A stretch of DNA of 44,921 bases from the NCBI GenBank assembly GCA_003141815.1, contig PLNQ01000063.1:1-44921 (forward strand). Reading direction: 5' to 3'. The notes beneath the pieces were generated by a model. The model did no database searches. It was given only the letters and a program-made list of their open reading frames with translations, and was not told where the DNA came from. This document shows positions 1 through 44,921 of this stretch, in pieces (the first letter of the stretch is position 1; each line of letters begins with the position of its first letter). The stretch comes from Acidimicrobiaceae bacterium. Its GTDB lineage: Bacteria; Actinomycetota; Acidimicrobiia; Acidimicrobiales; RAAP-2. A program made the position numbers and the translations under genes.

Positions 1-2
1 AG

Positions 3-197
3 GCGATGTACCGCGCGGCGCGAGCGGCTCGTATCTATGACGGACCCGACGAAGTCCATCGCCAGACGGTGGCTCGTCACGCGCTGAAGAACTACAACGC
101 GTCGGAAGTGCCCTCCGACCACATCCCGACGCGCGCCGCAGCCGCGCGCGAGAAGTTCGCCGACGTGCTGGAGTTCCTCGAGGCCGACTCGGTCTAG
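3..197 (+). CDS. acyl-CoA dehydrogenase, C-terminal fragment (5' truncated by window edge)
   Basis: ORF open to the window start; 'ARIYDGPDEVHRQTVARHALKNY' is the typical C-terminal ACAD motif. Confidence 0.8.
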   Translation, partial: AMYRAARAARIYDGPDEVHRQTVARHALKNYNASEVPSDHIPTRAAAAREKFADVLEFLEADSV

Positions 198-1147
198 CGC
201 GGCGCGAGGCCTTCTACGGCCTCCTCAAGATTGATGCCGAAGGGCACGATGGCGATGGTGGGTACCTCGACCCCGGCCTCGACGTAGCGCTGCACGTGTT
301 CGCGGCACGCTTCGTAGGATCCGTGGATCACCAGTTCGTCGACGACCGAATCGGGAATGGCTTCGTTAGCCAGTTTGCGATCGCCCGCGGCCCAGGCGTC
401 CCACATAGGCGTTAACGCGTCGCCGCGGCCGAGCCACCGGTGAAACTCGGCGTACGCGTTCACCGTGAGGTACGACGAGATCATCCGTCGCGCGATGAAG
501 CGCGCGGCGTCGTCGTCTTCATTCGGAATGACGAAGAGTCGCGCGGCGATGGTCTTGTCCGCGCCGACCTCGGCGCGACACTGCGCGACGTCGGTGGCGG
601 CGAGCCAATTGAGAATCGCGCCGTCGGCCTCTCGTCCGGCGAGTCGCAACATTCCCGGGCGTAGTGCCCCGAGCAAGATGGGCGGTCGGTTAATCACCGG
701 TCGCGACAACTTGAAGCCGTGTACCTCGAACGTCTCGAAAACGTCGTCAATCTTCTCGCCGTCGAGGGCTCGCTGCACGAAGCGAAGGACGTCGCGCGTC
801 CTCGCGTAGGGCCGGTCGTAGGCAATGCCATTCCAACGCTCCACGACGGGTTCACTCGACGCACCAAGTCCCATCGTGAACCGCCCGCCACTCACTTCGG
901 CCATCGCCGCGATGCTCATGGCCAAGAGTCCCGCCCCGCGAGTGAAAACCGGCGTCACTGCGACACCGAGATTGAGCCGTGACTCGACGATCGCCGCCAC
1001 GGTGAGGGGCGTAAAGCCGTCGGCCCCGTCGACCTCGGCCGACCAGACGTCGGTGTAGCCGAGGTCGGCCAAGCGATGGAACCACTCGCCATGCTCGAGC
1101 AGTGTGACGCCGTCAAAGGGGATCGTCATGCCGTAGCGAGAGGTCAT
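194..1147 (-). CDS. LLM class F420-dependent oxidoreductase
   Basis: 317 aa; 'GYTDVWSAEVDGADGFTPL', 'FTMGLGASSEPVVERWNG', 'PILLGALRPGMLRLAGREADGAILNW' are luciferase-like monooxygenase motifs. Stop codon converges and overlaps with the ACAD stop (CTAG). Confidence 0.85.
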   Translation of the reverse strand: MTSRYGMTIPFDGVTLLEHGEWFHRLADLGYTDVWSAEVDGADGFTPLTVAAIVESRLNLGVAVTPVFTRGAGLLAMSIAAMAEVSGGRFTMGLGASSEPVVERWNGIAYDRPYARTRDVLRFVQRALDGEKIDDVFETFEVHGFKLSRPVINRPPILLGALRPGMLRLAGREADGAILNWLAATDVAQCRAEVGADKTIAARLFVIPNEDDDAARFIARRMISSYLTVNAYAEFHRWLGRGDALTPMWDAWAAGDRKLANEAIPDSVVDELVIHGSYEACREHVQRYVEAGVEVPTIAIVPFGINLEEAVEGLAPR

Positions 1148-1178
1148 GCCTTTAGTGTTTCAGATGACGCGAGGTCGC

Positions 1179-2021
1179 TCAACGTAAGTAGTCCTGGTCG
1201 TTCGCCTTGGGTACCTCGAGACCGCGGCGTTCGAGGTCGTTCACCCAACGATCGATCAAGGTCTCGAGGATGGTCGCTCGGGCGAAGTGCTTGTCCTCAG
1301 CCGCGATGAGGTCCCAGTGGGCGTGGTGGTGGTCGGTGGAGTCGACCATGAAGTTGAGTGCTTTCAGGTACCCTTCACGTTTTTCGCGATTGCGCCAGTC
1401 ATCGGGGGTCAGTTTCCAGTGCTTCAGTGGGTCGTTTGCGCGATCGTTGAATCGACGGAGCTGTTCTTGGTCGGAGATGTGCAGCCAGAACTTGACGATG
1501 GTGACGTCGGCGTTGAGCAGCATGCGCTCGAATTCGACGATTTCTTGGGCCGATCGCTGGACCGTCTCTTCGTCGATGACGTCCTCGGCCCGTTCTACCA
1601 AGAGCCGTCCGTACCAGGAACGATCGAAGACCGTCATCTCACTAATGCCGGGCAAAACCTCTTGGAACCGCCAGAGGAAGTGGTGGCGGAGCTCTTCTTC
1701 GGTCGGAGGACCTATCGGCACGACCCGGACCTGGCGCGGGTCGATGCTCGCCGTGAGACGACGAATGGCCCCTCCCTTACCCGCGGAGTCGAAGCCTTCG
1801 AAGACCACGACCAGTCCCGGTCCGATGACGTCGCGACGCAAGAGGCCCGCCGTAAGGAGTCGCAGTTGAGTGAGACGGCGCTGCGCACGTCTCACGCGCT
1901 TCTCGGATACGTCCTTACTAAGCGTCTTGGACAGGTCGATGTCGTCGACGCGACTCACGCGCCAGCGCCGTCTGCTCGAAGAGTGTGCACGCGTGCTCCT
2001 TTTGTCCTTAACGTACAGCAC
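1179..2021 (-). CDS. ppk2: polyphosphate kinase 2 family protein
   Basis: 280 aa; Walker A-like 'VVFEGFDSAGKGGAIRRLTASIDPR' and 'VFDRSWYGRLLVER' are PPK2 hallmarks. Confidence 0.9.
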   Translation of the reverse strand: MLYVKDKRSTRAHSSSRRRWRVSRVDDIDLSKTLSKDVSEKRVRRAQRRLTQLRLLTAGLLRRDVIGPGLVVVFEGFDSAGKGGAIRRLTASIDPRQVRVVPIGPPTEEELRHHFLWRFQEVLPGISEMTVFDRSWYGRLLVERAEDVIDEETVQRSAQEIVEFERMLLNADVTIVKFWLHISDQEQLRRFNDRANDPLKHWKLTPDDWRNREKREGYLKALNFMVDSTDHHHAHWDLIAAEDKHFARATILETLIDRWVNDLERRGLEVPKANDQDYLR

Positions 2022-2096
2022 GGTCAGTCGCCGGGTGAACGGGCCCGACGGTTACGGCTCCTTAGGATGTAGCAGGCCACATAACGAGAGACGGCA

Positions 2097-3203
2097 ATGC
2101 GAAAGATAGTGCTCCTGGTCACCGTCGCGGCGTTGCTCGCCGGCGCTGCGCTCTCGTGGAGTCGTCGTGGCTCAGCGATGTCCGCGACGTATAACACGAC
2201 AAGCGCGAACGTGTCGCTCGCCAGTTCGACGGCGACCACGACGACCACGACGACCACGACGACCACGACGACAACAACAGCAACTTCAACAGCAACTTCA
2301 ACAACAACTTCAACAACAACGACACCGCCGTTGTCGATGCCCCAACCCGTATGTTTCAACCACACGAAGTCGGGTGGCGCTGGCGCGCCCATACCGATCG
2401 AGGTCTGCAAGCCCTGGCAGGCGAAGGACACTTGGTCGGGATCGACGTCGTCGATCTATACGACGGCCTTTCGACCCAACGTCACGCAGCCGAGCGTGAT
2501 CGCCTACGCCTCGTGGATTCGCACGTCAACGACGGACCTCGCGCTCTACCTCGGCTACGAGGGACCGGGAACGACGACGTTGCCGCGCGGACCCGAAGAG
2601 GTACCCCCGACGGTGACGAATCGCCTTCTCGCGACATTCAACTCTGGCTTCTACGAGAAGGACCTCGCCGCCGGTTTCTACACCAATCGCACGCTTTACT
2701 ATCCGATGGTGAACGGCCTCGCGACCGTGGAGCGTTTCACCAACGGTCGCGTCAACGTCGTTCGTTGGACCGGTGGTCCGCGACCAGCGGGGAACATTCT
2801 CATGGCTCGTCAGAACCTTCCGCTGCTCGTGAACGTGGGCGCCGTGACGCCGCTGTCGGCGAACAACGCCGCGTGGGGACCGACGCTCGGCGGCGTGCCG
2901 GCGGTGTGGCGTTCGGCGCTTGGCGTCGATGTCAACGGCAACTTGATCTACGTCGCCGCATCGTTCCAGACGTCGGCGTCACTCGCGGCGCTGATGGTGC
3001 GCTTGCACGCGGTACGGGCCATGCAGCTCGACATCAATCCCGCGTGGCCGATTCTCGTCACCTACGGCGGGGCAGGGGCGCAAAGCCCGTCGCTCTTCGT
3101 CGCCAACCCCAACCAGGTTGCGTCGCGATTCCTCTCCGTCAGTAAGAAGGACTTCTTCGCCATCTACGTGTCACGTAGACCCGGTGAACCTCAGCCGTGG
3201 TAG
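2097..3203 (+). CDS. secreted/anchored protein with Thr-rich linker and phosphodiester glycosidase (NAGPA)-like domain
   Basis: N-terminal signal 'MRKIVLLVTVAALLAGAALSW', a long T/S/A linker, then 'ATFNSGFYEK..', 'VPAVWRSALGVDVNGNLIYVAA', 'MQLDINPAWP' resembling NAGPA-domain proteins. Confidence 0.65.
   Translation: MRKIVLLVTVAALLAGAALSWSRRGSAMSATYNTTSANVSLASSTATTTTTTTTTTTTTTTATSTATSTTTSTTTTPPLSMPQPVCFNHTKSGGAGAPIPIEVCKPWQAKDTWSGSTSSIYTTAFRPNVTQPSVIAYASWIRTSTTDLALYLGYEGPGTTTLPRGPEEVPPTVTNRLLATFNSGFYEKDLAAGFYTNRTLYYPMVNGLATVERFTNGRVNVVRWTGGPRPAGNILMARQNLPLLVNVGAVTPLSANNAAWGPTLGGVPAVWRSALGVDVNGNLIYVAASFQTSASLAALMVRLHAVRAMQLDINPAWPILVTYGGAGAQSPSLFVANPNQVASRFLSVSKKDFFAIYVSRRPGEPQPW
2234..2323 (+). 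repeat. two adjacent in-frame tandem repeat arrays: 4 x 9 bp (GACCACGAC) at 2234-2269 and 4 x 12 bp (AACARCAACKWC-like) at 2276-2323
   Basis: Read directly; encodes the Thr/Ser/Ala linker 'TTTTTTTTTTTTTTATSTATSTTTSTTTT'. Confidence 0.9.
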
Positions 3204-3265
3204 GGCGGCACGAATCTAAGACACCTAGGAGGTCGCCGTGGCTTCTTCGCTCGGCGATCACGGGA

Positions 3266-5518
3266 CTAGCTCTGATGACGACCGCGACGCGTGATGAAAG
3301 AGACCCGCTCGTTGACGAACGAACCGATCAAGAAAAGGCACGCGAGGAGGCCGGCGAGAAGGGCGTAGCGCTCGTGTGGCGGGAAGAAGCTGTACTCAAC
3401 CACCGAGTGTCCGTTTGGAAGGTCAATCTGTTGGTAGACACCGTCGATGGTTGTAATCGTGGCGGGTTTCCCGTTCACGGTCGCCTTCCAGCCGTTCATC
3501 GAGAGTTCGGTGCGCAGAAGCGTCGCGCCCGGCTTCGAGCAGTTCACCGTCGCCACGTTGTCGTTCGTGCTCGACACCGTGCACGACGACGTTGAAGTGG
3601 AGAATAACCCTCGCGGATTGGGAAGCTGATAGACACTGGCCAGCGTCCCGGAGAAGACCTTTGTCACGCCGAGTTTTGTGAGGGCCGGCGACAAGACGAC
3701 CTGGATTGGGATGAGGAGGTACTTAACCGAAGCGTTTTCGTAGGCTTGGAAGTGCGTCGCGAGTTCGGCCTCTTGCTTCTCGACGCCCTGCAGGCCGCCC
3801 TTGATGACGAACTGGTTGCCGGGAGTGAGACCGGGATAGAGATTCTGCTCAATGAAGTTCTTGAAATTTTGCGGGTAGGGCAGGTCGATCGAGGAGAGCG
3901 AGTTCAGTCCGAACTCCGTGCCCCAGTTCGGATAGAGGACCGCGAAGTCCACGAAGCGATATTGGCCCTCATGTTGCTGGAGATATTGGATCGGCGCGTA
4001 GTCAATGTTGATCTCTTTGGGCGAGCCCACGGTCGGCACGATGAACAAGAGGAGCGCCTCGCCCACGACGACGAGCGCAATCAGTAGTGGCGTGATTCGA
4101 GCCTTGTAGAACCGACTCACGATGAGCAGAAGCGCCAGCGCGATGAAGGGTATGAGGTCGAGGCCAATGAGGATGATGCGGGCCTTGTGCGAAAGGACGA
4201 CGCCCTTGTTGTACGGGCGCGCTTCGTTTGCACACCACAACAACACGAACACCATCAGTACAGTCGTCGACGTTAGGAGCCGCTTCGCTTTCGTACTTTG
4301 TGTGAAGTCGACTAGGCCGAACCCCGCCAGGACCACGACTGCCATCTCGCAACTGGGCATGATGTAGCGCGGGAATGCCGCGGTGCTGACGAGGGGGATG
4401 AGGTTCCACAACACGCGAAAGTGCAGGAAGTCCAGGGCCCCGGCGAGTCCCACGAGGGTCCACACCGCGAGAAAGATGCGCAGCGCGCGATGGCGCGAGC
4501 CAAAGAGTCCGACGATCGCCACGGCGCAGATGCTGGCCCCGAAGTAGCCACCGATCTCACCCCACACCGAGGGCACGTTGGTGCTGTTGAAGATAGTGCC
4601 GTACACGTAGGGATCGAAGAAGGCCGAGATCGCTTGCGTGGGCAGGCGGACGACGCCAAGGACGGCGGCGGTGTGGCTACCCACGAACGCGACCTTCATG
4701 AAGTCGTAGAACGGCACAAGGATGGGTAGTGAGAGCACGATCCCGACGAGACCACCAAGACCGAGGCGGCGCAGTACCCGCAAGCGCTGCTCGCTCGGCA
4801 CGGCGAAGAGTCGAAGAATGGCCCACGCCCCCGCGAAGAGGCCGTCGAAGTAGGCGACCTCGGGAAAGCCGGCGTACATCGATAGCGCGAGGGCGATCGC
4901 CGCGATGTACCATCCCCGTTTGGACGTACTCGGGGCACTTTCAATGATCATCTCGATGCCGAGGAGCAGCATTGGTAGGAACGCCACGGGGTTGAGCACG
5001 GAGTTGCCGAGCCAGGCGTAGGTACCGTTCAGGGCGAAGAGCATGCCGGCGACCGTGGCCATGAAGATCGGCATCGAAAGCCGGCGAGCGAGAAAATAGG
5101 TTGAAATTCCAGCAATCACCTCGAGAGTGACGTGGAACCAGACGAGACCTGACGAGAGGGCGAAGAGCAGGGTGAGGGGGAAGAGCGCCGCGGACTGCAT
5201 TTCGCCGGCGAGCGGTTGACCGAGACCTTCGAAGTAGTTCCACCACGGCATGTGACCGTGCAACAAGTCGGTCGCCGCCTGGTGACCCAGTGACTGCGTG
5301 ATGAAGCCGACGTTCGGGTCGATCGCCTGTCGGCTGCAGACCAAGCGACAGAGGTGTTGCGAGATGCCAGCCGTCCAAGAGATGGGATCGTTGTTCCCCA
5401 AACCGAGGACGTAGATGGCGTTGCCCGCGAGCACCGTGAGGACGATGAGCACGACGGGAACTGTCCAAGAGGGAAGTCGGCGGTAGAAGTCGGCTACCCG
5501 TTCCCTCATCAAATTCAC
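3266..5518 (-). CDS. YfhO-like polytopic membrane protein
   Basis: 750 aa with many hydrophobic segments; 'VSSTNDNVATVNCSKPGATLLRTELSMNGWKATVNGKPATITTIDGVYQQIDLPNGHSVVEYSFFP' is a YfhO-type C-terminal domain. Confidence 0.75.
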   Translation of the reverse strand: MNLMRERVADFYRRLPSWTVPVVLIVLTVLAGNAIYVLGLGNNDPISWTAGISQHLCRLVCSRQAIDPNVGFITQSLGHQAATDLLHGHMPWWNYFEGLGQPLAGEMQSAALFPLTLLFALSSGLVWFHVTLEVIAGISTYFLARRLSMPIFMATVAGMLFALNGTYAWLGNSVLNPVAFLPMLLLGIEMIIESAPSTSKRGWYIAAIALALSMYAGFPEVAYFDGLFAGAWAILRLFAVPSEQRLRVLRRLGLGGLVGIVLSLPILVPFYDFMKVAFVGSHTAAVLGVVRLPTQAISAFFDPYVYGTIFNSTNVPSVWGEIGGYFGASICAVAIVGLFGSRHRALRIFLAVWTLVGLAGALDFLHFRVLWNLIPLVSTAAFPRYIMPSCEMAVVVLAGFGLVDFTQSTKAKRLLTSTTVLMVFVLLWCANEARPYNKGVVLSHKARIILIGLDLIPFIALALLLIVSRFYKARITPLLIALVVVGEALLLFIVPTVGSPKEINIDYAPIQYLQQHEGQYRFVDFAVLYPNWGTEFGLNSLSSIDLPYPQNFKNFIEQNLYPGLTPGNQFVIKGGLQGVEKQEAELATHFQAYENASVKYLLIPIQVVLSPALTKLGVTKVFSGTLASVYQLPNPRGLFSTSTSSCTVSSTNDNVATVNCSKPGATLLRTELSMNGWKATVNGKPATITTIDGVYQQIDLPNGHSVVEYSFFPPHERYALLAGLLACLFLIGSFVNERVSFITRRGRHQS

Positions 5519-5562
5519 GTCCTTAGGTTACAAGGGACGCCAAGTCACTCGGGGACTGCGAT

Positions 5563-7269
5563 TTAGCGCAAAAGATAGAACATCTTCTCTCCCAAGAGCA
5601 ACAGCGACTCGGGGAAGTAGGGATCACGGAACGAGTTAAAGATGTCCCAGCGTTTGACGAATCGGTCCCGGTCGTCGATGGGATCGAGGTCCCCGCGCGA
5701 GGCGCCCACGTGGTGATAGAGCTGTACGTCCGGGGTGTAGATCACGTAGCGATCTTCCATCTGGGCTCGCAGACAGATGTCCACGTCATTCATGACGACC
5801 TTCAGTTGTTCGTCCATCCCACCTAGTAACTGCCAGAATTCGCGTTGAACCATCTGCACCGCGCCAGTGACGGCCGCGACGTCACGGGTAGCCGATGAGA
5901 AGTAGTCGACGTGGGCGTAGTTGGAGTCCGTGCGCAAGTGTTGAGGGTAGGGCGCGATGATGATGCTCTCGTGTTCGCGACGGCCCTCGCGATCGAGGAG
6001 GCACGCGCCGACAATACCGACGTCAGGCAGCGAGGCCAGCGCGATCAGTTGCTCGAGCCAGTCGGGCGTCACGATGATCGTGTCGTTATTGAGGGTGACT
6101 ATATAGTCAGCGCTTGAGTGGTTGACGCCTCGGTTGATGATCTTGGCGTAGTTAAAGGGTCCGGGACAAGGAATGACGCTGTACTTTGTCGAGTTGAAGT
6201 ACTCGAGCGACGCTGGCTCCACGGAGTCGTTGTCGAGAATGATGATGTCGTAGTTCTGGTACGTCGTCTTCTCTTCGATGGACGTAATGCACTGTTCGAC
6301 GAGATCGATTCGATCGCGCGTGGGGATGATGATGTCGATGCTCGGCGAGGGTGTCGGCGCCTCGAGCGACCAGCGAACGAGGCCCGGCAACGCACCGGGC
6401 GTCACTGTGCCGTGCCATTCGCGTCGATCGATCGCGGCTTGAACGATGCGACACGTGTCGCCGTTGAGGTGCGCCGCGTCGAAGGAACTCGGTACACGGC
6501 CGGCGGCCAACACGATCGTCACGTGGTGAAATCGAGCCTTGGCCTCGCTGAGTTTCAGGTAGACGTCGTGCTCAAAGGCCCATCCGGCATCGGGCGAGAA
6601 TCCGCCAACGCGAAAAAGTGTCTCGACCCGTAGAAGTGCGGGTCGACCGACGACGTTGTAGCTGAGCAACGTGTGCGGTGCGACGGTCGGACTTTTCAAG
6701 ATCGGCGCGAACTCATTCGGTCCGGGCTCGTCGCCGAAGACGACGTCATCAACCTTCGTGACGTGCGCCAACAACTTCGCCACGCTGTAACGGCGACTTT
6801 CTTCGCTCAACGACTTATCTGCAAGAAAGAGCCACTCCGACGTCGTTTCGTTGAGCACGTCGTTGAGCGTATTAATGAGATCGCTGGAGGAGGCCGTGCT
6901 CTCGTCGATTTCGAAGATGACGACGTCGTTATCGTCGAAGTTGATGGTCGCCAGTTCGTGGTCGTAATCGATCGTGAGGGGTCGATAGTTAATTGGAAAA
7001 ATCGTGGCGGCCTTGGAGGCGACGACCCGAGTGACCTTGGCGACGTTCCTCCTTCGACGAAGTCGCAGCACCTTCAGCATTGGTCGAAAGATGAATCGCG
7101 CGACGTGGTAGCGCCAGGTATCCTCGCCGAGAATTCTTCCGGCGGTACGTTGGAATCGAGTGCCGGACATAAGGCGAATCTGTTTGTGAAACGCAACCCA
7201 ACGTCGCCTAATGTCTTCAGCGGTGATCGGCGGCGTAGTCTCGTCGTCGAATCGTTGCAGGAGTGCCAA
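5563..7269 (-). CDS. glycosyltransferase family 2 protein
   Basis: 568 aa; 'SIDIIIPTRDRIDLVEQCITSIEEKTTYQNYDIIILDNDS', 'YIVTLNNDTIIVTPDWLEQLI', 'DVDICLRAQ' GT2 motifs. Confidence 0.85.
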   Translation of the reverse strand: MALLQRFDDETTPPITAEDIRRRWVAFHKQIRLMSGTRFQRTAGRILGEDTWRYHVARFIFRPMLKVLRLRRRRNVAKVTRVVASKAATIFPINYRPLTIDYDHELATINFDDNDVVIFEIDESTASSSDLINTLNDVLNETTSEWLFLADKSLSEESRRYSVAKLLAHVTKVDDVVFGDEPGPNEFAPILKSPTVAPHTLLSYNVVGRPALLRVETLFRVGGFSPDAGWAFEHDVYLKLSEAKARFHHVTIVLAAGRVPSSFDAAHLNGDTCRIVQAAIDRREWHGTVTPGALPGLVRWSLEAPTPSPSIDIIIPTRDRIDLVEQCITSIEEKTTYQNYDIIILDNDSVEPASLEYFNSTKYSVIPCPGPFNYAKIINRGVNHSSADYIVTLNNDTIIVTPDWLEQLIALASLPDVGIVGACLLDREGRREHESIIIAPYPQHLRTDSNYAHVDYFSSATRDVAAVTGAVQMVQREFWQLLGGMDEQLKVVMNDVDICLRAQMEDRYVIYTPDVQLYHHVGASRGDLDPIDDRDRFVKRWDIFNSFRDPYFPESLLLLGEKMFYLLR

Positions 7270-7566
7270 GTTCTTGTCTTTCTCGTTACGCGCAGCCGGA
7301 ATGACTTATTGGCGTCTCAGCCAATTTTAGTGGCGGTGGTACGCGCCACCGTGAACCGGGGGCTCCATCCTCGTCGATTAAGGGATTTCGAGACAATTGG
7401 TTCAATTAGTGGTCGCGTGTCACGTGGTGGTCACGTCGAGCGAGGTGAAGTGTGCGAGCGCGAGATTTTATCGGTGTCCTCAAGAAGCCGGTCAAGTCTC
7501 CCAGTAAGTGCTACATATCGGCACCTGTTTTTTTACGCCTGCCAGAGGAATAGGAGAGTTGTTGCC

Positions 7567-9024
7567 ATGACGGACACCCTGGAGGCTCCAACCGACGACT
7601 CTTCTGAACACAGTCTTCGCCCCGGCGTTCTCGGACTTTTCGACTCCGTCATCATGGGTGTCGCAGGTGTAGCGCCGGGTTACTCCATCGCCGCAACGAC
7701 CGCGATTTTGTTCGGTGCCGTCCTCCTGGGTGGCGCGGCGGCGTTGTTGTACTGCGGTGTCGCCATGTTTGGCATCGTGTTCGCCTTCAGTTATCTCGGG
7801 CGAGTCGAGTCGAACGCCGGGGCCAGTTACTCATGGGTCCGCCGGGCTCTGCACCCAGTGTTGGGATTCATGTCGGACTGGGCCGTCATAGTGTCGGCCC
7901 TCATCTTCATGGTCATCGCGACCGTTCCCGCCGGCGCCAACATCCGCGGTCTTTTTTCGGCGAGTGCCTCGAACGACAAGGTCGAAGTAACCCTCGTCGG
8001 TGCCGTTTTCTTTCTCCTCATGGTCGCCGCCGTGGCGGCCGGGGTCACTATCACGGTGACCGTGCAGATCGTCATGTCGTGTGTCGAGATTTTCATCCTC
8101 CTACTCTTCGCGGCACTGGCAATATTCCACGGACATCACGTTCATCCGTTCTCGTGGCACTGGCTTTCACCCACCGTCTTCCACGGCCAAGCGGGCTTCT
8201 TGAAGGGTGCGCTCGTCGCCGCCTTCTACTACTGGGGCTGGGACGTCACCGCTAACTTGAACGAAGAGACGAAGAGCGCGAAGAAGACGCCAGGCCTCGG
8301 CGCCATGATCGGGATCATTTTCGTCTTCCTACTTTTCGAAGTGTTCACCATCGCTACCAACATGGTCTTGACCGCAGGTCAGATCAACAGCAATTCGGCC
8401 GACGTCCTCAGCACCTTGGGCCAACAAGTGTGGCACGGTAACCCCGGCAAGATCATCGTGCTCGCGGTCGTGTTGTTGACTGTCGCCACGCTGGAGACGA
8501 CACTTATTCAGGTCACGCGAACGCTCTTCGCGATGGGACGTGACAACACGTTGCCCAAGCGCCTTGGAACCGTCCACCCCACGAGAAAGACGCCCATCGT
8601 CGCGACCCTCGTCGTTATGGTGCTTTCGTTGGCGCTCTTCGTCGGATCCCAGTCCTTTCACTCCATCAATTCGATTATGAGTGACGGCGTCAATGCCATC
8701 GGATTGCAAATCTGCATCTACTACTCCTTGGCCGGGCTCGCCGTGGTCGTGCTGTACCGCAAACAACTCCTCCTCTCGGTGTCGAACTTCATCTTCATGG
8801 GACTGTGGCCCTTCATCGGCGCCGTCTTCATGGCGTACCTCTTCATCAAGTCGATCCCGTCTCTGTACTCATCGAATCCCGCGCAAGTGTGGATTGGACT
8901 CGGCGCCATGGCGCTCGGCCTGATCCCGATGTTCTACTACTGGGCGAGGCACAATCCGTACTACAAAATGCCCGTAAAGGAAGATCGAATCGCGGTGCTG
9001 GAAGAGTTCGAGCAGAATCTCTAG
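7567..9024 (+). CDS. APC family amino acid permease
   Basis: ATG at 7567 inside the longer listed ORF (6673-9024); 'LRPGVLGLFDSVIMGVAGVAPGYSIAAT', 'YYWGWDVTANLNEETKSAKKTPG'; about 12 TM segments. Confidence 0.85.
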   Translation: MTDTLEAPTDDSSEHSLRPGVLGLFDSVIMGVAGVAPGYSIAATTAILFGAVLLGGAAALLYCGVAMFGIVFAFSYLGRVESNAGASYSWVRRALHPVLGFMSDWAVIVSALIFMVIATVPAGANIRGLFSASASNDKVEVTLVGAVFFLLMVAAVAAGVTITVTVQIVMSCVEIFILLLFAALAIFHGHHVHPFSWHWLSPTVFHGQAGFLKGALVAAFYYWGWDVTANLNEETKSAKKTPGLGAMIGIIFVFLLFEVFTIATNMVLTAGQINSNSADVLSTLGQQVWHGNPGKIIVLAVVLLTVATLETTLIQVTRTLFAMGRDNTLPKRLGTVHPTRKTPIVATLVVMVLSLALFVGSQSFHSINSIMSDGVNAIGLQICIYYSLAGLAVVVLYRKQLLLSVSNFIFMGLWPFIGAVFMAYLFIKSIPSLYSSNPAQVWIGLGAMALGLIPMFYYWARHNPYYKMPVKEDRIAVLEEFEQNL

Positions 9025-9083
9025 TCGCGAGGATTCGAGCGTCTTGGCGTTGCCGCGTTCGTGAGAGCGTCCAAGATGTAGTC

Positions 9084-9764
9084 ATGCGAATCGTGAGCTT
9101 GGTCCCCTCGGTGACGGAGACACTCTCGGCCTGGGATCGAACACCCGTCGCCTGTACCCGATTCTGCGAGCGGCCGGACCTCGAACACGTAGGAGGCACC
9201 AAGGATCCCAATATCGCGCGGATCGTCGAACTGAACCCCGACCTCGTGGTCGTCGACGCCGAGGAAAACCGACGCGAGGATTACGACGCCCTTCTTTCGA
9301 GCGGTGTCGAAGTATGCGCTCTGCACGTGCGATCTCTCGCAGACGTCAATCAGGCGATGGCGGATCTCGCTGATGGCGTCGACGCTCGTTGGTCGCTGCT
9401 CGATATTGGCGAACCGCGACCCGTTCGCGCGCGCGCCTTTGTCCCGATTTGGCGCCGCCCCTACGTTGCCCTCGGCTCACCGACATACGGTTCGTCGGTC
9501 CTGGCGCACCTCGGTATCGCCAACATCTTTGAAGGCGGTGGTACGTACCCCGAGGTTGAACTAGAAGACGTCGTCGAAATGAGCGCGGACGTGGTACTCG
9601 CCCCCAGCGAACCGTACCCCTTTACGAATCGCCAACTTCTCGAACTTGAGACCGTCGCGCCGACCGTGTTCGTCGATGGCAAGGACCTCTTCTGGTGGGG
9701 GAGTCGAACACGAGACGCGCTGATTCGACTCGACCGCAATCTCTCGACGCTACCAACGCACTGA
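9084..9764 (+). CDS. BtuF/FhuD-like helical-backbone metal receptor (cobalamin/siderophore-binding-type protein)
   Basis: ATG at 9084; 'MRIVSLVPSVTETLSAW', 'RFCERPDLEHVGGTKDPNIARIVELNPDLVVVDAEENRREDYDAL'. No signal peptide seen. Confidence 0.75.
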   Translation: MRIVSLVPSVTETLSAWDRTPVACTRFCERPDLEHVGGTKDPNIARIVELNPDLVVVDAEENRREDYDALLSSGVEVCALHVRSLADVNQAMADLADGVDARWSLLDIGEPRPVRARAFVPIWRRPYVALGSPTYGSSVLAHLGIANIFEGGGTYPEVELEDVVEMSADVVLAPSEPYPFTNRQLLELETVAPTVFVDGKDLFWWGSRTRDALIRLDRNLSTLPTH

Positions 9765-9862
9765 GCGAGGGGTCGAAGCATCGCTGTTGAAAGCTTCCAT
9801 TTCTTCTGATCTGATGTATCGGTGGGTGACGGACAACTCGGCGCGCCCGCGTCACTACCTCT

Positions 9863-11975
<2,113 letters not shown>

Positions 11976-12336
11976 ACAACTACTTTACTGGGGGCATCGA
12001 GACCCGTGACCCTGAATATCGGTCTCTACTTCCCTCATGTTTCTCCTCATGAGAACGATGAGTAGCCTCAGTTCCTATTTCAGCCCTGGCCGCCTCGGCA
12101 GGAAGAAGAGGGTCTCAAATGGAGGGATGAAGGTGATGGCCTGACGCCGAGGGGGCTTGTATCGCTCTAGCGCCGTTCGAACGTGGGGCCGCGCGATCAG
12201 GCACCGTTTCGCTAGGTGATTTTCTAAAGTGAATGACCGAATACCCATGCACCGGGGCGAAGGTTTAAGTACGACACGTGCCCGTCACTCGCTTCGGTTC
12301 ACGAAAGTATTCATCTCGGGACCGTAGGGTATTGGC

Positions 12337-12435
12337 ATGTACGACCTTACCCAAGTGCAACGTGACGTACATCGCTTGACGGCCAGGATTCTTCAAGTGA
12401 CGACACGCGTGGCCGACCGCGTCGAGCGCGAGTAA
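12337..12435 (+). CDS. hypothetical 32-aa small ORF upstream of the LLM gene
   Basis: MYDLTQVQRDVHRLTARILQVTTRVADRVERE*, ends 3 nt before the next ATG; charged, helix-like composition. Confidence 0.3.
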   Translation: MYDLTQVQRDVHRLTARILQVTTRVADRVERE

Positions 12436-12438
12436 AAG

Positions 12439-13251
12439 ATGCGCCGTGGTCTTTTTCTTCCTCCCTTCGATGGCCTTGCTAATCCCGACCGGCTCGTCGA
12501 ACTAGCCACAAAGGCCGAGTCGTCAGGTTGGGACGGCTTCTTTCTCTGGGACCATCTGCTCTATGCGCCACCGGTGCGCGACATTCTCGACTCCTACGTG
12601 TGTCTTGCAGCCATCGCTGCGGCGACGTCGACGATTCAGTTGGGACCGATGGTGACACCTCTCATCCGGCGCCGCCCCGCCGTCGTCGCGCGCCAGGCAG
12701 TCACCTTGGACCTGCTGTCGCATGGTCGTCTCGTCCTCGGTTTTGGTATCGGCGACGACGGTGGTAAGGGTGAGCTTTCATCTTTCGGCGAGATTACCGA
12801 CGCGCCGTCGCGGGGTCGCGCGTTGAGTGAAGGGCTCGATGTTCTCACGGGCCTTCTCTCGGGTGATGAAGTGCGCCACGTTGGTGAGTTCTACCGTGCC
12901 GACGGCGTGAATTTCCTTCCGGTGGCGGCGCGCCCAACTGGCATACCCATCTGGCTGGCCGCGCGGTGGCCGAATCCGGCGCCAATTCGTCGCGCCGCCA
13001 AGTACCAAGGCGTCGTCGTCATTCAGATGACGAGTCCCGCTGAGGTGAGTTCGTTGAAAGAGCAGCTGGTTCGCGCTGGTGCCGACCTCGGTAATTTTGA
13101 CATTGTGGTACTCGGCGCCGACGGTGACGATCCACGCGTGTGGGCCGACGCGGGCGTGACGTGGCTCCTCACACAACTCGGCCCGTATGAGTTGAAATTT
13201 TCTGAGGCCATCGATCGAGTGGCTGCTGGACCTTCACGGCAACGTCCCTAG
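12439..13251 (+). CDS. LLM class flavin-dependent oxidoreductase
   Basis: 270 aa; 'WDGFFLWDHLLYAPPVRDILDSYVCLAAIAAATSTIQLGPMVTPLIRRRPAVVARQAVTLDLLSHGRLVLGFGIG'. Confidence 0.88.
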   Translation: MRRGLFLPPFDGLANPDRLVELATKAESSGWDGFFLWDHLLYAPPVRDILDSYVCLAAIAAATSTIQLGPMVTPLIRRRPAVVARQAVTLDLLSHGRLVLGFGIGDDGGKGELSSFGEITDAPSRGRALSEGLDVLTGLLSGDEVRHVGEFYRADGVNFLPVAARPTGIPIWLAARWPNPAPIRRAAKYQGVVVIQMTSPAEVSSLKEQLVRAGADLGNFDIVVLGADGDDPRVWADAGVTWLLTQLGPYELKFSEAIDRVAAGPSRQRP

Positions 13252-13434
13252 TTCGACCATGTAGGGAGTGTGAACGGTAATCGCACAACTTCTTCGACAC
13301 GCCGCACATGCCGTGGAGCCGATCGGGCACGCTGACGCTTTGGCCACGTCGCGGTGCGCGTCGGCATCGAACGTGCAATAGTGTCCGGAGGTTTTGAACT
13401 TGACGTGAACAGCAGCGCTCGCAGATTTTGGCAT
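13234..13434 (-). CDS. hypothetical small Cys-rich protein
   Basis: From ATG (complement of 13432-13434): MPKSASAAVHVKFKTSGHYCTFDADAHRDVAKASACPIGSTACAACRRSCAITVHTPYMVELGTLP*; contains CxxC and clustered Cys/His. Start taken downstream of the listed ORF start. Confidence 0.3.
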   Translation of the reverse strand: MPKSASAAVHVKFKTSGHYCTFDADAHRDVAKASACPIGSTACAACRRSCAITVHTPYMVELGTLP

Positions 13435-13450
13435 CGGGGGCAGTGCGGTC

Positions 13451-15012
13451 ATAATCGTTGAGCCCGCGAATAGGGCACCCGAGAAGGGCCTAAGACCGGC
13501 GCACTGGGCCTTATTTCCAGCGTCGTCATCGCCGTTGCCTCGACGGCTCCCGCGTACAGCATGGCGGCGACGCTCGGCTTTGTCGTCGTGGCGATCGGCC
13601 TTCAGGCGCCCGTCGTCACGATCCTCGCCTTCTTCCCGATGTGGTTCATCTCCATTGCCTTCCAACAGATGAACAAGGCCGACCCCGACTGCGGAGCGTC
13701 ATTCACATGGGCGACGAGAGCGTTCAGTCCGCGCGTGGGCTGGATGGGTGGTTGGGGAGTCATCGCGGCGGACATCATCGTGATGGCGAGCCTCGCCCAG
13801 ATCGCTGGCCAGTACGTGCTCGATCTGTTCAACGCGAACGGCATCGGCAACAACGCCACCAGTCCTTGGGTACTCACCGTCGGCATCGCGTGGATCGTCG
13901 CCATGACGTGGATCTGTTACATCGGCATTGAAATCTCCGCCAACTTCCAAAAGGCCCTGCTCGGCATCGAACTCACGATGTTGACAGTGCTCTCGGTCCG
14001 GGCACTCGTCCGAGTGGGTAACGGCAGCGCTCCGGTTGGCCATCTCGTGCCCGCCGCCTCGTGGTTCGATCCCTTCAAGGTGAAGCACTTCAGTGGCTTC
14101 GTCGTCGGACTCGCGGACATGCTCTTCATCTACTGGGGTTGGGACACGGCACTCAATCTCAACGAGGAGACCGTGGACGCGGAAACCGTGCCCGGGAAGG
14201 CGGGCGTCATCGCGACGTTCATTCTGCTCGGCACCTACACCATGGTGATCCTTGCCGTCGAGTCCTTTGCGGGAATTGGTGCCTCAGGAATTGGGCTGGG
14301 CAACTCCGCCCACACGAACGACGTGCTCTCCATCCTCGGTCCCGCGATCTTCGGACACTCGACGTTGGCGTCCGTGCTCGATCATCTCTTGTTGTTGATG
14401 GTGCTGTCCTCAGCGGCGGCGTCGACCCAGACGACCATCTTGCCGACTGCTCGCACCGCTCCGTCGATGTCGGTACACAAGGCAATTCCACAAGTGCTCG
14501 CGAAGATGCATAAGCGCTTTCTCACGCCCACCGTTTCGACAGTGACCTTCGGGTTAGTGTCGATCGCTCTCTACGCGGTGATGAACCACCTCTCCGCCGG
14601 ACACGTGATCGCCGACTTCGTGTCCGCTCTCGGGGTGATGATCGCGCTCTACTACGGACTGACGGGTTGGTCGTGCGTGTGGTACTACCGTAAGACGTTG
14701 ACCGCGAGCGTTCACAACTTCTTTATCCAAGGCGTCTTGCCGTTGATCGGCGCCGTCATCTTGTACTTCATCCTCGGATGGTCCTTCTGGTACTACTGGA
14801 ACCCGACGAACAGTTACACCCACTTGGGCATCTTCCATCATCAGTTCGGTGGGACGTTCATCCTCAACGTCGGAGCGCTCTTGCTTGGCGTGATTCTCAT
14901 GATCACGATGAATGCCGTCCGGCCAGCCTTCTTTCGAGGCGAGACGCTCAATCGTGAATCGCCGACCCTCGTCACCGAGGACTTTGTCACGAAGAGTGAA
15001 CAGGCGCATTAG
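13451..15012 (+). CDS. APC family amino acid permease, apparently frameshifted near the 5' end (ORF track begins at internal ATG 13561)
   Basis: In-frame residues before 13561 read 'KTGALGLISSVVIAVASTAPAYS' and continue the family N-terminus; the preceding 'EPANRAPEKGL' is in a different frame. Downstream 'YWGWDTALNLNEETVDAETVPGKAGV' is intact. Confidence 0.75.
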
Positions 15013-15066
15013 GTTGAGGCGCCATCGTACGTTCGCTCTTCATTCCTCGAAAGGAGGCGTAGCCTC

Positions 15067-15507
15067 ATGACCAACACTTCTTCACCTCCGCGCGTGGTCG
15101 TCGGTGTCGACGGCTCGGCGCCGGCCGCCAACGCGCTCGAGTTCGCCATCGAAGAGGCTCGCCTTCGAAAGGCCACCCTGCACGTCACGTACGCGTACAC
15201 CGTCATGGCGTCACCGGTGACGGGGTCTACGGGCAAGGACTACTACGAACAAGTCGAGGCGGAAGCGAAAGAGTTTCTCCAAGGAATCGTGGCGACGGCC
15301 CCCTCGACGGAGGGCCTCGAGGTCGAATGCTTGGGCGTCCCGGGCAACCCGTCCGAGGTGCTCATTGAGGCCCGTCGTGGGGCCACCTTGTTAGTCGTCG
15401 GTTCGAGGGGACAAGGTGGATTCTTGGGACTCTTGATGGGTTCGGTGTCGACCCAGTGCGTGCACCACTCGCACTGTCCGGTGCTCGTCGTTCGTGAAGG
15501 TCACTGA
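15067..15507 (+). CDS. universal stress protein (UspA family)
   Basis: 'RVVVGVDGSAPAANALEFAIEEARLR', 'GNPSEVLIEARRGATLLVVGSRGQGGFLGLLMGSVSTQCVHHSHCPVLVVR'. Confidence 0.93.
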   Translation: MTNTSSPPRVVVGVDGSAPAANALEFAIEEARLRKATLHVTYAYTVMASPVTGSTGKDYYEQVEAEAKEFLQGIVATAPSTEGLEVECLGVPGNPSEVLIEARRGATLLVVGSRGQGGFLGLLMGSVSTQCVHHSHCPVLVVREGH

Positions 15508-15605
15508 GCGCGGCGTCGACTGCGCGAATCCTCGGCCGCGAAGATGCTCTCGTGCACGGATGCTGCCTGGAGAGCACCGTCGGTCGGCTTGTAAGGTGAC
15601 CACTA

Positions 15606-16007
15606 ATGGCCCCCATGGATGAATCGTACGACTTGAGCTTGGCGGCGGCGGCGTTGCGATCGAACAGTGCCGACGTCCACGCGCTCCTAAAGGCGCTCTG
15701 CAGCGAGTTGTCGGACACTCTGGGTGACCGACTGCGCACGCAACGCGGGGGTGGGCGACGGCACAAGTCCGACGAAATATCATCGGTGAAGATCGCCATG
15801 GCGAACGATCAGTTCGAAGCGGTCGTCGACGGAGGTGACCTTCTCTGCACGGTGGGACACGTATCCGGTGGTATTCGCATTCGTAACGAAACCGTCGACA
15901 TGGACCAGTGGATCACGCGACTGCTCCAAGCGTTACAGGCCGAGGCGGCCCACAGCGACGCGGCCCGCCTCGCTCTCGAAAACATTGTCATCGGAGGACA
16001 TCAGTGA
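15606..16007 (+). CDS. hypothetical protein, first gene of the YbjQ-like operon
   Basis: 133 aa ORF; its stop overlaps the next start (GTGA at 16004-16007). No family recognised. Confidence 0.6.
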   Translation: MAPMDESYDLSLAAAALRSNSADVHALLKALCSELSDTLGDRLRTQRGGGRRHKSDEISSVKIAMANDQFEAVVDGGDLLCTVGHVSGGIRIRNETVDMDQWITRLLQALQAEAAHSDAARLALENIVIGGHQ

Positions 16008-16801
16008 GCGACGTAACGAACGATCTACCCGAAGCGACGGGACGGCGACTCGAAGAGTTGGAGAAAGGACTCTTCACTTCCGATCTCTCGGTGAACGAAT
16101 TTCTTCTGATCAAGGAAGTGGGTTTTCACCCGGTGGGCTTCGTCATGGGTTCGTCGATCTATCACACGGGTATCCAGACCCGTAAGTGGGGACAGAGCCT
16201 CGAACTGACGAAACTCACTGAGGCCATGTACAACGCCCGCGAGCTCGCCATGACGCGCATGGAAGAAGAAGCCAGCGAACTCGGCGCGGACGGCGTCGTG
16301 GGCGTTCGTCTCGACGTCAACTACTACGAGTGGGGTAAGGACGCGGCGGAGTTCATCGCCGTCGGTACCGCCGTCAAGGCCGAGGACGGCGTCTCACGAC
16401 TTAACCAACTCGGCAAACCATTTACCTCGGATCTGTCGGGACAGGACTTCTGGACCCTCTTGCAAACGGGCTACTTCCCGCAGGGCCTCGTGATGGGTAC
16501 CTGCGTGTACCACATTGCCCACCGCGGCCTCGGCCAGACGCTCGGTACAACGGGTCAGAACGTGGAGTTGCCGAACTTCACCCAGGCACTTTACGAGGCG
16601 CGCGAACTGGCGATGACGCGGATGCAGGATGAAGCGACGCAACTCGGCGCCACGGGCATCGTTGGCGTGCGACTCGAAGAGAAGTCGCACCAGTGGGGCT
16701 CGCACACCATAGAGTTCCTCTCGCTCGGCACCGCAGTCTTGAAGACCTCGAACGAGGTCACGCTGGCCAAGCCCACGACGATCATCACACTCGACAACTA
16801 A
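16004..16801 (+). CDS. tandem two-domain YbjQ/UPF0145-like (putative heavy-metal-binding family) protein
   Basis: GTG start at 16004; two internal copies, 'FTSDLSVNEFLLIKEVGFHPVGFVMG..ARELAMTRMEEEASELGADGVVGVRL..EFIAVGTAVK' and 'FTSDLSGQDFWTLLQTGYFPQGLVMG..ARELAMTRMQDEATQLGATGIVGVRL..EFLSLGTAVL'. Confidence 0.75.
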   Translation: MSDVTNDLPEATGRRLEELEKGLFTSDLSVNEFLLIKEVGFHPVGFVMGSSIYHTGIQTRKWGQSLELTKLTEAMYNARELAMTRMEEEASELGADGVVGVRLDVNYYEWGKDAAEFIAVGTAVKAEDGVSRLNQLGKPFTSDLSGQDFWTLLQTGYFPQGLVMGTCVYHIAHRGLGQTLGTTGQNVELPNFTQALYEARELAMTRMQDEATQLGATGIVGVRLEEKSHQWGSHTIEFLSLGTAVLKTSNEVTLAKPTTIITLDN

Positions 16802-17697
16802 TGAGCGATCTGCCCGAGGCGGCCGAGCGACGACTGTCCGGAGGCGCCTTCTCCTCCGGGCTCAGCGTGTCGGACTTTGGCGCGTGTCTCGAGATGGGCC
16901 TCGAACCCGTGGGCCTGGTGCAGGGGTTTTGCGCCATGCACCAAGGCGCGTACGCCATGGGCGGGGCTCTGTCGAGAGGCCTCTCGCCGTACGGGGGTTC
17001 GGGCAGTGGCTACGTGCAGAACTACCAGTGTCCCCACGGCATGATCTCCAACGAACATCGCTCGTGGGGCCAGAACTACGAGCAGACCTGGGTACAGGAC
17101 GCCTGGAACCAAGGTTTCACCAGCGCGTACCACCGCATGCTCGAAGAAGCGACGACGCTCGGTGCCCACGGCGTCGTCGGGGTCATCGACACCCAGACGC
17201 CCCTCGGCGACATGGGCGTCATTGAGTTCCACGTACGAGGAACCGCGGTCAAGGTGCTCGACATGTCGGTACCCACCTCGAGTCCGTGGAACACGTTCTT
17301 GGCCGGTCAGCGACTCGCGAAGGTCTTCGAAGCCGGCTACGTGCCGGTATCGGTCGTCGCGGCGGTCTCGTCAGTGCGGGTGTGGGCCTACTGCGTGACC
17401 GAGTACCTGATGGAGGGTTTCGCCGGATCGATGTGGACCACGGCCTCGAACTCCTCGAACGCCGTCGAGATTGAGCAGATCGTCACCGCGCAGACGTGGT
17501 CGCGCCAAAGAGTGCGCGCATCAGCTCGCGCGCAATTGCAAGGCGACGCCCTACACGGGGCCGACTTACGTCTGGTGGAGCGAGAGTTCGAAAAGGGTGA
17601 CCTCGAGATTCAGGCCGTACTGCGCGGCAATCGGATTCGTCGATTCAAGGACTTCGACCCACTGCCCGTTCCCCAACCGACGGTTCGTCTCTCGTGA
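16801..17697 (+). CDS. YbjQ/UPF0145-like protein, second paralog (one clear and one degenerate domain)
   Basis: ATG at 16801 overlaps the upstream TAA (TAATG); 'FSSGLSVSDFGACLEMGLEPVGLVQG..YHRMLEEATTLGAHGVVGVI..IEFHVRGTAVKVL'. Confidence 0.7.
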   Translation: MSDLPEAAERRLSGGAFSSGLSVSDFGACLEMGLEPVGLVQGFCAMHQGAYAMGGALSRGLSPYGGSGSGYVQNYQCPHGMISNEHRSWGQNYEQTWVQDAWNQGFTSAYHRMLEEATTLGAHGVVGVIDTQTPLGDMGVIEFHVRGTAVKVLDMSVPTSSPWNTFLAGQRLAKVFEAGYVPVSVVAAVSSVRVWAYCVTEYLMEGFAGSMWTTASNSSNAVEIEQIVTAQTWSRQRVRASARAQLQGDALHGADLRLVEREFEKGDLEIQAVLRGNRIRRFKDFDPLPVPQPTVRLS

Positions 17698-18536
17698 CGA
17701 ACCCGGACGAGGCCAAGAGTCCGATCGACGCGAAGGCGGAAGTTCGTCGAGCAGTGGCGTCGCTCGAAGGGAAGGCGCCGAACGTGGAATCGACGACGTC
17801 GGATCTCTCGATCGACGAGGAACTCAACCTTCACTCGATTGGTTGGGAGCCCGTCGAACTCGTGAGCGGCGTGTCGCTCTTTTCGACGCCCGTCGGCCTG
17901 TGGAACTGGGGCGAGGGGGAGATCGTGTCTGCGTCGCAGGCGCACGCGCAAGCCTTCAAGTACGCCATCGGACGAATCCATAAGGAAGCCGCCGACGCGG
18001 GCGGCCACGGTGTCGTGGGTGTGCACATCGAACGCCGCGTGTACTCGACGCACATCGAAGTCTCGCTGCTCGGCACGGCCATACGTCCGGTGGGCGCTAA
18101 AAGCATTGAGGCGAGCAACGTCTTTGTCTCGGACCTTTCGGCGCGCGACTTCACGCTGTTGATGGTTGCGGGTTGGGAACCACTCGGTCTCGCGACGGGC
18201 GCCAGCTTCGTCTACGCCCCACGAAGGACGATGGGTACGGTGCTACAACAACAGTCCCAGAACGTGGAACTGAAGAACTACACCGAAGCGATGTACTCTT
18301 CACGAGAATCGGCCATGGAACGAATGCAACAGGGCGCCCTCGAACTCAAGGGCACTGGCGTGGTGGGGGTCAAAGTGGTCGAAGGTCCAATGACGTTTGC
18401 CACGCACGCGGTGGGCTTCGCCGCATGGGGAACCGTCGTACGTCTCGTGAAGGACTCCCATCACTTCGTGCGACCCACGATGGTGGTGTCGCTCAATGAT
18501 CTCGGTGTCGCCTTCAACGCTCAGTCACTGCACTGA
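17694..18536 (+). CDS. tandem two-domain YbjQ/UPF0145-like protein, third paralog
   Basis: GTG start at 17694 overlaps the upstream TGA; 'TSDLSIDEELNLHSIGWEPVELVSG..EAADAGGHGVVGVHI..EVSLLGTAI' and 'FVSDLSARDFTLLMVAGWEPLGLATG..RMQQGALELKGTGVVGVKV..GFAAWGTVVRLV'. Confidence 0.75.
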   Translation: MTNPDEAKSPIDAKAEVRRAVASLEGKAPNVESTTSDLSIDEELNLHSIGWEPVELVSGVSLFSTPVGLWNWGEGEIVSASQAHAQAFKYAIGRIHKEAADAGGHGVVGVHIERRVYSTHIEVSLLGTAIRPVGAKSIEASNVFVSDLSARDFTLLMVAGWEPLGLATGASFVYAPRRTMGTVLQQQSQNVELKNYTEAMYSSRESAMERMQQGALELKGTGVVGVKVVEGPMTFATHAVGFAAWGTVVRLVKDSHHFVRPTMVVSLNDLGVAFNAQSLH

Positions 18537-18608
18537 CGAGACCAACGATTGCTTGACTCCGAGCCAACATCATCATCATCTTCGGGGCTGGGCCCTATCG
18601 TTCATACT

Positions 18609-18914
18609 GTGAAACTTGACGTTTATCGGAGTTGCACGCGCCAAGAGAAGCGCGAAGTTCTCGAGACGTTCTGGCGCGCCAACGTGCACGCGTCAGCCCG
18701 GATTCACGAGGCGGCGCTGCAGTACGGCCCGTTCGCCGTCATCTCGCTCGCCGCGGTGGTCCTGGAGCTGGCCCTCGTGATCTTCGTCTCGATTCATCGT
18801 GCTCCCGTGGTGGGTTGGCTCGCCATCGTTTTCGAAGCCGTTGTTCTGCTCTCTTTGTGGTGGTCCCTCGTTCGATTCCGGGCCGTAAGAAGTCACTCGA
18901 TCGAATCGACGTAG
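18609..18914 (+). CDS. hypothetical small membrane protein (two predicted TM segments)
   Basis: GTG start at 18609; hydrophobic 'FAVISLAAVVLELALVIFVSIH' and 'VVGWLAIVFEAVVLLSLWWSLV'. Confidence 0.5.
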   Translation: MKLDVYRSCTRQEKREVLETFWRANVHASARIHEAALQYGPFAVISLAAVVLELALVIFVSIHRAPVVGWLAIVFEAVVLLSLWWSLVRFRAVRSHSIEST

Positions 18915-18942
18915 TTCATCTCTTCGTGCGACGGTGGCGCGC

Positions 18943-19475
18943 TTAACCAGCGCTGTTGAGTAGTCCCGCGTCGGTCGCCCAGTCCCAATGGATGTGTGCG
19001 TGATGCGCGTTGGCCCCGAGGACGCCCCCAATGGTTCCGTCGGCGCACCGTCGAGACGTTCGCCAATTTCGGCGTCCGAGAGCTCGGAGAGGAGACGCAG
19101 CGTCTCGCCGCGAGCCTCGGCCGTGAGGGCTACGACCTCCGAAAGCGAATCGCCGTGGTGGTCGCGCTGAAAAGCTTCGGTTCTCCCGTTCACGATCTTC
19201 ATGATCTGCTCTCGAGTTCGAACTTCGCCCTTGTCATCGGCGAGCAGTCCCACGGGATTTGGGTGTCCGGCCAACTGGCGACGGATCATCTGCACGAAGT
19301 CCCTTTGAACCAGCGCGAGGTGGGCGAAGTGATCGAGCGCGCACCAGGTGATCGACGAGTCGTGTTCGCTCTTCGTGAGCGGTCGACGTATCTGCTCCTC
19401 CGAGAGACCCTCGAAGGTCGTAAGCAGCCACGTGCGACTTTCGTTGAGTGACGTCTCAATATCGATTCTTTTCAC
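18943..19475 (-). CDS. DinB-family (damage-inducible/mycothiol-type) protein, apparently frameshifted near its 3' end
   Basis: 'LNESRTWLLTTFEGLSEEQIRRPL', 'WCALDHFAHLALVQRDF'. The natural C-terminus 'TIGGVLGANAHHAHIHWDWATDAGLLNSAG*' is in another frame ending at 18943, whereas the listed ORF runs on to 18693. Confidence 0.7.
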
Positions 19476-19514
19476 ATGACTCCTACGACCGAAACCGAAC
19501 GCGTGGGGTCTTCG

Positions 19515-20546
19515 TTACTGCGTGGCGGGGTCGCGCCAAAGATCGATGCCGCCTTCGACGGCGTGTTCTTCAATGCGCGACAGCTCGTCGTCGCTGAAGG
19601 AAAGTGAATTGAGGGCGTCGAGGTTCTCGTCCAACTGACGGACACTGCTCGCGCCGATCAAGGCGGACGTGACACGCGGGTCGCGTAGCGCCCAGGCGAG
19701 TGCCAACTGTGAGAGCTTCTGACCCCGCTCTTGAGCGATGGCGTTCAGCGCGCGTACGTGCCCCAGATTCTCTTCACTCAACATCGACTTTTCGAGTGAC
19801 GTGCCAGCCTTCGAGGCCCGGGACCCCTCAGGGATGCCGCCGAGGTAACGGTCGGTGAGGAGGCCCTGCGCGAGAGGAGAGAAGGCAATACAACCCACAC
19901 CCTCTTCATCGAGCACGTCGAGCAGTCGTTTCTCTATCCATCGATTGAACATGGAGTACGAGGGCTGGTGGATGAGCAGTGGCGTGCCGAGGCGACCCAG
20001 AATGGAGATTGCCTCCTTCGTGCGTTCGTCCGAGTACGACGAGATGCCCACGTAGAGCGCCTTTCCTTGGCGTACGGCGTGGTCGAGAGCCCCCATTGTC
20101 TCTTCGAGTGGTGTGGTCGCGTCGAAGTGGTGATGGTAGAAGATGTCGACGTAGTCAACACCGAGTCGCTTGAGACTCTGATCGAGACTCGCGAGGAGGT
20201 ACTTGCGCGAACCCAGGTCGCCGTAGGGTCCGGGCCACATGTCCCAACCGGCTTTACTCGAGATGATCAGTTCGTCGCGGAGCGATCCGAAGTCTTCGCG
20301 CAGTATTCGTCCGAAGTTCGTCTCCGCGCTGCCGTAAGGCGGCCCGTAGTTGTTCGCGAGATCGAAGTGCGTGACCCCACGATCGAAAGCTCGTCGCAAC
20401 GTCGCGCGCTGAGTGTCGATCGAAACGTCGTCACCGAAGTTGTGCCAGAGACCGAGCGAAATGGCGGGAAGCATGATGCCGCTCCGACCGCATCGTCGGT
20501 ACGTCATGGTGTCGTAGCGGTCCGGGGACGCCAGATAGTTCGTCAT
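19515..20546 (-). CDS. aldo/keto reductase (YghZ/GPR-like)
   Basis: 343 aa; 'FDLANNYGPPYGSAETNFGRIL', 'IISSKAGWDMWPGPYGDLGSRKYLLASLDQSLKRLGVDYVDIFYHHHFD'. Confidence 0.9.
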   Translation of the reverse strand: MTNYLASPDRYDTMTYRRCGRSGIMLPAISLGLWHNFGDDVSIDTQRATLRRAFDRGVTHFDLANNYGPPYGSAETNFGRILREDFGSLRDELIISSKAGWDMWPGPYGDLGSRKYLLASLDQSLKRLGVDYVDIFYHHHFDATTPLEETMGALDHAVRQGKALYVGISSYSDERTKEAISILGRLGTPLLIHQPSYSMFNRWIEKRLLDVLDEEGVGCIAFSPLAQGLLTDRYLGGIPEGSRASKAGTSLEKSMLSEENLGHVRALNAIAQERGQKLSQLALAWALRDPRVTSALIGASSVRQLDENLDALNSLSFSDDELSRIEEHAVEGGIDLWRDPATQ

Positions 20547-20702
20547 GCTTTGAGGGTACCTTCCTTGTTCGTAAACTTCAATACGTTCACCCAGCGCTAC
20601 CTTCTTTATGGGGAACGTGCCGATCGGTCGTTCTCCGATGGTGATTGGTCTTCGAGAGGCGAATAGTTGGTGTCGCCAGAGCCGTCCGCGAAGCCGTTCT
20701 CG

Positions 20703-21731
20703 CTACTCGGCGCTTACGTCGATGAGAACCTTACCCACGGCGGCCCCTTCCACTCGGTCGTGGGCGTCGCCTGTGCGTTCGAGCGTGAAGCGAATGACGG
20801 GCAGTCCCGTGTCTGCTCCGATCGTGAGTGCGCCGTCGGCAGCGGCCGCCGAGACGGCGGCGATCGCCTGGTCCTTGGCCGCGGCCGGAACGGTGTAGAG
20901 AAGGACGAACTGGAGCCTCGTGTTCCTCGTCATGTGATCGCGCACTCGTAACGTCACTTCGTCACCACCGTTGGTGGCGTAGACCGCCACGGTCGCGCCC
21001 GGTGCGCAGACTGCCTTGTCGAGTTCTTGATTGGCGCCTAGGGATACTTCCACGACGAGGTCCACGCCGTTGGGAGCGAACGAACGAATAGTCGCCGACG
21101 CGTTCTCCTCCTTGTAGTTGACGACGTGGTCGGCGCCGGCCAATCGGGCGAGTTCGCCCTTCGCGGCACTACTCACGGTCGTGATCACTTTCGCGCCGGC
21201 CCACTTCGCGAGTTGGATCGCGGCGTGACCTACTGCTCCGGCTCCGCCCGCAACGAGGATCGTGCGGCCCACCAACGCGCCCGGTGAAAGTTGTGGTGGA
21301 AATCCTTCGGCGACGGTGAGGCATCGGTGCGCCGTGATTGCTGGAACCCCGAGACTGGCGCCGAGGTCCATGGACGCGTTGTCGGGAAGTGCCACGACGT
21401 GTCGCGCTGGCAAGACGACTTGCACTTGGGCCGTTCCGTTGGCGCGTTGCCAGGCGGCTTCCCAAAGCCATACTCGCTGGCCGACGCGCAGTTCATCGAC
21501 GCCCTCGCCGAGAGCCTCGACGACGCCCGCGCCGTCTTGGTTGGGGACGACCTCGGGGAACGCAAGGCCCTGGCCGGGGCTCGAACCCCGTCGCGACTTC
21601 CAGTCGGTTGGATTCACGCCAGAGACCACCACGCGAACTCGGACTTCGCCCGGTCCCGCTTCTGGTGTGGGGCGTTCGACGAGGTGGAGGACGTCGGAAT
21701 CACCGGTGAGCGAGTGCGCGATTGCTTTCAT
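20703..21731 (-). CDS. NADPH:quinone reductase / zinc-independent MDR family oxidoreductase
   Basis: 342 aa; 'GPGEVRVRVVVSGVNPTDWKSRRG', 'VAGGAGAVGHAAIQLAKWAGAKVITTVSS'. Confidence 0.9.
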   Translation of the reverse strand: MKAIAHSLTGDSDVLHLVERPTPEAGPGEVRVRVVVSGVNPTDWKSRRGSSPGQGLAFPEVVPNQDGAGVVEALGEGVDELRVGQRVWLWEAAWQRANGTAQVQVVLPARHVVALPDNASMDLGASLGVPAITAHRCLTVAEGFPPQLSPGALVGRTILVAGGAGAVGHAAIQLAKWAGAKVITTVSSAAKGELARLAGADHVVNYKEENASATIRSFAPNGVDLVVEVSLGANQELDKAVCAPGATVAVYATNGGDEVTLRVRDHMTRNTRLQFVLLYTVPAAAKDQAIAAVSAAAADGALTIGADTGLPVIRFTLERTGDAHDRVEGAAVGKVLIDVSAE

Positions 21732-21895
21732 GAACCCAGAGTATTGGACTTAGTCACGAGCCTGCCGTGGAATCGTTCATGAACACCGCACCGAGGGTCC
21801 ATGGTGTGAACGTTCCCGACGGGCTCGCTGCGACGGCGTTGCTGAGAAATGATCAGATCGAATCGCCAGCGCCGAGAAGATCTGACGGCGAACCG

Positions 21896-22297
21896 TCAGT
21901 CGCCCGACTGCATGACAACTTTGTCCGCGTGGACGCGATACTTGACGCGTACCTCGCCGTCGCGGCGATTCGGGTAGCTGTCGACACCTAGATACTTCTT
22001 CGCCAATGAGTCGATGTGCGCGTCGGCTCCCTCTTCGGTGGGCTCCGCCGTTCCACGAACCACGACCACGTTGTAGGGGTCGTCGGGGTCGACGATGGAG
22101 ATCGCGACCTGTCGGTTGTGCGAAAGGTTGACGGACTTCACACGATTCTTGGCGGTATTGAAGACGAGATCATCGCCGTCGAGATCAATCCACACGGGCG
22201 TGACCTGGGGACCACCATCGGCGTCGACCGTCGCGACGTTGGCGATGACGGGACGCTGGATGAGGGCGCGGGCCTTCTGGCTGAGTTGAGCGGTCAT
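21896..22297 (-). CDS. PPOX class F420-dependent enzyme
   Basis: 133 aa; 'LIQRPVIANVATVDADGGPQVTPVWIDLDGDDLVFNTAKNRVKSVNLSHNRQVAISIVDPDDPYN'. Confidence 0.87.
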   Translation of the reverse strand: MTAQLSQKARALIQRPVIANVATVDADGGPQVTPVWIDLDGDDLVFNTAKNRVKSVNLSHNRQVAISIVDPDDPYNVVVVRGTAEPTEEGADAHIDSLAKKYLGVDSYPNRRDGEVRVKYRVHADKVVMQSGD

Positions 22298-22717
22298 GTA
22301 CTGTTCCTCCTTGGTTCAAATGGGATTCGGCGGCACTGTCGCGAGAACTCGCGGGTTCACGCTTGTGATCTGATGCGACCGACCCCGCGGACCGCGTGTT
22401 TCGCGAGTCGTGGGTTCATTTTAACTGTCGGTCTTGGACTCACGACAATGTTGGACCGATTGGCCACAGCGCCTCGTTTGTTGTCACGTTCATATGGGCC
22501 CCTCACCGATCAGGTCAGCCGACGATGCACGCACCCTGTCGCGCCACTCAGGCGGAGTACGCACCTCAGCGACAAAAGGCGTGAGGGCCCCGAGGCCAGA
22601 TGACGACGCTGAAATTAAACCGATCCACGTCCGCATTCAATGTATTTCCGTCACCGAAGTAGGCTGGTTGTGTCGTCACGTGAGCTAATCTTCTGGCGAA
22701 ATATCTAAGGTCCGGAC

Positions 22718-24169
22718 ATGACTCAGACCACTATCGTGCCCGAGACAAGAGTCCCGTGGCTGATTCAGGGTGGCATGGGCATCGCGATATCTGGTTGGCC
22801 ACTTGCTCGCGCCGTCGCGAGCGCCGGCCAACTCGGCGTGGTGTCGGGTACGGCGATTGACAACGTGTTCGTTCGTCGGCTCCAGGAGAATGGCGTCGAC
22901 GCCGACCTGCAAGCCGTCCTCGACCAATTTCCCTTACAGAGCGTCGTCGACGAGGTTCTCAGTGACTTCGCGTCGCGTCAGCGGAGCGCCTCGGAGCCTT
23001 TTCGCACTCTGCCCATGCTGACGCATCGAAGCACGGACCGATCGATCGATATCGTCGTGTTAGCGTCCTTCGTCGAAGTCGCCCTCGCCAAGATGGGCCA
23101 CGACGGCGACGTGGGCATCAACCTCTTGACGAAGGTCCAGATCCCGACGGCCGCGACCCTTTGTGGGGCCATCCTCGCCGGAGTTGACTATGTCGTGATG
23201 GGCGCCGGAGTGCCGACGCACATTCCCGGCGCGCTCGAACGTCTCAGCCTCGGCGAGCCCGTCGACCTCCCCCTCAGCGTGACGGGCGCGGGTAGTGACA
23301 ATCCCGCCACGTCGCTGCACTTCGATCCATCGCGCTACCTGGGATCACGGGTTCTCAAACGTCCACGGTTCCTCGGAATCGTGTCGTCGCACGTACTGGC
23401 GAACGCGCTCGCCAAGAGGAGTAACGGGCCCGTGGACGGTTTCGTGCTCGAGCGACCGGTGGCGGGAGGCCACAACGCCCCGCCGCGCGGTGACTTCGGG
23501 GTCGACGCCGACGGAAATCCCGAGTACGGGCCGAGAGACGTCGTTGACTTCGAGGCACTCGTCAATCTCAAGGTTCCGTTTTGGATCGGTGGCGGCGTCA
23601 CCTCGCCCCAAGACGTGAGAGACGCGATGTCACTCGGAGCGAGCGGTGTGCAGGTCGGGACGCTCTTCGCGTACTGCGACGAGTCGGGCATGGACCCGGC
23701 GCTGCGTCGCGAGGTACTCGACGAACTGAGGACGGGAACAGTCGACGTTCGAACGTCACTGCGCGCGTCGTCAACCGGTTACCCCTTCAAGGTCGCCTCC
23801 GTGAGCGGCACTATTTCTGACGCAAACGTCTACGACGAGAGAACTCGTAAGTGCGATCTGGGATACCTGCGCGAGCCCTACGTGAGGCCCGACGGTTCCG
23901 TGGGGTATCGATGTGCGGCCGAGCCAATCTCCGCCTACGTGAGAAAGGGCGGCTTGCCGGAGGCGACCGTCGACGTGACGTGTCTGTGCAACGGCTTGAT
24001 GGCCACCTGTGGTCTCGGTCAAGTGCGCTCGGACAGTCGTCGAGAGTCGGCCATCGTGACGAGTGGCGACTCCATTAACGACGTGCGGGAACTCCTCCAC
24101 GGACGCGATGGTTACAGCGCGCGCGACGTTATCGCGCACCTCGACGTGGCGAATATCGCGCCGTGTTGA
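22718..24169 (+). CDS. nitronate monooxygenase / NAD(P)H-dependent flavin oxidoreductase family protein
   Basis: 483 aa; 'WLIQGGMGIAISGWPLARAVASAGQLGVVSGTAID', 'APPRGDFGVDADGNPEYGPRD', 'PFWIGGGVTSPQDVRDAMSLGASGVQVGTLFA'. Confidence 0.82.
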   Translation: MTQTTIVPETRVPWLIQGGMGIAISGWPLARAVASAGQLGVVSGTAIDNVFVRRLQENGVDADLQAVLDQFPLQSVVDEVLSDFASRQRSASEPFRTLPMLTHRSTDRSIDIVVLASFVEVALAKMGHDGDVGINLLTKVQIPTAATLCGAILAGVDYVVMGAGVPTHIPGALERLSLGEPVDLPLSVTGAGSDNPATSLHFDPSRYLGSRVLKRPRFLGIVSSHVLANALAKRSNGPVDGFVLERPVAGGHNAPPRGDFGVDADGNPEYGPRDVVDFEALVNLKVPFWIGGGVTSPQDVRDAMSLGASGVQVGTLFAYCDESGMDPALRREVLDELRTGTVDVRTSLRASSTGYPFKVASVSGTISDANVYDERTRKCDLGYLREPYVRPDGSVGYRCAAEPISAYVRKGGLPEATVDVTCLCNGLMATCGLGQVRSDSRRESAIVTSGDSINDVRELLHGRDGYSARDVIAHLDVANIAPC

Positions 24170-24204
24170 CGACGGCACTTCGGCACCGGGTTTAGTCTCG
24201 CCCC

Positions 24205-24627
24205 ATGATCGAAGAGATGTCTCCCGGCGAGATCAAGGAGTTCGTGCTCGAGCAAAAAGTTGGGCGGGTGGGTTGTCACGCCGAGGGTGAGACTTACGTC
24301 GTCCCGGTTATCTTTGCGTGGCACGACGACTGCATCTACGTGTACACGACGGAAGGTAAGAAGATTGAGATGATGCGCGCTAACGAGCAGATCTGCTTCG
24401 AAGTCGACGAATACCTGGCTGGCGGGCGATGGCGCAGTGTCATTGTCCAGGGATCGTATGAGGAGCTGCGAGGTGAAGAAGCTGGGCGCGCGCTCGAGAT
24501 CATCAGCGAACGATTCCAGTCGAGTTCTCCTCGCGCTGGCGACGACGATCGAAGCGCCGGTCGCGTACCGGTGGCGTTCCTCATTCGGGTCAAGGAAATC
24601 ACCGGTCGCAAGGTCGAGCGCGATTGA
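24205..24627 (+). CDS. pyridoxamine 5'-phosphate oxidase family protein (FMN-binding split barrel)
   Basis: 140 aa; 'VGRVGCHAEGETYVVPVIFAWHDDCIYVYTTEGKKIEMMRANEQICFEVDEY', 'WRSVIVQGSYEEL'. Confidence 0.85.
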   Translation: MIEEMSPGEIKEFVLEQKVGRVGCHAEGETYVVPVIFAWHDDCIYVYTTEGKKIEMMRANEQICFEVDEYLAGGRWRSVIVQGSYEELRGEEAGRALEIISERFQSSSPRAGDDDRSAGRVPVAFLIRVKEITGRKVERD

Positions 24628-24643
24628 GCTTCGTAGCTCCTCG

Positions 24644-25786
24644 CTAGTGCGACGAATTGCTCACGAGTACGCACCCGGGATCGGATGCGAGAGGATTCTG
24701 GTAGGTGGCGTACGCGCGCGAACGAGAGCCGCCGCAGAGATCTGCGTGCTCGCAGCTCCTACACGGGCCGACGAAGTCCGCGCCACGTATCGAACGCAGA
24801 ACATCGTGGTCCCGGTACACATCGATGAGGTTGGAGTTACGAACGTTGCCGAGGGCGATGGGCAAGAAACCAGACGGATAGATGTCGCCGTTAGCCCCGA
24901 CAAAGATAATTCCCTTGCCGTCCCGTGTGGCCGCACTCGGTGCACGTATCGGCGCGGAGCTCGGACCCAGCAGCTTAAGAAGGCGCGAACGCAAGAACTC
25001 GTACGTCTCGCCGACCGCGTTAGGGTCACCTCCGGGGCCTTGGTGGTGTCGCTCGAGTGCGACGCGACGAAAGAACGGGGCTTCGACGGTTCGCACGCTA
25101 AAGCCGTATCGTGACGCGTTGACGAGGAAGTGGCACACCTCTTCGTTCACCGTCGCCGAAGTGGCTTCGATCTCGGAGCCACGACCCGTGGTGATGAGGA
25201 AAAACACCTCCCACACGTCGACCTTTAACTCGTGGAGCAGTTGAGCGACGTCGGCCAGTTCTCGAACGTTCGACGCCATGACGGTCGTGTTGATCTGCGT
25301 AGTGAAGCCGTGACGCTTCAGTTCAGCGATAGCGCGCAGCGTTGAGTCAAAGTGCCCGGTGACTCCACGAACTGCGTCGTGCGTCACAGCGTTCGCGCCG
25401 TCCAAGCTGAGTGAGGCACTCTTCACCCCCGCAAGTCGAAGTGCCGCAAGCGTTGACGGCGACAGCTTCTCGGTCACCGACGGCGCTATCGCGACGGGCA
25501 CGTTGAGCGAATGGGCGTAGCTGGCCAGTTCGACGATGTCGTCACGCATCAAGCAGTCCCCACCGGTGAGTATCAGTATCGGACGTGGCCGCCCGAGTGC
25601 CGCAATCGAGTCGATGAGTTCGACCCCTTCGCGTGTCGACAATTCGTCGGGACCGCCCGTGAGTTGCGCGTCGGCTCGACAGTGAAAACACGCCAACTGG
25701 CACGCCTTGGTCATCTCCCAAAAGACGAGTAGGGGTCGACGATCGAATTGCCCCCTCAACGAACCTTCGACGCTGACTTCCCTCAC
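24644..25786 (-). CDS. radical SAM protein with SPASM-like C-terminal Cys cluster
   Basis: 380 aa; CxxxCxxC in 'WEMTKACQLACFHCRADAQ', 'ILTGGDCLMRDD', C-terminal 'CRSCEHADLCGGSRSRAYATYQNPLASDPGC'. Resembles the TIGR04053-type family. Confidence 0.82.
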   Translation of the reverse strand: MREVSVEGSLRGQFDRRPLLVFWEMTKACQLACFHCRADAQLTGGPDELSTREGVELIDSIAALGRPRPILILTGGDCLMRDDIVELASYAHSLNVPVAIAPSVTEKLSPSTLAALRLAGVKSASLSLDGANAVTHDAVRGVTGHFDSTLRAIAELKRHGFTTQINTTVMASNVRELADVAQLLHELKVDVWEVFFLITTGRGSEIEATSATVNEEVCHFLVNASRYGFSVRTVEAPFFRRVALERHHQGPGGDPNAVGETYEFLRSRLLKLLGPSSAPIRAPSAATRDGKGIIFVGANGDIYPSGFLPIALGNVRNSNLIDVYRDHDVLRSIRGADFVGPCRSCEHADLCGGSRSRAYATYQNPLASDPGCVLVSNSSH

Positions 25787-25996
25787 GCACTACCTCAATG
25801 TGTCGGGCCGCGAGATCATCTCGGCGGACTCATCATCATCCTAAGGAGCGCTCACTAAGGACAAAGGTCCCGTTTTCGAAAGAATTTGTCGAAGTGTCGA
25901 GCGTGAACTTGGGTCGTGGAGACTGAGTGGGCCGAATCCTCACGCAAACGAACGGGGAGCGCGAAGAACTGGGTTCGGTCCCGTTCGCCGTGAACT

Positions 25997-27499
25997 CTAA
26001 AACTCGGCCGCCAAGAGTTCGCTGTGGTCCATTTCCGACTCCAACGATGGAGAAGCCTGCGCTTCGACCACTCCCTTAGCGGGAGCGCGTAACAGGACCA
26101 AGGTGACGATCAAACCCATCGCCGCCAAGATCGCGCCGATGAGAAACGTCACGTGGTAGCCCGCGACCAAGGCAGACGCTTGGCTTTGGCCTTCGGCGAC
26201 GAGTGAGGTCGTCTTGCTCGCGGCGAGCGTTCCAAAGATAGCGAGACCAATCGACGAGGCAAGCCACATCGAGACGTTCACAATGCCCGAGGCGAGTCCG
26301 GCGTCGTTCTTGGGAACGTCGGCCATCGCAATCGTGAGGAGCGGCACCGCTGAGATACTCATCCCCATGCCGAGGAGGAGAAACGCCGGCAGTATCGACA
26401 CGAAGTAGTTAGCGTGAACGGGGGTTCGCGACAAGAGCAAGAGCCCAATGATGGCCGCCGACATGCCAGGGACGAGGAGCTTCATCGGACCGAAGCGAAT
26501 GAGGAGACGACTCGTGAGACCGAGCGACATCACGGCCATGGCGAGGGTCATGGGCAGGAAGGCGATGCCAGTGCGCAGCGGTGCGTAACCGAGGACCTTC
26601 TCTAGGTACAGCGCACCAAAGAAGAAGACCGCGAACATTGCCGCGAACGTGAGACCGCGCACGACGCTGGAGGCGGTCAAGCTACGAAGCTTCATGATCC
26701 GCAGCGGCATGATGGGCTTCGCGACGCGTGACTCGAGCACGAGGAACGCGCTCATTAACACGACCGAGACGGCGCCAAAGCCCAGGGTGTGTACCGACAG
26801 CCAGCCGTAGCTGGAGGCCTTTACGACCGCGTAGATACCAATGACGAGCGACGTCGTCATCAGCAAGGATCCCGTCACGTCGAGACCATGGCGAACGCCG
26901 AGTCCGGCGTTCTCCTTGATGAGCACGGAACCCAAAAAGAAGGTGAGGATGCCGATTGGGACGTTGATCACGAAGATCCAGTGCCAGTTGACGGCCTGGG
27001 TGAGTACGCCACCAACCAAGAGGCCGATCGATCCACCGCCGACGGCGACGAACATGTAGGCACTCATGGCCTTGGCGCGCTCGGTGGCTCCGGTGAACTC
27101 CGTGACGATGATCGCGACGATCACCGAGGTCGAGACGGCGCCGCCGATGCCTTGGACGAAGCGAGCAGCGATCAACATGGCTTGACTCGTTGCCACGGCG
27201 CACACCAGTGAAGAGAGCGTGAAGATAGCCACGCCACTTAGAAAGACCTTCTTCCGTCCGAGCAAGTCACCGAGGCGTCCCGCGAGCAAGAGAAAACTAC
27301 CAAAAGCGATGAGATACGCGTCGACGACCCAGGTTAGGTTCGACTGGGAGAAGTGGAGATCGTGCTGAATTGAAGGCAACGCCACGTTGACGATGGACCC
27401 GTCCAGGGCGTTCATGAGCATGGCGAGACACACGACGATGAGGGCAATCCAGCGCCGCTTATCGATTGTTCCTGATGAGGGGCTGGACGAAACTGACAT
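25997..27499 (-). CDS. DHA2 family (EmrB/QacA-like) MFS transporter
   Basis: 'NALDGSIVNVALPSIQHDLHFSQSNLTWVVDAYLI'. Start reassigned to ATG at 27499 (MSVSSSPSSG), preceded by GGAGGA; the listed ORF extends to 27604. Confidence 0.88.
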   Translation of the reverse strand: MSVSSSPSSGTIDKRRWIALIVVCLAMLMNALDGSIVNVALPSIQHDLHFSQSNLTWVVDAYLIAFGSFLLLAGRLGDLLGRKKVFLSGVAIFTLSSLVCAVATSQAMLIAARFVQGIGGAVSTSVIVAIIVTEFTGATERAKAMSAYMFVAVGGGSIGLLVGGVLTQAVNWHWIFVINVPIGILTFFLGSVLIKENAGLGVRHGLDVTGSLLMTTSLVIGIYAVVKASSYGWLSVHTLGFGAVSVVLMSAFLVLESRVAKPIMPLRIMKLRSLTASSVVRGLTFAAMFAVFFFGALYLEKVLGYAPLRTGIAFLPMTLAMAVMSLGLTSRLLIRFGPMKLLVPGMSAAIIGLLLLSRTPVHANYFVSILPAFLLLGMGMSISAVPLLTIAMADVPKNDAGLASGIVNVSMWLASSIGLAIFGTLAASKTTSLVAEGQSQASALVAGYHVTFLIGAILAAMGLIVTLVLLRAPAKGVVEAQASPSLESEMDHSELLAAEF

Positions 27500-27592
27500 T
27501 AACGAAGTCCTCCGTTGGTAGGGTGGAGCCACTGGACGATGTATCTTTATCATCTCGATAGCGATATAATCATGATAGCATGAATATCGATA
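27500..27592. promoter_or_regulatory. divergent MarR/MFS intergenic region with TATAAT (27565-27570), palindrome ATCATGAT (27569-27576) and inverted repeat TATCAT (27548-27553)/ATGATA (27572-27577)
   Basis: Motifs read directly; the TATAAT lies about 10 nt before the MarR ATG, suggesting a leaderless transcript. Confidence 0.5.
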
Positions 27593-28065
27593 CCTCGCTA
27601 CCATTGACTTTGATGGATGAAAATTCGTCCACTGGACCTATCTTGTTGCTCACGCAACTGTCACGGCTCGTGAGCCGACGAAGCACCCCTGAACTCCTTG
27701 GTCAGACCCTTAAAGAACTCGGCACGTTATCGTTCTTGCGTGATTTTCCCGAAACCTCCCAGCAGGCACTTTCGGACGGGTTGTGCATTGACGCCAACTA
27801 CTGCGTGTTGCTGTTGAATGATCTCGAGGCGAACAACCTCATCGAGCGTCGCCGCGACCCGAGCGATCGCCGCCGACACCTCGTCTCGATGACCGACGAA
27901 GGTCGACGAGCATTGCAGAGAGCGGAAGCCGCTCAACAGACGCTCGAGGACGAGATGCTTGGTGCGTTGAACGAAGAAGAGCGCTTGAAGTTGGCGCACC
28001 TCCTTCGCAAGGCGATCGACGGACAAAACGCCCACGGCCTGTCAGGCCACTCCGCCTCGAACTGA
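27580..28065 (+). CDS. MarR family transcriptional regulator
   Basis: 161 aa; 'LNDLEANNLIERRRDPSDRRRHLVSMTDEGRRALQRAE' is the MarR wing. Confidence 0.87.
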   Translation: MNIDTSLPLTLMDENSSTGPILLLTQLSRLVSRRSTPELLGQTLKELGTLSFLRDFPETSQQALSDGLCIDANYCVLLLNDLEANNLIERRRDPSDRRRHLVSMTDEGRRALQRAEAAQQTLEDEMLGALNEEERLKLAHLLRKAIDGQNAHGLSGHSASN

Positions 28066-28073
28066 CCACATCT

Positions 28074-28094
28074 TCGGCGTCGAGAAGACGCCGA
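28074..28094 (+). terminator. candidate transcription terminator hairpin
   Basis: TCGGCGTC-GAGAA-GACGCCGA: perfect 8-bp stem with 5-nt loop, 9 nt after the MarR stop. No T-tract follows. Confidence 0.4.
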
Positions 28095-28265
28095 CGCCTC
28101 GTCTAGCCCTGCCTTAGGTGGATGCCTTTGATGACGCGTTATCGGGTGGGGTGCCTATTACCTTCTCCCGAGATCGCGGTTGCGTACTCAAGGAGATGGG
28201 TCGATAATGAGAGAGCAGGGAAAACCCCGCGGTGCGCAGGACCCCTCAACGGCAAGGAGTTCGTA

Positions 28266-28757
28266 ATGACGACCAATACCTCAGACAGGATTGATTCCAA
28301 TGCGCCGCTGCAACCCGGCGTCCAAGCACCCAATTTTTCGCTCTTGGCCGCGCCAGGGCAACAAGTGACGCTCGCCGAGCTGGAGGGACCCGTGGTCTTA
28401 ATCTTCTACCCGGCCGATTGGAGTCCCGTCTGTAGTGACGAACTCTCAATGTTCGAGTCAGCGAACGGTCTTTTTAGCGATCGTGGCGCACAGCTCGTCG
28501 GCATTGCGGTTGACAGCGTCTGGTCGCACGTTGCTTTCAAGGCCGATCGACGACTGAACTTCCCTTTGCTCGCCGACTTTCATCCCAAGGGGGAGGTCGC
28601 GCGGTCCTACGGTGTCTACCGAGACCAGGACGGCACCACCGAGCGGGCACTCTTCGTACTGGACGCCGAGCACGAGGTTGCCTGGAGTCACGTCTCGCCG
28701 ATCGGAATAAGTCCCGGTGTGGATGGTGCGCTGCGAGCGGTGGAGGCCCTTTCGTGA
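28266..28757 (+). CDS. peroxiredoxin (AhpC/TSA, thioredoxin fold)
   Basis: ATG at 28266 with AAGGAG upstream; 'GVQAPNFSLLAAPGQQVTLAELEGPVVLIFYPADWSPVCSDELSMF'. Confidence 0.88.
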   Translation: MTTNTSDRIDSNAPLQPGVQAPNFSLLAAPGQQVTLAELEGPVVLIFYPADWSPVCSDELSMFESANGLFSDRGAQLVGIAVDSVWSHVAFKADRRLNFPLLADFHPKGEVARSYGVYRDQDGTTERALFVLDAEHEVAWSHVSPIGISPGVDGALRAVEALS

Positions 28758-29296
28758 GCAGCAATCGCGCCCAACTCGTCGAACCGGTTGGACCTGACGA
28801 CCACGTCGAAGGTCCCAACGACGCGGCCATCACGCTCGTGGAATACGGCGACTACCAATGTCCTTACTGTGGACAGGCATACGCCATTGTGAAGCAGTTA
28901 CAGAGCGACTTTGGCTCGTCGCTTCGTCTCGTCTTTCGCAACATGCCTCTCACGAACGTCCACCCCCAAGCCGAGCTCGCCGCCGAGACCGCTGAGGCGG
29001 TCGCGCTTCAAGGGAAGTTCTGGCCCATGCACGACGTCCTCTTCGAGAACCAGCACGACCTATCCGGTCCGGCGCTCCTTCGTTACGTTGAAGAAGTCGG
29101 AGCGGACGTAAGCGAAGTGGCGAACGCGCTGGACGACGGCGTCGTCCAGGAGCGAGTGAAGGATGACGTCGAGAGTGGGATCCGTAGCGGGGTGAACGGT
29201 ACCCCGACGTTCTTCGTCAACGGCGAACGCTACGACGCGTCCTGGGCCTACGAACCGTTTCACGACTTCCTGCAAGAGGTGTTGGACCAACCGTAA
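28754..29296 (+). CDS. DsbA-family thioredoxin-like protein
   Basis: GTG start overlaps the peroxiredoxin stop (GTGA); active site 'YGDYQCPYCGQAY', 'GVNGTPTFFVNGERY'. Confidence 0.9.
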   Translation: MSSNRAQLVEPVGPDDHVEGPNDAAITLVEYGDYQCPYCGQAYAIVKQLQSDFGSSLRLVFRNMPLTNVHPQAELAAETAEAVALQGKFWPMHDVLFENQHDLSGPALLRYVEEVGADVSEVANALDDGVVQERVKDDVESGIRSGVNGTPTFFVNGERYDASWAYEPFHDFLQEVLDQP

Positions 29297-29343
29297 AGAA
29301 GCGGGACGTTTCTTCGACGCCGTCCCCGTGGGGGAGAGTCCAA

Positions 29344-29727
29344 TTAACCGTGCTTCAGTCGTTGGACCTTCACCCTCGATTTCGTGAGAAGGCGGATCGC
29401 GCAGAGAACGGCGATGACGATCACCGTCACGTTGACCGCCGGTACCCAACGGACTTGTTCGTCCTTCACGACGTACGCACCAACGGGCACCACGACGCCA
29501 CCGAAGCCGCCGCCCGAGCCCATCTCACCTTGACGGTCGTCGCTCGTTTCCGTGTCATCGTCGTGCGACGCCGTGGCAGGAACCGTCGATCCGTCACGAC
29601 CCCCGCCACCGCCGGCCACGAGGGCCACCGGGATGACGAGGATCCCGTCTTTTTCGTACGCACTTCCGAACGCGCGACTCACCGACACATTTTCAGTCGC
29701 CCGATTCAGTAGATCCTTGACGTTCAC
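29344..29727 (-). CDS. GerW/YtfJ family protein
   Basis: 127 aa; 'NVSVSRAFGSAYEKDGILVIPVALVAGGGGG', 'GSGGGFGGVVVPVGAYVVKDEQVRWVPAVN' is typical of YtfJ/GerW. Confidence 0.82.
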   Translation of the reverse strand: MNVKDLLNRATENVSVSRAFGSAYEKDGILVIPVALVAGGGGGRDGSTVPATASHDDDTETSDDRQGEMGSGGGFGGVVVPVGAYVVKDEQVRWVPAVNVTVIVIAVLCAIRLLTKSRVKVQRLKHG

Positions 29728-29871
29728 GTGCCACCTTCTTTCGCCGGGCCCCTAGGGGAGTGGCCGTCATCATCACTGCGGCCGTCAGTTGGTTGAGCCC
29801 GTAACCCAAAGGTTAGCGAGTGGCGCGTGGCGCATCCCGGGTCGAGAAGTGAGAGGGGCCCGGGTGAATTG

Positions 29872-30078
29872 TCACTTCACTTCAGGGACGTAGTGTCGTT
29901 CTCCAGATTGATCGAGCCACACCCGCACGACTCGGTTCGTCGAAGGGTCATTGAAGACTTCGTCCGTGCGTCGCCAACCCGGTCGCGGCTTTTCGGTTTC
30001 CCCGTGTCGACGGACGAAGAAACTCGCGACCAACAAGCCGATCAGCACCAGGGCGACGATTCCGTACACGAATCCCAT
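29872..30078 (-). CDS. hypothetical small membrane protein
   Basis: 68 aa with one TM segment 'VYGIVALVLIGLLVASFFV'. Confidence 0.55.
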   Translation of the reverse strand: MGFVYGIVALVLIGLLVASFFVRRHGETEKPRPGWRRTDEVFNDPSTNRVVRVWLDQSGERHYVPEVK

Positions 30079-30085
30079 GGAGCGC

Positions 30086-30469
30086 TTAGGAGGGGTTACT
30101 CAGCGTGACCGCCGTGCCGTAGGCGACGATCTCCGTGAGGGACTGTCCGACCTCTGAGGAATCGAATCGGAACGACACGATTCCCTGGGCGCCGAGGAGT
30201 TGGGCATTTTCGATCATGCGGTCGAGGGCGTGTCGGCGACTGTCTTCGACCAACCTGGTGTACTGCTTGACCTCGCCACCAGCGAGTGCCTTAAAGCCTG
30301 CCGTGATCCCTTTGGCCATACCCATGGAGCGTACGACGACGCCGAACACCATCCCCAGGCTCTTCTCGATCTGACGATCAGGAAACTGAAGTGCCGTCGT
30401 TATTGGAAACTGCGAACCGCCAGGCTCGCCGTAGCGTGGTTGACTATCGGACATTCGTGTCACTCTCAT
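30086..30469 (-). CDS. YbjQ/UPF0145 family (putative heavy-metal-binding) protein, single domain
   Basis: 'ITTALQFPDRQIEKSLGMVFGVVVRSMGMAKGITAGFKALAGGEVKQYTRLVEDSRRHALDRMIENAQLLGAQGIVSFRFDSS..EIVAYGTAVTL'. Start may be the internal Met at 30454. Confidence 0.88.
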   Translation of the reverse strand: MRVTRMSDSQPRYGEPGGSQFPITTALQFPDRQIEKSLGMVFGVVVRSMGMAKGITAGFKALAGGEVKQYTRLVEDSRRHALDRMIENAQLLGAQGIVSFRFDSSEVGQSLTEIVAYGTAVTLSNPS

Positions 30470-30646
30470 CGTTCCTTGGCCCGTTTGGGCTACTGAATCG
30501 GACGATACTCGAACGCGGCGAAAACACCCAGAGTGTCCGATGGCGTCAACGTTTCGAAGAATTTGCCATTGGACGCCACGGAGTTGCGCCCATCATCGAC
30601 CACTACTTTGTTAACACTCAGATCGTCTTGAGAAGGGAAGTCCGAG

Positions 30647-31393
30647 ATGTCGGTATCTAGTGCAGTGACTCCGAGGGTCGCCATCGTAACCGGAGGCTCG
30701 GGTGGGATAGGTCGAGCCGTCGCCGAGCGACTCGGTCGCGACGGAATGAAGGTCGTGGTGCACTACGCGAGCAACGCCGCATCTGCCCAGGACGTCGTTG
30801 AGAAGATTGCTGCGGTGGGCGGCGGCGCGTTCGCCTACGGAGGTGACGTCGCGGACGAAGCTGACGTGGCCGCGCTGTTCGACGAGACCGAGCGTCGCTT
30901 CGGGGGTATCGACGTCGTCGTGCATACTGCGGGCGTCTTGGCCTTGTCGACGATTGCCGATATGGACTTCGACGAGTTTGACCGAATGATGCGGATCAAC
31001 GTGCGTGGCACTTTTGTCATTGATCAGCAAGCTGCTCGAAGGGTGCGACGCGGCGGGGCGATCATCAACTTCTCGACGTCGGTCACGAAACGTTCTGTGC
31101 CCACCTACTCTGCCTACTCCGCATCGAAGGGCGCGGTTGACGTGATCTCCATGATCCTGGCCAAAGAGATGCGCGGACGCGACGTCACGGTGAACGCCGT
31201 TGCGCCAGGTCCGACCGCGACCCCATTGTTCCTCGACGATAAAGATCAGGCAACCATTGACACGCTTGCGGCGATGCCGGCGCTGGGTCGACTCGGAAAA
31301 CCCGACGACGTCGCGGACGTTGTGTCCTTTCTCGCGGGTCCCGGCCGATGGGTGAATGGGCAGGTCATCTACGTCGACGGCGGGTTACTCTAA
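30647..31393 (+). CDS. SDR family oxidoreductase
   Basis: 'VAIVTGGSGGIGRAVAERLGRDGMKVVVHYASNA', 'TYSAYSASKGAVDVISMILAKEM'. Confidence 0.93.
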   Translation: MSVSSAVTPRVAIVTGGSGGIGRAVAERLGRDGMKVVVHYASNAASAQDVVEKIAAVGGGAFAYGGDVADEADVAALFDETERRFGGIDVVVHTAGVLALSTIADMDFDEFDRMMRINVRGTFVIDQQAARRVRRGGAIINFSTSVTKRSVPTYSAYSASKGAVDVISMILAKEMRGRDVTVNAVAPGPTATPLFLDDKDQATIDTLAAMPALGRLGKPDDVADVVSFLAGPGRWVNGQVIYVDGGLL

Positions 31394-31471
31394 CGAAGAT
31401 TGTTCCTCTTTGATTCTCCGGCATTCGGCCTCCTCGCTTACGCTCTTGAAAGTGCACGTGAGGAGAGCAAC

Positions 31472-32849
31472 ATGAGTGGGTTCCCGTATGAGGAGCAGTT
31501 CGGCGTCAATCGAACGCTCCCCGAGAACGGCATGGAACAAGACGCCGTGCTGTCCATGTTGTCGGCGATGTCTTCGGCCGAGAATCCCGTGTGGGAGGGC
31601 GGTCAGTGCTCGGGCACGATGTACTGCGGCGATCACGACCATTACGACTTTTTGAATCTCGCTTTCTCTCAGTTCTCCTACGTCAACTCTCTGCAGCGAG
31701 ACATGTGTCCGAGCGCGACAAAGTGTGAGGCCGAGATCATCGCTATGACACTCGACCTCTTGGGGGCGAGCAACGTGAAGGACACCACGCCCGTTGGTCT
31801 CGTGACGTCGGGAGGTTCCGGTTCTATTGCGCACGCGGTGTTGGCGTACCGCGAACACCACCCAACGTCAGGTCGGCCCAACATCATCAAGCCCGAAACA
31901 GCGCACCCGGCCTTCAGTAAGGCCGGACATCTCTTTGGCGTGGAGATGAAAATTGCCCCCGTAGACCCGACGACGACGCAAGTCGAACTTGAGTGGGTGA
32001 AGGCCAACATTGATGAGAACACCATCGCGCTTATTGGTTCCGCGTGCAACTACGGCTACGGCACCGTTGATCCCATTGGCGAACTCGGCGCGCTCGCCCT
32101 TGAACACCACGTCGGACTTCACGTGGACGGTTGCCTTGGTGGATTCATCCTGCCCTTCGGCCGCGAACTCGGGTACGACATCGAGCCCTTCGACTTCTCG
32201 GTGCCCGGGGTCACGTCTATCTCCGCCGACACCCATAAGTACGGTTACGCCCTGAAGGGCACCAGCGTGCTGTGCTTCGCTGATCAAGCGCTTCGCAACG
32301 ACCAGTACTTCTACCTAACTGATTGGTCGGGGGGAAAGTACTGCTCACCGGGCATGGACGGTTCGCGCTCGGGTGGCCTCCTCGCTGCGACCTGGGCTGC
32401 CATGGTGCACCTCGGCCACGAAGGCTACCTGCGCTACGCCAAAGAGATCTTCGCCACGTCGGCCACGATGCAGGCCGCCGTTCGAGAACACCCGTCGCTT
32501 CGCCTCATGGGTAAGCCGACCTTTCTGTTCTCCTTCACGTCCGACGAGTTCGACATCTACTTGGTGAACGATTTCCTGCGAACCCGCGGATGGCGTTTGA
32601 ACGGTCAGCAGTACCCCAACGCGCTGCACATGGCCGTCACCCGTCCCCAAACGCAGCCCGGCGTCGTCGAACGATGGAAAACTGACCTCGCCGACGCCGT
32701 GGCGTACGCCACGAAGCACAAAGACGAGCTGCCCAAGTCGGGGGCGATCTACGGCGGCGTCGAGGGCGGCCCCAGTGAAGCAGTCCGACGCCATCATCAA
32801 ATTCTTCATGGCCGACATGATGGACAAGCAGTCCTCCATCCCCTCGTGA
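31472..32849 (+). CDS. PLP-dependent decarboxylase / sphingosine-1-phosphate lyase-like group II enzyme, 3' end frameshifted
   Basis: 'VGLVTSGGSGSIAHAVLAYREH', 'HVDGCLGGFILPFG', 'SADTHKYGYALKGTSVLCF'. The natural end 'QSDAIIKFFMADMMDKQSSIPS*' is read in the +1 frame from 32781, stop 32847-32849. Confidence 0.82.
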
Positions 32850-34406
32850 TGAGAAGAAGAGACCGAGCTCTGTCTCAGCATCGACTTAGGCACCGGTGGA
32901 CCGAAGGTTGGTCTCGTCACGCTCGACGGGCGAGGTCCTCGCTCTACGAGGTCCATCACGTGGCGACTCACTACAGCGAGGACGGGGGAGCGACCCAGGA
33001 CGCCGATCGAGTGGTGGACGCTCATCACCGATGCGACGAAGCGACTTCTCGCGACGTCGAATATTCCCGTTAGTCGAGTGAGGGCCGTCGCGGTGACCGG
33101 TCAGTACGCGTCGACGGTTCCAGTCGACGTCAGCGGCATGCCGACGGGACCGTGTCTCACCTGGCTCGACACCCGAGGCGGTCGCTATGCACGCAAGGCC
33201 GTGGGTGGACCGTTTCTTGGTTACAACGCGCGAAAGGTCCTACGCTTCGTGCAAAAGACGGGCGGGGCCCCGTCGACAGCTGGCGCCGATCCCATCGGTC
33301 AGATCTTGACGTTAACCCACGATCACCCCGACCTCGTGGCGGCGACGCGTTGGTTCATGGAGCCCGTTGACTATCTGACCATGCGCTTCAGCGGTCTCGC
33401 GTCGGCGACGCACGCGTCGCGTCTCGCCCTGTGGATGACCGATAATCGTCATCTCACCACGTACGAGTATGACCAACAACTACTCGAGATGGTTGGCCTC
33501 GACGCTTCGTATCTGCCTCCCCTGCTTCCCTTTGGTTCGATCGTGGGCAACGTGACGCCCGCCGTCGCCGAAGAGCTCGGAATCGCTCGCGACGCCGTCG
33601 TCATCTCGGGGATTCCAGACCTCCACGCGGCGGCCATTGGCTCAGGCGCTACGAGCCTTTACGAAACGCACCTCGCGCTTTCGACGACGTCGTGGATAAG
33701 TTGCCCGGTGCCCAAGAAGAAGACCGACATCAACCATTCGATCGCTTCGGTGCCCGGACTGACGAACGATTCCTACGTTGTCATCAACAGCCAAGATACG
33801 GGAGCCAAGGCGCTCGAATGGTTGCAAGAAGTTCTCGCCGGCACGGGTACCAGTTTGAGCTTTGACGAGATGACGATGCTCGCCGCGACGTCACCGCCGG
33901 GCGCCAACGGAGTTCTCTTCACTCCCTGGTTGACTGGTGAGCGCTCGCCAGTAGACAACAAGAGAATCCGAGCGGGTTTCACCAATCTCTCGGTCACGAC
34001 GACGACCGCTGACCTCGTGCGGGCCGTGATGGAGGGCGTTGCCGCGAACAGTGCGTGGCTCTTTAAGTACGTGGAGAAGTTCGCTGGCCAAACGCTTTCA
34101 CCAATTCGACTCTTGGGCGGCGGCGCGCAGTCAACGCTGTGGTGTCAGATCTACGCCGACACCCTGGGTCGCGACGTCGTGCAAGTTGCTCAACCCTTGC
34201 TGGCCCAGATGCGCGGCACCGCACTCCTCGCCTCTGTGGCGCTCAAGCGACGGCGACTCCATGAGGTGACAGGACAGACGCCTGGTGTCACGTTTCAGCC
34301 TTCACCGGGCGTTGCGGACTTGTACCGCGCGCGAGCGGCGCAGCTACCACGTCTTTACGTTCGCGACAAGAAATGGTCGCGAAAGCATCCCACTCTCCGT
34401 CACTAG
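32849..34406 (+). CDS. FGGY-family carbohydrate kinase (xylulokinase-like), N-terminal region split by several apparent +1 frameshifts
   Basis: 'CLSIDLGTGGPKVGLVTLDG' / 'EVLA' / 'YEVHHVATHYSEDGGATQDAD' / 'EWWTLITDATKRLL..VRAVAVTGQYASTVPVD' lie in successive frames. Downstream 'LLGGGAQSTLWCQIYADTLGRDV' is intact. The ORF track starts only at GTG 33078. Confidence 0.75.
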
Positions 34407-34473
34407 AGGAATCACCGGGCGTCGCTCGTTCGTCGGGCTTCGAGGTCTCGTGCTGGAGACCAGAGTCTGTCCG

Positions 34474-35679
34474 CTAGGCGCCGACGCGAAGCGCGCCCTG
34501 GAAACTCGTGTGCAGTCGCGCGGGACCTTCGCTCGTGACGACGAGACACTCGCCGGTTTGGACACCAGCCCGGTGGTCGGTCGTGACGACGTTGGGCTGT
34601 ACCACCAGCATCATGCCCTCTTCCAAGACCATGTCGGGAACGGGCTCGTTGGTTCGGCTTAACGAGCCCAGTATCGGAGCCAGGTACCCGCCGCCGTAGC
34701 CGTGGACGAGGTCGTCGAAAGTCGTAAAGCCCGCGTCTTCAATTACGCGCGCCGCTTCGACGAGCTCGGCCACGTGGCTGCCCGGCACCAGACACGTAAT
34801 CATCGCCTTGTAGGCGGCGTCGGCCACGTCGTGGAGTTCGCGAAAGAGTGGCGAAAGCTCTTCATCGATGCTGAAGGTTCGAAGCACTTGGCCGCCGTAG
34901 TCGAAAAAGTTCGTCGTTATCTCCGTGCTGAGCACGTCGCCGCTACGTACGAGACGGGTGGAGGGATGTTGTCGCGGGACGCAGTACTGAGGATCGGACA
35001 TCGCGTTCACCGCAAAGTAGTGGATGCCATTGATGCCGCCGAACGAGTGGTAGGCCGCCTCAACGACACCCACGAGGTCGCGCTCACTCAGACCCGGGCG
35101 AAGCTGATTGGCGAGCGCTTCAATGGAGAGGTCTGCGAGCCTCGCGCCGAGACGGAACCAGACGAGTTCCTCTGGCGACTTGACGAGTCGCAGTTTATTG
35201 TAGGCAGCGTTGAGGTCAACGACTGGGCCGAAGGCTCCTTCGAGTGCCCTAGCTGCGCCGTGGGGGAGTGGGCCGATGACGCCGATGGTGCGGTCGCTCG
35301 CGCCTCGACGTCGCAACTCCTCAATGGACGAGCCAATTGTTGACGCGCCACCCCAACTCACCGAGGCGTCTTTCGCGATCTTGGTCGCGAGAGGTACGTG
35401 ATTGAAGTACTGCACGAAGAGGGCGTCACGCTCACCGGACGTCACGATGAGTTGCGCTTCGTTGGTGACCAACCACTGCGAGAGCCACGTCACGGCGCCG
35501 CCACGTCCTCCGATCCCGTAGATCAAGAGGTGTGTCACGGCCTTGGACGCCATCAAGTCCTCAATGGCCTGACGCCGACGAGTTAGCTCAGCGTCACTGA
35601 AGCGTGGGTACTCCTGATCAAGAAGCGAAACCAGATCGGGTTCGAAAAATACTGCAGCGCGCGTCTCGTCCGTTGCCAT
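34474..35679 (-). CDS. M24 family metallopeptidase (Xaa-Pro aminopeptidase-like)
   Basis: 401 aa; 'RLGARLADLSIEALANQLRPGLSERDLVGVVEAAYHSFGG', 'DLVHGYGGGYLAPIL', 'LEEGMMLVVQPNVVTTDHRAGVQTGECLVVTSEG'. Confidence 0.85.
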   Translation of the reverse strand: MATDETRAAVFFEPDLVSLLDQEYPRFSDAELTRRRQAIEDLMASKAVTHLLIYGIGGRGGAVTWLSQWLVTNEAQLIVTSGERDALFVQYFNHVPLATKIAKDASVSWGGASTIGSSIEELRRRGASDRTIGVIGPLPHGAARALEGAFGPVVDLNAAYNKLRLVKSPEELVWFRLGARLADLSIEALANQLRPGLSERDLVGVVEAAYHSFGGINGIHYFAVNAMSDPQYCVPRQHPSTRLVRSGDVLSTEITTNFFDYGGQVLRTFSIDEELSPLFRELHDVADAAYKAMITCLVPGSHVAELVEAARVIEDAGFTTFDDLVHGYGGGYLAPILGSLSRTNEPVPDMVLEEGMMLVVQPNVVTTDHRAGVQTGECLVVTSEGPARLHTSFQGALRVGA

Positions 35680-35908
35680 ACTGTCCTTCCAATTGGTATC
35701 GGGTAACGGTATCGCGTAGTGAAAACACCTTCAGACAACGTCCGTTCCACGGACTCTTGAATGAACTGACGAGTTCCAAGACATCTCCAGACGTCACACA
35801 AGGCATTGCCAAAAAACTTCGCGTTCTCGAGAGAAGAAAACTCCTGATCCATCGGACGCGACGTACGCCGCCCACCTTCTCGCCAGGGAGCCGATTCGGT
35901 CGGTGGCG

Positions 35909-37063
35909 TCAGCCCCAGATTTCGTTGGCGGTCTCTGCGACGAGGCGGAGTTTCGCGACCTCATCGTTGAACGTGAGACTATTACCCTCGACCGTCGACG
36001 AAAACCCGCACTGGGGAGAGAGGCAGAGCTGATCTAGCGAGATGTACTTACTTGCCTTGTCGATACGTCGCTTGAGTTGCTCCTTCGATTCGAGGGCACC
36101 CTTCTTGGTGGTGACGAGTCCGAGAACGACCATCTTGTCCTTGGGCACGAAGCGCAGCGGCTCAAAGCCACCGGAACGGTCGTCGTCGTACTCGAGGAAG
36201 AATCCGTCGACATCCAGCTCGCCAAAGAGGGCTTCGGCCACGAAGTCGTATCCACCCTCGGCCGCCCAGTAGGACTGGAAGTTGCCTCGGCACGAGTGCG
36301 TGGTCACCGACATGCCCTCAGGTCGTCCCGCGAGGGCGGCATTCAGTTGCTTGATGTAGCGCAAGTGCTGGTGTTCAGCGTCATCGCCGCGATCGGCGAT
36401 CATCTGGCGCTGCGAGGGATCATTGAGGTAGGCGAGTGACGTGTCGTCGAGTTGGAGGTACGTGCAACCTAACTCGCCCAGGCGACGTATCTCTTCGGCG
36501 TAAGCGGCGCTGAGGTCGCTCCAGAACTCTTCGACGTCGGGGTAGATCGTGGGGTCGATGGCGGCCGCGCCCCCTCGGTAGTGCACCATGCTTGGCGACG
36601 GGATGGTGAGCTTGGGCACCGCGGTTGTCACAGCGGACTTCAGGAACGAAAAGGCGTCACCGAAGATGGTGTTGTCGACGCGTACTCGGTCGTTCACCTT
36701 GAGCGCCGCCGAGGTGAACGAGGTCGTCCCTTCTAAGTTCTTGAAGGCCACCTGCAGTCTTTCGTCGGTACTGGTGATGCCACCGAGCTGATAGATGAAG
36801 TCCATGTGCCAAGAGGTGCGGCGAAACTCGCCATCCGTCGCGGACTGTAAGCCGATAGCTTCCTGAAGCGCTATCGCGTCGCGGATGGCCCGGTCCTCTG
36901 ATTCTCGTAGGTCGTCGGCGCTGATCTCACCGTTGGCGAAAGTCGCCCGGGCCTTCAACAATTCCGGTGGGCGAAGAAGACTGCCGACGTGGTCGGCGCG
37001 AAACGGTGGCGACGTTCGTATACTCACAGCCTTGACAGTACGACTTCGTCGCGCCGCGCGCAC
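35909..37063 (-). CDS. MetE C-terminal-like cobalamin-independent methionine synthase family protein
   Basis: 'FRADHVGSLLRPPELLKAR', 'LGCTYLQLDDTSLAYL', 'VTTHSCRGNF', 'LDQLCLSPQCGFSS'. Exact start uncertain. Confidence 0.87.
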   Translation of the reverse strand: MRAARRSRTVKAVSIRTSPPFRADHVGSLLRPPELLKARATFANGEISADDLRESEDRAIRDAIALQEAIGLQSATDGEFRRTSWHMDFIYQLGGITSTDERLQVAFKNLEGTTSFTSAALKVNDRVRVDNTIFGDAFSFLKSAVTTAVPKLTIPSPSMVHYRGGAAAIDPTIYPDVEEFWSDLSAAYAEEIRRLGELGCTYLQLDDTSLAYLNDPSQRQMIADRGDDAEHQHLRYIKQLNAALAGRPEGMSVTTHSCRGNFQSYWAAEGGYDFVAEALFGELDVDGFFLEYDDDRSGGFEPLRFVPKDKMVVLGLVTTKKGALESKEQLKRRIDKASKYISLDQLCLSPQCGFSSTVEGNSLTFNDEVAKLRLVAETANEIWG

Positions 37064-37170
37064 CGAAGGTAGAATCTAGCTAGACGCGTGTTACTCGAGA
37101 CGTCGATTTTCTCTTTTCTCGACGCCTCCGCATTGACTTTCGACTTCGAAGAATCCGTTAGATTCATGGG

Positions 37171-37761
37171 ATGGAGCGCCCCACGGAACTCATTGACGTC
37201 TGCATCGCATCGCACGAGCGACTTCTCGTCGCCGCCGCGCGGTTGAATGAAGATGAGTTACGCGCGCCCAGTCGCCTACCGGACTGGTCACGGGCACACG
37301 TCCTCGCCCATCTGGCTCGAAACGCTGATAGCCACACCTGGCTCTTTGAGGGAGCGAAAATTGGTGAGTCTCGACGTCAATACCCAGAAACAGGGATGAG
37401 AGAGCGCGACATCGAGACCGGCAGCGCACTCGACAGGGACGGACTCTTCAGTGATGTCACTAGATCGTGTCGAGATCTCGAAGCCGCCTGGGGGAGCCTT
37501 GACGACGACCGGTGGGAGTTCCTCGCGGCGGTCAATCCCGGACCTCGGACGATGGCGGAGATCCTCTTTCGCCGACTGCGAGAAGTCGAAGTTCATCTCG
37601 TAGACCTCGACGCGTCCTACGAAGCGTCCGACTGGCCCGAAGCCTACGTTGAGGGTGAGCTTCGACGAGCTCTTCATAAGCTCCCCGATCGAGCCGATCA
37701 CGCCGAGCTCGTCGAGTGGTTGATCGGCCGGTCGAGCGCGCCAGTACTCGAGAGCTGGTAG
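37171..37761 (+). CDS. maleylpyruvate isomerase family mycothiol-dependent enzyme
   Basis: 196 aa; 'LPDWSRAHVLAHLARNADSHTWLFEGA', 'RLREVEVHLVDLDASYEASDWPEAYV'. Confidence 0.87.
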   Translation: MERPTELIDVCIASHERLLVAAARLNEDELRAPSRLPDWSRAHVLAHLARNADSHTWLFEGAKIGESRRQYPETGMRERDIETGSALDRDGLFSDVTRSCRDLEAAWGSLDDDRWEFLAAVNPGPRTMAEILFRRLREVEVHLVDLDASYEASDWPEAYVEGELRRALHKLPDRADHAELVEWLIGRSSAPVLESW

Positions 37762-37923
37762 TTGTCCGATCGAAAGTGTTACGGCTTCCTCCGCGGCCAC
37801 CGCGAAGCAATGAGGAGTCTGCACGTCTACCTACTCCCGTAGGGAGTGCGACGCTCCGATCATGGTTTTTGAAGTACTGCCCGTGACTTGTAAACGCGGA
37901 CCGCGGGCGACGAAGATAGAGGG

Positions 37924-38538
37924 ATGCGTGTGTTGGGAAAAGTGGGCTTAGTGCGTTACAAAGTCAGAGCAGCAATGACGGTCGCGATCGTCGGGCTTTC
38001 ACTCTTTGTCTCAAGTACTGCAGCGACGGCTTCACAACCAAAGCTGTCGAGCGAACTCCTCAACGTCAGCCAGATGCCAAGTGGCTGGAGCATCGATGTT
38101 CAAACAGGAGGCAGTTCTCCCGGTTGTCTCTCGCACCTCTTCGAGCCGAAGAGCACCAAACAGACGTCGCACGCGACCGTCAACTTCGTGTACAACGGGA
38201 CTCTCCCACTCGTCTCGGAGAAGCTCGGGACGTATTCGAACGCCAAGTCCGCGTACAAGGCAATCGTCGCCACGCTTGCGGACTGCAAACACGTGAGCGG
38301 AGTTAGCGGCAGCCAAAAGGTGACCGGCACTGTTGGGAAATTGAAGATTCCGTCGTACGGAGACGCGAGTGCGGCGTTTGCGGTAAGGCTCGACATACAA
38401 GGAACCGTGATTGGGAACGACATCTTCATCGTACGCAAGGGCAGCGTCGTCATGGGCATTGAAGAAGCGGGCCCTCCGCCCGTCAACGAGAGCCAACTCC
38501 AAGGTCTTGTCGCGAAAGCAATCAAGAAGCTTCCCTGA
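37924..38538 (+). CDS. hypothetical secreted protein
   Basis: 204 aa; signal-like 'AAMTVAIVGLSLFVSSTAATAS', then soluble domain with a Cys pair 'GCLSHLF..ATLADCKHVSGV'. Confidence 0.6.
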   Translation: MRVLGKVGLVRYKVRAAMTVAIVGLSLFVSSTAATASQPKLSSELLNVSQMPSGWSIDVQTGGSSPGCLSHLFEPKSTKQTSHATVNFVYNGTLPLVSEKLGTYSNAKSAYKAIVATLADCKHVSGVSGSQKVTGTVGKLKIPSYGDASAAFAVRLDIQGTVIGNDIFIVRKGSVVMGIEEAGPPPVNESQLQGLVAKAIKKLP

Positions 38539-38636
38539 GTGAGTAAAGAAACTATCGGTAACTGGTACTTAAGATGCTGTCTTCCAATGGAAACGTCGCG
38601 ACGAAGGTGTCAACAGCAGGTGAATAGGGTCGTGAC

Positions 38637-39368
38637 GTGATGGCGGAGACGGACGCGTTTGGACGCGCACTCTTGGATTGGGCTCAAGGTGGCACGATCC
38701 CAGAGATAGTCGAACGTGATGACGGCTACACTGAGACCGGGGCGGGACCCGAAGTGTACTTGTCCGACTTCAAAAGATGGCCATCCGCGGAGCGACAGTC
38801 CGCACGGCACATGCGCGGTCGGGTCTTGGACGTTGGTTGCGGCGCCGGCAGAGTCGCGTTGCATCTACAAGAGCGCGGCATCGACGTGGTCGGAATCGAC
38901 TCGTCGCGTCTCGCCGTGAAGGCGGCAAAGCTCCGCGGTGTCAATGAAGTCTGGAGCACGTCGATCGACACGTTGGGGCGGAAAATCGGGTCGTTCGACA
39001 CTATTGTCTTATTCGGGAACAATTTTGGGATATTCGGAACGCCCGATCGCGCGCGCCAGGTTTTGACCGAGTGGGCGACGTGGACGAAGCCGGGAACACG
39101 AATCTTTGTCGAGAGCACGAACCCGTACTGCGGCGGCGCTCCCGCGATTGATCGCGCGTATTACCGCCGAAATCGTGAGCGCGGCAGTTTGCCTGGACAG
39201 GCGCGGTTCCGGTACCACTTCGGGTATTCCGTTGGTCCGTGGTTCCCCTGGCTGTTTGTGTCGCGAAGTGACATGAAGCAAATTCTTCGTGGAACGGGTT
39301 GGCATCAAGCTCGGGTACTGGGCGACGGGCCGAGCGAGCCGTACGTTGCGATTTTGGAGAAGGACTGA
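38637..39368 (+). CDS. class I SAM-dependent methyltransferase
   Basis: 243 aa; 'GRVLDVGCGAGRVALHLQERGIDVVGIDSSRLAVKAAKLRG'. Start GTG 38637 or ATG 38640. Confidence 0.88.
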   Translation: MMAETDAFGRALLDWAQGGTIPEIVERDDGYTETGAGPEVYLSDFKRWPSAERQSARHMRGRVLDVGCGAGRVALHLQERGIDVVGIDSSRLAVKAAKLRGVNEVWSTSIDTLGRKIGSFDTIVLFGNNFGIFGTPDRARQVLTEWATWTKPGTRIFVESTNPYCGGAPAIDRAYYRRNRERGSLPGQARFRYHFGYSVGPWFPWLFVSRSDMKQILRGTGWHQARVLGDGPSEPYVAILEKD

Positions 39369-39451
39369 CCGAAACTTTTGGCCGCGTAACTTGACACAGT
39401 GCTTGTCGAGCATGGTGTCGTTCATTTGCGGTTATTTCAGTGCCTAGCGAC

Positions 39452-40384
39452 CTACTTGACAGCCGGCAGAACCTCGGACGCGATGAGGCCAACGTGTTCA
39501 AGGTCACCAATGTCCAACATCTGGAGATACAGCCGCGAGATACCCAATTCGCCCCAGGCGAGGATCTTCTCTGCAACCTGTGCCGGCGAACCGGCGAGCC
39601 CGTTCTCTCTCAGTTCGCTGACGTCACGCCCGATGTTTGACGCACGCCGCGCAAGTTCATGCTCGTTCTGACCGCAACAGACGACGAGGGCAGCGGAGCG
39701 GATGATCGACTTCGGATCACGATTACGCGAAGCGCAGGCCTCGTCGACGACTTCGAACTGGGTTTTGGTGACGTCGTACGAGGAGAAAGGCACGTTGAAC
39801 TCATCGGCGAAAGTGGCCGCAAGACGCGGCGTGATCTTTCGACCATGGCCACCAATGATGATTGGCGGTCGCGGCAACTGAACTGGCTTTGGAAGCGCCG
39901 GACTGTTAGCCAACGAATAGTGCTTGCCCGAAAAGTTGAACGTCGAACCAACTTCGGTCTCCCAAAGGCCAGTGATGATGCCAAGCTGCTCTTCCAACTT
40001 CTCAAAGCGTTCGCTTACAGAAGGGAAGGGAATGCCGTAGGCAGTGTGCTCTTCATCGAACCAGCCCGCGCCGAGGCCCAGTTCCACGCGTCCGCCGCTC
40101 ATTGCGTCAACTTGAGCGACGGCGATCGCCAGCGATCCCGGATACCGGAAGGTTGCGGCGGTCAACAGGGTTCCGAGGCGGATTCGCTTCGTGTCTCGTG
40201 CAAGGCCCGCGAGGGTGATCCACGCGTCGGTTGGGCCAGGCAAGCCACTCACTTGACCCATCTTGAGATAGTGATCGGAGCGGAAGAACGCGCCGAAACC
40301 ACCGTCTTCCGCGGCGAGCGCCATCGCGAGAATCTGGTCGTACGTCGCGCCTTGTTGGGGCTCAGTGAAAATTCGAAGTTCCAT
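39452..40384 (-). CDS. LLM class F420-dependent oxidoreductase
   Basis: 310 aa; 'MELRIFTEPQQGATYDQILAMALAAEDGGFGAFFRSDHYL', 'VDAMSGGRVELGLGAGWFDEEHTAYGIPFP'. Confidence 0.92.
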   Translation of the reverse strand: MELRIFTEPQQGATYDQILAMALAAEDGGFGAFFRSDHYLKMGQVSGLPGPTDAWITLAGLARDTKRIRLGTLLTAATFRYPGSLAIAVAQVDAMSGGRVELGLGAGWFDEEHTAYGIPFPSVSERFEKLEEQLGIITGLWETEVGSTFNFSGKHYSLANSPALPKPVQLPRPPIIIGGHGRKITPRLAATFADEFNVPFSSYDVTKTQFEVVDEACASRNRDPKSIIRSAALVVCCGQNEHELARRASNIGRDVSELRENGLAGSPAQVAEKILAWGELGISRLYLQMLDIGDLEHVGLIASEVLPAVK

Positions 40385-40676
40385 TGACCAGTCTTCCCGT
40401 TTGCTCTCGGCGTTGTACGAACGTGAAACGCCTTCTACTTGCGCAGCTCATCGAGGAATAATAAGTGCGCTTTTCCGTTTTCATTATATTTGGGCCATCA
40501 AAATCTGATGCCTTCTAGTTCCCGCACTCTTTCAAAGGTGGTTGAACCACGGGTATGTGGACTTCGGACGTTCGCTCGGCTTCGAGCAATTTGTTCGTCG
40601 CTCGTTGCGTTGTTTTCTAATCCAGTATCGCGCGTCGAGATTGGCTGGCTAGAAGCATTCGCAATACGAGTCCCGC

Positions 40677-41424
40677 TCATGTTCGCGTCGCTTTGGCCCC
40701 AGTCACGAGCCGCTCGCGATCGAACATCCGTGAGACGATGCGCAGCGCCAGCCCGTCGATCACCAGTAGCCCGACAGCGAACTCGATCGCGACCGCAGGT
40801 GGGATGGATAACGCCAATCGCCAACAGCAGAACCACGCCAATGATTGGAAAGCTCGCGAGCATCCCCAACTGCTGGGCGACACGGACTTCGCTTGCCCGG
40901 ACCGACACCGCCATACCGACGACGACGGACCAACCGGCCACCAGGGGAGCGAAGAGGAATAGCGCGAGAAGTGTTGGACCGTCGTGGAACACGGCGGAAG
41001 CGATGTCGGGGTGGGCGAAAAGCGCGACGGCGGCGAGAAAGAGTCCGTACACCAGGTACGAAAGAACCACTGAGGGGATCACGACCGCCGCCGCCTTGCC
41101 GATGATGAACTCTTGTTCGCGAAGTGGCGTAGTGAGTAGTGGCTCGAGCGTCCCCTGCTCACGTTCGCCGACCACGGTGAACGCGGCGAGGGTGCTCGGC
41201 ATGACGACCGCGATCAAGAGCATGTAAAGGAGAGGAAGGACGACGTAGTTATCCAGTGCAGAACTCGATTCCACCGGGTGGGCGACAAAGATCGAAACGA
41301 TGGGCTCGACGAGGAAGAGGATCGGCAGGAGAACCATGGACACGACGATGGACCGTTTGCGCCGGTAGTCCAGTAACTCCTTATGGACGACGGACCGGAT
41401 ACGTGTGGCGTCGAGGCGCATCAT
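40677..41424 (-). CDS. ABC-2 type transporter permease, frameshifted near its 3' end
   Basis: 'GEREQGTLEPLLTTPLREQEFIIGKAAAVVIPSV'. Natural C-terminus 'IPPAVAIEFAVGLLVIDGLALRIVSRMFDRERLVTGAKATRT*' is in the frame ending at 40677; the listed ORF runs on to 40498 with non-hydrophobic sequence. Confidence 0.75.
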
Positions 41425-42866
41425 GGTTGGTGGGCCTTGGCGTCGTCGGCGATGAGTTCGATGTACACGTCCTCGAGCGAATGTTGCGCTTCGCCAATGG
41501 AGAGAACATCGACGCCGGCGCCGACGAGGCTGCGTGTCACCTCGGGAGCGGCAACCTTCGGATCGGACACCGTGAGCACGTACGAGTTCGGACCATCAGC
41601 GCGCCAGTTTTCGACAGCGAGGATGCGGGTGAAGAACTGTTCCGGGTCGCTGAGCGGCGCGAGCGTCTTCACGACGAGTGACCTCTTGAAGAGTTGCTCT
41701 CGTAACTCCTCGGTTCGACCGACGGTGCGAAGTGTCGTGTTCAGGAACGCAACTCGGTCGCAAAGTTTCTCCGCCTCGTCGAGCCGGTGTGTCGTGAGAA
41801 AGATCGTCACTCCCTTCTGGCGCAGGCCAATGATCAAGTTGTGCACCTCGAGTGAGGCGACGGGATCGAGGCCCGACGTCGGTTCGTCAAGGAACATGAT
41901 CGCCGGGTCACTCAGCAGCGTTCGCGCTAGTCCTACCCGCTGTCGGAGACCCTTTGACAGGCCTCCGCACAGATCCGATGCGCGGTCGCCGAGGTTGACG
42001 GCCTCGAGGGCGTCATTGATTCGTTTGGCGGCGTGATGCAGACCGTAAAGACCGGCGAAGTACTCGAGATTCTCGGTCACGGTCAAACGAAGATAGAGCC
42101 CGGGCGACTCGGGCATGATGGCAATGTGTTGGCGGATCTCGACCCCGTTCTCAGGGCTGAGCGGGATTCCCGCCACTGTCGCCGAGCCCGACGTTGGGGC
42201 GATCAACGTACCGAGCGTGCGGACCGTCGTGGTCTTGCCCGCACCGTTTGGACCCAGGAAACCGAAGACCTCGCCGTAGCCAACGTCGAAGGAGACATCC
42301 GAGAAAGCGGTTCGCGCGCCGAAGCGTTTGGTCATGTTGCTAACGACGAGCGCGGGCTGAGGTTTCGTGCCCTGGCGCGTCGGAGCGCCGGTGATCGTTC
42401 CAGCTCGAACTCCAGGGCGAACTTCTTTTGGGCCTGTCTGAATCGCTCTGGCGTCTGGCTCAAGTTGCGGCACGCTCCCAAGAGCGGCAACGTTCGTGAA
42501 TCCGACACCGCCCGAGTTGGCGTTGTCGAGCTCGAGACCGATCCAGAGATCGTGTTTAACCAGTGAGATGAGCAGCCAAACGAGCCATCGCGTGAAAATG
42601 ATGGGACTAAGTGACCGTGGATGGCACGAAAATCGAACCACCTTCCCTTCGACCGACTCAAACGACTCTTCGGGACTGAAAAGGTATCCCGTCGATTTCA
42701 CGCGCAAGAGGTGTTGGCCCGGTACCACGGGAATCTCGACCGTCCGTTCATTGGAGATCGAACCGACGACGAGCCCGTCAATCACGACCTTCCATATTCG
42801 AGCGCGATTTGAGTGACTTGATAACCGACCCGTTCGCGCGAGTCGCAAAGTTGACGTTTCGGCCAT
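41421..42866 (-). CDS. ABC transporter ATP-binding protein with an N-terminal PEGA-like/membrane-associated extension
   Basis: 'FGFLGPNGAGKTTTVRTLGTLI', 'LSKGLRQRVGLARTLLSDPAIMFLDEPTSGLDP'. About 170 aa N-terminal extension including 'VVIDGLVVGSISNERTVEIPVVPGQHLLRVKS'. ATG at 42866 (MAETSTL) preferred. Confidence 0.85.
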   Translation of the reverse strand: MAETSTLRLARTGRLSSHSNRARIWKVVIDGLVVGSISNERTVEIPVVPGQHLLRVKSTGYLFSPEESFESVEGKVVRFSCHPRSLSPIIFTRWLVWLLISLVKHDLWIGLELDNANSGGVGFTNVAALGSVPQLEPDARAIQTGPKEVRPGVRAGTITGAPTRQGTKPQPALVVSNMTKRFGARTAFSDVSFDVGYGEVFGFLGPNGAGKTTTVRTLGTLIAPTSGSATVAGIPLSPENGVEIRQHIAIMPESPGLYLRLTVTENLEYFAGLYGLHHAAKRINDALEAVNLGDRASDLCGGLSKGLRQRVGLARTLLSDPAIMFLDEPTSGLDPVASLEVHNLIIGLRQKGVTIFLTTHRLDEAEKLCDRVAFLNTTLRTVGRTEELREQLFKRSLVVKTLAPLSDPEQFFTRILAVENWRADGPNSYVLTVSDPKVAAPEVTRSLVGAGVDVLSIGEAQHSLEDVYIELIADDAKAHQP

Positions 42867-43057
42867 GTAGTTGAGCCTTTCACAGCCGCCGTCAGCGAGC
42901 ACTGACTCGCCCTAACTTCCAAGGACGAGGGCAGACATTTTCTTGAAGGTGGGTGCTGCATCCCTATGGCTTGCGTATAGTCAGGGCTCGACCTACGAAC
43001 GCCGTTCCTCCTTGCTTCTTTTGATCCAGATTTGGCACGTTTCGTCTTCGCGGTCTA

Positions 43058-43087
43058 TTGCACAGTGCTCGCAGGTGTGCTTATAAT
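43058..43087 (+). promoter_or_regulatory. sigma70-like promoter motif, TTGCAC - 18 nt - TATAAT
   Basis: TTGCAC at 43058-43063 and TATAAT at 43082-43087; points into the 3' end of msrA on the opposite strand. Confidence 0.4.
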
Positions 43088-43104
43088 CCGCAATCAGTAA
43101 TGAT

Positions 43105-43626
43105 TCAAATCATCGCGCTATTGCTCCGACGGGGCAGTACCCAACCGGGGCGTGGGAAGTGACAGGTGTAGCCGTTCGGATAGTGCTCGAGGTAGTCCTG
43201 GTGTTCGGGTTCGGCTTCCCAGAACGGTCCGGCAGGCGCCACCTCGGTGACGACTTTCCCAGGCCAGAGCCCAGAAGCCTCGACGTCAGCGATTGTGTCC
43301 TCGGCGACCCGGCGTTGCTCATCGTCAAGGTAGTAAATAGCGGAACGGTAACTCGGGCCCGTGTCGTTACCCTGGCGGTTCATGGTCGTCGGATCGTGGA
43401 TTTGGAAGAAGAACTCGAGTATCTCTCGGTAGGTGGTCTGTTCTGGATCGAAGATGATCTCGATCGCCTCGGCGTGGTTTCCATGATGGCGGTAGGTCGC
43501 GTTCGCGACGTCGCCCCCGGTGTACCCGACGCGCGTCGAGAGAATGCCTGGACGCTTTCGAATGAGATCCTGCATTCCCCAAAAGCACCCTCCGGCCAGA
43601 ACAGCGTGTTCGCTCGCGGTGGTCAT
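43105..43626 (-). CDS. msrA: peptide-methionine (S)-S-oxide reductase MsrA
   Basis: '[54 protein letters not shown]'. Confidence 0.95.
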
Positions 43627-44093
43627 TGTCCGGCCTCCTTCTTCAAGGATTCATCAAACACCTTGACGTATTCACCGTATCCTTCGGCCTCGAGATCCTG
43701 GTAGGGAACGAAGCGAAGAGCGGCTGAGTTGATGCAGTAGCGAAGGCCACCCTCGTCGGTGGGTCCGTCGGCGAACAGATGGCCGAGGTGAGAGTTCCCG
43801 TGGGTGGAGCGCACCTCGGTCCTGATCATTCCGTGGCTCCGGTCTTCGTTCTCGGCGACGTTGGCTGCCTCGAGGGGCGCCGTAAAGCTCGGCCAGCCAC
43901 AGCCGCTGTCGTACTTCTTGGTCGAGGCGAACAGTGGCTCGCCCGACACCACGTCGACGTACAGTCCCGCCTCTTTGTGATCCCAGAACTCGTTGTCGAA
44001 CGCCGGCTCGGTGCCGCGTTCCTGGGTGATCTCGTACCGGCGCGGCGTTAGTTGGGAAATCGTTTCCGCGTTCTTTTGGAACTTATCTGACAC
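43623..44093 (-). CDS. msrB: peptide-methionine (R)-S-oxide reductase MsrB
   Basis: '[67 protein letters not shown]'; 4-nt overlap with msrA. Confidence 0.95.
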
Positions 44094-44468
44094 TTCGACT
44101 CCTTACTCTGTGGATAGACACTGAAGTCCTGGTACTTTGCGATACTCGGACACGTCGCGCGTTTCCTTGGCGGGACACCGTCTTGCGTTCACCGAAAATA
44201 AAGTACTCCCGGTTAGAGGAATTGCCACCCGGAAGAACCTCTCGATTCCTGCAATCTCATAGTACGAGGAGCGGCCAATTGCGTTACAAGCGCGTCGAAT
44301 ATCTTCCAATTACGGTGCATGAAGGACGTGGGCGAGTACTCAAACCTGTCGGTTCAGTCATTGGCGTTTCCCCTGAGTCGAAGCCCGTTGGAGCTATGGG
44401 CGAGCGAAAGGCGAACGAAACGAAGCCATTACCCTCAACCAAAGAGACACCAGTAGAAGAGAATTGAC

Positions 44469-44915
44469 TTGACCGCATCATCGACAGACCCAGTCCAGGT
44501 TCCCGCAAGCGAACTCGCGTGTTTTCCGCTCGTCTTCGGCCTCGACACCTTCGGGGACGTTACGCACGACCGTGATGACAGCCCGCTATCCCACGCACAA
44601 ACGATCCGGAACCTCGTAGAACAAGGTGTATTGGCCGACCAGGTGGGCGTCGACTTCTTCGGGATCGGTGAGCATCACACTGATGACATGCCACTGTCGG
44701 CCGCCGACGTGGTACTCACCGCAATTGCAGCGCGCACTTCGCGTATCCATATCGGATCGGCTGTCACGGTCTTGAGTTCAGACGATCCCGTCAGGGTGTT
44801 TCAGCGCTTCTCAACGCTCAACGCCCTCTCCGACGGTCGTGCGGAAGTCATCCTCGGACGAGGTTCCAGTGTCGACTCGTTCCCGCTCTTTGGTTTTAAC
44901 CTGGATCCACCGTGA
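44469..44915 (+). CDS. LLM class flavin-dependent oxidoreductase, N-terminal half (stop 6 nt before window end; possibly frameshifted)
   Basis: 'VGVDFFGIGEHHTDDMPLSAADVVLTAIAARTSRIHIGSAVTVLSSDDPVRVFQRFSTLNALSDGRAEVILGRGS'. TTG start; ends abruptly at 'FGFNLDPP*'. Confidence 0.8.
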   Translation: MTASSTDPVQVPASELACFPLVFGLDTFGDVTHDRDDSPLSHAQTIRNLVEQGVLADQVGVDFFGIGEHHTDDMPLSAADVVLTAIAARTSRIHIGSAVTVLSSDDPVRVFQRFSTLNALSDGRAEVILGRGSSVDSFPLFGFNLDPP

Positions 44916-44921
44916 AAGTGC

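Follow-up and report, generated by a model that had tools for sequence, protein, structure and literature searches.

Organization of the four-gene block

The window analyzed here is a stretch of 44,921 nucleotides from an Acidimicrobiaceae bacterium (contig PLNQ01000063.1 of assembly GCA_003141815.1), whose genome, G000 in our set, is about 90% complete. It contains a block of four genes that we call A, B, C, and D in their order, and we use X for a diverged tandem-YbjQ gene that occurs in distant loci (Table 1). Neighboring genes overlap at every junction, by GTGA at A/B and at C/D and by TAATG at B/C; these overlaps and the ORF coordinates agree exactly with the initial annotation.

Table 1. 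Genes, predicted modules, and promoter-like site of the four-gene block, in window coordinates.
Feature	Position	Strand	Description
-10-like hexamer TAAGGT	15592..15597	+	End 8 nt 5' of the A start codon; putative leaderless-type promoter
Gene A	15606..16007	+	133 aa, small partner; AlphaFold fold; likely remote relative of DUF5073/Rv1761c
Gene B	16004..16801	+	265 aa, conserved tandem-YbjQ core; relative of mycobacterial Rv1762c
YbjQ module B1	16067..16393	+	Approx. residues 22-130; invariant His54, Glu67
YbjQ module B2	16394..16744	+	Approx. residues 131-247; invariant Cys167, His170, Glu188
Gene C	16801..17697	+	298 aa, diverged tandem-YbjQ paralogue; PF01906 match
YbjQ module C1	16843..17271	+	Inserted loop with invariant Cys77, His79, His86
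YbjQ module C2	17272..17643	+	Sequence degenerate; YbjQ secondary-structure order in AlphaFold model
Gene D	17694..18536	+	280 aa, diverged tandem-YbjQ paralogue; PF01906 match
YbjQ module D1	17787..18101	+	Approx. residues 32-136
YbjQ module D2	18102..18446	+	Approx. residues 137-251

Just 3' of D there is a 121-aa hydrophobic ORF (18549-18914, plus strand) for which no Pfam family was found. This ORF is kept in G569, a genome that lacks the module, so it belongs to the flank. The same window also has a single-domain YbjQ gene 12 kb from the module (30101-30403, minus strand; PF01906 at 4e-31), so the tandem genes do not replace the ordinary YbjQ.

Conservation in close relatives

We compared the block with 80 related loci from a genome collection, nearly all of them in Acidimicrobiaceae-type metagenome assemblies. 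The order A-B-C-D is found in 80/80 of these closest relatives where the contig allows, all six incomplete loci lying at the end of a contig. The initial annotation would have been refuted if the four genes never co-occurred in related genomes, and they do co-occur. The overlaps are also mostly the same, with -4 nt between A and B in 70/78 relatives, -1 nt between B and C in 62/79, and -4 nt between C and D in 66/78. Given that the same order and the same overlaps recur, the arrangement is not due to chance. The flanks, on the other hand, are almost never shared: among the 80 loci, the genes around the block in the window are common as a block only to its nearest relative, L007, and no constant neighbor was found, the most frequent neighbor family occurring in 9 of about 80 loci. 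We therefore consider the four genes to be an autonomous module. Two genes recur beside it as minority patterns. An Hsp20-like gene lies there in five loci, and in seven loci (L054, L055, L062, L068, L080, L083, and L085) a PspA/IM30 gene, checked with Pfam on the L054 copy, is directly upstream of A and is perhaps in the same transcript.

In 45 of 72 relatives, compared to 1.5 expected by shuffling, the distance from the end of a TANNNT motif to the start of A is 5-9 nt, and the TAAGGT-like site of the window fits a leaderless promoter belonging to the operon itself. With this promoter-like site at A and the flanks unshared, the operon would begin at A and would not include the Usp gene upstream. 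That gene had been taken as a hint of a stress context, which we rejected because Usp adjoins the module only in the window and L007 and because the operon has its own promoter-like site.

The four genes are not conserved to the same degree. Mean column identity is 83% for B, compared to 53% for A, 46% for C, and 53% for D, and omega (dN/dS) is 0.02-0.05 for B and 0.085-0.18 for A, C, and D. Judged by these ratios, purifying selection on B is about 2.5-7 times stronger than on the other three. We found no earlier description of this module or of its conserved linkage in the literature searched.

YbjQ modules of B, C, and D

All three larger proteins pass the gathering score of PF01906 (YbjQ_1) in Pfam, which is 23 bits: B at 90.5 bits (1.2e-25, two stretches), D at 52.4 bits (9.1e-14, two stretches), and C at 24.9 bits (3.2e-5, one stretch), and the match is present in 75/75 C homologues. 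In a genome-wide PF01906 profile search, five of the six modules score individually, along with the one single-domain YbjQ in the window, and the sixth module (C, residues ~158-281) gave no match by the PF01906 HMM. In an AlphaFold model of C, made from an alignment of 75 C homologues (pLDDT 87), both halves have the same order of helix-strand-long helix-strand-strand, and the best Foldseek matches of the whole model in the PDB are the YbjQ structures 1y2i and 1vr4 (prob 1.00). Based on the model, C2 is a genuine YbjQ module despite its degeneracy. The YbjQ relationship proposed in the initial annotation is thus borne out, including for the module that had been called degenerate, and the module signatures it described hold in general, except that the N-module of D opens with STTSDLS rather than FxSDLS and D2 closes with GTVV.

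PF01906 proteins usually consist of a single domain of ~100 aa, and B, C, and D, with two modules each, depart from this architecture. The window proteins have in common with YbjQ/UPF0145/DUF74 (PF01906; 1y2i, 1vr4, 2gtc) the fold, the sequence family, and the ending ExA..LGAxGVVGV...EF...GTAV. They differ in carrying an extra N-terminal TSDLS segment and in having three paralogous two-module chains, whereas YbjQ proteins of known structure are single-domain homopentamers, one of which has subunits in differing conformations (PMC4092069, PMC2954204). Each of the entries 1y2i and 1vr4 contains five chains. Given that known YbjQ rings are pentamers, six modules do not simply fit one ring, and we did not adopt a model in which the six modules make a single ring. 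The YbjQ family is widespread (10/14 control genomes), and no established function for it was found in the literature searched. A role for YbjQ as a ThiE analogue was set aside, since it presumably comes from a confusion of YbjQ with YjbQ (COG0432). The ThiE claim itself is made in PMC7084401.

In a module tree of 64 modules plus 21 single-domain YbjQs, the single-domain proteins separate from the tandem modules at UFBoot 100, the N-modules of the tandem proteins (B, C, D, and X) group together in a clade (UFBoot 66), and so do 26/32 of the C-modules (UFBoot 88). These clades favor, with moderate support, one two-module ancestor of B, C, and D followed by gene duplication. Serial duplication of such an ancestor had been suggested before, and the tree agrees with it apart from the D2 modules, which fall outside the C-module clade. 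Orthology of C and X is weakly supported: C2 and X2 group at UFBoot 78, but the N-modules disagree.

Invariant residues separate B from its paralogues. Across 38 B proteins, five residues never vary: His54, Glu67, Cys167, His170, and Glu188. His54 and His170 correspond in position between the two modules, and only B retains an invariant His/Glu pair in each of them; most C, D, and X proteins have lost the invariant His and Cys of B. At its GxSxYH site, B has His where known YbjQs usually have Arg or another residue. C has its own invariant Cys77, His79, and His86 in an insertion. We regard the invariant His/Glu residues of B, together with Cys167, as a candidate metal or small-ligand site and the three residues of C as a candidate ligand site.

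It is possible, though in our judgment rather doubtful, that the whole module serves metal homeostasis, with the residues of B and the Cys-x-His-x6-His loop of C buffering or delivering metal and no defined large particle being formed. Besides the invariant residues themselves, the family name "putative heavy-metal-binding" agrees with this, as does the description of many carriers in database records as MAGs of the peat, permafrost, or mine type. However, in the literature searched we found no metal binding by any YbjQ protein, no metal transporter or regulator was seen recurring beside the module in about 80 loci, and D and X are mostly without the candidate residues.

Gene A and the mycobacterial pair Rv1762c-Rv1761c

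AlphaFold predicts a compact alpha/beta fold for A (alpha-alpha-five strands-alpha-alpha), and a fold search against the PDB and viral models returned nothing meaningful, the top PDB match being STING with TM about 0.2 and rmsd 13-17 A. The A protein of the window has no match to DUF5073 (PF16817) at the Pfam gathering score of 27 bits, while 4/75 A homologues match it weakly (best E 5e-4) and the mycobacterial relatives of A match at 222 bits. In the mycobacterial loci L129 and L130, B is followed directly by a DUF5073 gene (E 1e-66), which in L130 matches Rv1761c (PDB 2k3m) at 1.8e-51, and the stop of B and the start of this gene meet in a short overlap or abut. Compared by hhalign with the mycobacterial DUF5073 set, the broad A set gave 92.9% probability (E 3.8e-7), versus 1.9% for the close A set alone. 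Homology of A to DUF5073/Rv1761c is therefore likely, but remote, and A adjoins a tandem-YbjQ gene as its mycobacterial counterparts do. A had been described as an orphan, a label that no longer applies given this resemblance and the tie of its family to tandem-YbjQ genes.

Close mycobacterial B proteins match the B profile at E 1e-78 to 1e-82. Rv1762c of Mycobacterium tuberculosis, with two YbjQ-like domains, has the length and two-module layout of B and adjoins a relative of A, and the mycobacterial B-A pair is most probably Rv1762c-Rv1761c. In contrast to the A-B order of the window, the mycobacterial loci read here have the order B-A without an adjacent C, D, or X. In L129 and L130 we also noted a gene near the pair that by eye resembles wax ester synthase/diacylglycerol acyltransferase.

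In micelles, Rv1761c is an all-helical membrane protein with a kinked transmembrane helix and four further helices (PMC2396618, PMC6269851), which clashes with the alpha/beta model of A. Either the homology of A to DUF5073 is wrong or the micelle structure of Rv1761c is non-native.

The membrane character of Rv1761c raises a second explanation, namely a membrane-associated scaffold in which A anchors a tandem-YbjQ assembly at the inner membrane, with eukaryotic C2CD5 as a parallel. We think this unlikely. Micelles were used to study Rv1761c, which had indeed been expressed in the membrane fraction, and PspA/IM30 precedes A in the seven relatives mentioned above, but PspA is not beside the module in most loci, the predicted fold of A is compact and includes five strands, and Rv1762c came from a clarified, filtered lysate (PMC8635971). 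C2CD5, a C2-domain protein, also has a YbjQ-like domain inside a larger protein (PF23025, YbjQ_2), but the match to this family is weak and occurs in 5/75 C proteins only (best E 0.03).

Distant relatives and accessory status

In a phylum sample of 298 genomes, strong full-length matches were obtained in ten genomes with the B profile and in seven with the A profile. A broader A profile matched 8/398 genomes, all of which have tandem-YbjQ genes, and although some weak A assignments rest on iterated profiles, adjacency supports these assignments independently. A adjoins B in most distant loci, in the reduced arrangements A-X-B, X-B-A, A-B, and B-A, sometimes with A on the other strand; in G081, A and the tandem-YbjQ gene are about 40 kb apart. 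Streptomyces plasmids have X-B-A. By profile matches and gene position, A is tied to B across Actinomycetota. We also noted broken A-like and B-like genes that adjoin on a plasmid of the cyanobacterium Aulosira laxa (L191, 6547-7378), so the pair reaches beyond Actinomycetota.

Within the genus of the window, B is present in 16/41 genomes (9/26 among the better assemblies), which indicates that the module is dispensable. In G569, homology to the window breaks off after 11982 and is found again from 18589. Between these points, 840 bp replaces 6.6 kb that in the window (11983-18588) contains genes for an LLM-type oxidoreductase and a permease along with Usp and A-D. We recognised no mobility gene at either edge of this stretch. 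On this distribution, we class the four-gene module as accessory.

An accessory anti-phage or conflict cassette would explain the patchy presence within the genus, the replaced stretch, the changing flanks, and the plasmid copies. We nevertheless give this very little credence, and a phage or defence origin has no support: there is no meaningful PADLOC match, the module has no nuclease, protease, or toxin-like effector, it was not found in the phages searched, and B evolves extremely slowly.

A predicted multi-subunit assembly

Rv1762c is consistently found in encapsulin nanocompartment preparations of M. tuberculosis, which are sedimented 25-nm particles (eLife 2021, PMC8635971). B might accordingly be loaded into encapsulin shells or decorate them, but this is highly improbable as an account of the module, since encapsulin was found in 10/27 carriers and not in the other 17, among them the window genome (about 90% complete) and the four further carriers from its order that were tested. 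With encapsulin missing from so many carriers, the module does not need it, and we rejected dependence on encapsulin. For the window genome and the four other carriers, a large particle of the module's own is a simpler reading than cargo. The co-sedimentation of Rv1762c could be cargo loading or contamination, and PMC8635971 allows either.

Overall, we lean, with no great confidence, toward the explanation that the four genes form an accessory unit, complete in itself, whose products assemble into one large, dedicated hetero-oligomer in which B is the core, C and D are derived subunits, and A is a small partner. In such an assembly, the near-invariant tandem-YbjQ protein B would oligomerise through the YbjQ fold. 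C and D, as paralogues of B that kept the fold and lost B's conserved ligand-like residues, would be subunits, structural or regulatory, that are either integrated into the B assembly or attached to it, and A would be a small dedicated partner of the DUF5073/Rv1761c type, such as a cap, adaptor, or assembly factor. The gene overlaps would keep the four products translated together. We infer that A, B, C, and D may be in one complex and that this complex may be very large; C and D could also act separately from B. As for the cellular role, our tentative best guess is that the module handles a ligand or metal in the cytoplasm.

A more speculative form of this explanation, which we consider a long shot, is that the module builds a megadalton particle in which the two linked, pentamer-forming modules of each tandem-YbjQ chain could connect pentamers into a closed cage, C, D, and A set its composition, cap, or contents, and Rv1762c would be the minimal form. 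If true, this would be a previously undescribed type of bacterial particle. The module also suggests an alternative to encapsulin cargo for the occurrence of Rv1762c in nanocompartment preparations, and through it Rv1761c and Rv1762c, two unexplained proteins of the tuberculosis bacterium, become linked as a conserved pair. For the YbjQ family as a whole, the module supplies a constant partner gene (A), a conserved core in which candidate residues are defined, and derived paralogues, which makes YbjQ function testable by co-purification.
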